Origin: Nitrospinota bacterium
Lineage (GTDB): Bacteria; Nitrospinota_A; UBA7883; JACRLM01
Length of the DNA: 64,000 nucleotides
Direction: 5' to 3'
NCBI GenBank assembly: GCA_016208975.1
Contig: JACQXA010000004.1
Span: 1,861,015 to 1,925,014 of the forward strand
Shown here: positions 1 through 64,000 of the stretch, piece after piece
Layout: the number at the start of each line of letters is the position of its first letter
How positions within the stretch are numbered: the stretch's first letter is position 1
Position numbers and translations under genes: made by a program
Notes under the pieces: generated by a model
Database searches by the model: none
What the model was told of the DNA's origin: nothing
The model's input: only the letters and a program-made list of their open reading frames with translations

Positions 1-646
1 CCCGCATGATTACCGAAAACTCGGCGGAAAGGGGGCCCTCGCCGGAATCGTTGGAAGCGGCGACCCTGTAAAAATAGGGCGTGCCCGTAGTCAACCCGGT
101 GTGGGTGGTGGAGGTGGAAGTGAGGGACGAAATGCGGTTGTCCAAAGCGGTCACCCCGCCGGTGTTGTTCCAGTAAATGTTGTATGTCGTGGCCCTGTCA
201 ACGGAGTCCCAACTCAACGTGACCTGCCCAGCGATGGAGGAAAGGCTTAACCGGGAAAGGGCGTCCGGAACCGGAACCCTGGGCGTGGCGGACACTATGG
301 CTGAGACCTCGCTTTCCCCTTCCGGGTACATGGCGGTGACCGCGAAATAGTAAACCGTGTTATTGGCAAGGCCCGTGATGGAATACGAATTCCCGGCTAT
401 CCCCGCCAGCCTGCTGGAGGATTTTGTCACGTCTGAAGCCAGGCTCCAGTAAACGTTGTATGAAGTGGCTCCTGTCATGGTGTCCCAATTAAGGGTTATC
501 TGGCTGTCCCCTTCGGCGACTGTGACAGTTGTTGGGACTGGAAGGGAAGGGCCAGCGCTGTCCGACCCGGAAGAACCAGAGCCGCTACACCCGGACAATA
601 AGGCCACAACGCCCAAAACCGTGATAAACCCCAACGCTCTTTTCAT
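1..646 (-). CDS. Fibronectin type III domain lipoprotein (3' end outside window)
   Basis: Translating the minus strand from the ATG at 646 gives an open frame that runs off the window edge (215 codons seen). The N-terminus MKRALGFITV... is a lipoprotein signal peptide with lipobox LLSGC, followed by a Ser/Gly-rich linker. Then come two fibronectin type III-like repeats of about 90 residues, each with the pattern TLNWD/TLSWD...YNVYW/YNIYW...YYFAVTA/YFYRVAA. Such proteins are anchored to the cell envelope and are often adhesive or act as modules beside surface enzymes. The C-terminal part is not visible, so no enzymatic role can be assigned. A ribosome site (GAAGGGTAAAG) lies just before the ATG. 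Seen: signal, lipobox, FN3-like repeats. Inferred: surface exposure. Confidence 0.8.
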   Translation of the reverse strand, partial: MKRALGFITVLGVVALLSGCSGSGSSGSDSAGPSLPVPTTVTVAEGDSQITLNWDTMTGATSYNVYWSLASDVTKSSSRLAGIAGNSYSITGLANNTVYYFAVTAMYPEGESEVSAIVSATPRVPVPDALSRLSLSSIAGQVTLSWDSVDRATTYNIYWNNTGGVTALDNRISSLTSTSTTHTGLTTGTPYFYRVAASNDSGEGPLSAEFSVIMR

Positions 647-790
647 CTTTACCCTTCTATATTTGTTAACAGGCTAAAGCCCTGGATGGAGCCGGAAAAC
701 TCCCGATTAGCAGGCATTGTAAAGGAAATAGCCATGGTATGCGCAAAAAAAATGCTTCTTTTGACCAAAGCCTTAATCCACGGGAACGGG

Positions 791-829
791 AATAAAAAAC
801 AGGCCCGGGTGGGCTTCCGGGCCTGTTTT
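791..829 (-). terminator. Intrinsic terminator after the small heat-shock gene
   Basis: A perfect 13-bp stem (796-808 paired with 817-829, AAAACAGGCCCGG and its complement) with an 8-nt loop. Read on the minus strand it ends in a run of six T. It lies downstream of the heat-shock gene and upstream of the lipoprotein gene, so it separates the two transcripts. Confidence 0.85.
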
Positions 830-878
830 AAGCTAACGCCGAGGCAAGGGGAGAAACCTGGCGCAACGTCCTTTACGT

Positions 879-1313
879 CTATTCGATGCTTATCTTTTTG
901 GGAAGGGCTTTACCGGTTTTCGGCACAGTTACCGACAGCACCCCGTCCTTGCAGGTGGCGGAGATCTTCTCCTGATCCACATCGGAGAACCGGAGCGACC
1001 GGGTGAAAGCGCCGTACCGCCGTTCAACCCTGTGGGTTTTCTCTGTCCTCTCCTCTTCCTCCTGTTTCTTTTCGCCGGAGATGGTGAGGATGGAGTTTTC
1101 GAACTCCACCTTGATGTCCTCCTTGCTCATGCCCGGCGCCTCCAGCCGTACCTTGTATTCCTTGTCTGTCTCTGCCACGTCCATGGCGGGCATATAGATA
1201 GCTTCGGACTGGATCAGCGAAGAAGGCCACAACTCGTTAAAAAGGGACAGGGAAGCAAATGGGTCGAAATCGGCCAAAGGATGTTCGCTTCTGTTCATTC
1301 TGGTCAGCAACAT
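879..1313 (-). CDS. Hsp20/alpha-crystallin family small heat-shock protein
   Basis: A 144-residue ATP-independent chaperone that would bind unfolding proteins and hold them for refolding. The alpha-crystallin domain spans about residues 40-140: it opens with MPAMDVAETDKEYKVRLEAP, contains the typical L-x-G-region strand ILTISGEK, and closes with KDGVLSVTVPK followed by the C-terminal KKISIE, an I-x-I anchoring motif. An upstream in-frame ATG at 1370 exists, but the ATG at 1313 has a near-perfect AAAGGAGGTT site 7 nt ahead, and the longer start would overlap the downstream promoter. The gene is monocistronic, with two promoter-like sequences upstream and a terminator downstream. Length and motifs match the family well. 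Confidence 0.93.
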   Translation of the reverse strand: MLLTRMNRSEHPLADFDPFASLSLFNELWPSSLIQSEAIYMPAMDVAETDKEYKVRLEAPGMSKEDIKVEFENSILTISGEKKQEEEERTEKTHRVERRYGAFTRSLRFSDVDQEKISATCKDGVLSVTVPKTGKALPKKISIE

Positions 1314-1355
1314 GGCGGATAACCTCCTTTCAACAACGTTGACTTTCCTGTTGTC

Positions 1356-1384
1356 CAGATAAAACCGCATCGCCGGTTAGTCAA
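1356..1384 (-). promoter_or_regulatory. Proximal sigma70-type promoter of the heat-shock gene
   Basis: On the minus strand TTGACT (1379-1384), a 17-bp spacer and TATCTG (1356-1361). The predicted start lies about 35 nt before the chosen ATG. It is the proximal member of a tandem pair with similar spacer sequence. Confidence 0.5.
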
Positions 1385-1411
1385 GCCGGGCGGTTTTCGT
1401 CTTCGTGGTGG

Positions 1412-1440
1412 GATATAAAACCGCGATTACCGGGTGTCAA
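1412..1440 (-). promoter_or_regulatory. Distal sigma70-type promoter of the heat-shock gene
   Basis: On the minus strand a perfect TTGACA (1435-1440), 17-bp spacer, and TATATC (1412-1417). The sequence before the -10 (CGGTTTTATAT) resembles that of the proximal promoter (CGGTTTTATCT), as if duplicated. Confidence 0.6.
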
Positions 1441-1497
1441 GGCGGCGATAGTTTAAAAGAGGCCAGCGGCCAATAATGAATAAAAAGCCGCTTTTGG

Positions 1498-1526
1498 TTG
1501 ACCGTCCGCTGAAGGGTGGCAATAAT
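1498..1526 (+). promoter_or_regulatory. Promoter of the TPR-aroQ-pepQ operon
   Basis: TTGACC (1498-1503), 17-bp spacer, AATAAT (1521-1526). The predicted transcript start near 1533 leaves almost no leader for a GTG start at 1538, which supports the ATG at 1559 as the real start of the first gene. Confidence 0.55.
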
Positions 1527-1558
1527 TAAGGGGATAGGTGGAATTTCACGGGGAGAGC

Positions 1559-2455
1559 ATGGCCGAAACCGGGGCGGGGCGCTGGAAAGGGAGCCTTGAG
1601 TATTGGGAGAAACTTGCGGGTGTTTATGCCTCGCGGTACAAAAAGAACCCGTATTCATATATGTATGTACCCCTGGCGGACGCTCTGGTGAACGCTGGCC
1701 GGTCCTCGGAGGCTGTGGACACGCTGGAGTCCGGGCTTGCGGCATTGCCCAACAGCCGGGCGGGGAAGATAATGCTGGCCGGTCTCAAGTACGCGTCGGG
1801 CGAACATGGGCAGGCGAGAGCCATTCTTGAGGACGTGGTGGAACAATGGCCGGACTCCTCCGCCGCCGTAAAACTGCTATGCTCCATTTACGAAGATGAA
1901 GGGAGGCTTGAGCAGGCCGCCCGCATATCTTCAGCGTTGTCGAATTATTACCCGGACGTTCCTGCGGTACAGCGGTTAGCGGGGAAATACGAGGCCATCG
2001 CAAAGCTTGATCGTCCGGCGGCTATTGAGGACTATTTTATAGAGACGCCTGTTGTGGCTTCCTCGCAAGCCCCGGTCAAGCAGGACAAGCTTCCGGAGCC
2101 GGAACCGGCGCCCATGATTGAGCCGGAGACGGATATCCCAGGCGATGTAATAGTCGAGCCGGAAGCGGTTGAAGAAAAGGTGGATTCCATTCCGGTTTCC
2201 GTCCTGGCGGATGAGTTTGAGGATATAGACGCGGACGAAGTATTCGCGGAACTGGAAGCGTTGGAACAAGGGGACGCGGAAGTGGACGGCCCTCCGCTGG
2301 AAGTTTTGGATAATCAGCCTCCGCAGGCTCCGGTGGAAGCGGCCTTGGAACAAGGGCCGGGAAACCAGATGGCCCTTTTTAGACTGGAGAATATCTTGAC
2401 CAGCATATCGAAAAAGAAAACCGCCGGAACAGGCAAGGGGAAAACCAATGGCTAA
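1559..2455 (+). CDS. Tetratricopeptide-repeat protein
   Basis: A 298-residue protein. The first half has TPR-like helix pairs (Y-x-PLADALVNAGRSSEA, SGLAALPNSRAGKIMLAGLKYASGEHGQA, LLCSIYEDEGRLEQA), each with the usual A/G/Y spacing. The second half, from about residue 160, is acidic and Pro-rich (many EPE and PEAVEE stretches) and probably disordered. TPR proteins act as scaffolds; no partner can be named from sequence. An in-frame GTG at 1538 would add seven residues, but the promoter position and the GGGGAGAGC before 1559 favour the ATG. It overlaps aroQ by 8 bp, so the two are translationally coupled. No signal peptide or membrane segment is visible. Seen: TPRs and acidic tail; function unknown. 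Confidence 0.75.
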   Translation: MAETGAGRWKGSLEYWEKLAGVYASRYKKNPYSYMYVPLADALVNAGRSSEAVDTLESGLAALPNSRAGKIMLAGLKYASGEHGQARAILEDVVEQWPDSSAAVKLLCSIYEDEGRLEQAARISSALSNYYPDVPAVQRLAGKYEAIAKLDRPAAIEDYFIETPVVASSQAPVKQDKLPEPEPAPMIEPETDIPGDVIVEPEAVEEKVDSIPVSVLADEFEDIDADEVFAELEALEQGDAEVDGPPLEVLDNQPPQAPVEAALEQGPGNQMALFRLENILTSISKKKTAGTGKGKTNG

Positions 2456-2879
2456 AAGAGCGCTGATAATTCACGGCCCAAACCTGAACATGCTGGGCAA
2501 AAGGGAACCATCAATTTACGGAGACATGGATTTTGACGGGCTCAACAAGCTTATCGGGGAAGAGGCCGGGCGGCTCGGGCTTGCTGTGGTAATCCGGCAA
2601 TCCAACCATGAGGGGGAAATTGTGGACATGATCCAGAAAGCCCCCGCCGAGGCCGATTGCATAATAATAAATCCAGGAGCTTACACCCACACATCGGTGG
2701 CCATCCGGGACGCTCTTCTGGCCGCTGGCCTGCCGGTTATTGAGACGCATCTTTCCAACATCTTCAAACGGGAGCCTTTTCGCCATCACTCCTATGTGAC
2801 GGATGTGGCCGTAGGGGCGGTGCTGGGGTTCGGCCCGCAAAGTTATGTGTTAGCCCTGCGCGCCGCGGCGGGCTTGTAA
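2448..2879 (+). CDS. aroQ: Type II 3-dehydroquinate dehydratase
   Basis: A 143-residue cytoplasmic enzyme of the shikimate pathway, converting 3-dehydroquinate to 3-dehydroshikimate; the family forms dodecamers. The sequence begins with the family signature IHGPNLNMLGKREPSIYG, which contains the catalytic loop Arg and Tyr. It continues with QSNHEGEIVDMI, IINPGAYTHTSVAIRDAL and IETHLSNIFKREPFRHHSY, which carry the substrate-binding Asn and catalytic His. Length equals the family norm. It overlaps the TPR gene by 8 bp and is 18 nt from the aminopeptidase gene, so all three are probably co-transcribed. aroA (45.8-47.1 kb) is the other shikimate gene in the window. Confidence 0.97.
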   Translation: MAKRALIIHGPNLNMLGKREPSIYGDMDFDGLNKLIGEEAGRLGLAVVIRQSNHEGEIVDMIQKAPAEADCIIINPGAYTHTSVAIRDALLAAGLPVIETHLSNIFKREPFRHHSYVTDVAVGAVLGFGPQSYVLALRAAAGL

Positions 2880-2897
2880 GTATCAGGGGCTTGGAAA

Positions 2898-4001
2898 ATG
2901 ATAATAGAAGACCGGGATAAGTTCGCCCCTTACCTGGAGGCGCGCCGGGAAAAACTTCTGGCTCTTATGGAGAAAGAGGATGTCCCCGCGCTGGTGGTCA
3001 CCCATTTGCCCAACGTGCGCTACCTCTCAGGTTTCTCCGGCACCGCGGGGACCTTGCTGGCGATGGATGGGCAATTTTATTTCTTTACCGATTTCCGGTA
3101 CATGTCCCAGGCCAGGGAGCAGGTAAGCCCTCTGCCAATCATTGAAAGCAAGGACCTTAACGCCGACCTGGCCCGAACACTTTCTTCAGGGAAAGCGCCC
3201 ACTCTCCATTTCGAGGCGGACCATCTGGCATGGTCCAAAGCGGAGGAGATGAAAAGCTCTTTTAAGGATGCGGCGTTAAAACCGTCAAAAGGGCTTGTGG
3301 AGCGTCTCAGGCTAATAAAAGACGAAGCGGAAGTGGAGGCTTTGCAGGCCATTGTGGACATGCAGGCCAGGGTGTTCCCCCATGCCCTCCGGCTCATCAG
3401 GCCCGGCGCCAAAGAGCGGGATATCGCCGTGGAGCTGGAGCATTTGTTAAGACAGGAGGGCGCCGAGGGGCCCGCGTTCGATTTTATCGTGGCTTCTGGC
3501 TGGCGCGGCGCCATGCCGCACGGTGTGGCTTCTGAAAAGACACTGTCGGCCGGAGAGCTTGTAACGGTGGACTGGGGCGCCAAAGCCTGGGGCTATCATT
3601 CGGACAATACCCGCACCATGGCTCTCGGCAAGGTGGACAAGGAGCTGGAGGAGATTTACCGGATAACGCTGGAGGCCAACCAGGCGGCGCTGGATTCCAT
3701 CCGGCCCGGCGTGAGCGTAAAAGCGGTGGACGCTGTAGCCCGGGATATCATAACCAAAGCAGGGTACGGCCCGAACTTCGGCCATGGCACGGGGCATGGG
3801 GTGGGGCTTGCAATCCATGAGCGTCCCCCGGTTTCCTGGCGGGAGGACATTCCGGTGGAAACCGGCATGGTATTCACGGTGGAGCCCGGCATTTACATCC
3901 CCGGCAAAGGAGGGGTAAGAATCGAGGATATGGCGTTGGCCACACCGGAAGGAGCCCGGGTTTTAAGCCAATCCATCCCGAAACATTTTATTTCCATTTA
4001 A
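2898..4001 (+). CDS. Xaa-Pro aminopeptidase family (M24) metallopeptidase
   Basis: A 367-residue peptidase predicted to release N-terminal residues ahead of proline or to cleave Xaa-Pro dipeptides. It has the two-part M24 layout: an N-terminal creatinase-like domain (residues 1-130, with LPNVRYLSGFSGTAGTLL) and a C-terminal pita-bread domain. All five metal ligands are in recognisable contexts: VDWGAKAWGYHSDNTRT (two Asp), GTGHGVGLAIHE (His), FTVEPGIY (Glu) and GVRIEDM (Glu). It is third in the operon after aroQ; aroQ-peptidase is a common bacterial gene order, often followed by efp, which is absent here. Cytoplasmic, no signal peptide. Aminopeptidase P versus prolidase cannot be decided from sequence alone. 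Confidence 0.92.
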   Translation: MIIEDRDKFAPYLEARREKLLALMEKEDVPALVVTHLPNVRYLSGFSGTAGTLLAMDGQFYFFTDFRYMSQAREQVSPLPIIESKDLNADLARTLSSGKAPTLHFEADHLAWSKAEEMKSSFKDAALKPSKGLVERLRLIKDEAEVEALQAIVDMQARVFPHALRLIRPGAKERDIAVELEHLLRQEGAEGPAFDFIVASGWRGAMPHGVASEKTLSAGELVTVDWGAKAWGYHSDNTRTMALGKVDKELEEIYRITLEANQAALDSIRPGVSVKAVDAVARDIITKAGYGPNFGHGTGHGVGLAIHERPPVSWREDIPVETGMVFTVEPGIYIPGKGGVRIEDMALATPEGARVLSQSIPKHFISI

Positions 4002-4152
4002 AATTGCCACTACACCAGCAAACATAAGGATTTAGATGCGGAATGATGGTAAAATCATCCGTGCTTAAAAAGCTTCACCGCTGTATCGCCACGGCGTTCC
4101 GGCTTGGGCGGGCGGAGTATGGTTCTGGCTTTAATTCAGAGGATGATAAGCG

Positions 4153-6993
4153 TTGACATCCAACGGAATGCGGGAACTTCTGGAGACACTGCTGGAGATT
4201 TCCTCCGCGGTGACATCCCTCAACCCCGATTTGACCGATAAAAAAACCATCTCCGATGTAATGCTTGCCCTGGAGAAAATCGCGCCGGATATCCGTTCGT
4301 CCGCTTCTCCCAAAGTAGCCCGTCTTGCGGACGCCCTTACGGTGTTATACGAAAAGTTCCTAATGGAAACCATCCCCGACGGAGGGCCGGGCATTGAATG
4401 TACCAAAAACGGGGTTATCACCATTCAGGCGGCGCTAAAAGGGGAAAAACAACCCCAACAGGCAGACGCCGAATCGGACCAGATAGTAAACGTTTTGTCT
4501 GAATTTTACGGAATCAACCCGCCACCCGCCGCGCCTTCCAAGCCAGCAGGCCACGCTGAAAAGGAGGAGGAGCTTTCCGCTTCCGAAGGGGGTGAGGGGT
4601 CCGGGGAAGAAGACCTTTTCGCAGGCTTTGACATGGAGCCCAAGGAACTCCCTGAGGAAGCCCCATCGGCCCCGGCGGACCCTATCCGCCAAAGGCTGGA
4701 TAAAGTAGCCTCCGGCGTTACCATGCTGGAGCCGGACCTTGGGGACAAGAAGGCCGTTGCGGACATCCTGGTGGAGATGGAATCGCTGACGACGGAGCTC
4801 AAGGGCGGCGGATATGACGAAGCGGTGTGCGGCCTGGCGGCCTCCGTGGGGAGAATATACGAGAAAGCCCTGCTGGAAGGGCTTGACGAAGGGCAGAAGG
4901 CCATAAACCTTTCAACCAGCGGCATCAAAGCCCTTCTTGCCGCGCTGGAAAAAATAGAGACCAGCGGCGAAGTTGCCAGGGAAGCCTTGCGCATTTCCGG
5001 GGACATTGCCGGTTTTCTTGGCGGCCCGCAAGCCGCTCCAACGGCGCAACCTGCTCCTGCGGCGCCAGAACCGCCCAAGACCGCGCCCCCGCCTCCTCAG
5101 CCATCCCCAGCGGCCAAACCCGTTGAGAAAATCGGCCCGGTGACACCGGCCGGGGTGGACACGGTGAAAGTGGCCAGTGACGACGACCTCCTGCTTTACA
5201 CCGAGTTTGTGGCCGAGGCGCAGGAGACGGTGGCCAATGTGGAGAACGACCTGCTGGAGCTTGAGGCAAGCCCCGAGAGCGATGAAATAGTAAACAACCT
5301 TTTCCGCGCCATCCACAGTTTGAAAGGCGCGGCCGGGTTCCTTGGGATAAACACCATAAACGTGCTGTGCCATGAGGCCGAATCGCTCATGGACAGGCTT
5401 CGCAAGAAGACAGCCTATTGCACACAGGAAATGATAGACGCGTTCCTTAAAACCGCCGATGTCATAAAGTTGGTGAATGAGGGGCTTTCTTCCAGTTGCC
5501 AGAAAGCCAAGGGCTCCATGCCCGACGCGTCGCTGGATATCCCCCGATATGAGATAAGCGGTTTGTTGAGAGTGCTTTCGGCCCTTACCCAGCGCAAGCA
5601 GGAGGCCGCGCCGCCGCCCCCCTCGCCGGAAGAGGGAATGACTGGGGAACAGGTTGAGGCCGAAAAGCTTGGCGACATACTGGTCCATAAACACGCCATA
5701 TCACCGGAGCAGTTGGAAGAGGCCCTCCACAGCCAGAAACCCCTGGGCGAAATTCTCGTGCACATGGGCGCCGTGGACGAAAAAGCCCTGGGCGAAGCGT
5801 TGCACGAGCAGGAGGAGAAACGCAAGAAGGCCGTTGTCACCGCCTTAAAAGTGGATACCGAAAAGCTCGACAGCCTGCTGGAGCTGGTGGGGGAACTGGT
5901 GATCTCCCAGTCCATCGTGGCGCAAGACCGGGTTCTGCAGGAGGAAGCAAACCGGGCGTTCCAGAAGAACGTGCTGAACCTGGGGAAGATAACCAAGAAC
6001 ATCCAGGACCACGTGATGGGCCTGCGCATGGTACAGCTAAAGCAGACGTTCCAGAAGATGAGCAGGCTTATCCGTGACCTTTCCAAAAAGATGGGCAAGC
6101 AGGTGGCTTTCCATCTTTCCGGGGAGGAGACGGAAATAGACAAGACCATCATAGAGGAACTCAACGATCCTCTGGTCCATCTTCTCCGCAACTCCATGGA
6201 CCATGGGGTGGAGGCCCCGGAGGACCGGCGGGCCGCGGGCAAAAGCGGGGTTGGGAACGTTTGGCTGTCTGCTTACCACCGGGGCGGAAACGTTTACATC
6301 GAGGTGAAGGACGACGGCAAAGGGCTGGACAAGGACAGGATACTTAAAAAAGCCGCGGAGAAAGGGCTTGTCAAGGATGGCATGGAGCTTTCGGAGCCGG
6401 AAATTTTCAACCTGGTTTTCCTTCCCGGTTTCTCCACCGCCGCAAAGGTGACCGACGTATCCGGCCGGGGCGTGGGGATGGACGTGGTGCGCTCCAACAT
6501 AGACAAGATGGGCGGCAAGGTGGAGATTACGAGCAAGCCCGGCTCCGGCTCCACATTCACAATAAAGCTCCCGCTTACCATGGCCATTGTGGACGGGATG
6601 ATCGTAAGGATCGGGGGGGAGCGGTTCATCATCCCCACCGTGTCCATCCGGGAATCCATCCGGCCCAGGCTGGAGGAGATATCCACCGTGAGGCGGGAGG
6701 GGGAGATGATAAACATCCGGGGCAGGCTGTTGCCCCTAATACGGCTCCACAACATTCTGAAGGTGAAAGACGCCCAGTGCATGAACCCGTGGGAGGGGCT
6801 GGTGATCATAGTGGAAAGCGACGAGAAGGAATACGGCCTGATGGTGGACGACCTTTTGGGCCAGCAACAGGTGGTTATTAAAAGCCTTGGCAGAAGGTTC
6901 AAAGGGCTTCCGGGCATATCCGGGGGGACAATTTTGGGCGATGGGCGCGTGGGGCTGATACTGGACGTTTCCGGCGTCATCGGGATGAACTGA
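4153..6993 (+). CDS. cheA: CheA-type hybrid-length histidine kinase with MshEN-like motif
   Basis: A 946-residue chemotaxis kinase, much longer than E. coli CheA (about 650). Order: two copies of a helical segment of about 90 residues (roughly 7-95 and 180-270) that share LNPDL/LEPDL, DKKTISDV/DKKAVADI and LYEKFL/IYEKAL; a Pro/Ala-rich linker (290-335); an HPT domain with phospho-accepting His388 (AIHSLKGAAGF); a tandem KLGDILV...ALHSQ / PLGEILV...ALHEQ motif (505-553) like MshEN; dimerisation helices (from 565, LDSLLELVGELV); the HATPase domain (HLLRNSMDHG, DDGKGLD, GRGVGMDVV); and a CheW-like domain to the C-terminus. No receiver is fused. The TTG start has GAGGATG upstream. It heads the chemosensory operon. 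Confidence 0.95.
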   Translation: MTSNGMRELLETLLEISSAVTSLNPDLTDKKTISDVMLALEKIAPDIRSSASPKVARLADALTVLYEKFLMETIPDGGPGIECTKNGVITIQAALKGEKQPQQADAESDQIVNVLSEFYGINPPPAAPSKPAGHAEKEEELSASEGGEGSGEEDLFAGFDMEPKELPEEAPSAPADPIRQRLDKVASGVTMLEPDLGDKKAVADILVEMESLTTELKGGGYDEAVCGLAASVGRIYEKALLEGLDEGQKAINLSTSGIKALLAALEKIETSGEVAREALRISGDIAGFLGGPQAAPTAQPAPAAPEPPKTAPPPPQPSPAAKPVEKIGPVTPAGVDTVKVASDDDLLLYTEFVAEAQETVANVENDLLELEASPESDEIVNNLFRAIHSLKGAAGFLGINTINVLCHEAESLMDRLRKKTAYCTQEMIDAFLKTADVIKLVNEGLSSSCQKAKGSMPDASLDIPRYEISGLLRVLSALTQRKQEAAPPPPSPEEGMTGEQVEAEKLGDILVHKHAISPEQLEEALHSQKPLGEILVHMGAVDEKALGEALHEQEEKRKKAVVTALKVDTEKLDSLLELVGELVISQSIVAQDRVLQEEANRAFQKNVLNLGKITKNIQDHVMGLRMVQLKQTFQKMSRLIRDLSKKMGKQVAFHLSGEETEIDKTIIEELNDPLVHLLRNSMDHGVEAPEDRRAAGKSGVGNVWLSAYHRGGNVYIEVKDDGKGLDKDRILKKAAEKGLVKDGMELSEPEIFNLVFLPGFSTAAKVTDVSGRGVGMDVVRSNIDKMGGKVEITSKPGSGSTFTIKLPLTMAIVDGMIVRIGGERFIIPTVSIRESIRPRLEEISTVRREGEMINIRGRLLPLIRLHNILKVKDAQCMNPWEGLVIIVESDEKEYGLMVDDLLGQQQVVIKSLGRRFKGLPGISGGTILGDGRVGLILDVSGVIGMN

Positions 6994-7059
6994 CATCGCG
7001 GCGCAGGATTGCCTGAAGTTGCTATAATTTGAAAACCAAATTAATAGGTTTTGAAGATA

Positions 7060-7485
7060 ATGTCCATTAATGTACTCATAGTGGATGACGAAGAGGGGAT
7101 ACGCAAATCCCTTACAGCCTACCTTAAAATGGAAGGCTACTCGGTGGACTCCGCCGAAAACGGCAAGGACGCCCTTGAAAAGCTGAAAAGCTCCAAATAC
7201 AACATAGTCCTGCTGGACATAAACATGCCTGAGATGGACGGGCTGGAGACGCTTCAGAGGGCCAAGGCGGTGGATTTTTCGATCCAGGTGATCATGATGA
7301 CCGCCTACTCGACGTTTGAGAAAACAATGAAGTCGCTGGAGTTCGGCGCGTCGGATTATATTTTAAAGCCGTTCGACGACCTTACGGAGATTCTGCGTCT
7401 GGTGAGGCTGTCCGAGGAGAAGCTGGAGCGGTGGCGCAAGAACATGAGCGCAACCATCATAAAACAGAGGAAAGAGAGCATTTAG
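7060..7485 (+). CDS. Single-domain response regulator (CheY-like)
   Basis: A 141-residue receiver protein. It shows the acidic pair VDDEEG, the phospho-acceptor Asp in VLLDINMPEMDG, the Thr in MMTAY and the Lys in ILKPFDD. After the receiver fold there is a short charged helix (EEKLERWRKNM) that recurs in the second receiver of this locus, so the two are probably paralogs. It follows the first CheA and precedes CheR; it is the likely phosphate acceptor of that kinase. A TTG at 7051 is an alternative start, but the ATG at 7060 places the first strand at the normal distance. No DNA-binding domain is present, so the output is protein-protein interaction. Confidence 0.92.
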   Translation: MSINVLIVDDEEGIRKSLTAYLKMEGYSVDSAENGKDALEKLKSSKYNIVLLDINMPEMDGLETLQRAKAVDFSIQVIMMTAYSTFEKTMKSLEFGASDYILKPFDDLTEILRLVRLSEEKLERWRKNMSATIIKQRKESI

Positions 7486-7567
7486 TTCCGGTGAGAGGGG
7501 CTGACGTTTTATTTCGCCAGAAATGTGACTTGGGTTATGAGCGCCCGTTACGCGCTACGAGAGGGAA

Positions 7568-8440
7568 ATGCCGGTAAACGCTGACACTTTGGCCTACGGG
7601 CCCCTGGACCTGTCGGACAGGGAGTTTGAGATGTTCCGTGCGCTCATCTTCGAGAAGAGCGGCATAAATCTCAACGAGGGGAAGAAAGAGCTGGTGCGCA
7701 CAAGGCTTGGCGGCCGCCTGCGCAAGGGAGGGTTCCGCTCCTTCATGGAGTATTATAAATACGTCACCCAGGACGTAAGCGAGAGCGAGCTTGTCACCCT
7801 GCTGGACGCGATTTCCACAAACCTCACAAGCTTTTTCCGGGAGGCCAACCATTTCAACTATCTTAAAAAGAATGTCCTGCCGGATGTCCTGCTAAGAAAG
7901 AAAACAGACCCGTTAAAAGAGATCCGCGCCTGGAGCGCAGGCTGTTCGACGGGGGAGGAGCCTTACTCCATCTCGTTTATCCTGCTGGAGACGCTGGAGA
8001 GCATGCCTTCCATGGACGTAAAGCTCCTGGCCACGGACCTTTCCACCAAAGTGCTAGCCAAAGCCGCCCGGGGTATATACACCGCCGAACAGGTCAAGTC
8101 GGTGCCTAAAGAGCTTCTACCCCGGTATTTCGATATCGAACACATCAACGATGAGAAGTTCTACAGGGTGGGGCAGAAAGCGCGGGGTATCGTGCAGTTC
8201 AAGCGTTTCAACCTGATGACGCCCACTTTCCCGTTCAAGCGCAAGTTCGACTTCATATTCTGCCGGAACGTGATGATCTATTTCGACAAGCCGACCCAGC
8301 AGACGCTGATAAACAAGTTTTACAACGCGCTGGCTCCGGGCGGCCATCTTTTAATCGGCCATTCGGAAAGCCTGACGGGCGTGCAACACCGGTTCAAGTA
8401 CGTCCAGCCCACCATATACAGAAAACAAGAACAGCAGTGA
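7568..8440 (+). CDS. cheR: Chemoreceptor glutamate methyltransferase
   Basis: A 290-residue S-adenosylmethionine-dependent enzyme that methylates glutamates of chemoreceptors and so raises kinase activity during adaptation. The N-terminal helical domain (about 10-85) has SGINLNEGKKELVRTRLGGR. The methyltransferase fold carries the SAM-binding motif WSAGCSTGEEPYSI and, near the end, FDFIFCRNVMIYFDKPTQQ, both diagnostic of CheR. There is no C-terminal TPR or receptor-tether domain. The ATG at 7568 has GAGAGGGA upstream. The stop overlaps the GTG/ATG region of the next receiver, so the two are coupled. The partner esterase CheB lies 3.4 kb downstream and the receptor is at 13.3-15.3 kb. Confidence 0.95.
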   Translation: MPVNADTLAYGPLDLSDREFEMFRALIFEKSGINLNEGKKELVRTRLGGRLRKGGFRSFMEYYKYVTQDVSESELVTLLDAISTNLTSFFREANHFNYLKKNVLPDVLLRKKTDPLKEIRAWSAGCSTGEEPYSISFILLETLESMPSMDVKLLATDLSTKVLAKAARGIYTAEQVKSVPKELLPRYFDIEHINDEKFYRVGQKARGIVQFKRFNLMTPTFPFKRKFDFIFCRNVMIYFDKPTQQTLINKFYNALAPGGHLLIGHSESLTGVQHRFKYVQPTIYRKQEQQ

Positions 8441-8445
8441 CAGTG

Positions 8446-8859
8446 ATGGAAACAAAAATTCTGATAGTTGACGATGAAGAGGGGATAACAAACTCCCTCA
8501 CCCGTTACTTCAAGATGAACGAATACCATGTGGACAGCGTAAACTCCCCCAGGGAAGCCCTGCGCATGATCCAGAACGAGAATTACATGGTTATAGTCTC
8601 CGACATCATGATGCCGGAGATGAACGGCATAGAGCTTCTCAGGAAGATAAAAGAGTTCAACGGCATGATCCAGGTGATTATGATGACCGGGGTGGTGTCC
8701 ATCGAGAACGTGCTTACCTGCCTGCGCTACGGCGCCAACGACTGTTTCCTGAAACCGTTGGACGACCTTTCGATTATGCGGAAGGCCGTGGATGAGGCCG
8801 TCGCCAAGCTGGCCAAATGGGAAGCCCTCATCAAACAGATGGTATGCAGGAAACACTGA
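8446..8859 (+). CDS. Single-domain response regulator (CheY-like), second copy
   Basis: A 137-residue receiver with VDDEEG, the phospho-acceptor Asp in VIVSDIMMPEMNG, Thr in MMTGV and Lys in FLKPLDD. It closely resembles the receiver at 7060, including a charged C-terminal helix (KLAKWEALIKQM). It directly precedes the second CheA, mirroring the first kinase/receiver pair, which points to duplication of a CheA-receiver unit. An in-frame GTG at 8437 overlaps the cheR stop (GTGA); the ATG at 8446 is taken because it gives a normal N-terminus (METKILIVDDE). No output domain. Confidence 0.92.
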   Translation: METKILIVDDEEGITNSLTRYFKMNEYHVDSVNSPREALRMIQNENYMVIVSDIMMPEMNGIELLRKIKEFNGMIQVIMMTGVVSIENVLTCLRYGANDCFLKPLDDLSIMRKAVDEAVAKLAKWEALIKQMVCRKH

Positions 8860-8861
8860 AC

Positions 8862-10859
8862 ATGATGATGGACGGGATTGACAAGGAGATCCTTGACGAG
8901 TTCATCAAGGAGACCATGGAGGAACTGGACGGCCTGGACGCCCAGTTCATATCCCTGGAGAAAAATCCAAAGGACTCCGATGTCATAAACTCCATATTCA
9001 GGACCGTCCATTCCATCAAGGGCTCGGCCTCTTTTTTCAACCTGAACCATATCCGCAACTTCGCCCACAAGTTCGAGAACCTGCTAGACGAGCTTCGCAA
9101 AGGAAAACGGACGGTAACCTCCGAGATTGTGGACTTGCTCCTGAAAGGCAAAGACTGTCTGGACGGCATGTTCAAAAGGCTGGCCGCCGGTGACCTGAGC
9201 GGAGACCTCAAGGATGAGGAGAGCCACGCCCTGGCGGTTGTGGAGCGCATACTCGCCTCCGCCGACGAGGCAGAAAAACCCACTCCGCAAGTGCTGTTCC
9301 AGCGCATCCTTGATATGCGGCGGGTGCTAGCCGAAGACGGCCTCCTGCAACGGCCATCAGTCACCGCGCTTTTTGCGCTGGTGGAGGAGTTGAAACTTGC
9401 CGTGCTGGGGGACGAGGCGAAGGAAGAGGGGGTTGTCCCCAAACTGGGGGAGATCCTGGTGGAGCAGGGGGTGATAAGCCACAAAGACGTGGCCGAGGCC
9501 CTTTCGTCGCAGAAACGGCTTGGGGACATCCTGGTGGAGCAGGGGAAGGTCACGCCGGAGGCCATTCAGCAGGCGGCGGAGCTCCAGCGCAAGAAAACCG
9601 AGGATACCGTGGCCGAGAAGGTATCCAAAGAGGCGGAAAAGGTCACCGAAAAAAAAGCCGGCATCAGGAAAACCATGCGCATAGAAGAGGAGAAGATAGA
9701 CGGCTTCATGGCGCTGGTGGGGGAACTTATAATCAACGCCGAGGTTTTCAATTACCTGCAGAAGAAAATAGAACTGGGTGTTGATCCGGGCAAGATCGCC
9801 TCGGAGTTCAAGAACGCAAACCTCGAGTTCAACGAGTTGACCTTCAAACTCCAGCGGGGGCTGGCGGAAGTCCGCAAGGTGTCCATAAACGGCATTTTCC
9901 AGAAACTCCCCCGCATGGTACGCGACCTGGCCAACTCCACCGGCAAACAGGTGGATTTCTCCATGGCCGGGGAAGACCTGCTCATAGATAAAAGCCTCTT
10001 CGAGCAGTTGGAGGCGCCCATGAACCACATCATAAGAAACGCCGTGGACCATGGCCTGGAACCGCCCACGGAGAGGGTAGCGGTTGATAAAGATCCCATA
10101 GGCAAAGTTTTCGTGAAGGCCGAGGAGGATGGCGGCGACCTTGTGATAACCGTTAAGGACGACGGGCGGGGATTGGACGCCAACCGGTTGAGGGCCAAGG
10201 CTGTGGAAAAAGGCATAATCAGCCAGGCTGCGGCGGAACTGATGCCCGACAGGGAGGCCTACCGGCTTATATTCGCCGCCGGGTTCTCCACCGCCCAGAA
10301 AATCACCGACGTTTCGGGCCGCGGGGTGGGAATGGACGTGGTGATCACCGCCGTCAAGGAGGCCAAGGGGAAGGTGGACATTGATACCGACCTGGGTAAT
10401 GGAACCACCTTCCTTATAACCATGCCCATGTCCAACACGCTCATTACCATTTCCGGCCTGTTGGTGGCCGTGGGCAAGGAAAGCTACATAATACCCATGG
10501 AGTGGGTGAGGGAGTCGTTGAAGCCCGCAAGGGGGCAGATATCCTCCGTCAAACGGGCCGGTGAGGTGGTGGAGATAAGGAACACCCTTTACCCCCTTTT
10601 AAGGCTTCACAACGTGTTCGGCGTAAAGCCGAAGTTCACCGACCCGTGGGACGGGGTTGTGATGGTGCTGGACAAGGACGGCCAGCGGTGTTGCCTCATG
10701 GTGGACGAGATCGTGGAGGAGACCCAGGTTGTGTTAAAAGACCTGGGCAAAACTTTCAGGAACATAAAAGGCATCCTGGGCGGGGCCATACTCGGCGACG
10801 GGCGCGTGGGGCTTGTGCTCAACGTGGAAGGGCTCATGCAGGAAGGCATGGTTGTTTAG
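8862..10859 (+). CDS. cheA: Second CheA-type histidine kinase with MshEN-like motif
   Basis: A 665-residue kinase. HPT domain at the N-terminus with His50 (RTVHSIKGSASFF). Then a linker and, at about 190-240, the tandem motif KLGEILVEQGVIS...EALSSQ and RLGDILVEQGKVT...AAELQ, the same arrangement as in the first CheA and close to MshEN. Next come dimerisation helices (DGFMALVGELI), the ATP-binding domain (HIIRNAVDHG, DDGRGLD, GRGVGMDVV) and a C-terminal CheW-like domain. The helical repeats of the first CheA are absent. Starts at 8817 and 8844 are also open; the ATG at 8862 follows AGGA and the preceding stop codon, and puts the HPT helix near residue 7. It probably signals to the adjacent receiver. 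Confidence 0.94.
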   Translation: MMMDGIDKEILDEFIKETMEELDGLDAQFISLEKNPKDSDVINSIFRTVHSIKGSASFFNLNHIRNFAHKFENLLDELRKGKRTVTSEIVDLLLKGKDCLDGMFKRLAAGDLSGDLKDEESHALAVVERILASADEAEKPTPQVLFQRILDMRRVLAEDGLLQRPSVTALFALVEELKLAVLGDEAKEEGVVPKLGEILVEQGVISHKDVAEALSSQKRLGDILVEQGKVTPEAIQQAAELQRKKTEDTVAEKVSKEAEKVTEKKAGIRKTMRIEEEKIDGFMALVGELIINAEVFNYLQKKIELGVDPGKIASEFKNANLEFNELTFKLQRGLAEVRKVSINGIFQKLPRMVRDLANSTGKQVDFSMAGEDLLIDKSLFEQLEAPMNHIIRNAVDHGLEPPTERVAVDKDPIGKVFVKAEEDGGDLVITVKDDGRGLDANRLRAKAVEKGIISQAAAELMPDREAYRLIFAAGFSTAQKITDVSGRGVGMDVVITAVKEAKGKVDIDTDLGNGTTFLITMPMSNTLITISGLLVAVGKESYIIPMEWVRESLKPARGQISSVKRAGEVVEIRNTLYPLLRLHNVFGVKPKFTDPWDGVVMVLDKDGQRCCLMVDEIVEETQVVLKDLGKTFRNIKGILGGAILGDGRVGLVLNVEGLMQEGMVV

Positions 10860-10871
10860 GGTGGCGGGAAA

Positions 10872-11819
10872 ATGAACGACGATCTGATGGCGGAATTTTT
10901 CACCGATACCCAGTCGCACCTGGAGGCTATCGAGGAGCTTATCCTGATTATAGAAAAAGAGGGGTTCGCTTCCGGGGCCATAGACGACATGTTCCGCCGC
11001 GTCCATTCCATCAAGGGGAACGCCGGGGTGCTCGGGCTAGGGCCAATCCATACCGAGGGAATGAAATTCGAGACATTCCTGGATGGGATAAGGGAGCGGA
11101 AAGCCGCCACGGCCGATGAGATGGACCAGATGTTTTCAGGGCTCGACGCGCTAAGGGAGATAGTGGGGCGCGTGCGGGAGGAAAAAGGGATGGGGCACGC
11201 GCCCAAACGGGAGGAACCGAAACGCCAGGCCCCGCAGGCCCCGGCGGCTACCTCAGCTTCCCCTGTCCCGCCACAGTCCCAACCCGTAAGCGACACGCGA
11301 GTGGAAGTTCCCGAAAAACCTTCCTCTCCCATCCCCCAACCTGCCCATGAAGAGCGGGAAAGGGTTTCCAGGGTTATTCATGACGAAGACCTTGTCACTT
11401 TCCTTTCCTTCGAGCTGGACAGTGAGTTGTTCGGCGTTGAGATACTCAAGGTACGGGAGATAATACTGCGCGAGATAGTGACTCCAGTGCCTAACACCAA
11501 ATCCTTCGTCCAGGGTGTGATGAACCTGCGTGACCAGATAATCCCGGTGTTCGACCTGCGGCGCCGGCTGGGGATGGGCTCCGGCGGTAATGACGAGAAA
11601 AACGTGGTGATAATAGAGATCGGCAAAGTCACCACCGGCCTTCTGGTGGACGATGTAAAGGGTATTGTGACCATAGCGGGGAAGGATATCGCCCCGCCGC
11701 AACAGTTTCACGGTAGCGTTCCCACGGATTTTTTATACGGCATCGGCAGGACCGGCGAAGGCACCATTGTGCTTTTGGACGCTCTGGATCTTTGCGATCC
11801 GGAAGAGCTTTTATACTAA
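10872..11819 (+). CDS. HPT-CheW fusion adaptor protein
   Basis: A 315-residue protein with an unusual architecture. Residues 1-105 form a histidine phosphotransfer domain with His45 in RRVHSIKGNAGVLG, resembling the HPT of the preceding CheA. A Pro/Ala-rich linker (about 110-165) follows. Residues 172-315 are a CheW domain (LVTFLSFELDSELFGVEI, VMNLRDQIIPVFDLRRRLG, GLLVDDVKGIVTIA). It has no ATPase domain, so it cannot phosphorylate itself but could take phosphate from a CheA and bring it to the receptor array, acting as a coupling protein and phosphate store at once. It is the only CheW in the locus. It starts 12 nt after the second cheA, in the same operon. Confidence 0.93.
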   Translation: MNDDLMAEFFTDTQSHLEAIEELILIIEKEGFASGAIDDMFRRVHSIKGNAGVLGLGPIHTEGMKFETFLDGIRERKAATADEMDQMFSGLDALREIVGRVREEKGMGHAPKREEPKRQAPQAPAATSASPVPPQSQPVSDTRVEVPEKPSSPIPQPAHEERERVSRVIHDEDLVTFLSFELDSELFGVEILKVREIILREIVTPVPNTKSFVQGVMNLRDQIIPVFDLRRRLGMGSGGNDEKNVVIIEIGKVTTGLLVDDVKGIVTIAGKDIAPPQQFHGSVPTDFLYGIGRTGEGTIVLLDALDLCDPEELLY

Positions 11820-11849
11820 ACCTCCACGGCGGGGTTTTGCGCATTATGA

Positions 11850-12890
<1,041 letters not shown>

Positions 12891-12897
12891 GGGTTGA

Positions 12898-13272
12898 ATG
12901 ACTCCCGATATCAACGATCCCAAGGGCAGAAGGAAAAGGAAAAGGATCCACTTCATCACCGAGATCGTGATAAACCACGGGGGGCAGATAACCGTTTACA
13001 AACGCACCCACGATATCAGCATGAACGGGGTCTTCGTGTCCACCGCCAAGCCGTTGCCCTTGGGGAGCGAGGGGGATTTTTCGTTGATCTTGAGCGTCGG
13101 CATGCGGCGGGAACAGATAAACGGCCGGTTCATAGTGGCCCGGGTGATATCCATGGACGAGGGGCTTTCCGAGCCGGAGCAAGGGCCGGGGATGGGGCTT
13201 AAGTTTACCGGGATAGACCCGGACGCAAGCGAGCTTCTCTACAACCTGGTGCTCTACAACCAGCCTGATTAG
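12898..13272 (+). CDS. PilZ-domain cyclic-di-GMP receptor protein
   Basis: A 124-residue single PilZ domain. The two cyclic-di-GMP binding motifs are present: an Arg-rich RxxxR (RRKRKRIHF, residues 8-16) and DxSxxG (HDISMNGVF, about 39-47). It starts 7 nt after cheB and is therefore the last gene of the chemosensory operon. Small PilZ proteins usually bind the second messenger and change flagellar or secretion machinery. Placed here it links the chemosensory system to cyclic-di-GMP, which fits the MshEN-like motif in both CheA proteins. It ends before a terminator shared with the convergent receptor gene. Confidence 0.9.
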   Translation: MTPDINDPKGRRKRKRIHFITEIVINHGGQITVYKRTHDISMNGVFVSTAKPLPLGSEGDFSLILSVGMRREQINGRFIVARVISMDEGLSEPEQGPGMGLKFTGIDPDASELLYNLVLYNQPD

Positions 13273-13281
13273 CGCAACCAT

Positions 13282-13320
13282 AAAAAAAAGGGCCGGGAGC
13301 TTTTACAAGCCTCCAGCCCT
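13282..13320 (-). terminator. Terminator between PilZ gene and chemoreceptor gene
   Basis: A long imperfect stem (AGGGC-x-GGGAGCTT paired with AAGC-CTCC-x-GCCCT, about 13289-13320) with a run of eight T on the minus strand. It serves the chemoreceptor gene and may also stop the chemosensory operon arriving from the other side. Confidence 0.75.
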
Positions 13321-13342
13321 GTTAAGCCTGTATCGGACCGCC

Positions 13343-15343
13343 CTAAAAATCCTTGAAATCATCGTCATCCAGAGGGATCAAATGATCCCCCTTGGAGGCG
13401 CCTCCGGAACTCTTGGCGGGTTTGTCTTCGGCAGGCTTCTTGGGAGCCCTTCCACCCACAAGACCCTTCACCGGCCTGGTGGCCTTGCCGCCGGGGCGAG
13501 CAGTGGACGCCCCTCCCGCGGCGCGGCCCCTGGAGCCGCCATGAGTGCCCTCGACGAGGCCCGTAAGCCTATCCACGACACCTTTCATGGACTCCGCCTG
13601 GGCCGACAGCTCTTCGGCGGCGGCGGCGGTCTCCTCGGCGTTGGAGGCGGTCTGCTGGGTCACCGAGTCCATCTGGGTGATGGCCTTGTTCACCTGGTCC
13701 ACCCCTTGCGCCTGTTCGTTGGACGCGGCGGCAATCTCGCCCACAAGGTCGGTCATTTTCTTCACGCTCTCCACGATGCCGGACAGCATCTGGCCAGCCT
13801 TGTCGGCTATCTCTCCGCCGCTGGCGGCTTTTTTCACCGCGTCTTCGATAAGCGCCGCGGTGTCCTTGGCGGCCGTGGCGGACCTTTGGGCCAGGTTCCT
13901 CACCTCTTCGGCCACTACGGCGAAACCCTTGCCATGCTCCCCGGCCCGGGCCGCTTCCACCGCGGCGTTGAGGGCCAGAAGGTTGGTCTGGAAGGCTATC
14001 TCCTCGATGACCTTGATGATCTTGTTGATCTCCTGCGATGACTGGTTTATGGCCCGCATGGACGATATCATCTCGTGCATGGCCTCGGCGCCCTTCTCGG
14101 CTTCCGTGCGGGTATCCCTGGCCAGCGAGTTGGCGTGATTGGCGTTGTCGGCGTTCTGCTGGGTCATGGAGGTTATCTCCTCCAGCGCCGATGATGTCTC
14201 CTCCAGCGAGGAGGCCTGTTCCGTGGCGCCCTCAGCCAGCGACTGGCTGGCCCCAGAAATCTGCCCCGCCGCCGAAGTCACCTGGCCGGATCCTTCGCTA
14301 AGCTCATCCACGATGACCATTATCGGTTTTGATATGGAACGGGCCAGCCAAATGCCAAGCCCCATGGCCAGGATGGCGGCCACTATCACCACCACCACCA
14401 TAACTACCTGGGTGATGCTGGAGTCGGATTCGGAGGTTTTCACGGCCTCCTCGGCTATGTCCACGTTGAGTTTCACCAGGTCGTCCAGCAGTTTGTTGGA
14501 TTTGGCGAAATTCTCGGCCACGGGCCCAAGCACATGGTCCTGCATGGCCTCCACCTTTTCATCGGCCTCGTTGGCCACATCGTGGATGGTGGCCATCTGC
14601 TGGCGGACCACCATGGCGGTGGCCTCGGCTTCCTGTAGCACCTTTATCGCTTCAGCCTGCCTGCCTACCGCAATAAGGTCTTTCACCCTTTTCCCGGCTT
14701 CATGCAGATGACGGTGGGGTTCCTCTATGGCCTTTAGGGCTTCCTGCAGTTTGGGGCTCTCGGTTTTATAGGCGTAATACCATTTACCGAAATTACACTG
14801 GGTTGGGTCTATTTGGCCGGTGAATTCGCTTTTATGGATTACAGCGTCGTTGAGTTTCTCAATCCATTCCACGTGCTCCAGCAGACGGGACTTGATGTTC
14901 CATTTAAGCTCCATCGGGGTGTCGATTTTCGTTTCATCCACCTCGCGGGACATGGCCAGGGCTTTGTCCAGCTCCTCCCTCCATTTTTTCCACACGGGCA
15001 CGAATTCCTGCCACATCCTGGCTTCTTCAGTGGTTTGGGGAAGGGGCTCGTAAATCTTCCAGCCTCTTTCCGCCTTGTCCAGGTATTTGGCCATACGCTC
15101 GTACTGGGGTTTCTTCTTTTCCAGCTCCAGTTCGGCAATGGTGAGGGTGCGCATGGCCATGCCCGCTGATGCCTGCCCTTCGGCCATCATTAGCAGACCC
15201 TGTACCGAAGGCAACCGGACAACGCCAACTTCATTGAGGTGCCCGCTCATGCGGATGACGCCGAAAAGCCCTATTACACCTGTAAGGGTGGTAAGAATGG
15301 CAACCGCAATGAATCCTGCGATCAGCTTGGTGGATAGTTTCAT
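13343..15343 (-). CDS. Methyl-accepting chemotaxis protein with CZB zinc-binding domain
   Basis: A 666-residue transmembrane receptor. TM1 is at about 8-30, a periplasmic region at 31-300, and TM2 at about 304-330, followed by HAMP-like and coiled-coil signalling helices. The sensory region contains a CZB (chemoreceptor zinc-binding) type segment: His157 (LLEHVEWIEKL), Cys183 in the hallmark CNFGKW, and His210/His214 (EPHRHLH), the expected three-His one-Cys set. The cytoplasmic hairpin tip is conserved (EIAFQTNLLALNAAVEAARAG, GKGFAVVAEEVRNLAQRSA). The C-terminus is Gly/Lys-rich and ends in DDDDFKDF rather than a CheR-tethering pentapeptide. It is convergent with the chemosensory operon and is the only receptor gene in the window. 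Confidence 0.95.
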   Translation of the reverse strand: MKLSTKLIAGFIAVAILTTLTGVIGLFGVIRMSGHLNEVGVVRLPSVQGLLMMAEGQASAGMAMRTLTIAELELEKKKPQYERMAKYLDKAERGWKIYEPLPQTTEEARMWQEFVPVWKKWREELDKALAMSREVDETKIDTPMELKWNIKSRLLEHVEWIEKLNDAVIHKSEFTGQIDPTQCNFGKWYYAYKTESPKLQEALKAIEEPHRHLHEAGKRVKDLIAVGRQAEAIKVLQEAEATAMVVRQQMATIHDVANEADEKVEAMQDHVLGPVAENFAKSNKLLDDLVKLNVDIAEEAVKTSESDSSITQVVMVVVVIVAAILAMGLGIWLARSISKPIMVIVDELSEGSGQVTSAAGQISGASQSLAEGATEQASSLEETSSALEEITSMTQQNADNANHANSLARDTRTEAEKGAEAMHEMISSMRAINQSSQEINKIIKVIEEIAFQTNLLALNAAVEAARAGEHGKGFAVVAEEVRNLAQRSATAAKDTAALIEDAVKKAASGGEIADKAGQMLSGIVESVKKMTDLVGEIAAASNEQAQGVDQVNKAITQMDSVTQQTASNAEETAAAAEELSAQAESMKGVVDRLTGLVEGTHGGSRGRAAGGASTARPGGKATRPVKGLVGGRAPKKPAEDKPAKSSGGASKGDHLIPLDDDDFKDF

Positions 15344-15392
15344 GGAAATCGCTAAGCCCCTCTATATATTTTGGATTGCGATATTTGCGCTA

Positions 15393-15420
15393 TTTATAAT
15401 TAGTGTAATTTATATCACAA
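15393..15420 (-). promoter_or_regulatory. Promoter of the chemoreceptor gene
   Basis: On the minus strand TTGTGA (15415-15420), 16-bp spacer and TATAAA (15393-15398) within an AT-rich stretch, about 45 nt before the ATG. Confidence 0.45.
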
Positions 15421-15509
15421 CTTGGCTGAATTTGACTGTTTTATTTGCTAAAAGAAGGTTATCCATGCGCTAGTTTATCAACAATAATGGGGCAACGAAA
15501 AAAAAGGTC

Positions 15510-15537
15510 TAATGTCTTTTCCCGGTCCAGCCGATAT
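15510..15537 (+). promoter_or_regulatory. Possible sigma28 (FliA) promoter of the FlgM-like gene
   Basis: TAATGTCT (15510-15517) and GCCGATAT (15530-15537) resemble the flagellar sigma28 elements TAAAGTTT and GCCGATAA (6 of 8 and 7 of 8). The spacing is 12 rather than 11 nt. The setting, just before a gene for a putative sigma28 antagonist, raises its likelihood. Confidence 0.4.
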
Positions 15538-15579
15538 TAAAGATGCCGTATAAGGTGAGAAGAGTCTATGGAGGGTGTT

Positions 15580-15750
15580 ATGGCTGAAATAACCGGTGTC
15601 CGGTCGGAACTGGTGGCGCGGTTCAAACGGGAGATTAAGGAAAAGACCTACAAGGTCAAATCCGAAGAGATCGCCGACAAAATCGCCCAGCGGTTGAAGG
15701 AAGACGCCGCCATTACAGAGTCTGTCAAACAGGGGCGATGGACTGGGTAA
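15580..15750 (+). CDS. FlgM-like anti-sigma28 factor (small)
   Basis: A 56-residue protein. Residues 9-40 (VARFKREIKEKTYKVKSEEI followed by ADKIAQRL) match the C-terminal sigma28-binding helix region of FlgM, whose signature is a Tyr-x-Val-x-x-x-x-IA-x-K/R-I pattern. The variable N-terminal half of normal FlgM (about 95 residues) is missing. The ATG at 15580 has a strong GGAGGGTG site; an earlier ATG at 15568 is weaker. FlgM holds the flagellar sigma factor inactive until the hook is finished. It sits next to the chemoreceptor gene and behind a sigma28-like promoter. Because the match is short, the call is tentative. It could instead be another small helical regulator. Confidence 0.55.
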   Translation: MAEITGVRSELVARFKREIKEKTYKVKSEEIADKIAQRLKEDAAITESVKQGRWTG

Positions 15751-15834
15751 TAAGAAACTTCTGCGCCCTTAAACCGCTTTTACAATCAATCAGTTCCAGT
15801 CAATACCGCGCATTCCCCCGTTTCCCTGAAATGC

Positions 15835-16416
15835 CTATCCAATTCCGGTTTCCAACGGCGCTGTTTCCTCATTGGGGCAGGGGATTTTCTGTATGACTGT
15901 CCACAGGCCCACCAATAAGCCGGCCAATGCCACCGGAGCCAAGTTCGCAAAAGGGATCCCCAATGATATGTAACCCAGGAACCCCAAGATCCAGCCAACA
16001 ACAAACCCATTGTTTTCCATGAAGAAAAGGGTTGAAGATCTGTTGAATATTTTTGAATGGGCCGCAAAAAAGTGCCCTGCCTGGGCCCCTGATACTCCGA
16101 TCAAAATGCCATGGATCCACAACATTTCAATTCGGAAAGGTACGTAACCGCACAATCCCTCGGATAGATAGAAAGCTAAAACACTGGCGGCTAGCCATAG
16201 GGTGAGGTTTAATGGGGTGAGGCCATGACCTGAATGTTTATTCGCCAGCCAAAGCCCCAAGCCGGATCCTGCCAGCCAGGCTACTGTGATGGTGAGAAAG
16301 CCTGGATAAGCGGCGGTCACCCAAATCTCCAATTGGAAGAAATAGCAGGTTTGTAGCACGGCGAAGAAAACCCCCATGGACAGGGCGTATGAATGTTTCA
16401 GGATATTAGAGATCAT
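15835..16416 (-). CDS. Polytopic membrane protein, C-terminal partner of the spermidine-synthase-like protein
   Basis: A 193-residue protein with about six hydrophobic segments and little else. Its start shares one base with the stop of the upstream gene (TGATG), so the two are made together. Some large membrane-fused spermidine-synthase-like proteins have membrane helices on both sides of the enzyme domain; here the upstream gene has the N-terminal helices and enzyme domain, and this gene supplies helices that would follow. The natural reading is a split of that architecture into two chains. No transporter signature or catalytic motif is visible. A sequencing frameshift is unlikely because the overlap forms a regular stop-start junction. 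Confidence 0.65.
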   Translation of the reverse strand: MISNILKHSYALSMGVFFAVLQTCYFFQLEIWVTAAYPGFLTITVAWLAGSGLGLWLANKHSGHGLTPLNLTLWLAASVLAFYLSEGLCGYVPFRIEMLWIHGILIGVSGAQAGHFFAAHSKIFNRSSTLFFMENNGFVVGWILGFLGYISLGIPFANLAPVALAGLLVGLWTVIQKIPCPNEETAPLETGIG

Positions 16417-17963
16417 CAGAAATCCATGCCGAATAAACTGTCCAGGTCTTTTCCATGCACCTTGTAATAAATGTTGTTGAGACTCCGTTTAACAGGATAT
16501 CCGACAGATGTCATCCGTATGGGCGGCTGGCCATCTATTATGTTAACCGCGACCGGTTTTAGATAAACATCCACTTCCTCGGCTCCCAGCGATTGGCTGG
16601 CCTCCACCAGGTCATTGGAGTTGAAAGTGAGACGCCTTCCGCCGATGGCGAAGCTCCTGCCCGCCTTGTCGGGTGTATAAACCACAAAGTCCTCGAACGC
16701 CTCCGCCACCGCGGAAGCCACCGTTTGGGGCGTGGGGTTGTCCCGCCGGAAGGTGCCGCCCAGCGCTACGGAGATTACGCCGTTTTCCGTGAGCCGTTCC
16801 CTGGCCATGCGATAAAAATCAACGGAATGCAAAAGCCCAACCTGTATTGTAAGAGGCACAGGCACATCCACGATTATTACATCGTATTTCTTGCTACCGC
16901 TTCCCAGGAACCTTTTGGCGTCTTCTATGACCAGTGTCCAGTTGTTCACCTGGTCAAGCCTGTTAATGTCCCACAGGAACTTGCGGGAGCCGTTTATTAC
17001 AGATTCGTCTATTTCAACGGTTGTGACGAAATCCGAATGCTTGGACGCGTACCGGACTGATTCCATGGAGCCCGAGCCGATTATGAGCGTCTCTTTCGGA
17101 TGCGTCAGGATTATTGGCACACGGGTGAGAAATGTGTTGAACAGGCTAAGCTTGCTGGAGCCATAGTTATGTCTCCCGTTCAAGAAAATATGCCGATTGG
17201 TGTGGCCGGTCCTTAAAAAGTCCACTTTCTGGTATGGCGAGTTGACGCTTTGAATCGTCTCGGCGTCTTCCAATATACCGGCGGAATGATAATAATAGCT
17301 GATACTTTGACGCTGGATATCGTCAAAGACGGCGCCATATGCGGCGACGCCCATTAAAAGCGCGGGCCACGCCGCCACCCGTTTCAGCATGAGTCCCACG
17401 ATAAGGGCCAAAGCCGTTTGGTAAACCAGGGGGAGCGCCCATTGTTCCATTGCGCCGCCAGACACAATCGCCCCAACACCCGCCACCGCCCCGGCCAGTT
17501 CCGCCCCGTATAGCCGGGCCAGGCTTTTTTCACCATTGTGGGTGTCAATGAACCTTGGCAGAAGCAGGCTGAAAAATGAAGACAGGGCGAAGGCGGTGAA
17601 GAACAAAATGAAGAAGAAAGCCGCGCCATACCCCCGATTTTCCACCAACGCTCCGCCAATATATCTGAGCGAGAATGGAAGGGTTATGTGCAATAGCCAG
17701 GTGACCACGGCGGCGGCCTTTATCATCCTTTCGGTAAAGAAGCCCGCGGCGCCGTAACCTATGGAGTAACCGGCGAAATAAGCCACGGTTACCAGGAGGA
17801 TCACAAGCTCTGTCCCCATGAGCATGGCGGATATTTCCCGGATCATGAAGAACTGGAGGATGATCAGGCAAAACCCCGCCAGAAACAATATCCCTTCCGG
17901 AGGGGGACTGGATTTTATTATTTGATTACTTCGGTCTGCCATACATTGCCAATTATACGACAA
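16416..17963 (-). CDS. Membrane-fused spermidine-synthase-like protein
   Basis: A 515-residue protein. Residues 20-235 hold about seven membrane segments (ILFLAGFCLIILQFF, VILLVTVAYFAGYSIGYGAA, FFFILFFTAFALSSFFSLLL). Residues about 265-470 are a Rossmann methyltransferase-like domain of the spermidine synthase type: LIIGSGSMESVRYASKH, TTVEIDESVI, VIEDAKRFL, YDVIIVDVPVPL and HSVDFYRMARERL. The usual GGGDG motif is GSGSM, and the acceptor motif DxxDP is DVPVP, lacking the second Asp, so polyamine synthesis is doubtful. The TTG at 17963 and ATG at 17942 are both possible starts; neither has a good ribosome site, and a TATAAT lies just before the latter. Substrate unknown. Confidence 0.75.
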   Translation of the reverse strand: MSYNWQCMADRSNQIIKSSPPPEGILFLAGFCLIILQFFMIREISAMLMGTELVILLVTVAYFAGYSIGYGAAGFFTERMIKAAAVVTWLLHITLPFSLRYIGGALVENRGYGAAFFFILFFTAFALSSFFSLLLPRFIDTHNGEKSLARLYGAELAGAVAGVGAIVSGGAMEQWALPLVYQTALALIVGLMLKRVAAWPALLMGVAAYGAVFDDIQRQSISYYYHSAGILEDAETIQSVNSPYQKVDFLRTGHTNRHIFLNGRHNYGSSKLSLFNTFLTRVPIILTHPKETLIIGSGSMESVRYASKHSDFVTTVEIDESVINGSRKFLWDINRLDQVNNWTLVIEDAKRFLGSGSKKYDVIIVDVPVPLTIQVGLLHSVDFYRMARERLTENGVISVALGGTFRRDNPTPQTVASAVAEAFEDFVVYTPDKAGRSFAIGGRRLTFNSNDLVEASQSLGAEEVDVYLKPVAVNIIDGQPPIRMTSVGYPVKRSLNNIYYKVHGKDLDSLFGMDF

Positions 17964-18088
17964 CCGGCGCGCGCGTGTCCCGGCTCATGCCATCAGGTTT
18001 AAAATGTTGCAATTTGTACAAAGCCTAATTTAAGATATTCAACTAGTTACATTTAAACTATGATGCATGCATGGATGCGAGGAGCGCC

Positions 18089-18136
18089 ATGCCCTTTGGA
18101 AATACAGACGGATCGGAATTAAATTCGGGAGAGTAG
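18089..18136 (+). CDS. Possible 15-residue upstream peptide (leader ORF)
   Basis: An ATG at 18089 preceded by GAGGAGCGCC, a strong ribosome site, opens a 15-codon frame (MPFGNTDGSELNSGE) that stops at 18136, four bases before the TTG start of the nuclease gene. Ribosomes ending here would be close to the weak TTG start, so it may couple translation. No regulatory amino-acid run is present. Short and unconserved as far as can be seen. Confidence 0.35.
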   Translation: MPFGNTDGSELNSGE

Positions 18137-18140
18137 CATT

Positions 18141-18695
18141 TTGTTCGCGCGAATTTATTTGTCTTACGCCGTTTTCTTAATGCTTCTTGTCTATTCCCCC
18201 AATACATCCCATGCTCAACCGGAAACGGAGCAAAACCTTATCTGGGGCAAGGTTATCCGTGTGTACGATGGGGATACCGTTGCCATAAAGGATGACAAGG
18301 GCCAAACCATTCGTGTGCAATTGGCTTATATCGACGCTCCCGACATGGACTATGTGACCAACGAAAGGCAACCGCTATTCAAGGATTCCATGGACGCGCT
18401 GTCACGGCTTGTGATGAACCAGGAGGTTATCATTGAGGCGTTGGGCAAAGACAGCACAGGCAAGACAGAAGGAATGATTTTCCTCGATAAACTGAACGTG
18501 AACGTGGAAATGGTCCGCCGGGGGCTGGCGGAGATTTACGAGCCTGTGCGCTCCAGGCCCGCGGCGTACAACAGGGAATATGTGGACCAGCTCAAGGAAG
18601 CCGAAGAAACGGCCAAGGCCGACAAGGCGGGTGTATGGGGCCGGAGCGATTATATCTCTCCTTACAAATACAGGCGTCGCCACGGCGGCCAGTAA
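18141..18695 (+). CDS. Secreted thermonuclease (SNase) family protein
   Basis: A 184-residue protein with a signal peptide (LSYAVFLMLLVYSPNTSHA, cleavage near residue 25) and an SNase OB-fold domain (about 33-165). Family features: GKVIRVYDGDTVAIKDD (calcium-binding Asp), VQLAYIDAPDMDY (catalytic Arg position occupied by the preceding IRVQL), and EMVRRGLAEIY...AEETAKADKAGVWG. It would cleave DNA and RNA outside the cytoplasm. The TTG start has GGGAGAG 8 nt upstream, and the start lies four bases after the stop of a possible leader peptide. The C-terminus is basic (KYRRRHGGQ). Nuclease activity is inferred; one catalytic Arg/Glu pair is less clear than in staphylococcal nuclease. Confidence 0.85.
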   Translation: MFARIYLSYAVFLMLLVYSPNTSHAQPETEQNLIWGKVIRVYDGDTVAIKDDKGQTIRVQLAYIDAPDMDYVTNERQPLFKDSMDALSRLVMNQEVIIEALGKDSTGKTEGMIFLDKLNVNVEMVRRGLAEIYEPVRSRPAAYNREYVDQLKEAEETAKADKAGVWGRSDYISPYKYRRRHGGQ

Positions 18696-18737
18696 CCAAC
18701 TCTCCTGCGGGGTTCCGCAGTTCATGGGCATGCCAAC

Positions 18738-19301
18738 GTGTCATTCGAAAAGATGATCTCGAATACCTGGGGGCGCTTCTTTGACTGGGGCGTAACGCCA
18801 GCAGAGAAACTTCTTCAATATCCCTGCGATAAAGTTCCAGATCCTCCTGGCGCCATTTTCTTCCGTGGCGTTACTGTAAAAACCAAAGCGGAAAAACTTT
18901 TTCCATGGTTGTGCCAAATGAGGGTGGCGCCATACAGTTATGACTGGCTGGATAACTTCGGCCGGACAAGCCCCCGTAGCCTTTCCGATGGGATAACGGA
19001 TTTGCGGATCGGGCAGGTTTTCATGACGGGTTTTGAACTGGTGGAGTTCGAGCGAGACCGGCATGTCACCATCAGGAGCAGGGATTGGCCCGCATGGCGA
19101 TTCATGTTCGGCGACATTGTCATCAGTTATTTGATAGAGCCATTGCCGGACAACCAATGCCGCCTTCTTGTGAAAATGCGCGCCGGGTACCCCAAAGGGT
19201 TGTTGATGGGGCCGTTAATGCGGATGCTGTTGCCGCCGGGAGATTCATTTATGATGCGCAAACAGCTGTTAACCTTTAAAACGCTTGCGGAAGGCGGGTA
19301 G
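18738..19301 (+). CDS. SRPBCC-like (START-fold) hypothetical protein
   Basis: A 187-residue protein starting at GTG. The pattern FFRGVTVKTKAEKLFPWLCQ...YSYDWLDNFGR...LRIGQVFM...VTIRSRDWPAWRF...VISYLIEPLPDNQCRLLVKMRA resembles bacterial SRPBCC/polyketide-cyclase-like proteins: an alternating strand region with an ending R-x-L-L-V-K strand and a C-terminal helix. Such folds bind hydrophobic ligands. No signal peptide. It follows the nuclease gene by 42 nt on the same strand. No specific function can be assigned. Confidence 0.6.
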   Translation: MSFEKMISNTWGRFFDWGVTPAEKLLQYPCDKVPDPPGAIFFRGVTVKTKAEKLFPWLCQMRVAPYSYDWLDNFGRTSPRSLSDGITDLRIGQVFMTGFELVEFERDRHVTIRSRDWPAWRFMFGDIVISYLIEPLPDNQCRLLVKMRAGYPKGLLMGPLMRMLLPPGDSFMMRKQLLTFKTLAEGG

Positions 19302-19344
19302 GTTTATGTTTCAATACGGGCGCCCAAACCGGTTGCGTAAAACC

Positions 19345-19375
19345 TGACCAAAATGATAAGCTTTATCAATGGTCA
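19345..19375 (+). promoter_or_regulatory. Long interrupted palindrome upstream of ahbC
   Basis: Outer arms TGACCA / TGGTCA (19345-19350, 19370-19375) enclose an inner dyad TGATAA-GC-TTTATCA, with one extra base on the left side. It lies about 80 nt before the ahbC start in an otherwise unremarkable 154-bp gap. It could be an operator (the inner half resembles FNR/CRP half-sites but with wrong spacing) or an RNA hairpin. Confidence 0.5.
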
Positions 19376-19455
19376 GTGTGGCGAGCCGCCAGCGATAAAC
19401 GCATGTTGGAATTGCCGGGCGCCATCACTTTGCTAACACGAAGGAGTAAAAATCA

Positions 19456-20745
19456 ATGATAGGCATTTCAGCCTTATATTGCCAGGAAGAGAACGAAGGG
19501 GACGCCATCCGTTACGGGAAGCAGTCCCATCACATGAAATCGCGCCCCAACGCCCACGCGGTACCCAAATCCTCTTCGGAACGGCGCCCGGTGACGGCGT
19601 GGAACATCACCCGCACCTGCAACCTGAAGTGCATACATTGTTATAGCGATTCCGAGGAGAAAGCCTACGAAGGGGAGCTTTCCACACAGGAAGGCAAAAA
19701 CCTCATCACCGATTTAAAAGAGTTCGGCATTCCCGCCCTGCTTCTTTCCGGCGGCGAGCCGCTGGTGCGTAAAGACATTTGGGAACTGGCCGGTCACGCC
19801 AGGGAAGTTGGCCTGCGGCTGACCCTCTCCACCAACGGGGTGCTTATAGACGACACCACCGCCCAGCGGATTAAAGACCTGGGTTTCACCTATGTGGGTA
19901 TAAGCCTGGACGGCATCGGCGAGATAAACGACCATTTCCGGGGCAAGAAGGGCGCGTTCGACAAGGCCATGCGCGGATTCAAAAACTGCGTGGCCATCGG
20001 CCAGAGGGTGGGCCTGCGGCTGACCCTCACCCGGCACAATTACGAAAACCTCCACGCCATATTCGATTTCATCGAACGGGAGGGGATACAGCGGGCCTGT
20101 TTCTATCACCTTGTTTATTCCGGCAGGGCGCAGGGGATTTCCGGGGAAGACCTGACCCATGAGGAGACCCGTCACGCCATGGACATCATCCTGGACCGCA
20201 CCGAGGATTTCCACAAACGCGGTCTCCAGAAAGACATCCTTACCGTGGACAACCACGTGGACGGGCCTTACATGTACCTTAAGCTGTTAAAGAAAGATCC
20301 GGAGCGGGCCGGGCAGGTCAGGAAATCGCTGGAATGGAACGGCGGCGGCAGGTATTCCTCCGGCGTATCTTTCGCCGACATAGATTTCCTTGGCAATGTG
20401 CATGCGGACCAGTTCTGGATGCATTACACCTTCGGCAATGTGAGGGACCGGCGCTTCTCCGAGATATGGCTGGACGAGAGCGACAAGCTGATGAACGTGC
20501 TCAAACACCGGCTGGACAACCTGAAGGGCAAGTGCACGAAGTGCAAGTTCCTCATGATGTGCGGCGGCGCCTTGAGGGTGCGGGCGGACCTGGTTTACGG
20601 CGACCCCACGGCGCCAGACCCGGCCTGTTACCTTACAGACGAGGAATGCGGCATAACCCCGGAGATGAGGGCGGAGCTTAAGGCCAAGGGGGAGGATTTT
20701 CCCGTGCCGGAGCATCTGTTGTCCAAATCCGGCGTTTCGGCGTAA
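19456..20745 (+). CDS. ahbC: 12,18-didecarboxysiroheme deacetylase, radical SAM
   Basis: A 429-residue radical SAM enzyme of the siroheme-dependent heme pathway; it removes acetate side chains from didecarboxysiroheme to give iron-coproporphyrin III. The N-terminus MIGISALYC matches AhbC/NirJ1-type proteins. The cluster motif is C55-x3-C59-x2-C62 (CNLKCIHC), with SGGEP and the GISLDG strand typical of the family. The C-terminal region (355-395) has CTKCKFLMMCGG and a late Cys, a SPASM-like auxiliary Fe-S site. An AAGGAG ribosome site lies 10 nt before the ATG. ahbD follows after 16 nt, which confirms the pathway. NirJ (heme d1) is the close alternative, but the pairing with ahbD and absence of nir genes favour AhbC. 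ahbAB are not in the window. Confidence 0.92.
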   Translation: MIGISALYCQEENEGDAIRYGKQSHHMKSRPNAHAVPKSSSERRPVTAWNITRTCNLKCIHCYSDSEEKAYEGELSTQEGKNLITDLKEFGIPALLLSGGEPLVRKDIWELAGHAREVGLRLTLSTNGVLIDDTTAQRIKDLGFTYVGISLDGIGEINDHFRGKKGAFDKAMRGFKNCVAIGQRVGLRLTLTRHNYENLHAIFDFIEREGIQRACFYHLVYSGRAQGISGEDLTHEETRHAMDIILDRTEDFHKRGLQKDILTVDNHVDGPYMYLKLLKKDPERAGQVRKSLEWNGGGRYSSGVSFADIDFLGNVHADQFWMHYTFGNVRDRRFSEIWLDESDKLMNVLKHRLDNLKGKCTKCKFLMMCGGALRVRADLVYGDPTAPDPACYLTDEECGITPEMRAELKAKGEDFPVPEHLLSKSGVSA

Positions 20746-20761
20746 AGGGGAGGAAATCGAG

Positions 20762-21994
20762 ATGTCCCATCCCCATGGCAAAGGGCATCCTGGCGGCCAC
20801 CCTGGCGGACATCCGCGCGAGGCGGTCATAAAGGATGTTTACAAGGATATAAAGGAAACAGACTCCGCCGGTGACATGGCCAGGAAGTTCATGATGAACT
20901 CGGCCAATCAGCTCCGTCTGGTGTTCTGGGAGACCACCGCCGGTTGCAACCTGGAGTGCGTCCACTGCAGAAGGCTGGACGTGGCCCACCAGATGATGAA
21001 AGATGACCTGGACACTGAACAGTCCAAACAGTTGATAGACGCCATCGCCGCCACCTCCCCATGCATACTGGTGCTTTCCGGCGGCGAGCCGTTGTTTCGC
21101 CCGGACATCTACGAGTTGGCGGAATACGCCGATTCGAAGGGGCTCACGGTGGCGCTGGCCACCAATGGCACCATGGTAACCCCAGAGGTGGCCAGGAAGA
21201 TTGTGGATGCGAAGATCCAGCGCGTATCCATCTCGCTGGACGGCGCTTCGGCGGAGACTCACGACAAGTTCCGGCAGTTGCCCGGCTCTTACGAGCGGGC
21301 CATAAAAGGCATGAAGTACCTGCAGGAGCTTGGGATGAGCACGCAGATAAACTGTACCATCGCCAAGCACAACGCCCATGAAGTCCAGAAGATATACCAG
21401 AACGCCATAGACCTTGGCGCCGAGGCTTTGCACATTTTCATGCTGGTGCCGGTGGGTTGCGGCGTGCAGATAGAGAAAGACCAGTCGCTGGATCCGGAGG
21501 CTTACGAGCGGATCCTAAGCTGGTTCTACGAGGTTTCCAAAGAGGGCAAGATACAGACCAAGGCCACCTGCGCCCCCCACTATTTCCGCATCATGCGGCA
21601 GAAGGCGGCGGCGGAGGGGATAACCGTTACGCCGAAAACCCACGGCATGGCCGCCATGACCAAGGGGTGTCTTGCGGGGCAGAGCATTTGTTTTGTCTCC
21701 CACAAGGGGCAGGTGTTCCCCTGTGGTTATTTCCCGCTGGAGGCCGGTAACGTGCTGTCCACGCCCTTCAAAGACATCTGGGACAACGCTGAGGTGTTCA
21801 GGACCCTGCGCGACGTGGAGAAGCTGGAAGGCAAATGCGGCATGTGCGACTACAAGGCCGTTTGCGAAGGGTGCCGCGCCCGGGCGTTCTTCTACACCGG
21901 TGGCGATTACATGGCCGAAGAGCCTTTCTGCATCTACGAACCGCCCCAGTACCAGGTAATGAAAGCCGCCGAGGAGATGCAAGCGGGGAAATAA
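20762..21994 (+). CDS. ahbD: Heme b synthase (iron-coproporphyrin III decarboxylase), radical SAM
   Basis: A 410-residue radical SAM enzyme that oxidatively decarboxylates two propionates of iron-coproporphyrin III to the vinyl groups of heme. Characteristic features: a His/Gly-rich N-terminus (HPHGKGHPGGHPGGHP), LRLVFWETTAGCNLECVHC with C62-x3-C66-x2-C69, LVLSGGEPLFRPDIYE, RVSISLDGASAETHD and HIFMLVPVGCG. The C-terminal part has CGMCDYKAVCEGC, a second Fe-S site. GGGAGGAAAT precedes the ATG. It is co-transcribed with ahbC and is followed by a hairpin terminator. The strong family signatures leave little doubt. Confidence 0.94.
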   Translation: MSHPHGKGHPGGHPGGHPREAVIKDVYKDIKETDSAGDMARKFMMNSANQLRLVFWETTAGCNLECVHCRRLDVAHQMMKDDLDTEQSKQLIDAIAATSPCILVLSGGEPLFRPDIYELAEYADSKGLTVALATNGTMVTPEVARKIVDAKIQRVSISLDGASAETHDKFRQLPGSYERAIKGMKYLQELGMSTQINCTIAKHNAHEVQKIYQNAIDLGAEALHIFMLVPVGCGVQIEKDQSLDPEAYERILSWFYEVSKEGKIQTKATCAPHYFRIMRQKAAAEGITVTPKTHGMAAMTKGCLAGQSICFVSHKGQVFPCGYFPLEAGNVLSTPFKDIWDNAEVFRTLRDVEKLEGKCGMCDYKAVCEGCRARAFFYTGGDYMAEEPFCIYEPPQYQVMKAAEEMQAGK

Positions 21995-22000
21995 TTCATA

Positions 22001-22030
22001 GGCGGGGGGAGCGTTTATTGCGCCCCCGCC
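22001..22030 (+). terminator. Terminator after ahbD
   Basis: GGCGGGGG (22001-22008) pairs with CCCCCGCC (22023-22030), followed by ATTCATTTTG, a weak U-tract. It begins 7 nt after the ahbD stop. Confidence 0.65.
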
Positions 22031-22135
22031 ATTCATTTTGTAAAGTTTTTACCGTAGTTTTTTTATCGCCAGACCCCGGATTGCGACCCGCCTTTTTGTG
22101 TTAATCTTTTAATCACCTTTTCCCTGATTTTATTA

Positions 22136-22164
22136 TCGACTTCGCTGAAAACTTGATTTAGAAT
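22136..22164 (+). promoter_or_regulatory. Likely promoter of the reverse rubrerythrin gene
   Basis: TCGACT (22136-22141), 17-bp spacer, TAGAAT (22159-22164). The -10 lies inside the PerR-like palindrome, a layout that would allow repression by a bound regulator. Confidence 0.5.
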
Positions 22165-22172
22165 CTTTCTAA
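22158..22172 (+). promoter_or_regulatory. PerR-box-like operator upstream of reverse rubrerythrin
   Basis: TTAGAATCTTTCTAA, a 7-1-7 palindrome that fits the PerR consensus TTANAATNATTNTAA at all but one defined position; extended by one base at each side it is a perfect inverted repeat TTTAGAA-TCT-TTCTAAA. It overlaps the probable -10 of a peroxide-detoxification gene, which is the classical PerR target class. Confidence 0.6.
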
Positions 22173-22265
22173 ACTTTTGGTTCCCGAAGGGTCGCTTTTT
22201 GAAAAACAATCCCTTTCGTAACGAGCTAAGGGGTTTTTATCTTAAAACCAAGTGGAGAACTTGAC

Positions 22266-22805
22266 ATGAAAAAATGGAAATGCCTTGTTTGCGGTTATAT
22301 CCACACCGGAGAAACCGCCCCCGACACCTGCCCCGTGTGCTACGCCCCCAAAGCCAAGTTTGAAGAGGCCACCGGCGCCGCGGCCGCCATGGACCTCCCG
22401 GCTTATGTGGACGCCAACATAAAAGGGGAAACCTGGGAAGTTACCCATTACATGGGCATGGCGCTAAAAGCGCAAACCCTGGGACTGGGCGAAGTCGCCG
22501 AGGCCCTCTATCGCATCGCCGCCGAGGAGGCCTATCACGGCGCCAACTTCATCCATCGCGGCCACCGGGACGCCGGGGTGAAGGGAAAGCTGGACACATC
22601 AAGCCAGCTGGCCGACGACCTGAAAAAAGACATGGAGATGATGCTTTCTGGTGAGCGCAACGCCCACAAAGGGAAGAACGAAGCGTCTTCACTGGCCTCC
22701 GCCGAGGGAAAACACGACCTGGCCGGTTTTTTCAAGATCGCCGCGGAAGACGAAGCCCGCCACGCGAAAATATTGGAAGGCCTGCTAAAAAGGCATTTCG
22801 CTTAA
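22266..22805 (+). CDS. Reverse rubrerythrin (NADH-linked peroxidase)
   Basis: A 179-residue non-heme iron protein. Residues 1-35 are a rubredoxin-like domain with Cys6, Cys9, Cys22 and Cys25 (KCLVCG, CPVCY); residues 50-178 are a ferritin-like four-helix bundle with the di-iron ligands in GETWEV, EEAYHGANF, GERNAHKG and EDEARHAKIL. With the rubredoxin part at the N-terminus it is a reverse rubrerythrin, an enzyme that reduces hydrogen peroxide in anaerobes. It is monocistronic: own promoter with PerR-like operator, and a strong terminator 20 nt after the stop. Placing it beside the oxygen-sensitive radical SAM heme genes fits an oxidative-stress defence. Confidence 0.92.
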   Translation: MKKWKCLVCGYIHTGETAPDTCPVCYAPKAKFEEATGAAAAMDLPAYVDANIKGETWEVTHYMGMALKAQTLGLGEVAEALYRIAAEEAYHGANFIHRGHRDAGVKGKLDTSSQLADDLKKDMEMMLSGERNAHKGKNEASSLASAEGKHDLAGFFKIAAEDEARHAKILEGLLKRHFA

Positions 22806-22825
22806 ATCCATTTATCATTGGTACG

Positions 22826-22853
22826 CCGGGGAGTTTTCTCCCCGGTTTTTTTT
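22826..22853 (+). terminator. Strong intrinsic terminator after reverse rubrerythrin
   Basis: Perfect 8-bp stem CCGGGGAG / CTCCCCGG with a TTTT loop followed by eight T. Confidence 0.93.
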
Positions 22854-22899
22854 CGTCCCGGTTGCGAGGTTTGATACATAACCAAAAGGGGGATGGAAA

Positions 22900-22927
22900 T
22901 TGCAATCCTGGGGGCGTATAGTAGAAT
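22900..22927 (+). promoter_or_regulatory. Promoter of the Ser-rich lipoprotein gene
   Basis: TTGCAA (22900-22905), 16-bp spacer, TAGAAT (22922-22927), about 50 nt before the ATG. Confidence 0.45.
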
Positions 22928-22936
22928 TCCGCTGGC

Positions 22937-22956
22937 AATGTAACATAATGTACATT
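22937..22956 (+). promoter_or_regulatory. Dyad after the lipoprotein promoter
   Basis: AATGTA and TACATT arms separated by 8 nt (AATGTA-ACATAATG-TACATT). It lies just downstream of the predicted transcription start, where a repressor could block elongation. Confidence 0.35.
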
Positions 22957-22979
22957 TACCTGGGGGACGCGAAGGAGAT

Positions 22980-23483
22980 ATGGAAAAGATAACCGTTTAT
23001 GTTCTTGTCTTGTTCGCTTTAACCCTTGGCGCTTGCGGCGCGGGCTCTTCTTCCAGCAGTTCATCAGACAGTTCCACATATTCTGGAACCTTGGACCAGA
23101 CCGTGTACCGTGAAGGGGCAAGCCGCTTGGAACGCCTGGCCGAATGCGCTTTAAGCAGTCCCATCACCATTACGATAAACACCGATGGAACCGCCAGTGG
23201 AACCACCACCAGCGTGGACACATATGGCGCGGCTGAGACAGCTTCATGCCGGTATGTTGGGGACGAGGCCTGGGCCAACTGGACGGGCACGTTCGATAAC
23301 GGCGCGTTCACCATGAGTTCTTCGGGGTCGGGGCCGCACGTGTCATTTTCCGGCTCTTCCTCCGGCGTTTATACCGACACAACCATCACCGGCGCGGGAT
23401 CCGGCACGGTTACGGTGACCACGTCCACCGGCGCTCAGGAGACGCTGACGGTGGAGTACACATTGTCCCTCACCAAGGTGTAA
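22980..23483 (+). CDS. Small Ser/Thr-rich lipoprotein
   Basis: A 167-residue lipoprotein: hydrophobic signal (VYVLVLFALTLG) with lipobox LGAC at Cys19, a linker of consecutive Ser, then a beta-rich domain (SPITITINTDGTASGTTTSV, WTGTFDNGAFTMSSSGSG, TVTVTTSTGAQETL). The repeating strand-turn pattern suggests a small beta-sandwich or calycin-like fold on the outer or inner membrane. AAGGAGAT stands just before the ATG. Function unknown; it has its own promoter and lies between the rubrerythrin and ridA genes. Confidence 0.75.
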   Translation: MEKITVYVLVLFALTLGACGAGSSSSSSSDSSTYSGTLDQTVYREGASRLERLAECALSSPITITINTDGTASGTTTSVDTYGAAETASCRYVGDEAWANWTGTFDNGAFTMSSSGSGPHVSFSGSSSGVYTDTTITGAGSGTVTVTTSTGAQETLTVEYTLSLTKV

Positions 23484-23650
23484 CGTTCGAATCCCTCCGG
23501 GGCTGGTTTGAAACCCTGCCCCGGGGAAGCAGGTCAATCGAATCCTCCTCGCTACACCGCTCAATTCCCCGCCAATTCCACGGCGGGTTGGGGTATCATA
23601 TCGAGACTGGAAACAGAGTTTTTCGACGAGTTTTGGAGGGGTAGAGTTAC

Positions 23651-24040
23651 ATGGCAAGACAGAACATATCCACCGGCTCCAAGTGGGAGCCTATAATTGG
23701 CTATTCCCGCGCCGTGCGGGTTGGGAACGTAATATCAGTCTCCGGCACCACCGCCACCGACGAGACCGGAAAGATAGTCGGCGAGGGAGACGTTTACGCC
23801 CAAACCGCCCAGGCGCTCAAAAATATCGGCGCCGCGCTGAATAAGGCCGGAGCGGGGCTCCATCACGTGGTACGCACACGCATGTACATGGTGAACATCG
23901 GCGAGTGGGAGAAGGCCGGCAGGGCCCACGGCGAGGTTTTCGGCGACATCCGCCCCGCCACCGCAATGGTGGAGGTGAGCAGGCTGATAGACCCGAAGAT
24001 GCTTGTGGAAATCGAGGCGGACGCCATCATTACGGAGTGA
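23651..24040 (+). CDS. RidA family enamine/imine deaminase-like protein
   Basis: A 129-residue protein of the YjgF/YER057c/UK114 family; trimeric enzymes of this family hydrolyse reactive enamines and imines from amino-acid metabolism. Matching segments: [35 protein letters not shown] and [22 protein letters not shown], which contains the family C-terminal signature. The Arg that binds substrate carboxylates is present in VVRTRMY. Ribosome site GGAGGGG. trpE starts 10 nt downstream, so the two are co-transcribed. Confidence 0.92.
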
Positions 24041-24049
24041 CTGCGGCGA

Positions 24050-25552
24050 ATGTATTCCCTATCCTGCTCCAAACCCTCCATAAGCCGGGAGAGGTTCGCC
24101 GAACTGGCGAAAGAGGGCAATTTAATCCCTGTTTACCGGGAGATTTTCGCGGACCTGGAGACTCCGGTGTCGGCGTTTCTCAAGCTGGGGGACAACCCTT
24201 TTTCCTACCTGCTGGAATCCGTGCAAGGGGGGGAGAAATGGGGCAGGTACACCTTCCTCGGTCAAGCGCCCTCCATAATCCTCAAGTATCACGGGGAAAC
24301 CGTTACCGTTACTGAAAACGGGCAGGAGACGACGCGCAAGGCCGAGGGGGACCCTCTGGATGAATTGAGGCGGCTGATGGCCCGTTACAAGCCTGTGCGG
24401 GTTCCCGGCCTGCCAAGGTTTTATGGCGGGGCTGTGGGGTTTCTTACCTACGACGTGGTGCGGTTCTTCGAAAAAATGCCGCAGACGGCGGTGGACGACC
24501 TTGGCACGCCCGACGCGCTGTTCGCCGTTACGGACACTATACTGATATTCGACAACATATCGAACACCATCAAGGTGGTGTCCAACGCCTATGTGGGCGG
24601 GGAAGCGCCGGAAAAGGCCTACGAAAAAGCGCTTTCAAAAATTGATTCCATCATAGCCCTTCTTAAAAAACCATTGCCCGACATCGAGCCGGTAGTTGGC
24701 GACCCCAATGTGGCTTTTGAGAGCGCCATGGGAAAAGATGTGTTCGAGGGGAACGTTGACCGGTGCAAGGCGTACATAAAAGAAGGTGACATTTTCCAGG
24801 TTGTGCTGGCGCGCAGGCTTAAAGCGAAAATATCGGCCCCGGCCTTTCAGGTTTACCGGGCGTTGCGCGCATTGAACCCGTCGCCGTACATGTACTATCT
24901 CAATTACGGCGGGGTGAAAGTTGTGGGCGCCTCGCCGGAGTCTTTGGCCCGGGTGGAGGATGGGGTGGTTGAGACTCGCCCCATCGCCGGCACACGGCCC
25001 CGGGGAAAGGACGCGGAGGAGGACAGGTTCCTGGCCGAAGACCTGTTGGCCGACGAGAAGGAACGGGCGGAGCATATTATGCTTGTGGACCTGGGGCGCA
25101 ACGACGTGGGCCGGGTGTCCATCGGCGGCACGGTGAAAGTGGACGAGTTCATGAACATCGAAAAATACTCCCACGTCATCCACATAGTCTCAAACGTGAA
25201 AGGGGCGCTCCGCCACGACAAGGACGCGTACGACGCCCTGAGGGCCATTTTCCCGGCCGGCACCCTGTCGGGGGCGCCAAAGATTCGCGCCATGGAGATA
25301 ATCGAGGAGCTGGAGGGGACGCGCCGGGGCATCTACGGTGGCGCGGTGGGTTATTTCTCCTTCTCCGGCAACATGGACATGGCCATTTCCATCCGCACGC
25401 TCCAAATCCAGGATGGGGTGGCCTACCTGGGAGTGGGAGCTGGCATAGTGGCGGATTCCGTCCCCGAGCGGGAGCACCAGGAAACCGACAACAAGGGAAA
25501 AGCCCTCATCCAGGCCGTGCGCATCGCGGAAAACGGCCTGGCCCCGTTATAA
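24050..25552 (+). CDS. trpE: Anthranilate synthase component I
   Basis: A 500-residue chorismate-utilising enzyme that, with a glutamine amidotransferase (TrpG, not in the window), makes anthranilate for tryptophan synthesis. Signatures: N-terminal domain with SYLLESVQGGEKWGRYTFLG (includes the LLES feedback-binding motif), and C-terminal domain with GDIFQVVLARRL, SPYMYYLNYG, VETRPIAGTRPRG, ERAEHIMLVDLGRNDVGRV, FPAGTLSGAPKIRAMEII and AGIVADSVPEREHQET. The length is normal. Para-aminobenzoate synthase is the nearest alternative, but the N-terminal LLES and overall pattern favour TrpE. Adjacent to ridA and apaH in one operon. Confidence 0.95.
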   Translation: MYSLSCSKPSISRERFAELAKEGNLIPVYREIFADLETPVSAFLKLGDNPFSYLLESVQGGEKWGRYTFLGQAPSIILKYHGETVTVTENGQETTRKAEGDPLDELRRLMARYKPVRVPGLPRFYGGAVGFLTYDVVRFFEKMPQTAVDDLGTPDALFAVTDTILIFDNISNTIKVVSNAYVGGEAPEKAYEKALSKIDSIIALLKKPLPDIEPVVGDPNVAFESAMGKDVFEGNVDRCKAYIKEGDIFQVVLARRLKAKISAPAFQVYRALRALNPSPYMYYLNYGGVKVVGASPESLARVEDGVVETRPIAGTRPRGKDAEEDRFLAEDLLADEKERAEHIMLVDLGRNDVGRVSIGGTVKVDEFMNIEKYSHVIHIVSNVKGALRHDKDAYDALRAIFPAGTLSGAPKIRAMEIIEELEGTRRGIYGGAVGYFSFSGNMDMAISIRTLQIQDGVAYLGVGAGIVADSVPEREHQETDNKGKALIQAVRIAENGLAPL

Positions 25553-25558
25553 CGCCCT

Positions 25559-26359
25559 GTGGCCATTTACGCCATTGGCGATATCCAAGGTTGTTTTGAG
25601 CCGCTCCAGCGCCTTCTGGCCGCGATGGAATTCAACCCCGCCAGCGACAAGCTTTGGCTCACCGGAGACATGGTTAACCGTGGCGAAGACTCTTTAAAAG
25701 TTCTGCGGCTGGCCATGAGCCTGGGAACTTCCTGCGTGGCAGTGCTGGGCAACCATGAAATCCACATGCTGGCGGTGTACGCAGGGGCGCGCCACATCCG
25801 CCACAAGGACACATTCCAGGATATTCTTTCCGCTCCAGACGCAGGCCAGATAATTGACTGGCTCAGGAGACGCCCGTTACTGTATGCAGAAGGGGAATAC
25901 TTTCTGGTTCACGCTGGGCTCATGCCACAGTGGTCCGCCCAGGATGCTCTAAAACATGCCGCCGAAGCGGAGTCTGTTCTACGCTCGCACGGATGGAAAG
26001 AGGCCATGGCCGGATTTTTTGGAGACGGGCCGGACCATTGGGACGAAAATTTACCAGGGATGGAGAGGATTCGCTCCATAGTCAACGCCATGGTGAGAAT
26101 GCGGGTAATCACCATGCATGGCAAGATGGATCTCTCGTTCACGGGGCCGCCGGCGGAAGCGCCGCCAGGTTATATCCCATGGAGCCTTCATCCCGGCAGG
26201 ATGACCAAGGATAAAGTGGTGGTCTGCGGCCATTGGGCGGCCCAAGGGGCGGTAATCCGTGAAGATATGATAGCTCTGGACAGCGGATGCGGATGGAAAC
26301 ACGGCCTCACCGGCGCGAGGCTGGACGACAGGAAAATGTTTTTTGTGATGTGCCAGTAA
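25559..26359 (+). CDS. apaH: Symmetrical diadenosine tetraphosphatase
   Basis: A 266-residue metallophosphatase that hydrolyses Ap4A to two ADP (and removes Np4 caps from RNA). The GTG start is 6 nt after the trpE stop. Metal-binding motifs: YAIGDIQGCFEPL (residues 3-15), LTGDMVNRGEDSLKVL, AVLGNHEIHML, EYFLVHAGLMP, and VVCGHWAAQG near the end. The order and length match ApaH of proteobacteria. It is the last gene of the ridA-trpE-apaH run; the next gene is on the opposite strand. Confidence 0.95.
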   Translation: MAIYAIGDIQGCFEPLQRLLAAMEFNPASDKLWLTGDMVNRGEDSLKVLRLAMSLGTSCVAVLGNHEIHMLAVYAGARHIRHKDTFQDILSAPDAGQIIDWLRRRPLLYAEGEYFLVHAGLMPQWSAQDALKHAAEAESVLRSHGWKEAMAGFFGDGPDHWDENLPGMERIRSIVNAMVRMRVITMHGKMDLSFTGPPAEAPPGYIPWSLHPGRMTKDKVVVCGHWAAQGAVIREDMIALDSGCGWKHGLTGARLDDRKMFFVMCQ

Positions 26360-26409
26360 GCCTTAACCCTCGCTGGCAATTGGACAGACCAAACAGCGTT
26401 GGCGGGATT

Positions 26410-27243
26410 TTAAAGGTCCATATCCAGCCGCTTCTTCTTCGGCGGCTCGGCTGGCTTCTCCTCCTTGGCGAGAAGGGGGGAAACCGCGGCGGCGGGAGTG
26501 TCGATATTAAGAAGCCCCGAGATGATGGTTTTCAGCTTCTTGGCCTCCCCCTCCTCCAGTTCGCAGAACTGGAAAGCGATGAGCATAACGTTTCTATCGT
26601 TCGGGTTGTCCCGGTCCGCCTCCATACGCACAATCTCGCCCCGGGCCTTTATCTGTACCCCTGAGGCGTGAATGTCCAGTTCCAGCTCGTCATATATGGA
26701 TACTGAACCATGATGGAAAAGGGGCGTTTTGGCCAACAGCCCCGTTTGCGAAACGTTCACCAGGGAGGCGTTGTACCGGGTTTGCTCGTTAAAGATAAGC
26801 TCTACCTTGTCTTCGCTTAAAGACTTGAACCGGTTCATGGCGCGCCGTTCCAGCAGGCCCATAACCCTGGTGATCTTCTGGATAAGCACAGCCGCGGAGA
26901 AGGGTTTGACTAAATACTCGGAAACCCCCGCTTGGGCCGCCATGATTATGGAGTCCCGGTCGTTCCGGGCCGTGACCATTATAAAAGGGATGTCGGCGGT
27001 GTCCTGATCCTCCCGGATGGTCAGCAGGAACTCGTCCCCGGTCATTCCCGGCATTTCCCAGTCGCTGAGAATCAGGCTTATGGGTGAGCGTCGGCTTTTG
27101 GCCTTTATTATGTCGATAGCCTCGTTGGCGCTGGATACTTGCACGATGCTGGGACAGTTTAGCTGGTTCTTCAGCACCGAGGAGATGAAACGGCGCACCG
27201 TAACATTGTCTTCGGCCACCAGAACGGTCTTATTCTTGAGCAT
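26410..27243 (-). CDS. Receiver-PilZ response regulator
   Basis: A 277-residue protein with a receiver domain (1-125: VAEDNVTVR, phospho-acceptor Asp in LILSDWEMPGMTG, VTARN, YLVKPFS) fused to a PilZ domain (about 135-240: RRAMNRFKSL with the RxxxR motif and NVSQTGLLAK with NxSxxG). It can therefore combine phosphorylation and cyclic-di-GMP binding. The C-terminus is Pro/Lys-rich. It has no DNA-binding domain. It is monocistronic and convergent with apaH. It is one of two PilZ proteins in the window, the other ending the chemosensory operon. Confidence 0.9.
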   Translation of the reverse strand: MLKNKTVLVAEDNVTVRRFISSVLKNQLNCPSIVQVSSANEAIDIIKAKSRRSPISLILSDWEMPGMTGDEFLLTIREDQDTADIPFIMVTARNDRDSIIMAAQAGVSEYLVKPFSAAVLIQKITRVMGLLERRAMNRFKSLSEDKVELIFNEQTRYNASLVNVSQTGLLAKTPLFHHGSVSIYDELELDIHASGVQIKARGEIVRMEADRDNPNDRNVMLIAFQFCELEEGEAKKLKTIISGLLNIDTPAAAVSPLLAKEEKPAEPPKKKRLDMDL

Positions 27244-27469
27244 CTGAAGTCAAATTTGAATTTTGCAGGGAAACTAGAAAATGCATGAGCCCATGATACC
27301 CCAACTCATGGTAAGCGCTAATGATAAATTGAATTTATGCAAAAAGCCATATAAAGAATTTTGAAATGAATGGTTACAAATAAAAAGACCTCGGGTGATT
27401 CCAGGTTCCCAGGTAGCCAAGGTTTGTAAGATAATGCCCTGTCGGTCAAATGAAGGGGATTAATGTTTA

Positions 27470-28234
27470 ATGGGCGGGGTGACAGCCATTGTGCAGGCCA
27501 GGGTGGCATCCACCAGGTTACGAAGGAAGATTTTAGAGCCCGTAGGCGATAAGCCGCTTATCCTCTGGGTGACAAGCCGCCTGCGCGCCGCCGCGCTGGT
27601 GGACGATGTGGTCATCGCCACCAGCCTGTCTCCGGCCGACGACGAGGTTTTTGAGCTGGCCCGGCGCGAGGGTATCCTTTGCCACAGGGGTTCGGAGGAT
27701 GATGTGCTGGACAGGTTCATAGGAGCCGCCAAATTGTGCCCGGCGGACACCATAATACGCGCCACGGGGGACAATCCCCTGCTGGACTCTGTTACCCTTG
27801 ACCTGATGATAAAGTCCCATCTGGATTCCGGGTCCGATTACACCGGGGCCAACGGAGTGGTTCCCTTGGGCTCCACCGCCGAGGTTGTGGCGTTGCATGC
27901 GTTGAAGTCCGCTTGGGAGGAGGCGCGGGAAACCCCATACCGGGAACATGTCACCCCATTCATACACAGCCAGCCTGGACGGTTTAAAGTCCGCGCCGCC
28001 AATCCCGCGGAATATCTGGCCGGTAAAAATTACAGGCTTACCGTGGACACGAACGAAGACCTGGCCCTGATGCGGGTTCTTTGCGCCGAGCTAGGTAAGG
28101 CGGGAAAACCGTTCGATGCGCACGGGGCTGTGGAGCTTTTGGATAGGCGCCCGGAGCTGGTTTCCATCAACATGGAAGTCCTCCAGAAAGACTGGCGCCG
28201 GGAGCTTTCCGGGGGGGGCACAAGCGGCGGTTGA
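27470..28234 (+). CDS. SpsF-like cytidylyltransferase family protein
   Basis: A 254-residue nucleotidyltransferase of the CMP-sugar synthetase type. The N-terminal signature VQARVASTRLRRKIL replaces the common ARxxSxRLPGKxL, followed by VDDVVIATS, CHRGSEDDVLDRFIGAA and ATGDNPLLDS, which holds the metal-binding Asp. These proteins activate acidic sugars for surface polysaccharides or glycosylation. AAGGGG lies upstream of the ATG. It is convergent with a glycosyltransferase gene. The sugar substrate cannot be told. Confidence 0.85.
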   Translation: MGGVTAIVQARVASTRLRRKILEPVGDKPLILWVTSRLRAAALVDDVVIATSLSPADDEVFELARREGILCHRGSEDDVLDRFIGAAKLCPADTIIRATGDNPLLDSVTLDLMIKSHLDSGSDYTGANGVVPLGSTAEVVALHALKSAWEEARETPYREHVTPFIHSQPGRFKVRAANPAEYLAGKNYRLTVDTNEDLALMRVLCAELGKAGKPFDAHGAVELLDRRPELVSINMEVLQKDWRRELSGGGTSGG

Positions 28235-28243
28235 GGATGGCGG

Positions 28244-29062
28244 TTACATCTGCGTGCGATAAAAACTGCCGGAATAAAAACCGAACGCCTGGATGAGCCG
28301 CATATAGATTGAATAGAACATCCACAGCGGATTGCCATTCTGGTACATCCGCCAAAAATCCCGCCATATGCCCCGGAAGAAAATGTCCACGCTCCGGAAC
28401 AGCGGGAACCTTACCCGCCCGCGCAAGGCCCGCGCCAGCCGCTGGTACAGGAGCATGTAGCCGTCCGCGGTGAAGTGGATGAGCGGATGTATGACCGCGT
28501 CCTTGCAATAGGTCACTTTGCCACTGTTCTCTATGGCCCATCCAAGTATGAAATCTTCTATGTACAGGGCCGGGAACGGATTGTCCAGGAAGAACCGCCT
28601 TGAGCCCGCCAGGTTTGAGAACATGAAATGGAAAAACGGCAGACGGCCTGTTTCCTCGGCCTTTTTCAGATCCACCGCAAAATCGTTCTGGATGAAAAAA
28701 TTCGTGTAAAGGTCCTGGGCCATCCGCCCTGCCACGGCGTCCACGTCGCCCCAAATAATCGGGTGGGTCAGCCTTTCCATCCACACCTGGTTTGAGGGGA
28801 CCAGCGACGAGTCCAGAAATACGATGACATCGTCATCCCGCTCAGCGATGGCCCGGTTGACGGCGGAGCCGTACAGAAGGTCCGGCACGACAATGATGGC
28901 GCTGGACCGTTTCTCGATCCTCTTCATGCTGGCGTCCGAAAGGTCGTAAGGAATGAACGATACTATCTCCATGGGCGGCTCGCTTTGTCTGGGCAAAACG
29001 CTCATAAGCTCCCCCACGGCGTAAGGGTCGTCGTGTATCAACGCGTAAACGGTGACTTTCAT
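28244..29062 (-). CDS. Glycosyltransferase family 2-like protein
   Basis: A 272-residue protein with a GT-A type fold: KVTVYALIHDDPYAVGELM at the start, then IIVVPDLLYGSAVNRAIAE, DDVIVFLDSSLVPSNQVWME (acidic metal-binding region) and YIEDFILGWAIENSG (the acceptor-base ED motif). The C-terminal third is aromatic and basic and may contact the membrane. Its start overlaps the upstream HisA-like gene by 4 nt, so both are translated from one transcript. The next gene along, on the other strand, is an SpsF-like transferase. It probably adds a sugar to a glycan; the substrate is unknown. Confidence 0.8.
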   Translation of the reverse strand: MKVTVYALIHDDPYAVGELMSVLPRQSEPPMEIVSFIPYDLSDASMKRIEKRSSAIIVVPDLLYGSAVNRAIAERDDDVIVFLDSSLVPSNQVWMERLTHPIIWGDVDAVAGRMAQDLYTNFFIQNDFAVDLKKAEETGRLPFFHFMFSNLAGSRRFFLDNPFPALYIEDFILGWAIENSGKVTYCKDAVIHPLIHFTADGYMLLYQRLARALRGRVRFPLFRSVDIFFRGIWRDFWRMYQNGNPLWMFYSIYMRLIQAFGFYSGSFYRTQM

Positions 29063-29736
29063 ATGGCCTGTTGGCTCTCCAAAAGAACTCCATCATGCAG
29101 GGCCGTGGAGACCAGCGCCCCGCCATACCCGGCTTTTTCCAGCGACATTATATCGCCGCAGGAAGTCACGCCGCCTCCATAAAGCCATTCCTCCCCGGAA
29201 AAGGGGCTCAACGCGGCGGCAGGGTTGAATCCCCTTCCGCCAACGGCTTCCAGCCGGAGATGGATGTATTTTCGATGACCCGCCCTCCTGAGGATTTCCA
29301 GCGCCATGGCTATTGTCATCCCCTTTTTAGCGGAGACCAGTTCGCCGTTCTTCGTGTCCAGTGAAAAAAAGGCGTTGGGCGATTCCTTTACAGCCTCCCA
29401 CCGCGTAAATGTCTCCACGCCGATAACCGGGGTTATGGCTGGGCTCTCCAGGATGTCTTCCTGTGAGGTATAGCCGCCGTCCACAAGAAACCGGGCGCCG
29501 CTCCGCTCCGCCAGCTCTTTTATCACCGCCTGGTTGTCACCCTGTTTCATTATCGCGTTCAAATCAGCTATATAGAATAGCTCAAAGTTGAAAGATTCCA
29601 TCAACCGCTCCACGAAATGAAACGGGCCCGCGTTTTTTAGCAATGGTGACACCAATGGCTTGTACTGGCTACGCAACCCTCCGGCGGCCCGCACTACCTG
29701 GCCGTTCAAAATGTCCATTACCGGGATGATTTTCAT
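29059..29736 (-). CDS. HisA-related TIM-barrel protein of unknown function (COG1411 type)
   Basis: A 225-residue protein resembling ProFAR isomerase HisA: KIIPVMDILNGQVVRA with the first catalytic Asp, YIADLNAIMKQGDN, FLVDGGYTS, and a C-terminal LYGGGVTSCGDI. It aligns with a group related to HisA rather than with HisA itself (VVRAAGGLRSQYKPLVSPL replaces the usual KGD segment). The second catalytic Asp position falls at SLDTKNGE. Related genes occur in archaea and some methylotrophs. A TTG at 29772 would add 12 residues; the ATG at 29736 gives the normal barrel start. It is joined to a glycosyltransferase gene by a 4-nt overlap, not to histidine genes, so the substrate is open. Confidence 0.7.
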   Translation of the reverse strand: MKIIPVMDILNGQVVRAAGGLRSQYKPLVSPLLKNAGPFHFVERLMESFNFELFYIADLNAIMKQGDNQAVIKELAERSGARFLVDGGYTSQEDILESPAITPVIGVETFTRWEAVKESPNAFFSLDTKNGELVSAKKGMTIAMALEILRRAGHRKYIHLRLEAVGGRGFNPAAALSPFSGEEWLYGGGVTSCGDIMSLEKAGYGGALVSTALHDGVLLESQQAI

Positions 29737-29928
29737 GGGCGGTTTAATTTGCGCTAATGGCCTTTGGTTCAACTGACCGTCTATGGACGTTAAGAATACC
29801 CGCCCGCGACCCCTGTTGAAAATAAAAAAGGCCGCAGTTCCTGCCGGTCTTGATAACTTGCGCCGGTGTCTGCCAAAATGGCTTCATCATGATGCAGTCT
29901 AAATCACCTGTCGAGGGCCGTAAACCCC

Positions 29929-31230
29929 ATGGATTATAAAAAGGCCCAGGCTTATCTGGATTCGCTGAGTTTCCGGGGAATGAAGCTGGGGCTGGCCAAC
30001 ACTTCAGCCCTGCTTTCGGCGCTGGGCGACCCCCATCTGGCCGTGAAAACGGTTCACGTGGGAGGCACCAACGGCAAAGGCTCCACATCCGCCATGGTCG
30101 CCTCTATCGTCTCGCTCGCCGGAATAAAATGCGGGCTATATGTCTCCCCCCATTTGCAGACATTCCGGGAGCGCATAAGCGTGGACGGGGAGATGATAAC
30201 AAAACCGCAAGCCGCGCGGCTGGTTGGCAGGGTCAAAGAAGCCGCTGAAAAAATGGCCGACCCGGTGACTTACTTTGAGTTTATGACCGCCATGGCGTTC
30301 CTGCATTTCGCCGAGGAGAAAGTGGGGCTTGCGGTGATGGAAGTGGGGATGGGCGGCAGGTTCGACTCCACCAACGTAACCACTCCCGAAGTGACGGTGA
30401 TAACCAGCGTTGCCATGGATCACCGCCAACATCTGGGGGGCTCGCTGGAAAAGATCGCCGCGGAAAAATGCGGCATCATAAAGCCCGGCGCGCCGGTGGT
30501 TACCGCCGTCCGCCAGCCTCATGTGGTTGGAGTGGCGCTGGCGGCGGCCGAAGGGCGGCGGGCGCCAGTCAGCCTGTTAGGACGGGATTTTCATTGCAGG
30601 CGCACGGGCTTTTTCGAGGGTGGCGAGAGGTTTTATTTCAGATCCGGAGCCACCGTATTTAAAGAAGCCACCGTGTCTTTAGTGGGCCGCCAACAGATTC
30701 TCAACGCATCCATGGCCATCCAGGTGGCGCTATTGTTGCGTGAGAGGGGCTATCGTATCGATGACCGGTCCATTATCGCCGCCCTCGGTTCCATCTCCTG
30801 CCCCGGAAGGTTCGAGATGGTTTCGGAAAAGCCAGCGATAATCCTGGATGGGGCGCACAATCCAAGGGCCTGCTCGGTACTGCGGGAAACATTGTTGGAG
30901 CGGTTCGGGGCGGGCCGGGTGGATTTTGTGTTCGGGGCCATGGCCGACAAGGAGTTCAAGCGGATGATCCGCAACCTTCTGCCTGTGGCCGCAAGCTTCA
31001 CTTTTTTCAGCCCCTCCGTGCCCAGGGCCGCCGACCCCCAAATCTTCCAGCGGGCGCTGAAAAACAGCGGGGCCAAAGTACCTTCCCGGGTAATAGGGCC
31101 GGTGGACGAATTGATGGGATGGATAGGCTCACGGAAACCTGAACGAGTGATTCTCGTCACCGGCTCGTTTTACACAGTAGGGGAGATCCGCGCGAAGCTA
31201 TCAGGCGGGAAGGTGGAAGACCGGGCGTAA
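29929..31230 (+). CDS. folC: Folylpolyglutamate/dihydrofolate synthase
   Basis: A 433-residue Mur-ligase-family enzyme that adds glutamate to dihydropteroate or folates. The ATP-binding loop is VGGTNGKGSTSAMV (residues 46-59), followed by YVSPHLQTFRERI, FEFMTAMAF, EVGMGGRFDSTNV, SVAMDHRQHLG, and in the C-terminal domain LDGAHNPRA. All are characteristic. Length normal. It has a divergent neighbour on the other strand. folD (52.5 kb) is the other folate gene in the window. Confidence 0.95.
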   Translation: MDYKKAQAYLDSLSFRGMKLGLANTSALLSALGDPHLAVKTVHVGGTNGKGSTSAMVASIVSLAGIKCGLYVSPHLQTFRERISVDGEMITKPQAARLVGRVKEAAEKMADPVTYFEFMTAMAFLHFAEEKVGLAVMEVGMGGRFDSTNVTTPEVTVITSVAMDHRQHLGGSLEKIAAEKCGIIKPGAPVVTAVRQPHVVGVALAAAEGRRAPVSLLGRDFHCRRTGFFEGGERFYFRSGATVFKEATVSLVGRQQILNASMAIQVALLLRERGYRIDDRSIIAALGSISCPGRFEMVSEKPAIILDGAHNPRACSVLRETLLERFGAGRVDFVFGAMADKEFKRMIRNLLPVAASFTFFSPSVPRAADPQIFQRALKNSGAKVPSRVIGPVDELMGWIGSRKPERVILVTGSFYTVGEIRAKLSGGKVEDRA

Positions 31231-31251
31231 TAAAACCCCCGGCCTATGCCG

Positions 31252-32301
31252 TCAGTCCTTCAATTCCCGCAGGCGCCCCAGTGACTCGTTGAATGGAGGA
31301 TAGGCAACCCCACGCTCGGTAATAATCGCCGTGATAAGCTCCGCAGGCGTCACATCGAAAGCAGGGTTGAACACGCCCACCCCTTCCGGCGCGATGGAGT
31401 ATGCTCCCATCACATGGGTCACCTCTTTTGGGTCGCGCTCCTCTATGGGTATCTGGCTACCGTCATGTTTGCCGAAATCTATGGTGGACATGGGCGCCGC
31501 CACATAAAACGGCACGTTGTGGCGCCTGGCCAGCACAGCCACCGAATAGGTGCCTATCTTGTTGGCGGTGTCGCCGTTGGCGGCTATCCTGTCGGCCCCC
31601 ACTATCACCTTGTTCACCCGGCCCAGCTTCATAAGATGGCCCGACATGTTGTCGGAAATAAGGGTGACGGGGATTTTTTCCTTCATAAGCTCCCAAGTGG
31701 TCAGCCTTGCCCCCTGGAGCCACGGCCTGGTCTCGTCGGCGAACACGGTAACCTGTTTGCCCTGCAGATGCGCCGCTTTAATCACCCCAAGGGCCGTGCC
31801 ATATTCCCCGGCGGTGGCCAGGGCCCCGGCGTTGCAATGGGTGAGGATGGCGTCGCCTTTGGCGAAAAGGGCCGCGCCGTTTTCGGCCATCCTGCGGTTG
31901 ATGGCCAGGTCTTCCTTGTAGATTCTAACGGCCTCTTCCTCAAGCCGTTTTTTAAGGCCGTCGATTCCTTCGCTTATGGAGCCCGAGGCCACGGCGCGCA
32001 TCCTGTCTATCGCCCAGAAAAGGTTCACCGCCGTGGGGCGGGAGGCCGCCAGGGTGGATAGCGCCTTGTCGAATTCCACCATGAACGTTGAATGGTCACG
32101 CGCCTCTATGGCCTTAGCCCCCAGCGCCGCGCCCATGGCCGCCGCCACGCCTATGGCTGGCGCGCCGCGAACCACCATGTCTTTTATGGCCTGGGCCACG
32201 CCGGCGTAGGTGGTGTACTCCAGGTAAGTCTCCTCGCTGGGGAGCTTGCGTTGATCCAGAAGCCTTGCGCGGCCATTTCTCCATTCAACGGTCTTGAACA
32301 T
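31252..32301 (-). CDS. mtnA: S-methyl-5-thioribose-1-phosphate isomerase
   Basis: A 349-residue enzyme of methionine salvage, converting methylthioribose-1-phosphate to methylthioribulose-1-phosphate. Signatures: VRGAPAIGVAAAMG, LTHCNAGALATAGEYG with the catalytic Cys, FADETRPWLQGARLT, VIVGADRIAANGDTANKIGTY with the catalytic Asp, and AFDVTPAELITAIITE. Length matches. The eIF2B-like fold is shared, but these motifs are specific to MtnA. Other salvage enzymes are not in the window. It is convergent with folC and lies downstream of cvpA-like genes. Confidence 0.95.
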   Translation of the reverse strand: MFKTVEWRNGRARLLDQRKLPSEETYLEYTTYAGVAQAIKDMVVRGAPAIGVAAAMGAALGAKAIEARDHSTFMVEFDKALSTLAASRPTAVNLFWAIDRMRAVASGSISEGIDGLKKRLEEEAVRIYKEDLAINRRMAENGAALFAKGDAILTHCNAGALATAGEYGTALGVIKAAHLQGKQVTVFADETRPWLQGARLTTWELMKEKIPVTLISDNMSGHLMKLGRVNKVIVGADRIAANGDTANKIGTYSVAVLARRHNVPFYVAAPMSTIDFGKHDGSQIPIEERDPKEVTHVMGAYSIAPEGVGVFNPAFDVTPAELITAIITERGVAYPPFNESLGRLRELKD

Positions 32302-32335
32302 TTTCCACCTTATTTAAAAGGGGCGAATAGGGCTT

Positions 32336-33145
32336 TTAGCGCCCCCGCCCGGGTTTTTCCGCCCGCTCCAACAGCTTTTCCATCTCGCGCCGGTCGTAGT
32401 CGGTTATGTCGTCCTTCTCAGGCTTTTTACCTATGTCTTTGGGTTTGGCGGGAGCTTTCTTGCTTCCGGAATCCTTAGGCTTGACGTTCTCGCGCGGTTC
32501 TTTAGGCGCTTCATCCGCAGGAGCCTTTTTGGCCTGGGATTTCTTTTCCTCCCCATTGTTCAACAGCCCTTCGGCGGCCTTGATGCTGTCGGTGATCTTT
32601 TTGGCCCTATCTTTGGCCTCCCGGGTCTTCTCCACGGTTACCTTGGCCGCGCCCTCCAGGTCTGAAGCCAGGTTGGGCGCCAGTTTGGCCATTCCCAGCC
32701 TGCCCAGGTTTATCAGGACAGGAGCCGCCACAGAGCCTTCGGCCATTTCCTCTTTCAAAGCCGGTACCAGCGCCAGCGGGTAAACGATGATAGCCAGGAT
32801 AAGGCAACCTTTCACAAGGCCCAAGCCTGCCCCGGCGGTTTTGTCCACCACCGAAAGCGCCGATGAAATATGAAGGACGCGGCGGACGAATATGCCAGTT
32901 ACCACCACCAATGTAACCGTCAGGAAAAAGAGCGCCGCGAAAGCGGCTATGTCCGCCAGGGTCCCCTCGCCGAAGAACTTGGCGAATAGAGGGGTGGCGC
33001 CGGGATAATAGCGCGAGGCCATGAAATAACCGGCAACCACGGAAAAAAGGGAAAACGCCTCCCGCGCAAAACCCCTGAAGAATGACCAAACCATCGAGGC
33101 CGTAAGAAATACGGCCACGAATATGTCGAACCAGTGGATGGACAA
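32336..33145 (-). CDS. CvpA family membrane protein
   Basis: A 269-residue protein with four membrane segments in the first 115 residues (IFVAVFLTASMVWSFFRGF, LFSVVAGYFMASRYY, IAAFAALFFLTVTLVVVTGI, GLGLVKGCLILAIIVYPLAL) in the pattern of CvpA. The last 90 residues are highly charged, rich in Lys/Ala/Pro, and probably disordered in the cytoplasm. CvpA is linked to envelope stability and colicin V production; its molecular function is not known. Just upstream on the same strand lies a membrane-anchored TPR protein 9 nt away, so the two form an operon. Confidence 0.85.
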   Translation of the reverse strand: MSIHWFDIFVAVFLTASMVWSFFRGFAREAFSLFSVVAGYFMASRYYPGATPLFAKFFGEGTLADIAAFAALFFLTVTLVVVTGIFVRRVLHISSALSVVDKTAGAGLGLVKGCLILAIIVYPLALVPALKEEMAEGSVAAPVLINLGRLGMAKLAPNLASDLEGAAKVTVEKTREAKDRAKKITDSIKAAEGLLNNGEEKKSQAKKAPADEAPKEPRENVKPKDSGSKKAPAKPKDIGKKPEKDDITDYDRREMEKLLERAEKPGRGR

Positions 33146-33154
33146 GAGGCGCCC

Positions 33155-33886
33155 TTACATCCCGCCGGTAGCCGGGGCGGCGGCTGGGGCGGCCTTGGCG
33201 CCCGACTCTATCCGCCGCGCCGTGTCGTTCAGGAAATCGGCGGTCAGATAGTCCGGAAATTCGGTTTTCAGCCGGTTGATGGCCTTTACGGCTTCATCTT
33301 TCTTTCCGGCGGAGGCCAGGCTTAAGGCCATGCTCAATAGCGCGTCCTGTTTGGGGTAATAACTGGAATTATCCACAAGCTCCTTGAACCTGGCCGATGC
33401 TTCATCCGGTTTTCCCGAAAGCTCCAGCGCGTTTCCCTCCCCGGCGGTGGCAAGTTCATATATGAGCGACCCCTTCCCGGCGTCACCCTTGGCGGCCCTG
33501 TAGGCTTCCAGCGCCCCCTGGAAATCGTTTTTCCTCATGTGCAACGCCGCCAGCTCCAGCCTGCCCTGGGCCAGCGTCTGGCTGGATCCGCCTTTTTCCA
33601 GCATGGCTTTCAGGGCGGTTATCCCCTTGTCGGCCTGGGCCATGGAGGCCCCCTCCAGCGGAACGGTTTTAACGGCGTTATAGAGCCTCGCCTGGGCGTC
33701 CATAGACTGGGAGCCAAGATATGTCCATACCCCGTAAACCGCCGCCATGGCCACAGCCAGCCCGCCTAGCCCGATGGCCGCTTTCTCCCAGTTTTCCTTT
33801 AAGTAGTCTAATAAAGAGGCTGGCTGGCCGATAATATCCGCCGCGCCTTCTTCTTTTTTCCTTACTATCTTGTTATAGCGTGCCAT
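33155..33886 (-). CDS. Membrane-anchored TPR protein (YfgM/BamD-like layout)
   Basis: A 243-residue protein with a basic, cytoplasmic N-terminus, one transmembrane helix (about 37-55: AAIGLGGLAVAMAAVYGVWTYLG) and a periplasmic region of TPR-like helix pairs (ITALKAMLEKGGSSQTLAQG, LAALHMRKNDFQGALEAY, NALELSGKPDEASARFKEL, SMALSLASAGKKDEAVKAI). This is the layout of YfgM-family proteins, which help outer-membrane and periplasmic protein folding near the Sec translocon. It precedes cvpA on the same strand. Assignment is by architecture only. Confidence 0.75.
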   Translation of the reverse strand: MARYNKIVRKKEEGAADIIGQPASLLDYLKENWEKAAIGLGGLAVAMAAVYGVWTYLGSQSMDAQARLYNAVKTVPLEGASMAQADKGITALKAMLEKGGSSQTLAQGRLELAALHMRKNDFQGALEAYRAAKGDAGKGSLIYELATAGEGNALELSGKPDEASARFKELVDNSSYYPKQDALLSMALSLASAGKKDEAVKAINRLKTEFPDYLTADFLNDTARRIESGAKAAPAAAPATGGM

Positions 33887-33941
33887 TGCGTCTCCGATTC
33901 TTTATTGCTCCAGCGGCCCATTAGCGCGCCAGCGCCCGTGG

Positions 33942-33967
33942 AATCCCCCGTTTTTTAGTGGGGGTTA
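33942..33967 (-). terminator. Hairpin after the carbonic anhydrase-like gene
   Basis: CCCCC (33945-33949) and GGGGG (33960-33964), extended by AA/TT, with a T-rich loop. There is no T run after the stem on the minus strand, so termination is doubtful. Confidence 0.35.
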
Positions 33968-34001
33968 TTATACACGAAACCCATTTCCTGAGGAGGAGCG
34001 G

Positions 34002-34508
34002 CTACATGTAGTCCAGCCGGTATTTCACATAATTACTCGAGGATATTTTCAGGAAGGCCACTTCCTCTTCGGTGAGTTTGCGTTTGGGCCTGGCCGGGGC
34101 GCCCATCATAAGCGTGCCTTCCTCCACCACCGTGCGTTCCGTCACAATGGCGCCCGCCGCAATGATAACGTTGGGTTTTAATACCGCCCCGTCCATCACT
34201 ATGGCGCCCATGCCTATCAGGGCCGGGCCTTCGATTACGCACCCGTGCAAGGTCACCGAATGCCCAACGGTGATGTCGTCTCCCAGAATGAGCGGATAAG
34301 AAGGTTGCCGGGTGACGTGGAGTACGGAGTTGTCCTGCACGTTGGTCCTGGCGCCTATCATGATATGGTTCACGTCGCCCCGGATAACCACGTTGGGCCA
34401 CACGGAGGATTCGGGCCCCATGGCCACATCGCCTATCACCTGGGCCGTCTCGTCGATGTATGCGGACCCGTCAATCTTGGGTAGAATTCCTTTAAACGGC
34501 CTGATCAA
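34002..34508 (-). CDS. Gamma-carbonic anhydrase family protein
   Basis: A 168-residue left-handed beta-helix protein with hexapeptide repeats (VIGDVAMGPESSVWPNVVIRGD, ILGDDITVGHSVTLHGC, IGMGAIVMDGAVL, ...). The three metal-binding His of the family are present: His64 (NSVLH), His83 (VGHS) and His88 (TLHGC). Members of the YrdA/PaaY type bind zinc or iron and may hydrate CO2. Length is normal for the short forms. It is divergent from lpdA. Catalytic activity is unproven for many members, so this is a family-level call. Confidence 0.9.
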   Translation of the reverse strand: MIRPFKGILPKIDGSAYIDETAQVIGDVAMGPESSVWPNVVIRGDVNHIMIGARTNVQDNSVLHVTRQPSYPLILGDDITVGHSVTLHGCVIEGPALIGMGAIVMDGAVLKPNVIIAAGAIVTERTVVEEGTLMMGAPARPKRKLTEEEVAFLKISSSNYVKYRLDYM

Positions 34509-34588
34509 GGGGCAAACTCCTTATAGGTTCATGTTATAAAATCCAATCTATCTTATAATAAGTCGCAAAAAAGAGCGCGGGGAGCTAT

Positions 34589-35953
34589 ATGGAACGGTTC
34601 GATGTGGTGGTGATAGGCGGTGGGGCCGGAGGTTATTCAACGGCTGTCACCGCGGCCGGGCTGGGTCTTTCAACGGCGCTCATCGAAATCGGGGACATAG
34701 GTGGCGCCTGCCTGAACCGGGGATGTGTCCCGGCCAAGGCATGGATATCCTCCGCGGAAACGGTGGACATGGCCGCGCATATGGCCACGCTCACCCGGGA
34801 GCCGCTGGCCTTCTCGCCGGATTTCGGGCTGGCCGCCGAAAAGCAAAGGGCCATAGTGGCCCAGTTCAAAAAATCGCTGGAAACACTTATCGTCAAAAAA
34901 GGGGTGCAAATCATTTTGGGCCGGGCGCGGTTCCAGGCTCCGGGCGAAATTTCCGTGGAGACCGCCGAGGGGCCACGCGCTTTAGGGTATAGATACGCGG
35001 TAATAGCCACCGGCTCGGCGCCTGCCCGTCTTTTCAACCTGAGCGAAAATGCGGCCCTCACCAGCGACACCATATTCAACCTGAGCGCCCCGCCCAAGTC
35101 GCTTCTCATCGTGGGGGGTGGCGCCATCGGTTGCGAGTTCGCCGGGGCCATGAGCCGGTTCGGCGTGGAGGTTACGGTGGTGGAGCTTCTGCCAAGGCTT
35201 CTGCCTACGGAGGATTTCGAGGTTTCGGCCACGCTGGAGCGGGAGTTCAAGAAAAGGAAAATAAAGGTTGTGACCGGAACCCGCATAGAGGAGATAGCCG
35301 AGGCCGATGGCGGCGTAACAGCCACGCTGGCGGGCGGGGTCAGGCTTTCGGCGGAGAAGGTTTTAATTTCGGTGGGGCGCCGGTTTGTGACCGAAGGATT
35401 GGGGCTGGAGAACGTGGGAGTGACCCTGGGGGCCCGGGGGGAGATAGACACCGATGGCCAGATGCGCACATCCGCGCGGAACATCTTCGCCGTCGGCGAC
35501 GTGGCCGGTAAACACCTGCTGGCATATACCGCCTACGCCGAGGGAAGGCGGGTGGCGGAAATCATCGGCGGGGTGGATAGCCCGGCCAGTAACACGCCTG
35601 TTCCCAACACCATTTTTACTATTCCTGAAATCGGCTCCGTTGGTGTGACTGAGGGCTCAGCGCCTGAGGGCTACGTTAAAGGGACATTCATGTTCCGCGC
35701 CTTGGCCCGCGCCCATGCCGCCGGGGAGATAGCAGGATTCGTAAAAGTGGTTTCTGACGGGGCCAGCGGCAGGATACTGGGGGTTCACATTATCGGCCCC
35801 CGGGCCACGGACCTGATACACATCGCCGCCGTGGCCATGGCCGCTCAAATGACCGTAAAACAATTGGGGGAGGTGATATTCTCCCACCCCACATTCTCCG
35901 AAGCCCTGCTGGAGGCTGTCCACGACACCCACGGCGCTTCCATCCACAAGTGA
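34589..35953 (+). CDS. lpdA: Dihydrolipoyl dehydrogenase family flavoprotein
   Basis: A 454-residue FAD-dependent disulfide oxidoreductase that reoxidises dihydrolipoamide. FAD-binding VVIGGGAGGYSTAV at the N-terminus, redox-active disulfide in GGACLNRGCVPAKAW (Cys-x4-Cys), NAD-binding LLIVGGGAIGCEFAG, the ATG motif VIATGSAPARL, and the C-terminal catalytic HPTFSEALLEAVHD with the His-Glu dyad. GGGGAGCT precedes the ATG. No lipoate-dependent complex genes are beside it; it precedes a ParA gene by 10 nt. A soluble pyridine-nucleotide transhydrogenase or mercuric-type enzyme is excluded by the C-terminal motif. Confidence 0.88.
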   Translation: MERFDVVVIGGGAGGYSTAVTAAGLGLSTALIEIGDIGGACLNRGCVPAKAWISSAETVDMAAHMATLTREPLAFSPDFGLAAEKQRAIVAQFKKSLETLIVKKGVQIILGRARFQAPGEISVETAEGPRALGYRYAVIATGSAPARLFNLSENAALTSDTIFNLSAPPKSLLIVGGGAIGCEFAGAMSRFGVEVTVVELLPRLLPTEDFEVSATLEREFKKRKIKVVTGTRIEEIAEADGGVTATLAGGVRLSAEKVLISVGRRFVTEGLGLENVGVTLGARGEIDTDGQMRTSARNIFAVGDVAGKHLLAYTAYAEGRRVAEIIGGVDSPASNTPVPNTIFTIPEIGSVGVTEGSAPEGYVKGTFMFRALARAHAAGEIAGFVKVVSDGASGRILGVHIIGPRATDLIHIAAVAMAAQMTVKQLGEVIFSHPTFSEALLEAVHDTHGASIHK

Positions 35954-35963
35954 ACCATAAGGC

Positions 35964-36734
35964 ATGCCGCGCGGAACACGAAAACTGGCTATAGTAAACC
36001 GCAAGGGCGGATCAGGCAAGACCACCACGGCGGTTAGCCTGTCGGCGGGGCTTGCCATGCGCGGGGAGCGGACGCTTCTTGTGGATATGGACCCGCAGGC
36101 CAACGCCTCCATATCCCTTGGAGTGGACGGGGCCGTGGCCCCTCTAACCATATACGAGCTACTTTTGGGGGTGGAGACCGACGCGCGCAAGGGGGTTATC
36201 CGCTCCGCAGTGGACAGGCTTCATTTGATTCCTTCGGCCCCCCGGCTTTGCGGCGCCGAGATAGAGCTTGCAGATCTGCCCGGGCGGGAACTGAGGCTTA
36301 GGGATGTCCTGGCGCCATTCTCCGGCGAATATGATTATATTGTGGTGGACTGCCCTGTGGCTTTCGGCATACTGACATTAAACGCCCTGGTAGCCTGCGA
36401 TGAGGCCCTGGCCCCGGTGCAGACACATCATCTTTCGCTGGTGGCCATCCGGCAGTTGAGGGACATTGTGAGGAAGGTAAACCAAAAGCTCAACCCGGCT
36501 CTGAAGATCGTGGGGCTTGTGCCCACGATGATAGACCGGCGGATGAAGATAAGCCAGGAGCTTGTGGAGGAGATGGAGAAAGAGTACGGCCGAAACCTTC
36601 TGCGCCCCAGCATAAGGCTGGACGCCAAGCTGGCCGAAGCCCCGGCCCGCGGGAAGCCAATCCAGGTTTACGCCCCCAAATCCAACGGCGCTTACGATTA
36701 CACGGTGCTCACCGATGACATACGCCTCATGTGA
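35964..36734 (+). CDS. ParA/MinD-family ATPase
   Basis: A 256-residue dimerising ATPase that moves or positions cargo on the nucleoid. The deviant Walker A motif is NRKGGSGKTTTAV (residues about 11-24), with LLVDMDPQANAS, IVVDCPVAFG and VGLVPTMID following. There is no long N-terminal DNA-binding domain, so it is the small orphan type. The start overlaps closely with lpdA (10 nt). It is followed after 27 nt by a coiled-coil/TPR gene with a ParB-like N-terminal motif and no ParB, so cargo positioning is more likely than chromosome partition. Confidence 0.9.
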   Translation: MPRGTRKLAIVNRKGGSGKTTTAVSLSAGLAMRGERTLLVDMDPQANASISLGVDGAVAPLTIYELLLGVETDARKGVIRSAVDRLHLIPSAPRLCGAEIELADLPGRELRLRDVLAPFSGEYDYIVVDCPVAFGILTLNALVACDEALAPVQTHHLSLVAIRQLRDIVRKVNQKLNPALKIVGLVPTMIDRRMKISQELVEEMEKEYGRNLLRPSIRLDAKLAEAPARGKPIQVYAPKSNGAYDYTVLTDDIRLM

Positions 36735-36761
36735 CAATAGCGTCCCGCATAAGGGGGCGCT

Positions 36762-37301
36762 GTGAAAAGCCTGCCTATCCGCGGGATGGGGCTGGACGCG
36801 GTGATAAAAGACACCCTGGCGGATCCGCCAGCGCCCCAGCCCGACCCGGAAGTAACGGCGCGGCTCAAAGCGGCGCTGGAGAAAGAAAGTTCCGCCCTGG
36901 CGGAGACGCAGGAACTTCTCCGGCTCCGGAACGCGGCGCTGTTGGAGATGGATGGAGAAAAGGCCCGGCTGGCCTCGGAGCGGGACCGATTGGAAAAGGA
37001 ACTGGCGGAATGGGTTCCGGGCGGCGCCGGGCGGGAGCTTCTTCTTGCGGCTTTGAAGGAGCGGGCGGAAACTTTCGGCCGCGCCGGGAACCTGCTGGAC
37101 GCCTTTCACCTTTACAGGCGCGCCCTGCGCCTGAACCCGTTGGACACCGGCCTGCTATACGAGATAGCCACCATTTACTACAGCGCGGGGTTATATCATC
37201 CGTCAGCCGAATGTTTGAGGGCCATCGTGGAGCTTGCGCCGGGGCATGAGCGGGCCGCCGAAAACCTGAAGGCTCTTGAGGAAGAACTTCGTGAATCTTG
37301 A
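36762..37301 (+). CDS. Coiled-coil/TPR protein, possible ParA partner
   Basis: A 179-residue protein starting at GTG. Residues 1-17 (MKSLPIRGMGLDAVIKD) resemble the N-terminus of ParB (RGLGRGLDALI), the segment that stimulates ParA ATPase. Residues 27-85 are a charged helical region likely to form a coiled coil (ARLKAALEKES, RLASERDRLEKELAEW). Residues 95-170 hold TPR-like helix pairs (AGNLLDAFHLYRRALRLNP, SAGLYHPSAECLRAIVELAP). It has no ParB helix-turn-helix. It follows the ParA gene by 27 nt and precedes a receiver-kinase gene. A role as an adaptor between ParA and a cargo is inference from the N-terminal match and gene order. Confidence 0.6.
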   Translation: MKSLPIRGMGLDAVIKDTLADPPAPQPDPEVTARLKAALEKESSALAETQELLRLRNAALLEMDGEKARLASERDRLEKELAEWVPGGAGRELLLAALKERAETFGRAGNLLDAFHLYRRALRLNPLDTGLLYEIATIYYSAGLYHPSAECLRAIVELAPGHERAAENLKALEEELRES

Positions 37302-37385
37302 AAAGGGCTGGTAGAATAAGATATTTTAATGCGATATTCATCCGGGGGGAAAACAGGTGGTTACCCCGCCTGCTAGGAGAATCCT

Positions 37386-38660
37386 TTGCTAGTTGAAAAC
37401 GTTTCCAGCGCCTTTTCCGGCCAGCCTCCGCCAGCCACCCGTACAATTTTGATAGTGGACGATGAACGCGAGATCTCGGCCCTCCTCGTGCGCGTTCTAG
37501 ACAAACAGGGGCACAAGGCTATTTCCAGCGCCGATGGAAGCGAGGCGTTTGAGCTGGTGAAAAAGGGGGGGGTGGACCTGCTTATCACCGACCTGAAGAT
37601 GCCCGGCATGAGCGGGATAGAGCTTATCCGCGCAGTCCGCCAGATAAACAAGGAGCTGGAGATAATCGTCATCACCGGTTTCGGCTCCATGGAGATATTC
37701 ATAGACGCCATCCGGGAAGGGGCTTCCGATTTCATCGTAAAGCCCATAGACAGGGACCAGTTCCTCCATGCTGTAAACAGGGCGCTGGAGAAGAAATCGC
37801 TGTCCGAAAGCCTCCTGACCCGCACCCAGCAGTTGCTCCAGGCCGAAAAAATGGCCACGGTGGGCGTGCTGTCCACCGGCATAGCCCATGAAATAAACAA
37901 CCCCACCACTTTTATCCGCACCAACCTCCAGTTGATGCGCGAATATATAAAGCGCCTCGCCCCCAGGATGGAAAACCTGAACGACCCCAAGAACCAGGAC
38001 TCGCTGAGGAACATCCTCCTCAAGGAGTTCCCGGAGATGATAGACGAGGCGCTGAAGGGCACCGACCGCGTGCAGAAGATCGTGGCCGGGATAAAACATT
38101 ACGCCCACATGAGCGACGAGGGGGGTGGGGAGAATGTGGACATCCGGGAGGTGATAACCCAGGCGGTGAACCTGGTGCGCGCCAAGCTCCGCAAGAACAT
38201 CACCATCACCGAAAATTACCTGAACATAAAAGAGATCAAGGGGCATTTCTCCAAGCTGGAGCAGGTGTTCGTGAACCTGCTGGTAAACGCCGGTGACGCA
38301 ATAAACGACAAGATCATGCAACGCCGGAGCATTGGCGACAACGATTTTATGGGGATAATAGACGTTTCGGCCACCATTATAGATGGGGATGAGGCGGATG
38401 GCGTCAAGTCGCCCGAGTACCTGATACTTACTTTCTACGACAACGGGAAAGGCATTTCCGACGAGAAGCTTTCAAGGGTGTTCGATCCGTTCTTCACCAC
38501 CAAGCCGGTGGGTGTTGGCACCGGTCTCGGCCTGTACATCTGTTACGAGATAATAAAACAGCATGGCGGGGAGATAACGGTGCAAAGTGAAGAGGGTGAG
38601 GGCACCGCGTTCATAATAAAATTGCCTGTGGAAGGCGCCGCGCCCAAAGGCCGTGGATAA
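37386..38660 (+). CDS. Receiver-histidine kinase (REC-HisKA-HATPase)
   Basis: A 424-residue soluble sensor kinase without membrane or PAS domains. Receiver at 20-135 (LIVDDEREIS, phospho-acceptor in LLITDLKMPGMSG, VITGFG, IVKPIDR), then HisKA with the phosphorylated His in GIAHEINNPTTF (about 172-176), and HATPase (about 275-415: VFVNLLVNAGDAIN N-box, YDNGKGISDEKL, FDPFFTTKPVGVGTGLGLYI, GGEITVQSEEGEGTAF). The TTG start has TAGGAGAAT upstream. Input must come by phosphorelay through the N-terminal receiver. It lies directly before a diguanylate cyclase gene with two receivers, a plausible downstream partner. Confidence 0.93.
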   Translation: MLVENVSSAFSGQPPPATRTILIVDDEREISALLVRVLDKQGHKAISSADGSEAFELVKKGGVDLLITDLKMPGMSGIELIRAVRQINKELEIIVITGFGSMEIFIDAIREGASDFIVKPIDRDQFLHAVNRALEKKSLSESLLTRTQQLLQAEKMATVGVLSTGIAHEINNPTTFIRTNLQLMREYIKRLAPRMENLNDPKNQDSLRNILLKEFPEMIDEALKGTDRVQKIVAGIKHYAHMSDEGGGENVDIREVITQAVNLVRAKLRKNITITENYLNIKEIKGHFSKLEQVFVNLLVNAGDAINDKIMQRRSIGDNDFMGIIDVSATIIDGDEADGVKSPEYLILTFYDNGKGISDEKLSRVFDPFFTTKPVGVGTGLGLYICYEIIKQHGGEITVQSEEGEGTAFIIKLPVEGAAPKGRG

Positions 38661-38673
38661 AAAATAGACGGCT

Positions 38674-38697
38674 ATCGGCCGGCCCCGATGTTTTTTT
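38674..38697 (+). terminator. Weak terminator-like hairpin after the kinase gene
   Basis: ATCGG (38674-38678) and CCGAT (38685-38689) with a 6-nt loop, followed by G and seven T. The stem is short, so read-through into the cyclase gene is possible. Confidence 0.45.
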
Positions 38698-38715
38698 CAA
38701 TGATTGTGTGGTCTT

Positions 38716-40026
38716 GTGAAATCAAAACGTATTCTTCTTGCCATCGAGAATCCCCATGCGCTCAGCGCGTCGGCGGAGGCTATCCGCAAGGCGGGGCACA
38801 CGGTTACCCTTTCCAGGAGCGCCCGGGAGGCGTTAAGCCACGCCGGTAAAGGCCAGTTCGACCTTGCGGTGATAGATTGCGCCCTGCCGGAGATGGACGG
38901 GGTTTCATTCACCCACATCCTCAAGGCCGCCGAGAACACCAGAAACCTTCCGGTGGCGCTAATCTGCCTGGCCGGTGACGAAAGCACCCGCAAGGAGGGG
39001 CTGGAAGCGGGCGTTTCGGCCTTTCTGGAGAAACCGGTGGATGAGCGGGAATTGCTGAAAGTGGTGGGCGCGCCCCCCTCGGAACTAATGGCGGCGGAGC
39101 CGCCTCCAGGCAAGATCATGGTGGTGGAGGACAGCCCCATAATATGCAAGGCGTATAAGATTATTCTCGAAAAGTACGGGTACGATTATCACATCCAGCA
39201 GGACTCCAATGCCGCCATCGAGGCCATAAGGAGTTACATGCCCGACCTTATTTTGATGGACGCCAACATGCCGGGGCTGGACGGGTATGACCTGACCAAG
39301 ATGATAAAGGCCGAACCCGCCCTGGAGAGCATCCGCATCATCATGGTCACGGCGGACACGAAGAAGCAAAGCATTCTTAAGGCGCTGGAAGCCGGGGTTG
39401 TGGATTTCCTCACCAAACCTTTCGACGAAGAGGTCCTGCTGGCGCGCATGCGGACACATCTCAACAATAAGCGGCTTTTCGACGACCTGGCCGCCGCGTA
39501 CCACGAGCTTAAGACACTCAAGGACAAGCTGGAACTGCTCTCCATCACCGATGGGCTCACAGGCCTGTTCAACCACCGGCATTTTCATGAGAGGCTGGTG
39601 GCGGAGTTGGGCATATGCTCCACAGGCGGCGCGCCGGTATCCCTGATCTTGTTCGACATCGACCATTTCAAGAAGTTCAACGACACTTACGGCCACAAAG
39701 CGGGGGACGCTGTCCTTCGCGCCGTCGCCGATGTTATCCGGGATGTGGCCGGGGAGAAAGGAATAGCCGCAAGGTATGGCGGTGAGGAGTTCGCCATCAT
39801 CCTTCCGGGGGCCACCGTGGAGAAAGCCGCTCCAGTGGCCGAAACCCTTAGGGAGAAAACCCAGGCGCGCCAGGTGGAGTTCAACGGCGCCACACTGACA
39901 GTCACCATAAGCCTTGGCGTGGCCATGTGGGATGGCAAAATGGCGGATAACCGGTTTATCGAGCTTGCGGACAAGGCGCTGTATAAAAGCAAGGAAGAGG
40001 GCAGAAACCGGGTGACCATTGCCTGA
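38716..40026 (+). CDS. PleD-like diguanylate cyclase (REC-REC-GGDEF)
   Basis: A 436-residue cyclase that makes cyclic-di-GMP from two GTP. Two receivers: first with Asp in VIDCALPEMDG (about 60-70), second with VVEDSPI, Asp in LILMDANMPGLDG and FLTKPFD. The GGDEF domain (about 275-436) has LTGLFNHRHFHERL, LILFDIDHFKKFNDTYGHKAGD, and the active site RYGGEEFAIILPG. The product-inhibition I-site RxxD, expected five residues before GGEEF, is GEKG instead, so feedback inhibition is unlikely. A TTG at 38704 would add four residues; GTG at 38716 is preferred. Phosphorylation of the receivers would drive dimerisation, as in PleD. The preceding kinase is a probable partner. Confidence 0.93.
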   Translation: MKSKRILLAIENPHALSASAEAIRKAGHTVTLSRSAREALSHAGKGQFDLAVIDCALPEMDGVSFTHILKAAENTRNLPVALICLAGDESTRKEGLEAGVSAFLEKPVDERELLKVVGAPPSELMAAEPPPGKIMVVEDSPIICKAYKIILEKYGYDYHIQQDSNAAIEAIRSYMPDLILMDANMPGLDGYDLTKMIKAEPALESIRIIMVTADTKKQSILKALEAGVVDFLTKPFDEEVLLARMRTHLNNKRLFDDLAAAYHELKTLKDKLELLSITDGLTGLFNHRHFHERLVAELGICSTGGAPVSLILFDIDHFKKFNDTYGHKAGDAVLRAVADVIRDVAGEKGIAARYGGEEFAIILPGATVEKAAPVAETLREKTQARQVEFNGATLTVTISLGVAMWDGKMADNRFIELADKALYKSKEEGRNRVTIA

Positions 40027-40136
40027 AGCCTCCGGCGTTTTGTTTTTCCCCCGTGACAAACCCGATTTTTCTTTGTTAAACTTGCCGAGCCGTAACTGTC
40101 CCTATTTATAACCTCATAACTTTTGGTCTATAGTAT

Positions 40137-42185
40137 ATGGAAAAACAAGCTGTAAGCGCTGTCCCGTCGTACGATCCCGACCAGGTTGTTTATGCCGCCC
40201 TGGGCGCCGGGGTCCTGGCCGTGTTGTATGCGGTATTCCTGACCATACGCATATTGCGGAGGCCGGAGGGTTCGGAGAAGATGGTCTCCATCTCCACCGC
40301 CATCCGCCAGGGAGCCGAGGCGTACCTAAACCGCCAGTCGAAAGTGATTGCCATATTCGCCGTGCTTATCTTCGGCCTGCTGGTTACCAAGTCCAGCGCC
40401 GCCCACGGTTTCGGGTTCATGGCCGGGGCCATCCTTTCAGGCCTGGCCGGTTACATAGGGATGATGGTTTCGGTGCGCTCAAACGTGCGCACAGCCGAGG
40501 CGGCCCGCAACGGGCTGGAGGACGCGCTGGACGTGGCGTTCAAAGGCGGCTCGGTGACGGGCCTTATGGTGGTGGGCCTTTCGCTCATCGGCGTGTCGCT
40601 TACATACTATTTCACCCGGGACCCGATGGCCACAATCGGCTTTGGTTTTGGGGCAAGCTTAATCTCCCTCTTCGCCCGCGTGGGTGGAGGCATTTTCACC
40701 AAAGCCGCCGACGTGGGGGCCGACCTGGTGGGAAAAGTTGAGGCGGGCATCCCGGAGGATGATCCAAGAAACCCCGCCGTGATAGCCGACAACGTGGGTG
40801 ACAACGTGGGCGACTGCGCCGGCATGGGCGCCGACCTGTTCGAGACCTACGCGGTCACCCTCATCGCCGCCATGATACTGGCTGGGGCTTCCGCCGCGGT
40901 GCAGGAGGTTTACGGGCTGAACGCCGTCCTCTATCCGCTGGCCCTGGGCTCGGCGGCTATCGTGGCCACCATACTGGGCACGTTTTTCATTAAACTTGGG
41001 CCGGACAAGTCCATAACCATGGCCCTTTACAAAGGCCAGATAGCCACGGGGCTTATATCCGCGGCGGCTTTTTATGTAATCACCAACCACATGATGCACG
41101 GGGACATTAACCTGTTCATCACCTCGATTATCGGGCTTTTTGTGACACTGGCCATCACCGTGTCCACGGAGTACTACACCTCCACCAAGTTCCATCCGGT
41201 CAAGGCGGTATCCAAATCCTGCGAGACCGGCGCGGCCACCAACATCATCATGGGCGTGGCCATGGGGCTGGAATCCTCCACGCCGGTGATCCTTATAATC
41301 ATAACCTCCATGGCGGGATCTTACGCGCTGGCCGGGATATACGGCATAGCCATAGCGGCGGTGTCCATGCTCTCCACCACGGGCATGGTTATAGCCATGG
41401 ACAGCTACGGGCCAATCACCGACAACGCCGGTGGCATAGCCGAAATGAGCGGCCTGCCCAAAGAGGTTCGCAACATTACCGACGAGCTGGACGCGGTGGG
41501 CAACACCACCAAGGCGGTAACCAAGGGATACGCCATCGGCTCCGCGGCGCTGGCGGCGGTGGTGCTGTTCCAGGCTTATTCCGACGAGATAAGCCGCGCC
41601 GCCCAGAAAACCATTCCTTTCGCCATTACGGACGTTTCGCTGATGATAGGCCTTTTCATCGGCGCGGCCCTGCCGTACTTCTTCTCGGCTCACTGCATGG
41701 AAGCCGTGGGGCGCGCCGCTTTCGCGGTGGTGACGGAGGTGAGGTTCCAGTTCCAGGAGATCAAGGGGATCATGTCCGGCGAAGCCCAGCCGGACTACGC
41801 CGAGTGCGTGGACATCGTGACCCAGGCGGCGTTGAAGGAGATGATAATCCCGGGCCTGACGGCCGTGCTATCCCCCATAATTGTGGGATATGTTTTCGGG
41901 CCTGTGGCCTTGGCCGGATTATTGGCTGGCGTCATTGTGTCCGGCCTGTTGATGGCCTTATTCATGTGCAACGGCGGCGCCACCTGGGACAACGCCAAGA
42001 AGCACATCGAAATGGGGCATCACGGCGGTAAAGGCTCCGACGCCCACAAGGCGGCGGTGGTGGGCGATACCGTGGGTGACCCGTTCAAGGACACCGCCGG
42101 TCCGGCGCTCAACGCGCTCATCAAGGTTATAAACACCATAGCCCTTATCATCGCGCCGCATATAGCTACAATAACCCTTCTTTAA
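40137..42185 (+). CDS. hppA: Membrane proton-pumping pyrophosphatase, K+-independent type
   Basis: A 682-residue integral membrane enzyme (about 16 helices) that couples pyrophosphate hydrolysis to ion pumping. The catalytic segment is [20 protein letters not shown] with [20 protein letters not shown], and a second cluster [17 protein letters not shown]...[16 protein letters not shown]. The Lys in GNTTKA and the Thr three residues later are the pair found in K+-independent H+-PPases (K+-dependent ones have Ala and Gly/Ala). The C-terminal [17 protein letters not shown] is conserved. The ATG at 40137 lacks a clear ribosome site. The enzyme recovers energy from biosynthetic pyrophosphate. Its own terminator follows. 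Confidence 0.95.
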
Positions 42186-42214
42186 CAAAAGAAGCGCTAT
42201 TAGCCTTTAATGAT

Positions 42215-42244
42215 GGGGCGCGGACTGCGGTTCGCGCCCCTTTT
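42215..42244 (+). terminator. Terminator after hppA
   Basis: GGGGCGCG (42215-42222) pairs with CGCGCCCC (42233-42240); loop of 10 nt; then TTTTCATTT. Confidence 0.85.
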
Positions 42245-42337
42245 CATTTGGCCGGGCCCGCGCTTGACAGCAGGGCATTCCGAGACGATTCTAAGCTTAT
42301 GAAGTAGTTGGGGCGGCCTTACGCGTTTACAAAACCT

Positions 42338-43168
42338 ATGAGAACCGAAATGCGCAGGAAAGCGGCGGTGGCCGGGCATTTCTATCCGGCCCACGCGACG
42401 GCCATAAAACGGCAGATAGAGTCATTGATCACAGAAACAACGCCGCAACGCGAGGTTATGGGCGCGGTGGCGCCCCATGCCGGATATGTCTATTCCGGAC
42501 CGGTGGCGGTAAAAGTTTACCAAAGGATAAAAGCCGCCCAAACCATTCTCCTGCTAGGCCCAAACCATGGCGCCGGGATGGACATGGCCGCGCCTCCAAA
42601 GGCGGCGATTATGGCCCAGGGGACGTGGGACATGCCAAACGGAGAGGCTGATATCAACCTGGCGTTGTCCAGCCTGCTTATGAATGAGACCGATCTGCTT
42701 GAAGACGCCCCCTGGGCCCACGAATGGGAGCATTCGCTGGAAGTGCAGGTGCCTTTCCTGCAATATTTCAACGGCGACATCCAGATTGTGCCCATAATCA
42801 TCTGGAACCTCGCCGATGAGGAAATCACCTCCCTGGCGGCGGCTCTGGCGAGGGGGCTGAAGAAATACGGGAGGCCGGTTACGGTAATCGCCAGCACCGA
42901 TTTTTCCCACTACATCCCGCACGAACTGGCCAAGCTCAAAGACGCAATGGCCATTGAGAAAATTATTGCGCTGGATGGAATGGGCCTTGTGGAAGTTGTC
43001 CGCCGCGAGCGCATATCCATGTGCGGCTACCTGGCTACGGCGGTTGTAATCGAGACATTAAAGGCCCTTGGCGCCACCAAGGCCGAGCTTGTTGATTACA
43101 AAACCTCCGGCGACGTGAGCGGCGATTACGCCAGCGTGGTGGGGTATGGCGGGCTTGTCATTAGCTGA
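42338..43168 (+). CDS. amrB: MEMO/AmrB family protein
   Basis: A 276-residue protein of the MEMO1 family, related in fold to class III dioxygenases. Matching segments: AAVAGHFYPAHATAIKRQI, GAVAPHAGYVYSGPVAVKVY, LLLGPNHG, EWEHSLEVQVPFLQYF, VIASTDFSHY and MCGYLATAVVIETLKALGA. The His/Asp residues that would hold iron lie in APHAGY, GPNH and STDFSHY. Biochemical function of bacterial members is not settled. An upstream TTG at 42308 and ATG at 42350 are other start options; 42338 is a compromise without a strong ribosome site. It is convergent with the zinc-ribbon gene. AmmeMemoRadiSam partners (AmrA and a radical SAM protein) are not present here. Confidence 0.85.
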   Translation: MRTEMRRKAAVAGHFYPAHATAIKRQIESLITETTPQREVMGAVAPHAGYVYSGPVAVKVYQRIKAAQTILLLGPNHGAGMDMAAPPKAAIMAQGTWDMPNGEADINLALSSLLMNETDLLEDAPWAHEWEHSLEVQVPFLQYFNGDIQIVPIIIWNLADEEITSLAAALARGLKKYGRPVTVIASTDFSHYIPHELAKLKDAMAIEKIIALDGMGLVEVVRRERISMCGYLATAVVIETLKALGATKAELVDYKTSGDVSGDYASVVGYGGLVIS

Positions 43169-43183
43169 CGGCAAGGATAAAGA

Positions 43184-43585
43184 TCAGCGTGGATTTGCCT
43201 TGCCGGCCCGGAATGTGTTTGCGGTGATGTAACCTCCGTATATCGCCAGGATGGCGCCGATAAGAAAATCCATGAACTCCTGCCCCGTTATAGCCCTGTA
43301 CAGGAAAAAAACGGCACCGCCCAAAAGTCCGGCTCCAATCAGCAAGGCTGTGATTTTCCCGGACACGGATTTCACGGAGGGGCGCCGCGCCTTCAGCTTG
43401 TAACGCCATCGCGCCCGCTCAACTATCCGCTTTAGCTTTTCGGTGAGGGAAACCTTCTGCGGGAGCTTTTCGCCGCAATATGCGCAAACCGTATCGCTGA
43501 GCTTGTGCGGCAGGCCGCACTTGGGGCACGTCTGGTATTCCGAAGTCTCCCCGGCGGCGGCGTCTTCCACTTTTCTCAGGCTCAT
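43184..43585 (-). CDS. Zinc-ribbon membrane protein
   Basis: A 133-residue protein. A zinc ribbon at about 20-40 (CPKCGLPHKLSDTVCAYCG, two Cys-x2-Cys pairs) is followed by a basic linker (RARWRYKLKARRP) and two hydrophobic segments (ITALLIGAGLLGGAVFFLY, FLIGAILAIYGGYITANTF), so it is probably an inner-membrane protein with a cytoplasmic zinc finger. It starts one base after the stop of the DnaA-like ATPase gene (shared base at 43585), so they are coupled. Function unknown. Confidence 0.75.
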   Translation of the reverse strand: MSLRKVEDAAAGETSEYQTCPKCGLPHKLSDTVCAYCGEKLPQKVSLTEKLKRIVERARWRYKLKARRPSVKSVSGKITALLIGAGLLGGAVFFLYRAITGQEFMDFLIGAILAIYGGYITANTFRAGKANPR

Positions 43586-44322
43586 CAGTTTATTTCCAGC
43601 GCCTCTCTTGCCAGTTGTATACTCACTTTTTTACCACGAATCAAGGAATATTGGTCTATCTTGCCCAATGCTTCCATCTGGCTGGCAGGATCTCGCGGCA
43701 AACGGGACATAAGCCACAGCGCCACTTTCTCGGGAAGGGCCAAGCCCATACCCTCGGCCATGCGCCCTAGCACCTTTGCCCGGGCGTCGTCCCCCACGGG
43801 GTTTAACTCCACCGTAAGCCCCCACAGGAGCCTGGTGGAAAGCCATTCCTGAAAACCCCACCGGGATGGAGGCGCGTTCACAGCGGCGGCGAAAAGCCCC
43901 CCAGCCTCCACCACGGCGTTGTAAAGATGAAACACCTGATCCTCCACCACGGCGTTGCCCGCCACTTTCTCAAGATGGTCCACGGCCAGAAAGGAGGAGT
44001 TTTCGTATTGGTGGAGGGATGTTTTTATCTCCTCGTAGGCGGAGGATGTGCTGACAACCTCCAAAAGCCTAGGGGCATCAAGGTAAAGAGCCGTGCCGTA
44101 GTTAGACCAAGTTTTAAAATTGTTCCCCATGGCAATGAGCAGGTGGGTTTTCCCAGCCCCATCTGGGCCGTGTAGGGTCAGGCTTTTGGCCTTTCCTGGC
44201 AAGTTTCCTCCCGAGAACCCCTGACAAAGCTTTACGGTGGTTTCGTTCCGGCTATCCACCAAAAAGTCGTCAAAACAGTCCTCCTCCCGCGTGGCGGGGA
44301 AGGGGAATTTAAGCTGTGTCAC
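43585..44322 (-). CDS. DnaA/Hda-like AAA+ ATPase without DNA-binding domain
   Basis: A 245-residue AAA+ protein related to the ATPase domain of DnaA and to the regulator Hda. Walker A LHGPDGAGKTHLL (about 51-62), Walker B SFLAVDHLEKVAG, sensor region SRWGFQEWLSTRL and a C-terminal helical lid (LPEKVALWLMSRLPRDPASQMEALGKID). The C-terminal helix-turn-helix (domain IV) of DnaA is absent. Hda promotes conversion of DnaA-ATP to DnaA-ADP; an N-terminal QLKFPF segment resembles the clamp-binding motif of Hda (QLxLPL), which fits. It is divergent from the DnaA-box cluster 200 bp upstream, and overlaps the zinc-ribbon gene. Confidence 0.85.
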   Translation of the reverse strand: MTQLKFPFPATREEDCFDDFLVDSRNETTVKLCQGFSGGNLPGKAKSLTLHGPDGAGKTHLLIAMGNNFKTWSNYGTALYLDAPRLLEVVSTSSAYEEIKTSLHQYENSSFLAVDHLEKVAGNAVVEDQVFHLYNAVVEAGGLFAAAVNAPPSRWGFQEWLSTRLLWGLTVELNPVGDDARAKVLGRMAEGMGLALPEKVALWLMSRLPRDPASQMEALGKIDQYSLIRGKKVSIQLAREALEIN

Positions 44323-44786
44323 GTATTAAAAAATGAAAAATCCCGAATATGTGTTGAAAAATTCTACGGCCTTTTGCTCCCCTTTGACAAACAAATATGA
44401 GCTTTCCGTTGCAATATATTCAATGCCAGTAAAAACAATAGGATACAACGTTGCGCCATTTTTAGGCAATCTGTTGTAACTCGTTTAAATTTAACCTTTT
44501 TTTAGCGTTGCCCCCATCTTTATCCACAGGTTTTTCCACAGGCTTTGTGGATGAAATATTCTCTCGTGTGGACATGTTTTGGAATGCATTTTGAGGCACT
44601 GCGCATTTTGCGAAGCGGAGCATCGGAATTCTTAACAAGCCACTTTAAGGTTCATGTGTGAAGGCTAAAAAACATTAAGTAATACTTCGTAGAACTTGCT
44701 TGTCAGCTACCCATTTCAACAAAAGATGCAAATTAGAGGCGGTTTAAAGCGGTGGATAGAATAAGAGCGATTTGAAGAGCCTAAAA
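44323..44786. other. 464-bp non-coding, AT-rich region with DnaA boxes
   Basis: The longest gap between genes in the window. It is much more AT-rich than its surroundings (for example the stretch 44480-44515, CGTTTAAATTTAACC then a T run) and has no open frame of note. It contains three DnaA-box-like 9-mers within 35 bp and AT-rich flanks on both sides. It is a candidate replication origin or DnaA-regulated control region. Confidence 0.55.
44520..44554. promoter_or_regulatory. Cluster of three DnaA-box-like 9-mers
   Basis: Box 1 TTATCCACA (44520-44528), a perfect consensus; box 2 TTTTCCACA (44532-44540); box 3 TCATCCACA on the minus strand (44546-44554). A weaker ATGTCCACA lies at 44567-44575 on the minus strand. 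Spacing of 12 bp between boxes 1 and 2 allows cooperative binding. The boxes lie 198 bp upstream of the Hda-like gene. Confidence 0.65.
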
Positions 44787-45761
44787 TTATTGGCCGGGAT
44801 GATCCCAGTTGAAAACCACCCGGTCGGACTCGTGCCATACCCCCGGCTCTTCCGGTTCCGGATTGCGCCGGGCCATCTCCGTGGTCAGAAGCTCCACCGG
44901 CACCCGGGCCATTTGCAGGTAAAGGTCCACCTGTTCCTCCCGGCCGGCCAGGTATTCATCCACAAGCTCGGTAACATGCTTGCGGGACTCGGCGTTTACA
45001 TAAAGGGTGGAGTAGAAACCCTGACCAAGTTTATCTTTATCCCCATGGATGAACCCGCGGATTTCTACCTTCCAGCAGGTGATACCCAAAGGAGTCCCAT
45101 CCGTATCGGTTTCTTCTTCTTCCTCGTCCAGGTACAGGTCATAAAGGTCCGCCAGGTCTTCGAAGGCCGTTAAATAATCGTCCCCGGCTTCTTCATCTAA
45201 TGGCAAAGGTTCATGGTAATGGGGTTCGTCCCAGAAGAAGCGCATATCCATCACGAAGGGAATCCCCAGTTTCTCCAGGGTGGACTCCATAAGGTCCGGA
45301 TCCTTGTGATAAACATGGATGGTTTTATGGTCGTCCAGGAAAACTTCCAGCCCCGACCCTTCGGTGAAGATGCCCACACCGAAGAAACCGTCGTCCAAAG
45401 CCACGTCTTTCCAGTCTTGTATCCACCAGAGCACCTCTGTTTTGTCGAGTATCTCCTCGCTTATATAGGTGTCATGATCCCTGTAATAGTCGCTGGAGTG
45501 GATTTTCACCACAAGGCAGACTTTATCGGGTAGAAGGTTCGTTAGCGCCAGGAAAGTGGGTAGAATCCTCTCGTGGGAGACCATTATCTCGTAATAAAAA
45601 CAGCCTTCGGTCTCCAGGTAACGCGAGTCGTAACCTTCCCCTTGGGCGAATTCCTCCTCCGGGTAGACCCCGAAAGGAAACGTAAATCCACCCGTTTTAA
45701 ATCTTTGGGTCATGTCCCTTGTGGCAAGGGGCCGCCCGAAAGCTTTTTCTTTGTCGTCCAT
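44787..45761 (-). CDS. Hypothetical acidic protein
   Basis: A 324-residue protein with no recognised family. It is acidic and aromatic-rich: FFWDEPHYHEPLPLDEEAGD, then a run of Asp/Glu (DLYLDEEEEETDTDG) at about residues 210-230. No signal peptide, membrane segment, coiled coil or catalytic motif is visible. The sequence has two similar-looking halves (both with a beta-strand pattern around KVEIRGFIHGD and LVVKIHSSDYYRD), hinting at an internal duplication, but this is weak. It follows aroA on the same strand by 66 nt and borders the DnaA-box region. Function unknown. Confidence 0.65.
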   Translation of the reverse strand: MDDKEKAFGRPLATRDMTQRFKTGGFTFPFGVYPEEEFAQGEGYDSRYLETEGCFYYEIMVSHERILPTFLALTNLLPDKVCLVVKIHSSDYYRDHDTYISEEILDKTEVLWWIQDWKDVALDDGFFGVGIFTEGSGLEVFLDDHKTIHVYHKDPDLMESTLEKLGIPFVMDMRFFWDEPHYHEPLPLDEEAGDDYLTAFEDLADLYDLYLDEEEEETDTDGTPLGITCWKVEIRGFIHGDKDKLGQGFYSTLYVNAESRKHVTELVDEYLAGREEQVDLYLQMARVPVELLTTEMARRNPEPEEPGVWHESDRVVFNWDHPGQ

Positions 45762-45827
45762 AATCTAATTATCAGGATTGCGCGTTATTTTGACAAGAAT
45801 TAAAACAATGGACGCTACCGGAGACGG

Positions 45828-47096
45828 TTATTCCTCAGCAAGGTTTCCACCAACCGCATTGTATAATCTGGCGAAATTGGGGAAGGTAATGTCCGCCGCC
45901 TCGGCCCTATCGACAGTTGTTATTCCAGTAGCCCGGCTGGCTAAAAAAGCGAGGCTCATCACCACCCGGTGGTCTCCATGGCTTGTAACATTGGCCCCTC
46001 TGGGCGCGCCCCCGTGGACGATCAAAGAATCATGGGTTTCTTCGCACTTAATGCCCATTTTCCCCAGCTCCTGGGCCATCACCGCTATCCGGTCGGTCTC
46101 CTTTATCCGCGCCTGGGGCACGTTGCCCAGGATGGTGACCCCATCCGCCACCGCCGCCAGCGCGGCCATTGCGGGCAAAGCGTCCGGCGTGGAATTTAGA
46201 TCAAGCTTGGCGCCATTAAGCTTGGCCCCGCGAACGGTAATCCTGCCGTCTATATGAAAAACCACTTCGGCGCCCATCTGTTTTATATAATCGAAGACAG
46301 CCTTATCCCCCTGCGAGTCGGCCATGTCCAGCCCCAGCAGGGTTATCTCGTTGCCGGGCATGGCGCCCATGCAGGCGAAAAAAGTGGCGGAAGAAAAATC
46401 CCCCGGGATCTGTTCGTCAAAAGCGGTGTAACGCTGGCCTCCTTTAATCTCGAACCGCTCGTAGCCTTGGCGGGTGTACTTTATCCCGAACCGGTCCAGC
46501 CAGCGGAGGGTCATGTCCACATAGGGTTTTTCGTTCAAGTGGGACAATGAAATAACCGTGTCCTGCGGAGCAAGAGGCGCGTGGACAAGCAGGCTGGACA
46601 GGTATTGCGATGTGGTCCCGTCCACGGTGGTGAATCCTCCGGCCAACGGGCCCCGTACTGTGGCTGGAAGCTTCCCGTTGGAGCCGGAAGTCTCCGCCCC
46701 CAGGTTCTTTAAAGCATCAAGAAGCGACCCCATGGGGCGCGACCGGGTCTGCTCGTCTCCGGTGATGGTTATACGTTCAGTCCCCAGCGAGGCCATGGAA
46801 AGGGCGAACCGCGCAGTGGTGCCGGAGTTGCCCACATCCACCGGCTCTTTAGGGGCGTTTATCTTCCCCCCCAGCCCCTGGACAAGCCAGGAATCCTCTC
46901 TCTCCTCAACCCGGGCTCCTAAAACCCTTACAGCCTCCCGGGCCGAGCGCCCATCAGCCGAATCCAGCGGGTTTTTTATGATGGATACACCATCCGCCAG
47001 CGCCGCGAAGAACAACGCCCGGATGGTGTGCGATTTGGACGCGGGTATCAACACTTCCCCAGCCAGCCGCGCCGAGGGCCCTACTAAAAACTTCAT
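45828..47096 (-). CDS. aroA: 3-phosphoshikimate 1-carboxyvinyltransferase (EPSP synthase)
   Basis: A 422-residue shikimate-pathway enzyme that transfers enolpyruvate from PEP to shikimate-3-phosphate. Signatures: IPASKSHTIRALFFAALADG, VDVGNSGTTARFALSMAS, DEQTRSRPMGSLLDALKNLG, VDGTTSQYLSSLLVHAPLA, and GDFSSATFFACMGAM. The C-terminal half has ARIKETDRIAVMAQELGKMG and HGDHRVVMSLAFLA. AAGGATAA precedes the ATG. It follows surE by 19 nt, so is probably co-transcribed. Confidence 0.96.
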   Translation of the reverse strand: MKFLVGPSARLAGEVLIPASKSHTIRALFFAALADGVSIIKNPLDSADGRSAREAVRVLGARVEEREDSWLVQGLGGKINAPKEPVDVGNSGTTARFALSMASLGTERITITGDEQTRSRPMGSLLDALKNLGAETSGSNGKLPATVRGPLAGGFTTVDGTTSQYLSSLLVHAPLAPQDTVISLSHLNEKPYVDMTLRWLDRFGIKYTRQGYERFEIKGGQRYTAFDEQIPGDFSSATFFACMGAMPGNEITLLGLDMADSQGDKAVFDYIKQMGAEVVFHIDGRITVRGAKLNGAKLDLNSTPDALPAMAALAAVADGVTILGNVPQARIKETDRIAVMAQELGKMGIKCEETHDSLIVHGGAPRGANVTSHGDHRVVMSLAFLASRATGITTVDRAEAADITFPNFARLYNAVGGNLAEE

Positions 47097-47115
47097 TTAT
47101 CCTTGCCCCAAATCC

Positions 47116-47868
47116 CTAAAATTCCCAGCGGATTATTTTATCCATGAACTGATGGTTCGTAAGGTCGAAATGGATGGGGGTGACCGTTACGTACCCATCG
47201 TTTAGATAAGTGATATCCGCGTCATCGTCGGCCTTGTCCAGCCCCATGGCTCCGCCTTGCCAGTAATAGTCGTTCTGCCGGGGATCCACCCTCCGCTCGA
47301 AAACCTCGCTGAACTTGGAAGACCCCATCCTGCAAACTTTGACCCCCCTGATCTTATCCATATCCGATGGGGGGACGTTTACATTCAGAAGTGTGCCTTC
47401 CGGTAGCCCCTCTCTGGCCACACGCTCAACAATTCTAAGCCCGTAATGCTTGGCTCCGGAGAAATCCCGTGAGGTGAATGACGCCAGCGACACGGCTACG
47501 GAAGGGATTCCCAGTATCATCCCCTCGGTGGCGGCGGATACGGTGCCGGAATAAATGATATTGGTGGCCACGTTGGCGCCCTGGTTAATGCCGGACACCA
47601 CGATGTCCGGCCGTTTTGGCAGTATGGCGCGCACGGCTATCTTCACGCAGTCGGCGGGGGTGCCGTTTACCGCTATTCCGAAAAACTCCCCGTCCCGCTG
47701 GACGTGTCGCACCCGTAACGGGTCCACCAGGGTAATGGCGTGCCCCACGGCGCTCATCTCAGTCTCCGGGGCCACCACAGTCACTTTCCCCAGCGCCGAA
47801 AGGGCTTCGCGCATGGCCTCGATCCCTTTGGCGTTTATGCCGTCGTCATTGGTCAGAAGTATTTCCAC
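47116..47868 (-). CDS. surE: 5'-nucleotidase / survival protein SurE
   Basis: A 250-residue metal-dependent phosphatase acting on nucleoside monophosphates. It begins with ILLTNDDGINAKGIEAM (metal-binding NDDG), followed by VVAPETEMSAVGHAIT, VNGTPADCVKIAV, VVSGINQGANVATNIIYSGTVSAATEG and LLNVNVPP. Length normal. It is in a minus-strand run between an unknown membrane protein and aroA. Confidence 0.96.
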   Translation of the reverse strand: MEILLTNDDGINAKGIEAMREALSALGKVTVVAPETEMSAVGHAITLVDPLRVRHVQRDGEFFGIAVNGTPADCVKIAVRAILPKRPDIVVSGINQGANVATNIIYSGTVSAATEGMILGIPSVAVSLASFTSRDFSGAKHYGLRIVERVAREGLPEGTLLNVNVPPSDMDKIRGVKVCRMGSSKFSEVFERRVDPRQNDYYWQGGAMGLDKADDDADITYLNDGYVTVTPIHFDLTNHQFMDKIIRWEF

Positions 47869-47908
47869 TTTTTAAGCCTTGTGTCCCTGGAAAATCAGGA
47901 TGGTTGTT

Positions 47909-48700
47909 TTAGAAAAGGCCGAAAGAGTCCACCCATACCGAGCCGGAGCTTTTATTAAGCTGGCCGCCTTTCAGGTATATGCGGATGTTTTCTATTTTTT
48001 CCGGCATCTTGCCGGCTTTCAGCTTGATGTAAGTCTTGTCCGCCTTGTTGAAGAGCCATAGGTTGGATTCGTCAAACCAAACAACGATTCTGCCCCATTC
48101 TTCATTCACGGGCACATCGGGCCAGTCCCACCGCATGAACGAACTGCCGCTCCGGGTCATAACCGCAACCCCGATGGATTGGGCTCCACGGGATTTGGCG
48201 TAAAACTCCAGCCCGCTGGCTCCAGCCGCGTCCACCGGTTTTTTCAGCGTGATGGAACCTGAAACAAAAGTCCCTCTCCCGGTGGTGTCACCCTTTTTCC
48301 TGAAAGAGAGGAGCAGGGAAATGGGAGTGGGGCCCTTCTCCGTTTCGTCCAGCGAAAGAGTGGCGCTCATGTCCCGTGACATCTGGGTTCTAAGCGAGAA
48401 GTCCAGCTTGGAAGAGCCTATCTCCAGGAACACTTTTCCGGGTGGCGGTATTTGGCGGCTGGCCCGTTTGGGGCTTTTGGCGGATTCCTGGGCGGATTGT
48501 TCGCCGGTCAGTACACGCTCCGCCTCGGCCATGATCTCGCGCTTGAGTTTTTCGATATCCGGCGCGAAATCCGGAATGGAAGGGAGCGCGCCCAATCCGC
48601 CGCTTACCAGCCCGGCCCCTGCCCAGACAACGGCTCCCACAAGGCAAAGAAGCAACACGGGGGCGAATTTAAGCCAACCCGGAGGGGACTGTTCAGTCAT
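47909..48700 (-). CDS. Membrane-anchored hypothetical protein
   Basis: A 263-residue protein with one N-terminal membrane segment (FAPVLLLCLVGAVVWAGAGLV, about 12-33), a charged linker helix (IEKLKREIMAEAERVL), and a C-terminal beta-rich domain of about 170 residues (KVFLEIGSSKLDFSLRTQMS, ITLKKPVDAAGASGLEFYAK, IGVAVMTRSGSSFMRWDWPD, WGRIVVWFDESNLWLFNKAD, ENIRIYLKGGQLNKSSGSVW). The alternation of strands, and the aromatic residues late in the fold, resemble galactose-binding or CIA30-like beta-sandwich domains. Lies between surE and ftsH in the same direction. Function unknown. Confidence 0.7.
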   Translation of the reverse strand: MTEQSPPGWLKFAPVLLLCLVGAVVWAGAGLVSGGLGALPSIPDFAPDIEKLKREIMAEAERVLTGEQSAQESAKSPKRASRQIPPPGKVFLEIGSSKLDFSLRTQMSRDMSATLSLDETEKGPTPISLLLSFRKKGDTTGRGTFVSGSITLKKPVDAAGASGLEFYAKSRGAQSIGVAVMTRSGSSFMRWDWPDVPVNEEWGRIVVWFDESNLWLFNKADKTYIKLKAGKMPEKIENIRIYLKGGQLNKSSGSVWVDSFGLF

Positions 48701-48751
48701 AGGTTAGCGCTCTAAATAAAACCGGGCGGAAGGCCGCCCGGATGTAAAACC

Positions 48752-50656
48752 CTACGCTGGTGGAGCCGCCGGAGCCACGTCCGCCGGGGCCGTGGCCACC
48801 ACATGCCTGGGCCTGCCGTCTCCGCCGGATGGCTGTTGCGGGGCTGGCATCTCTATGCCTTTGGCCGCCAGCCCTTTGCGCACCATCTCCGCTATCTCCG
48901 CTCCATCCACCACTTCCACCTCCAACAGCGCGTCGGTGATGGTGTTGAGGATGTCCCGGTGCTCGATCAACAATCCTTTCGCTATCTCATAAGCGTGGGT
49001 AACGAAACCCCGCACCTCGTCGTCTATCTCAATGGCGGTGTGTTCGCTGAAATCCCGGTGTTGGGCTATTTCCCGGCCCAGGAAAATCTGCTCCTCCCGC
49101 TGTCCGAAGGCCACAGGCCCCAGCTTTTCGCTCATGCCCCATTCGCACACCATCTTGCGGGCAAGGTTCGTGGCCTGCTCGATATCGTTGGAGGCTCCCG
49201 TGGTGAACTGGTCTAAAACCGTCTCCTCGGCGGCCCTTCCGCCCATGAGTATCGCCAGCCTGCTGGTCAGGTAATTCCTGGGGTGGGTGTGTTTCTCGTC
49301 CACCGGCAACTGCTGGGTGACGCCCAGGGCTCGGCCCCTGGGTATGATGCTTACCTTATGGATGGGGTCGGTGCCGGGCAGCATCAAGGCCACCAGGGCA
49401 TGACCGGCCTCATGCACGGCGGTGTTCTTCTTCTCTTTTTCGCTGATGATCATGGAGCGCCGTTCGGCCCCCATCATCACCTTGTCTTTGGCGGTCTCAA
49501 AATGGCGCATGCTCACCTTGTCGGCGTCCACCCGCGCGGCCAACAGCGCCGCCTCGTTACAGAGGTTCTGCAGGTCCGCCCCTGTGAAACCAGGCGTGCC
49601 CCTGGCCAGGACCTTTACATCCACATCGTTGTCCATGGGTATCTTGGACACATGGACTTTTAAAATGGCTTCCCGTCCGCCAACATCGGGCCGGGGCACC
49701 ACCACCTGCCGGTCGAACCGGCCGGGGCGGAGCAGGGCGGGATCCAAAACGTCGGGCCGGTTGGTTGCCGCTATCACTATGGCCCCCTCGTTGCCCTCAA
49801 AGCCGTCCATCTCCACCAGGAGCTGGTTTAATGTCTGTTCACGTTCATCGTGCCCGCCACCCAGGCCCGCGCCGCGATGACGGCCCACCGCGTCTATCTC
49901 GTCCACGAAAATTATGCAGGGGGCGCTTTTCTTGGCCTGCTCGAACAAGTCCCTCACCCGGGAGGCTCCCACGCCCACGAACATCTCCACGAAATCCGAG
50001 CCGGATATGGAGAAGAACGGCACATTGGCCTCGCCAGCGATGGCCCGGGCCAACAGGGTCTTGCCGGTGCCCGGGGGCCCCATCAGCAGGACGCCCTTGG
50101 GGATTTTCCCGCCCAGCTTCTGGAACTTGCGAGGGTCTTTCAGGAAGTCGATTATCTCCTGCAGGTCTTCCTTGGCTTCCTCTATGCCAGCCACGTCTTT
50201 AAACGTGGCCTTCTTGGAGCTGTCTGTTATCATCCGGGCCTTGCTTTTCCCGAAGGAGAGCGCCCTGGAGCCGCCGTTTTGCATCTGCCGCATGAAGAAT
50301 ATCCATATGGCGATAAGCAAAACCATCGGGAACCACGATATGAGCACGCTCATGTACCACGGAGTGGACTCGGCCGGCCTGGCCGTAACCTTCACGTTGG
50401 CGGCGCGAAGCTCCTTGAACAGCTCCGGATAGTTCATCAGATAAACCTGGAACAGTTTCCCGTCGGAAAACTTGCCCCGGCCCATGTCGCCCTGGATTGT
50501 TATGTCCGCCACCTGGCCGTGATCCACCGAATCCATGAACTCGGTGAATGAAAGTTCTTTTATCGTGGTGTGTGGCTGATTAAAAATGTTGTACAAGGCC
50601 AGCATCACAAGCCCCACCACCAGCCAGAGGGCAAGATTTTTATAGAACTGGTTCAA
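48752..50656 (-). CDS. ftsH: ATP-dependent zinc metalloprotease FtsH
   Basis: A 634-residue membrane AAA+ protease that degrades misfolded membrane proteins and some cytosolic regulators. Two N-terminal membrane segments ([18 protein letters not shown] and [19 protein letters not shown]) flank a periplasmic domain. The AAA module has Walker [17 protein letters not shown], Walker [14 protein letters not shown] and the pore motif [20 protein letters not shown]; the protease domain has the zinc motif [13 protein letters not shown] and the third ligand region. The TTG start has GAGGAGAT upstream. C-terminus is Ala/Pro-rich. A well-formed promoter lies upstream. Confidence 0.97.
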
Positions 50657-50715
50657 ACGTCTATCTCCTCAGAGTTTTTAACCCGCGAGGGGCGGGGTTT
50701 AAGACACATCTTAAA

Positions 50716-50744
50716 ATTATAATAGCCGCAACGGCCCTTAACAA
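50716..50744 (-). promoter_or_regulatory. Promoter of ftsH
   Basis: On the minus strand TTGTTA (50739-50744), 17-bp spacer, perfect TATAAT (50716-50721), about 60 nt before the ftsH start. The leader between contains a short hairpin (AAACCCC with GGGTT), which could affect translation. Confidence 0.6.
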
Positions 50745-50791
50745 TCAATTTCGGGACGGGGTTCCTGAGGGAGGGGATCCAGAGGCGCTTG

Positions 50792-51145
50792 TCAATACCG
50801 GTTGTCAAAAGAGGAATTGGCCGGCCGGGAGGGTTTGCCGCCGCCCATGTAAAGCGCCGGGTCGTCGCTTATAGGTCTGCTTTTCAAGCCGGAAAGCTCT
50901 TCCTCCAGCTTGGCCACCCGCCGGGACAAACGGAAATTCCTGCTTTTCTCACTTATGATGGCCACCGCCCCGGCCACCACCGAAATAGCCGCGCCCAGGC
51001 CGAAACACAACGCGGCCATCAGCCACATGGGGGCCGTGTACTGGTAACCGAAAAAGAAGGTCACCCCAACGCTTTGCTGGTTCTGGGCGGCGAAAAGCAC
51101 AAAAAGGAAAATCACCATCAACCCAAGCACAAGCTTTACGGCCAT
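50792..51145 (-). CDS. LapA-domain inner-membrane protein
   Basis: A 117-residue protein with two membrane segments (VKLVLGLMVIFLFVLFAAQN, about 3-22, and PMWLMAALCFGLGAAISVVAGAV, about 40-62) and a C-terminal coiled-coil (LSRRVAKLEEELSGLKSR). This is the layout of LapA/DUF1049 proteins, linked to lipopolysaccharide assembly in enterobacteria; FFFGYQ between the helices is typical. A longer frame opens at 51262, but the ATG at 51145 is preceded by GGGAGGGA, which decides the start. It lies upstream of ftsH on the same strand. Confidence 0.75.
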   Translation of the reverse strand: MAVKLVLGLMVIFLFVLFAAQNQQSVGVTFFFGYQYTAPMWLMAALCFGLGAAISVVAGAVAIISEKSRNFRLSRRVAKLEEELSGLKSRPISDDPALYMGGGKPSRPANSSFDNRY

Positions 51146-51206
51146 ATATCCCTCCCGCGCCCCGCGCAAGCGGAGCGGCTCCGGAAACTGCCGCGCAAAA
51201 AAGCGG

Positions 51207-51587
51207 TCACGCTCCATTAGACTCTCCACCACCGGAGTTCCCATCGTTTTTCCCGGAACCATCGCTTCCGCCCCGGAGGCGCTCTTTGAATATGCCTCTA
51301 TCTTCCGAGAGTTCGGTTTTCTTTACGTTGATAGCTTCTTCCGCCCCGGATATTTCCAGTTCCGCCCGGCGGATTTCCTCCACCATGGAGATGATGCCCT
51401 CGTCGGCGGCCACCAGCCGGTTGTCCTGAATGGCCCGGAAAGTCATCTCCCCCAGCCTGGTAAGGATGCCGCTACGTTTATTGGAAAAACCGATGATGCG
51501 GATTTTCAGTTTTAAAATGGCCCATATCCCGCCAGCCTGGCGGATAAAGAACCCGGCTATTTCAGAAAGCTCGTCCGCTACGCTCAT
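51207..51587 (-). CDS. Small hypothetical protein
   Basis: A 126-residue protein: a weakly hydrophobic, basic region (about 10-40, GFFIRQAGGIWAILKLKIRI), a helical, charged middle part (about 55-95, VEEIRRAELEISGAEEAINV) likely forming a coiled coil, and a Gly/Asn/Ser-rich tail. No family recognised. It follows the next gene by 20 nt, so it is probably part of the LapA-containing operon. Confidence 0.55.
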   Translation of the reverse strand: MSVADELSEIAGFFIRQAGGIWAILKLKIRIIGFSNKRSGILTRLGEMTFRAIQDNRLVAADEGIISMVEEIRRAELEISGAEEAINVKKTELSEDRGIFKERLRGGSDGSGKNDGNSGGGESNGA

Positions 51588-51607
51588 GGCCGCGCCATCC
51601 CGCGCCT

Positions 51608-52366
51608 TCAGTTCTGCTCAGCAGGGGAAGGAGCCGCGGATTGCTCTGGAGAGACAGGCGCTGGTTGGGCATCTTGAGGCGCCGCCTCGCCCGCGGACTC
51701 CGCTGGAGCCGCGGGTTTGTACGGCTTGGCCGCCGGAGCTTTCGCCGGAGCGGCGTAAGGTGATACCGCTATGGAGCCCGCCGCGGGCTGGCGCTCCTGG
51801 ACGCCGCCCAAAGTGACCAGCATGTCTTTCACCTCGTCCCTTAATTTTAAGGCGCGGGGGGTTACCACCGGGTCACCCATGGCGATGGCGCTGTCCAGCG
51901 CCACCAGGGTCTTTCTAAGCTCGGAGCGCACCAGCGCTTTCTCCGCCGCCTTGTAGGCTTCCCGTTCAGAGTTGAGCCGGCCGGTAAGTTCGGTCACGTT
52001 CTGGTTCATGGCGTCTATCTTGCCGGTAACCCCGGAAACAAGCTTCCATCCCAGAAACACCACCATGGCCACCAGCAGGAAAGCGGCGGCTCCGATTATG
52101 GAGCCTGTGGAGAATCCGGAGCCCGAAGAGAATCCGCCGGGTTTTTTCCGGCGCGTTTTCATCTCTCCGGAAAAATCGTAAGGGGTCCTTCCATGCTCCA
52201 TCTCGTCGGCCATCCGGAACTTGGCGTTCTCTACCATGGGGTCGATAGAAGAGCGGGCCCCTCCGCTGGAGGGCAGGGGCGATTCCGCGGATAAAGGCAC
52301 ATCGGGCATCGGGTGAACCCATTCATCCCGCGTTGGCGGTTTTTTCTTTCGTAACCACATATTCAC
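51608..52366 (-). CDS. Membrane-anchored hypothetical protein with Pro/Ala-rich tail
   Basis: A 252-residue protein: about 90 cytoplasmic residues, one membrane segment (SIIGAAAFLLVAMVVFLGWKLV, about 89-110), a coiled-coil region (AMNQNVTELTGRLNSEREAY) and a C-terminal helix region followed by a long Ala/Pro/Glu-rich disordered tail. The N-terminal part is basic (MWLRKKKPPTRDEW), consistent with cytoplasmic retention. No enzymatic motif. First gene of a minus-strand run that continues with the small coiled-coil protein and LapA. Confidence 0.6.
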   Translation of the reverse strand: MNMWLRKKKPPTRDEWVHPMPDVPLSAESPLPSSGGARSSIDPMVENAKFRMADEMEHGRTPYDFSGEMKTRRKKPGGFSSGSGFSTGSIIGAAAFLLVAMVVFLGWKLVSGVTGKIDAMNQNVTELTGRLNSEREAYKAAEKALVRSELRKTLVALDSAIAMGDPVVTPRALKLRDEVKDMLVTLGGVQERQPAAGSIAVSPYAAPAKAPAAKPYKPAAPAESAGEAAPQDAQPAPVSPEQSAAPSPAEQN

Positions 52367-52538
52367 ACCGGTTCTCCCTCAACCCAAAGGCGGATTGTGT
52401 TTGACCTCGCCGCCCCGCCCACGGATAATCTTTAAAAAAAACGGATGGATTGGCCTGGGCCTTTCCTCCGGCGACAAAGAAATTATATCTTCGCCTTTGG
52501 GGCGGGGTCAATTGAAGACTAGGGAGTTTTAACGAAAA

Positions 52539-53396
52539 ATGGCGGTAATTATAGACGGCAAGGCGGTGGCCGCCTCTATCAGGGTGGAGATCAGGAAAGA
52601 AGCGGAGCGGATAAAGGCGGACCGGGGCGAGGAACTGGGCCTGGCCGTGGTGCTGGTGGGGGACAATCCCGCTTCCCACGTTTATGTCCGCCTCAAGGAA
52701 AAAGCCTGCCAGGAGGCGGGTATCGTATCGTACAAGCATGAGCCGCATAAAGACATCGCCATGGACGATCTGCTGGGTCTCATAGACAGGCTCAACGCCG
52801 ACCCGAAAGTGAACGGTATTTTAGTGCAGTTGCCTCTTCCGTCCCATCTGGACGAGAGCCGCGTGCTGGACAGGATACATCCGGACAAGGACGTGGACGG
52901 GTTCCATCCCATGAACGTGGGGCTTCTTTCGCAAAAGCTGGCCAAGCTTATGCCCTGCACGCCCGCCGGGTGCGTTGAGCTTCTGGACCGCTACCAGATA
53001 CCCATAGAAGGCGCCCACTGCGTGGTTGTGGGCCGCTCCAACATAGTGGGTAAGCCGCTGGCCATGATGCTTCTGCACCGCAACGCCACTGTAACCGTGT
53101 GCCATTCGCGCACGAAAGACCTGGCCGCAGTCACCTCCCAGGCCGACATTCTGCTGGCCGCCATAGGCAAACCGAAAATGATAACCGCCAACATGGTGAA
53201 AGAGGGCGCGGTGGTGATAGACGTGGGCACCAACAAGGTGGACAACCAGATTGTCGGCGATGTGGATTTTGCTGGCGTCTCCGGGAAGGCGAGCCACATA
53301 ACCCCCGTCCCCGGCGGCGTGGGGCCCATGACCATAGCCATGTTGCTGGAAAACACCCTCACCGCGTACAAGATCCAGCGCGGCCTGCTGGTTTAA
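52539..53396 (+). CDS. folD: Bifunctional methylenetetrahydrofolate dehydrogenase/cyclohydrolase
   Basis: A 285-residue one-carbon enzyme interconverting methylene-, methenyl- and formyl-tetrahydrofolate. Signatures: LGLAVVLVGDNPASHVYVRL (catalytic Tyr/Lys region), VNGILVQLPLPSHLDE, DVDGFHPMNVG, VVVGRSNIVGKPLAMMLLH (NADP binding) and ITPVPGGVGPMTIAMLLENT. AGGGAG lies before the ATG. xseA follows after 8 nt, so they form an operon. Confidence 0.97.
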   Translation: MAVIIDGKAVAASIRVEIRKEAERIKADRGEELGLAVVLVGDNPASHVYVRLKEKACQEAGIVSYKHEPHKDIAMDDLLGLIDRLNADPKVNGILVQLPLPSHLDESRVLDRIHPDKDVDGFHPMNVGLLSQKLAKLMPCTPAGCVELLDRYQIPIEGAHCVVVGRSNIVGKPLAMMLLHRNATVTVCHSRTKDLAAVTSQADILLAAIGKPKMITANMVKEGAVVIDVGTNKVDNQIVGDVDFAGVSGKASHITPVPGGVGPMTIAMLLENTLTAYKIQRGLLV

Positions 53397-53404
53397 CTTC
53401 CATT

Positions 53405-54850
53405 ATGCCCCTCCTGGACGATGAAGAGGGCGGCAGGCAGGTTTATACTGTCGCCGAGCTGACATCTGAACTGAAAGATGTCATTGAGGGTGGGTTCTCC
53501 AGCGTCTGGGTGGAGGGTGAAATATCCAACTTCAAGTTATACCCGTCCGGCCACGCCTATTTCACCCTCAAGGACGAAGAGGCCCAGGTGCGGGCCGTCA
53601 TGTGGAAAGGCCTGCGTAACCTACTCAAGTTCGAACCGCAGGATGGCGACCATGTGGTGTGCCGGGGCCGCCTTACGGTTTACGAGAAACGGGGAGAGTA
53701 CCAGCTTTCCGTGGAGGCCATGGAGCCCAAAGGGATCGGGGCGCTCCAGGCCGCTTTCGAGAAGCTGAAGGAGAAGCTGGCCGCTGAAGGGTTGTTCGAC
53801 CTTGCCCGCAAAAAACCCCTGCCATACATCCCGTGGACCGTGGGGATTGTCACATCCCCCTCCGGCGCCGTCTTGCGCGACATGGTGCGGACCATCAACC
53901 GCCGGTTTCCGGGGTTGCGGATAGTGTTCAAGCCTGTGGCGGTGCAGGGGGAAGGCGCGGCCCAGCAGATAGCCGCCGGGATAGCCGAGATGAACGAATA
54001 CGCGAAGGTGGACGTTATCATCGCGGGGCGCGGGGGCGGCTCGCTGGAAGACCTCTGGGCGTTCAACGAAGAGGTGGTGGCCCGGGCCATAGCGGCGTCC
54101 CGCATTCCGGTGGTTTCCGCCGTGGGGCATGAAACCGATTTCACCATAGCCGATTTCGTGGCGGACGTGCGCGCCTCCACCCCCACGGCGGCGGCGGAGA
54201 TAATCGCCCCGGCCCGGGTTGACGTGGAAGAGGGGGTGGAAGAGTATGTCCGGCGAATGAGTATGGAGCTACGTGACAGGATGGAACGGGGCGCCATGAC
54301 GGTGGACGACATGGGCGCAAGACTCGCCCGGGCCGGAAGGCAAACGGCCGGAAAGCTCAAAGACAACCTGACGGCGGCTTTGCGGCATCTTCGGGCGTTA
54401 AGCCCCAGCGCCCAGCTTGCCCACCGGCGTGAAAGGGTTTTCAATCTGGACCGGCGGCTGGTTTACGGCCTTACCAGGGTTAAAGAGAAAAAGAGCGCCG
54501 AAAACGAGAGTTTCATGGTCCGTCTGGCTTCCGCCAGCCCCAGGATGAGGGTTGAAAGCCTTCGGGAAACCCTGGGCAGGCAGGAGGACAGGCTGGACGA
54601 AAAACTGGGCGCGTTCATGAAATCGGCCCGCAACAGGTTCTCGATGGCCGCCGGGAAGCTGGACGCGGTGAGCCCCCTAAAGGTGCTGGGCAGGGGGTAC
54701 AGCATTGTCACCTCGCCCGACGGACGGAAGATAATAAAAAGCGCCGCCTCGGTGAAACCCGGCGATGGCGTGAAAATCCGCTTCGCCGATGGCGAAACCC
54801 AGGCGGTAATCAAGAGGGGGGGGGCGCCGAAACAGGAGAATTTGTTTTAA
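53405..54850 (+). CDS. xseA: Exodeoxyribonuclease VII large subunit
   Basis: A 481-residue nuclease subunit that, with XseB, degrades single-stranded DNA in both directions. An N-terminal OB-fold (VYTVAELTSELKDVIEGGF, VWVEGEISNFKLYPSGHAYF), then the catalytic domain with VGIVTSPSGAVLRDMVRTI, IIAGRGGGSLEDLWAFNEE, SAVGHETDFTIADFVADVRASTPTAAAE, and a coiled-coil C-terminal part ending LGRGYSIVTSPDG. The frame is open further upstream, but the ATG at 53405, 8 nt after folD, gives the normal N-terminus. A separate xseB is not seen next to it. Confidence 0.95.
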   Translation: MPLLDDEEGGRQVYTVAELTSELKDVIEGGFSSVWVEGEISNFKLYPSGHAYFTLKDEEAQVRAVMWKGLRNLLKFEPQDGDHVVCRGRLTVYEKRGEYQLSVEAMEPKGIGALQAAFEKLKEKLAAEGLFDLARKKPLPYIPWTVGIVTSPSGAVLRDMVRTINRRFPGLRIVFKPVAVQGEGAAQQIAAGIAEMNEYAKVDVIIAGRGGGSLEDLWAFNEEVVARAIAASRIPVVSAVGHETDFTIADFVADVRASTPTAAAEIIAPARVDVEEGVEEYVRRMSMELRDRMERGAMTVDDMGARLARAGRQTAGKLKDNLTAALRHLRALSPSAQLAHRRERVFNLDRRLVYGLTRVKEKKSAENESFMVRLASASPRMRVESLRETLGRQEDRLDEKLGAFMKSARNRFSMAAGKLDAVSPLKVLGRGYSIVTSPDGRKIIKSAASVKPGDGVKIRFADGETQAVIKRGGAPKQENLF

Positions 54851-54887
54851 AGCGCCGCGCCATTTCCCTTATGACGCGGCTATGCGC

Positions 54888-56213
54888 TTATGGGCATTGC
54901 ACCCACGAATTTGCCACCGGAACATTTGCGGGATTAAACGTTCCTTGAACAAGGCAGGAGTTGCCCGCGCTGGCGTGGAACGAGTAGAAGTTGGGGTTTA
55001 CGCAGTTATAGGTGATCGTTTGAACCTGCCCCGAAGCTACAATGCCGTATTTATAGTCGTTGCCCAACAGGTTGGCCGGCAAGGCGGTGTCTCCATATTC
55101 AGCCCACAGGTTGTACACGGAAATCCCATCCAATCCCAGCGCGACAGGATAGCTTACATCCACGAAAATCTGCCCGGAACCTACGCCCCCGGCCACCACA
55201 TTTGAGACCGTTACAGTCTGCGGAGTGTTAAAAGAGCATAACGCGCTGAAAGAGGTGGACGCGCGGACCACGTTGTTCTGCAAGTCCCGGATTATGAGGG
55301 TGGCGGTATAGGTTCCCGTAAACCTGGGGGAGAAATTGACCGATTGCCCCTGGAAACGGAACATCTTCCCGTTGGGGGAGAGTATCTGCCACCGGTAAGC
55401 CAGCGTGTCGCCCGGGTCGGGGTCGTAAGCGTCGCTCGTCAGCGAAACGATGTTGTTTATATACACCGTGGATGGGGAAGCCGACACGTAGTTTATCACC
55501 GGCGCGTTCCCCGTGGCGCTGAACTGGTATTCGGCGTAGTCGGTCCCCCCATTGCCGTCGTCCACGGTCAAAGATATGGAATAACTGCCTCCCCTCGTCG
55601 AGATGCTTTCGGTAAAAGACGGGTCGTAATAGTATTTGGTGATTCTGCCGTTATAGACCGACCAGAAATAGCTTACCGTGTCTTCCGGGTCGGATTCCTC
55701 CACGGTGGCGCTGAAGGTGACCGAATCACCGGGAGAGGGGTTCGAATTGGAAGCGTCTATGCTGATTATCTGTGGCGGGCCGTTCACTTCCAGTTCTATT
55801 TCCACCTGGTTGGTTGCGTCCGGCGACAGGTTTACAAATTGTGTGCCGGTGAAAGTGTCGCCATAGATGCTTTGGGCCATCACGTAGAACTGCCTCTCGC
55901 CGGGGGTGAGGACCAGGTCCGCCGACAGTGTGTCCAGCGGCAGTTCCATATATACAGGCTCCATGTCCGCGCCGGTAATGTAAAGGCTCACAAGGGTTAT
56001 GTATGACGGGGCGGAGAATCGGGATGTGGAAGGCGAATTTGCGGCGATACGGCTATATGGGTAGCTTTCCATTCCCTCCGGCCAGGAAACGCCAACCTTT
56101 GCTTGGGAGGAGGCGCCTTCCTTGCTCTGGTCGAGGGACACGTTGCATCCGGTGGAAAGAACCATGGCGCCAGCGGCTAACACGGCCATGGCAAAATTAT
56201 TCAAAACTTTCAT
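54888..56213 (-). CDS. PKD/Ig-like repeat lipoprotein
   Basis: A 441-residue lipoprotein: signal peptide with lipobox (LSTGC) and then beta-rich repeats. Two PKD-like domains are visible (about 150-320): SPGDSVTFSATVEESDPEDTV then YFWSVYNG, and INNIVSLTSDAYDPDPGDTLAY then RWQILSP. The C-terminal part has TVTVSNVVAGGVGSGQIFVDVSYP. The last ~100 residues are of no clear family. Such proteins attach to the outer membrane and often take part in adhesion or polysaccharide binding. An in-frame start 6 codons upstream exists; the ATG at 56213 has the charged MKVLNNF signal start. Divergent from trkH. Confidence 0.75.
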   Translation of the reverse strand: MKVLNNFAMAVLAAGAMVLSTGCNVSLDQSKEGASSQAKVGVSWPEGMESYPYSRIAANSPSTSRFSAPSYITLVSLYITGADMEPVYMELPLDTLSADLVLTPGERQFYVMAQSIYGDTFTGTQFVNLSPDATNQVEIELEVNGPPQIISIDASNSNPSPGDSVTFSATVEESDPEDTVSYFWSVYNGRITKYYYDPSFTESISTRGGSYSISLTVDDGNGGTDYAEYQFSATGNAPVINYVSASPSTVYINNIVSLTSDAYDPDPGDTLAYRWQILSPNGKMFRFQGQSVNFSPRFTGTYTATLIIRDLQNNVVRASTSFSALCSFNTPQTVTVSNVVAGGVGSGQIFVDVSYPVALGLDGISVYNLWAEYGDTALPANLLGNDYKYGIVASGQVQTITYNCVNPNFYSFHASAGNSCLVQGTFNPANVPVANSWVQCP

Positions 56214-56382
56214 AGCTACCCGCCTTCCCATAACTTACAATGCCAATTATACATTTTTTTAAGATGTTCAAAAACCGGTAAAAATGGGCGTAGGCGCGGT
56301 AGTGGCCCGTCCTGCCCATCTTTTACAACAACTCCCCGTCTGGTAGAATCCGCCAATCTGTACACTTCGTGAAACTTTGCCG

Positions 56383-57723
56383 ATGAACAGGTTCTTTGAC
56401 CTTTCGCCCCAGCGGGTGGCTTTGTTCAGCTATTTCTTCCTGATAGCCGCCGGTACGGCCTTGCTGAGCCTGCCCGCTTGCGTCACCAGGCCTATCACCC
56501 TGATGGACGCCTTTTTCACCTCCACTTCCGCGGTGGCCGTTACGGGGCTTATAGTTCTGGACACACCAAAGGATTTCACTCCTTTCGGCCAGGGGGTGAT
56601 TCTTGCCCTTATCCAGATGGGCGGGCTGGGTTACATGACCATCTCAACTTTTCTACTTATCACGCTCCGGCGGAAAATGGGGCATAAGGACAGGCTTGTG
56701 CTGGCGGAGTCGCTGAACTATCCGGGCCTTCATGGGCTCACCCGTTTCCTTATAAAAGTGGTGGCGTTCGTGGCGCTGGCCGAAATTCTGGGCGCGGTGG
56801 CCCTCACCCTGGCCTTCGCCACAAGGCAAAGACTGCCGGAGGCCATTCTAAGCGGGGTGTTCCATTCCATTTCGGCGTTCAACAACGCCGGATTCTCCAC
56901 TTATTCCGACAACCTCATGTCGTTCCGGGGTGACCCCGCCATAAACATCATCATCAGCCTGCTTATCATCCTGGGTGGTATCGGTTATTACGTGGTGGAC
57001 GATATCCACATGGTTTCCACCGGAGCCGCCACCCGGCTGGCGGCGCATACGAAGATAGCCCTGGCCTCCACCCTCTTTTTGATAGTCGCCGGGGCGCTGG
57101 GGGTATTAATTCTGGAATACGGACATGTGAAAGGATTATGGGGCTTGCCGCTGTGGGAGAGGGCCTGGGCTTCCTTTTTCACCAGTGTAAGCGCCAGGAC
57201 GGCGGGGTTTAACACCATTGATTTCAGCGCGCTATCGGAATCCACCCTCTTTTTCGTGATGATCCTCATGTTCATCGGCGCTTCCCCCGGCGGCACCGGC
57301 GGCGGCATAAAGACCGTCACCGCCGCCGTTATCGCGTTGCATGTATATAACTTCGTTCGGGGTCGCAGGGAAGTGGTGGTTTTCAAGCGTTCCGTGCGTG
57401 AAGAGGCCATGCGGCGCGCCATGGTAATTCTCACCCTGTCTTTCGGGATAACCACCGCTTTCGCCCTGGTGTTGAGCAGGCTGGAGAGCGTACCGGTAGG
57501 TGTGGCGCTGTTCGAAGTCATCTCCGCGTTCTCCACGGTGGGTTTGTCGGTGGGGGACGGGGGCGTGTTAAGCCTTTCCGCCAAATTCTCGGATATCGGA
57601 AAGCTTATGATAATACTCAGCATGATAATCGGCAGGGTGGGGGTGCTTTCCTTCGCCATTGCCATGCTGGGCAAGAGCCGGGAGAGCAATTTAAAACATC
57701 CGGAGGCTACGCTTCTATTATGA
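56383..57723 (+). CDS. trkH: TrkH/KtrB potassium transporter subunit
   Basis: A 446-residue membrane protein of the Trk/Ktr/HKT superfamily, the ion-conducting part of a potassium uptake system. Four repeated membrane-loop-membrane units are evident, with selectivity-filter loops such as TSTSAVAVTGLIV, HSISAFNNAGFSTY, SVSARTAGFNTIDF and EVISAFSTVGLSVG, each with the conserved Gly. The TTG at 56377 is two codons upstream; the ATG at 56383 is taken. It overlaps the gating subunit gene trkA by 4 nt (ATGA). In size it is closer to KtrB than to E. coli TrkH. Confidence 0.93.
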   Translation: MNRFFDLSPQRVALFSYFFLIAAGTALLSLPACVTRPITLMDAFFTSTSAVAVTGLIVLDTPKDFTPFGQGVILALIQMGGLGYMTISTFLLITLRRKMGHKDRLVLAESLNYPGLHGLTRFLIKVVAFVALAEILGAVALTLAFATRQRLPEAILSGVFHSISAFNNAGFSTYSDNLMSFRGDPAINIIISLLIILGGIGYYVVDDIHMVSTGAATRLAAHTKIALASTLFLIVAGALGVLILEYGHVKGLWGLPLWERAWASFFTSVSARTAGFNTIDFSALSESTLFFVMILMFIGASPGGTGGGIKTVTAAVIALHVYNFVRGRREVVVFKRSVREEAMRRAMVILTLSFGITTAFALVLSRLESVPVGVALFEVISAFSTVGLSVGDGGVLSLSAKFSDIGKLMIILSMIIGRVGVLSFAIAMLGKSRESNLKHPEATLLL

Positions 57724-58376
57724 AAAACAGGACATTCGGCGTCATCGGGTTGGGAAGGTTCGGGTACCACATGGCTAAAACGCTGGCCGAAGGGGGCGCC
57801 GAGGTGATAGCGGTGGACAACGACGAGGGCGTGGTCCGCGAAGTGGGGGAGTTTGTGACCGAGGCCTACGCCCTGGACGCCACCGATGAAAAGGCGCTCA
57901 AAGAGAGCGGCATAATAGAGGCGGACACGGTGATAGTGAGCATCGGCGAGAAGGTGGACGCCAGTTTCCTTGTGGTGGCCCTTCTTTTAGGCCTGGGCGT
58001 CAAAGACATCATAGCCAAGGGGATAAACCCGCTCCACGGCAAGGCTCTTCTGAAAATGGGGGTGCGGAAGGTGGTTTTCCCGGAGATGGACTCCGCCGTG
58101 CGCGCCGCCCACTCGCTTCTGGTGACCGGCCTTTCCAACGAGATTATTTTCGCCCCCGGACACAGTATTTACGAGATAGAGGCCCCCGCCGCCATGAAAG
58201 GGCGCACGCTTGCGGATCTGGACCTGCGGGCAAGGTTCAACCTGAACGTACTGCTGATAAAACACAAGGACGGGGGCGTAAAAAGCCCAGGCCCCGGCGA
58301 CATGATCCAGGATGGCGACAGCCTGCTGGCCATGGGGGATCCAAAGAGCCTGTTAAAGATGGAGGATGATCTTTAA
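57720..58376 (+). CDS. trkA: TrkA/KtrA potassium channel gating subunit
   Basis: A 218-residue cytoplasmic protein with one RCK unit: an NAD-binding Rossmann domain (FGVIGLGRFGYHMAKTLAEGG, EVIAVDNDEG, AYALDATDEKALKES) and a C-terminal TrkA-C domain (about 135-215, IYEIEAPAAMKGRTLADLDL). It binds ADP/ATP or NAD and opens the TrkH/KtrB channel. One RCK unit, as in KtrA, rather than the two of E. coli TrkA. Translationally coupled to trkH by a 4-nt overlap. Confidence 0.93.
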   Translation: MKNRTFGVIGLGRFGYHMAKTLAEGGAEVIAVDNDEGVVREVGEFVTEAYALDATDEKALKESGIIEADTVIVSIGEKVDASFLVVALLLGLGVKDIIAKGINPLHGKALLKMGVRKVVFPEMDSAVRAAHSLLVTGLSNEIIFAPGHSIYEIEAPAAMKGRTLADLDLRARFNLNVLLIKHKDGGVKSPGPGDMIQDGDSLLAMGDPKSLLKMEDDL

Positions 58377-58387
58377 CCGCAAGCTGG

Positions 58388-58558
58388 CCGGAGACCAGGT
58401 AGTGTCTTTAGTTTGAAAGCACAGGGGGAGATTCTTCACTTACGCTCAGAATGACAATATAAATGCCGTTGATAACATTGTCATCCTGGGCGAAGCGCAA
58501 GCGAAGTGAAGGATCTGTCTGTTATTTGAGATTCAAACTGGGACACCACCGGAGACCA
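58388..58558. mobile_element. MITE-like palindromic element with 10-bp flanking direct repeats
   Basis: A 151-bp element (58398-58548) is flanked by perfect 10-bp direct repeats CCGGAGACCA (58388-58397 and 58549-58558). Its ends are imperfect inverted repeats: TAGTGTCTTTAGTTTGAA on the left and the complement TGGTGTCCCAGTTTGAA on the right. Inside, a second inverted repeat pairs GATTCTTCACTTACGCTCAG and the following AATGACAAT with ATTGTCATCCTGGGCGAAGC...GAAGTGAAGGATC, so the whole piece can fold into a long hairpin. It carries no open frame. It lies between trkA and dapA. Confidence 0.6.
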
Positions 58559-58588
58559 ACAAAAATTTTAATAGCGCCCCTTAGTTGA

Positions 58589-58594
58589 TATAAT
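58589..58594 (+). promoter_or_regulatory. Perfect -10 element before dapA
   Basis: TATAAT about 31 nt before the dapA start. The -35 region is weak. The MITE-like element lies just upstream, so the insertion may have changed this promoter. Confidence 0.4.
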
Positions 58595-58624
58595 CACCCT
58601 CTATTGTGAGATAGGGAGAACGAC

Positions 58625-59518
58625 ATGTTATCGGGTTCTTATGTGGCCATAGTCACCCCGTTCAATAACGGCGCTGTGGACGAGGCCACCCTCAAGGCGC
58701 TGGTGGGCTGGCATGTGGAGCAGGGAACCAGCGGGATAGTGGCGGTGGGCACCACCGGCGAATCCCCCACCTTGTCCCATGAGGAACACCACAGGGTGGT
58801 GGAAATCTGCGTGGAAGCCGCTGGCGGGAGAATACCGGTGATGGCTGGAACCGGCTCCAATTCCACCACCGAGGCGATAGACCTTACCCGGCACGCCAAA
58901 AAGTCGGGCGCAAATTCCGTGTTGATCGTGAACCCCTATTACAACAAGCCGACCCAGGAGGGGATATACCGCCACTACATGGCCATAGCCGATGCGGTGG
59001 AAATCCCCCAAGTGATATACAACATACCCGGCAGGACCGGCGGCAAGGTGGATGTGTCCACCATGGCCAGGCTGGCGCCGCACAAGAACATCGTGGGCAT
59101 AAAGGACGCGGTGGGGGATTTGAACTACACTTCAGACCTGATAGCCCGGCTGGGGCCGGAGTTTGCGGTATTCTCCGGCGATGACGCGCTGACGATTCCC
59201 ATGATGTCTGTGGGGGCCAGGGGTGTGATATCCGTAGCGGCCAACGTGGCTCCGGCCAGGGTGGCGCAGATGGTGGCCGCCATGCTGGAAGGGGATATGG
59301 AGAGGGCCCGGGCGGCGCATTTTGAGATGTGGGACTTGATGAACGCCATGTTCTACGAGACAAACCCCATACCCGTTAAAACGGCGCTGGCCATGATGGG
59401 CAGGATAAAAGACGAGTTCCGCCTGCCCTTGTGCCAGATGGGCCAGGCCAACCGGGAGCGGTTAAAGGCCGCCCTGATAAAAGCCGGGCTTGTGGCCGAG
59501 GACGCGGGCCGGGCCTGA
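58625..59518 (+). CDS. dapA: 4-hydroxy-tetrahydrodipicolinate synthase
   Basis: A 297-residue aldolase-type TIM barrel condensing pyruvate and aspartate semialdehyde in the lysine/diaminopimelate pathway. Signatures: VAIVTPFNNGAVDEATLKAL, VGTTGESPTLSHEEH, VNPYYNKPTQEGIYRHYM with the catalytic Tyr, YNIPGRTGGKVD, and the Schiff-base Lys in VGIKDAVGDL. GGGAGAA lies before the ATG. dapB and guaB follow in the same direction. Confidence 0.97.
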   Translation: MLSGSYVAIVTPFNNGAVDEATLKALVGWHVEQGTSGIVAVGTTGESPTLSHEEHHRVVEICVEAAGGRIPVMAGTGSNSTTEAIDLTRHAKKSGANSVLIVNPYYNKPTQEGIYRHYMAIADAVEIPQVIYNIPGRTGGKVDVSTMARLAPHKNIVGIKDAVGDLNYTSDLIARLGPEFAVFSGDDALTIPMMSVGARGVISVAANVAPARVAQMVAAMLEGDMERARAAHFEMWDLMNAMFYETNPIPVKTALAMMGRIKDEFRLPLCQMGQANRERLKAALIKAGLVAEDAGRA

Positions 59519-59537
59519 GATTTATTTAGAGGATCAA

Positions 59538-60344
59538 ATGATTAAAGCAATAGTTATCGGATGCGCGGGCCGGATGGGCCGCCGCATTGTGAACGTGATA
59601 GAGGAAGCCGGGGGGATTACCGTGTACGGCGGCACGGAGCAGAAGAACAGCCCCTTTGCCGGGCATGATATTGGCGCCGTGGCGGGGCTTTCGGACAAGG
59701 GTATAAAAATATCCGCGGACCTCTCCTCCATAATAGGCGGGTGCGACGTGATAATAGACTTTTCGGTTCCCGCCGCCTCGCTGGATCATTTCCTTATGGC
59801 GCAGGAAGCGGGCAAGGCCATTGTTATAGGCACCACCGGATTCACCGAGGAGCATTGGAAAACCTTCGACTCCATGGCCAAAAGCGTAAGGGCCGTCATA
59901 GCCCCCAACATGAGCGTTGGCGTGAACGTGCTGTTCAAACTGGTGCGCGACGCCGCCCGCATCATGGGGCAAACCTACGACATGGAGATAGTGGAGATGC
60001 ACCATAACCAGAAGATGGACTCTCCTTCCGGCACCGCCGCCAAACTGGCGGAGATAGCCGCCGAGGCCGTGGGGCGCGACATAAAAAAGGTGGGCGTTTA
60101 CGGCCGCGAGGGGATAGTGGGCAAGCGCAAGCCCGAGGAGATAGGCGTTATGGCCCTGCGGGGCGGAGACGTGGTGGGGGAACACACAGTGATGTTCGCC
60201 GGGACCGGCGAACGGGTGGAGCTTACCCACATGGCCTGGAGCCGGGACAATTTCGCCATGGGCGCCACGCGCGCGGCCAAATGGATTGTTGGCCAGCCCA
60301 ACGGTATTTACGACATGCAGGCGGTGCTGGGCCTTAACAGGTAA
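59538..60344 (+). CDS. dapB: 4-hydroxy-tetrahydrodipicolinate reductase
   Basis: A 268-residue NAD(P)H-dependent reductase following DapA in the lysine pathway. NAD(P)-binding VIGCAGRMGRRIVNVI at the start, then the DapB signature IEMHHN-equivalent VEMHHNQKMDSPSGTAAKLAE, and VMALRGGDVVGEHTVMFAG. The frame opens at 59490 inside dapA, but the ATG at 59538, preceded by GAGGATC, gives a normal N-terminus and avoids the overlap. 19 nt after dapA. Confidence 0.96.
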   Translation: MIKAIVIGCAGRMGRRIVNVIEEAGGITVYGGTEQKNSPFAGHDIGAVAGLSDKGIKISADLSSIIGGCDVIIDFSVPAASLDHFLMAQEAGKAIVIGTTGFTEEHWKTFDSMAKSVRAVIAPNMSVGVNVLFKLVRDAARIMGQTYDMEIVEMHHNQKMDSPSGTAAKLAEIAAEAVGRDIKKVGVYGREGIVGKRKPEEIGVMALRGGDVVGEHTVMFAGTGERVELTHMAWSRDNFAMGATRAAKWIVGQPNGIYDMQAVLGLNR

Positions 60345-61847
<1,503 letters not shown>

Positions 61848-62002
61848 ATCACTGATAATGGGACTCAGGCAAGATAGCCAAAACCATCGAAACGCCTTTG
61901 CAACTAATGGAAATGATGCGGGGCTAGCCGGGAAAATGTTCAACCCTGGTAGCCGGATGCGCAGGAATCAGCCCCATCGGGACTAAAAAAGGAGACCGGA
62001 AA

Positions 62003-62797
62003 ATGAAGTATGTAGCCATTCCCGTAGTGGCAGGGGTTTTATTGGTGTTCGGCTTGATGTTTTCACCCATCACCACGATCAGCTCGGGGCATCATGGCGT
62101 GGTCACCGTTTTTGGAGAGGTGAAAGATGAGGTTCTTACGGAGGGTTTGCACCTGGTGAATCCCCTGGCCAGGGTGATAGAGATCGAAACGCGCACAAGA
62201 AAACTGGAAGTGCCGGGTGAAGGGGCCAGCAAAGACCTGCAAACGGTTGGAACGCACGTCGCCGTGAATTACCGGCTCAACGCGGCCTCTTTGTCCACGT
62301 TTTACAAGAATATCGGCATGGAGTACGAGGAGCGGATAATGGTTCCTGTAATCCAGGAGTCGTTCAAGGCCATAACGGCCAAGTACACCGCCGAGGAGCT
62401 TATCACCCGGCGCGATGAGGTGAAGGACCAGATAACCGCCAATCTGGCCGGGAAGCTGACCCATTCGTCCGGAGGCGGAATAGGGGTTGACGCCATATCC
62501 ATAACCAATTTCAAATTCTCCAGCGCGTTCAACGCGGCCATCGAGGCCAAGCAGGTGGCCGAACAGGACGCCCTGAAGGCCAAACGGGAGTTGGATAAGG
62601 TGAAGATAGAGGCCGAGCAGAAAATAGCCAACGCCAAGGCCGAAGCGGAATCCTTGCGGCTCCAGAAGCAGGAGATAACTCCGGACCTCATCAAACTCCG
62701 GGAGATAGAGGTTCAGCGGGCCGCGGTGGAAAAGTGGAACGGCGTTCTGCCCGTATATACGGGTAGCGCCATGCCGTTCATAAATTTAAAGCAGTGA
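62003..62797 (+). CDS. Prohibitin-like SPFH domain membrane protein
   Basis: A 264-residue protein with an N-terminal membrane anchor (VAIPVVAGVLLVFGLMF, about 4-20) and an SPFH/Band 7 domain (about 28-205: GHHGVVTVFGEVKDEVLTEG, LHLVNPLARVIEIETRTRK). The C-terminal helix region (EAKQVAEQDALKAKRELDKV) is a coiled coil, as in prohibitins, which form ring assemblies and often protect or restrain membrane proteases such as FtsH. The ribosome site AAGGAG is clear. It stands alone, between guaB and the truncated guaA start. Confidence 0.85.
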   Translation: MKYVAIPVVAGVLLVFGLMFSPITTISSGHHGVVTVFGEVKDEVLTEGLHLVNPLARVIEIETRTRKLEVPGEGASKDLQTVGTHVAVNYRLNAASLSTFYKNIGMEYEERIMVPVIQESFKAITAKYTAEELITRRDEVKDQITANLAGKLTHSSGGGIGVDAISITNFKFSSAFNAAIEAKQVAEQDALKAKRELDKVKIEAEQKIANAKAEAESLRLQKQEITPDLIKLREIEVQRAAVEKWNGVLPVYTGSAMPFINLKQ

Positions 62798-62899
62798 GGC
62801 GGCGCGTCAAACCGCCATGCCACGCTTTGCTGAATGCGTGAACGTGTAATATTGTTGAAACAACTCACAGGCGCCAACGGTCTATTAGGTTTTTAAGGA

Positions 62900-62980
62900 A
62901 TGAAACAGAGCGGTCACGAAAAAATACTTATCCTCGATTTCGGCTCACAGTACACCCAGCTTATCGCAAGGCTCGCTTGA
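62900..62980 (+). pseudogene. guaA: Truncated copy of the guaA start
   Basis: An ATG with TAAGGA just ahead opens a 26-codon frame whose residues 6-24 ([19 protein letters not shown]) are the GMP synthase N-terminus; it then diverges and stops at 62980. The DNA from 62915 to 62967 matches the intact guaA start (63852-63904) at 51 of 53 positions, with both differences synonymous. It is a broken gene start left upstream of the toxin-like module. Confidence 0.85.
62915..62967. repeat. Left copy of the 53-bp guaA direct repeat
   Basis: Matches 63852-63904 at 51 of 53 positions, in the same orientation, 937 bp apart. Together they bracket the zeta-toxin-like module. The two mismatches are synonymous changes in guaA (TCA/TCG, ACC/ACA). 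Confidence 0.85.
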
Positions 62981-62996
62981 GGCGCCAGGTTAGCTA

Positions 62997-63587
62997 ATGG
63001 AAACGGCGCCAAGGATATTCGTCATCGCCGGGCCGAACGGGTCGGGCAAATCAACATCGGCGCCATTTTTCCTTCGAGAACTGTTCGGGATACTAACCTA
63101 TGTTAACGCCGATGCCATTGCGTCAGGGCTTTCCGCCTTCGCTCCGGAGCGTGAGGCGATTGAAGCGGGAAGGATAATGTTGCGGCAAATACATCGCCTA
63201 CGGGGTGAAAAAACCGATTTTGCTTTCGAAACAACCTTGGCTTCAAGAAGTTACGCGCCATGGCTCAAGTCCGCCAGAGCCGAAGGGTATGAAATTTACA
63301 TTTTATTTTTATCGCTACAATCGCCGGAAGCGGCATTGTCCAGAGTGGCCGAACGTGTCAGGCTTGGCGGGCATGACATCCCGCGCGATGTTGTGATCCG
63401 GCGGTTTCACCGAGGACTGGGCAATTTTTTCAATCTGTACCTTCCCGTGTGCGACCGGTGGTTTCTTTTGGACAACTCTAATTCGACTGGCCCGGTTATA
63501 ATAGCCAATGGTGGGAAACAAATTCCCTTGAAGGTGGAGGAACCGGAAACCTTCGATTATTTGAAAGGCAAATATGGAGCCGGATAA
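62997..63587 (+). CDS. Zeta-toxin-like ATP-binding kinase
   Basis: A 196-residue P-loop protein. Walker A VIAGPNGSGKSTSAPFF (about 9-25), then TYVNADAIASGLSAF, EREAIEAGRIMLRQI and TDFAFETTLASRSYAPW, which correspond to the substrate-binding and Walker-B-like parts of zeta toxins and UDP-N-acetylglucosamine kinases. The lid-like RVRLGGHDIPRDVVIRRFHR carries the Arg residues. Zeta toxins phosphorylate UDP-GlcNAc and block cell-wall synthesis. A small gene overlaps its end by 14 bp. Broad non-toxic relatives also exist, so toxicity is inferred. It lies between two copies of the guaA start. Confidence 0.8.
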   Translation: METAPRIFVIAGPNGSGKSTSAPFFLRELFGILTYVNADAIASGLSAFAPEREAIEAGRIMLRQIHRLRGEKTDFAFETTLASRSYAPWLKSARAEGYEIYILFLSLQSPEAALSRVAERVRLGGHDIPRDVVIRRFHRGLGNFFNLYLPVCDRWFLLDNSNSTGPVIIANGGKQIPLKVEEPETFDYLKGKYGAG

Positions 63588-63765
63588 TTCCGTGGAAACA
63601 ACGGAGCCGCGTAAGGAAGTCACAGCCGAGGAAGTGTTATCCGCCGCGCGTGAAGCGGTGCGTCATGCGTTAATATTGCATAAAAAGCTGGGCAACCCCA
63701 TTTGCGAATGGCGCGAGGGAAAAGTGGTGTGGATTCAACCCGAGGATATAAAGATACCCGGATGA
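63574..63765 (+). CDS. Small partner of the zeta-like kinase, possible antitoxin
   Basis: A 63-residue protein: an acidic N-terminus (EPDNSVETTEPRKEVTAEE) and a conserved-looking core (REAVRHALILHKKLGNPICE, followed by WREGKVVWIQPEDI). The pattern L-x-x-H-K-x-LGNP-x-x-x-W-x-x-G-K-V-V is what I recall for small genes beside such AAA/zeta-like kinases. It overlaps the kinase gene by 14 bp. Order is toxin first, unlike classical epsilon-zeta, where the antitoxin comes first. A role as antitoxin is inferred from gene order. Confidence 0.6.
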   Translation: MEPDNSVETTEPRKEVTAEEVLSAAREAVRHALILHKKLGNPICEWREGKVVWIQPEDIKIPG

Positions 63766-63842
63766 GTAAATGTATAGTAATGAGCGCCTGCGAAATGTTC
63801 GAATGACGCTACATTTTTTGTTAAAGGCTTGAACTAAAAAAT

Positions 63843-64000
63843 ATGACGCAACACGAAAAAATACTTATCCTCGATTTCGGCTCGCAGTACACACAGCTTA
63901 TCGCCCGCAGGGTGAGGGAGGCGCGAGTTTATTGCGAGATACATCCATACAATATCCCGTTTTCGAAAATAAGGGAGTTCGGCGCGCGGGGGATAATCCT
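63843..64000 (+). CDS. guaA: GMP synthase, N-terminal part (window ends inside)
   Basis: The intact start of glutamine-hydrolysing GMP synthase, which converts XMP to GMP. Visible: [20 protein letters not shown] then [20 protein letters not shown], the start of the glutamine amidotransferase domain. The rest is outside the window. No ribosome site is visible before the ATG (CTTGAACTAAAAAAT), unlike the truncated upstream copy. If the broken copy is the original start, expression of guaA now depends on new upstream sequence. Confidence 0.93.
63852..63904. repeat. Right copy of the 53-bp guaA direct repeat
   Basis: Second copy, part of the intact guaA gene; see the left copy at 62915-62967. 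Confidence 0.85.

Follow-up and report, generated by a model that had tools for sequence, protein, structure and literature searches.

A compact MshEN_N-like module between the Hpt and dimerisation domains of paired CheA kinases: a candidate cyclic-di-GMP sensor

The locus and its tandem linker units

The chemosensory locus examined here, which lies in a 64,000-nucleotide stretch of Nitrospinota DNA (the window) from a genome of 2.97 Mb, raises the question of whether CheA kinases may read cyclic-di-GMP (c-di-GMP) directly through repeated units in their linkers. Both kinases of the locus, CheA1 and CheA2, contain Hpt, H-kinase_dim, HATPase_c and CheW domains in that order, all above the Pfam cut-off, and the features on which the analysis draws are listed below by position in the window.

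4153..6993, + strand: cheA1, 946-residue CheA kinase with HPT, MshEN_N-like linker, dimerisation, HATPase and CheW domains (open reading frame and Pfam)
5194..5439, + strand: Hpt domain of CheA1, residues 348-429 (Pfam E 1.8e-13)
5665..5736, + strand: CheA1 motif I, KLGDILVHKHAISPEQLEEALHSQ, residues 505-528 (sequence and profile searches)
5737..5739, + strand: CheA1 spacer, one residue, Lys529 (five in canonical MshEN, PMC5013675)
5740..5811, + strand: CheA1 motif II, PLGEILVHMGAVDEKALGEALHEQ, residues 530-553 (sequence and profile searches)
5842..6018, + strand: CheA1 dimerisation domain P3, residues 564-622 (PF02895 E 1.5e-12)
7051..7485, + strand: CheY-like response regulator (Pfam)
7568..8440, + strand: CheR methyltransferase (Pfam)
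8437..8859, + strand: second CheY-like response regulator (Pfam)
8817..10859, + strand: cheA2, 680-residue CheA kinase (open reading frame and Pfam)
8886..9185, + strand: Hpt domain of CheA2, residues 24-123 (Pfam E 1.4e-15)
9441..9512, + strand: CheA2 motif I, KLGEILVEQGVISHKDVAEALSSQ, residues 209-232 (sequence and profile searches, predicted fold)
9513..9515, + strand: CheA2 spacer, one residue, Lys233
9516..9587, + strand: CheA2 motif II, RLGDILVEQGKVTPEAIQQAAELQ, residues 234-257, with cage Leu21 replaced by Ala (sequence and profile searches)
9669..9860, + strand: CheA2 dimerisation domain P3, residues 285-348 (PF02895 E 1.9e-6)
10872..11819, + strand: Hpt-CheW fusion protein (Pfam)
11865..12890, + strand: CheB methylesterase (Pfam)
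12898..13272, + strand: single-domain PilZ protein directly 3' of cheB (Pfam E 3.5e-10)

The E. coli-type CheA shares the Hpt, dimerisation, HATPase and CheW domains of the window kinases but has P2 where they have the MshEN_N-like module. No Pfam match to a P2/CheY-binding domain was obtained in CheA1 or CheA2 at E values up to 1, such models being of low sensitivity (PMC10782961). At the 3' end of the locus, the PilZ protein carries the c-di-GMP-binding motifs RxxxR (RKRKR) and DxSxxG (DISMNG), as read from its sequence.

Several further features of the neighbourhood were observed. The N-terminus of CheA1 (4183-5022, residues ~11-290) holds two diverged copies of an unannotated and probably helical domain (28% identity over 111 residues, E 1e-15), which are possibly degenerate Hpt domains. 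A free CheW gene (~180 aa) lies between CheA1 and CheR in 12/12 related Nitrospinota loci and is absent from the window at 7486-7567, and a strong free CheW of 197 aa is encoded elsewhere in the host genome (C4:2149343). The locus is adjoined by a convergent chemoreceptor gene (13343-15343, - strand) for which Pfam identifies a four-helix sensor, a CZB zinc-binding domain and a signalling domain.

In both kinases, two 24-residue units separated by a single Lys are located between the Hpt and H-kinase_dim domains. The two units agree at 13/24 positions in CheA1 and 10/24 in CheA2, whereas 1000 shuffles of each whole protein reached at most 10 and 9 identities at that spacing, respectively, so that the tandem arrangement and coordinates described in an earlier note on this DNA were confirmed. 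The claim of that note that both CheAs carry the repeat holds and proved understated, as a third CheA of the host genome (C4:1678237-1678824; L007, L147) also carries tandem units, with a spacer of two residues; downstream of this third gene lie genes for a CheW, a receptor and a CheB.

Both CheAs match the MshEN_N consensus of two tandem 24-residue [RKL]LGxx(hh)xxG(hh)xxxxLxxxLxxQ motifs, with deviations in CheA1 (His for Gly10 in motif I, Pro at position 1 of motif II) and in CheA2 (Val17, Ile17 and Ala21). The spacing was also said to fit MshEN, and here the claim fails, as five residues join the two motifs in MshE (PMC5013675) and one residue joins them in CheA1 and CheA2, short of the canonical length. 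Among 77 CheAs with both motifs, spacers of 1 (20 proteins), 2 (13), 3 (4), 4 (6), 5 (10), 6 (9), 7 (13), 8 (1) and 10 (1) residues were counted, and the one-residue spacer of the window CheAs is the short end of this continuous range.

Homology to MshEN_N and predicted fold

The relationship of these units to MshEN_N was examined by sequence and profile searches. Searching the PDB with phmmer, the CheA linkers matched T. thermophilus PilF (1.5e-10 and 1.1e-14) and V. cholerae MshE (~2e-3), and a profile of 11 CheA linkers run against solved structures matched PilF (2.1e-28), PilB (3e-11) and MshE (2.9e-10). This is further strengthened by profile-profile comparison with the N-termini of three secretion/pilus ATPases of the host genome (97% probability over 51 columns), in which a four-residue gap falls exactly between the units. 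By sequence comparison, the units of CheA1 and CheA2 are homologous to MshEN_N, and the MshEN relationship proposed earlier is supported by the profile searches of both linkers and, for CheA2, by the predicted structure. The condition that the earlier note set for rejecting it, absence of an MshEN match by profile or structure, therefore does not apply.

The Pfam MshEN model, PF05157, gave no match above its curated cut-off in CheA1 or CheA2, which is an artefact of the model. In the secretion/pilus ATPases of the host genome, its match starts at residue 59, 67 or 77, after the tandem motifs; the model is restricted to the C-terminal half of MshEN and therefore misses the CheA units. PF05157 was accordingly rejected as a test of MshEN identity, since it spans residues after motif II. 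The same absent match is the one point in favour of reading the units as a helical repeat that arose by chance or low complexity and has no relation to MshEN, but as the model does not span the motif region, and given profile E-values from 1e-10 to 1e-28, the structural match of CheA2 and conservation across two phyla, we regard such a repeat as extremely improbable. A further likeness is found in DUF4388/PATAN (PF14332), whose model contains one copy of the unit and against which the isolated CheA1 linker scores 26.8 bits (cut-off 25); however, only 34 of its 122 positions (41-74) match the linker, and the remainder is absent from CheA.

AlphaFold2 models of the CheA1 and CheA2 linkers, built from 10 sequences each, both show the four helices expected of MshEN_N, the last of which extends past motif II. 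For CheA2 (pLDDT 79, pTM 0.61), the four-helix bundle of MshEN_N is predicted despite the one-residue spacer: the model superposes on c-di-GMP-bound MshE (5htl) at 1.4 Å rmsd over 58 columns (probability 1.00) and on PilF GSPII-B (8pdk) at 1.0 Å over 50 columns, with weak Foldseek E-values (0.05-0.2), as expected for a module of only ~55 residues. The short spacer as a bar to the MshEN_N fold is not upheld for CheA2. For CheA1, the model (pLDDT 82, pTM 0.47, shallow alignment) has MshE as its best match at 11 Å rmsd and TMq 0.37, so its hairpins are packed differently, at low confidence. Structural agreement with MshEN is thus found for CheA2 and not in the low-confidence CheA1 model, in which the packing difference may be genuine, as it would be in a swapped dimer, or may stem from an error of modelling.

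Short hinges favour domain swapping, and a spacer of one residue could force motif I of one protomer to pair with motif II of the other, placing any ligand site at the dimer interface near P3. CheA dimerises via P3, which in CheA1 starts ~10 residues after motif II, and the CheA1 monomer model is not closed in cis. Nevertheless, closure in cis is predicted for the CheA2 linker, whose spacer is equally short, orthologues with spacers of 2-4 residues interleave with those of spacer 1, and the CheA1 model combines low pTM with a shallow alignment, so that we consider a swap unlikely.

Among known systems, MshE (5htl) resembles the CheA linkers in its two 24-residue motifs, the same helix order and the conserved contact Gly and Gln, and differs in having a MshEN_C subdomain, which the CheA linkers lack along with the five-residue spacer, in its ATPase rather than kinase host, and at position 1, which is K/P or K/R in the CheAs. 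The GSPII domains of PilF (6f8l, 8pdk) are closest in sequence and resemble CheA1 in the Lys at position 1 of GSPII-B and the Pro at motif II of GSPII-C, but have a longer spacer and an ATPase host; binding has been measured in PilF, whereas the CheAs are known from sequence and models.

Ligand-contact residues and the proposed mechanism

In MshE, the ligand is held by position 1, Leu2, Gly3, Leu17, Leu21 and Gln24 of each motif, with Gly3 contacting the base via its backbone amide and Gln24 contacting the ribose and phosphate (PMC5013675). At these six positions, CheA1 reads K-L-G-L-L-Q in motif I and P-L-G-L-L-Q in motif II, retaining all four cage leucines (positions 17 and 21) and both Gln24 residues, whereas CheA2 reads K-L-G-V-L-Q and R-L-G-I-A-Q, keeping both Gln24 residues and losing Leu21 of motif II to Ala. 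Position 1 is compatible with binding as R, K or L in PilF (PMC11731258), the affinity of PilF GSPII-C, whose motif II starts with Pro, is similar to that of MshE, and Arg at this position was rejected as a binding requirement because PilF GSPII-B binds at 6 nM without it. Changing Leu21 of motif II alone in MshE lowers affinity more than 10-fold. This leucine is kept in 14/15 Nitrospinota CheA1 linkers and in 2/15 CheA2 linkers, and the complete cage of CheA1, set against the lost Leu21 of CheA2, makes CheA1 the better candidate c-di-GMP binder.

Across ~103 CheA linkers, in an alignment gathered by homology, which favours conserved columns, Gly3 is kept in 103/103 (motif I) and 105/106 (motif II) sequences and Gln24 in 102/103 (motif II) and 82/109 (motif I), compared with 78/105 and 80/104 for the turn Gly10. 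The higher conservation of Gly3 and motif II Gln24 relative to the turn Gly10 fits a kept ligand site. In family f6, another Nitrospinota family (L036-L043, L141-L146), every linker read, from CheA1 and CheA2 alike, has Lys or Arg in place of motif I Gln24, so that the fold is retained despite partial loss of the site.

The presence of an MshEN_N-like module suggests that CheA1 and CheA2 may read c-di-GMP directly. The reading we favour, though only modestly, is that the CheA module, mainly that of CheA1, binds c-di-GMP and alters the coupling between Hpt and the kinase core. In this mechanism, the MshEN_N-type four-helix module, built of two LGxILV...ALxxQ hairpins and placed where E. coli CheA has P2, would hold c-di-GMP in a pseudo-twofold cage like that of MshE and PilF, most favourably in CheA1. 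The bound ligand would pull the two hairpins together or change their orientation, and this change, passed via the predicted outgoing helix towards the dimerisation domain, would alter how HPT reaches the kinase core, such that cellular c-di-GMP would tune chemosensory output alongside the PilZ protein at the locus end. CheA2, one cage leucine short, would bind more weakly or would retain the module chiefly for a structural or docking role.

A possible but less probable account is that the MshEN_N fold acts in CheA without nucleotide, as a rigid spacer or docking platform replacing P2, with response-regulator docking or HPT positioning as its potential roles. The module does occupy the P2 position, where Pfam finds no P2; the fold is retained in the f6 orthologues that lack motif I Gln24; CheA2 orthologues mostly lack motif II Leu21; and degenerate, non-binding MshEN domains exist, such as that of XpsE (PMC5013675). 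Against a ligand-free module stand the near-invariance of motif II Gln24 and both Gly3 residues while the turn Gly10 varies, the retention of every cage leucine in CheA1, and the PilZ gene that adjoins the locus within the taxonomic order. Direct c-di-GMP binding, mainly by CheA1, remains our preferred reading.

Distribution, genomic context and significance

A genome-wide protein scan returned few, mostly close relatives, so the census was made by profile search of genomes, with a profile spanning the linker to the N-box and counting CheAs whose match begins in the linker. Linker-module CheAs were found in 20/24 Nitrospinota genomes, 13 of which hold the same pair ~4 kb apart, and in at least 86/198 Desulfobacterota genomes in a phylum-wide sample drawn around Desulfoluna. 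A CheA with an MshEN_N-like linker is common in both phyla. A tblastn search of plasmids returned mostly ordinary CheA cores and, in Desulfolutivibrio (H26), a single candidate linker match, with no linker domain detected there by Pfam. In one related locus (L144:1618-3975), the CheA1 orthologue lies in two open frames (579 and 205 aa), either because a frameshift or stop interrupts the kinase or because the assembly is in error.

The gene order CheA1-CheY-(CheW)-CheR-CheY-CheA2-HptCheW-CheB is kept in outline across loci, and PilZ lies directly 3' of CheB in 5/5 related loci of the same taxonomic order in which this position can be read. In the f6 loci, no clear CheY1 was seen and no PilZ was found directly after CheB. 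With motif I Gln24 replaced and no PilZ found at that place, a joint loss of c-di-GMP control in f6 is possible, and the pairing is suggestive as a single evolutionary contrast.

The host genome encodes many c-di-GMP enzymes and PilZ receptors. The genomic context cited in the earlier note stands in part: the PilZ gene at the locus end, kept in the 5/5 readable loci of the taxonomic order, is the better support, while the GGDEF cyclase gene in the window is weak support and was dropped as evidence for c-di-GMP sensing because the genome has 22 GGDEF matches.

CheA is already named, in one sentence, among MshEN-associated proteins (Wang et al. 2016, PMC5013675), and the general idea of an MshEN-CheA combination is consequently not new. 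That study describes the same kind of domain combination, and its main text contains no CheA member, spacer, census or binding test. A survey of CheA domain architectures (PMC10782961) does not mention MshE, and no paper testing c-di-GMP binding by a CheA was found among the openly accessible main texts searched. The present analysis adds the compact spacer, the two-phylum census, the divergence of the paralogues, the linked PilZ gene and a blind spot in Pfam. That blind spot is one of annotation, as the ligand-binding half of MshEN lies outside the Pfam model that bears its name.

More broadly, we judge it an even question whether a large, Pfam-invisible class of Nitrospinota and Desulfobacterota CheAs reads c-di-GMP directly via a compact MshEN_N module in the P2 position, with a spacer of one residue in some lineages and two operon paralogues that differ in affinity. 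Binding of c-di-GMP by these CheAs would give the motile-to-sessile signal a direct route into the kinase at the centre of the chemosensory array, so that the second messenger would target CheA as well as the motor, the receptors or CheR, a shortcut that would apply to many bacteria of the two phyla sampled here.
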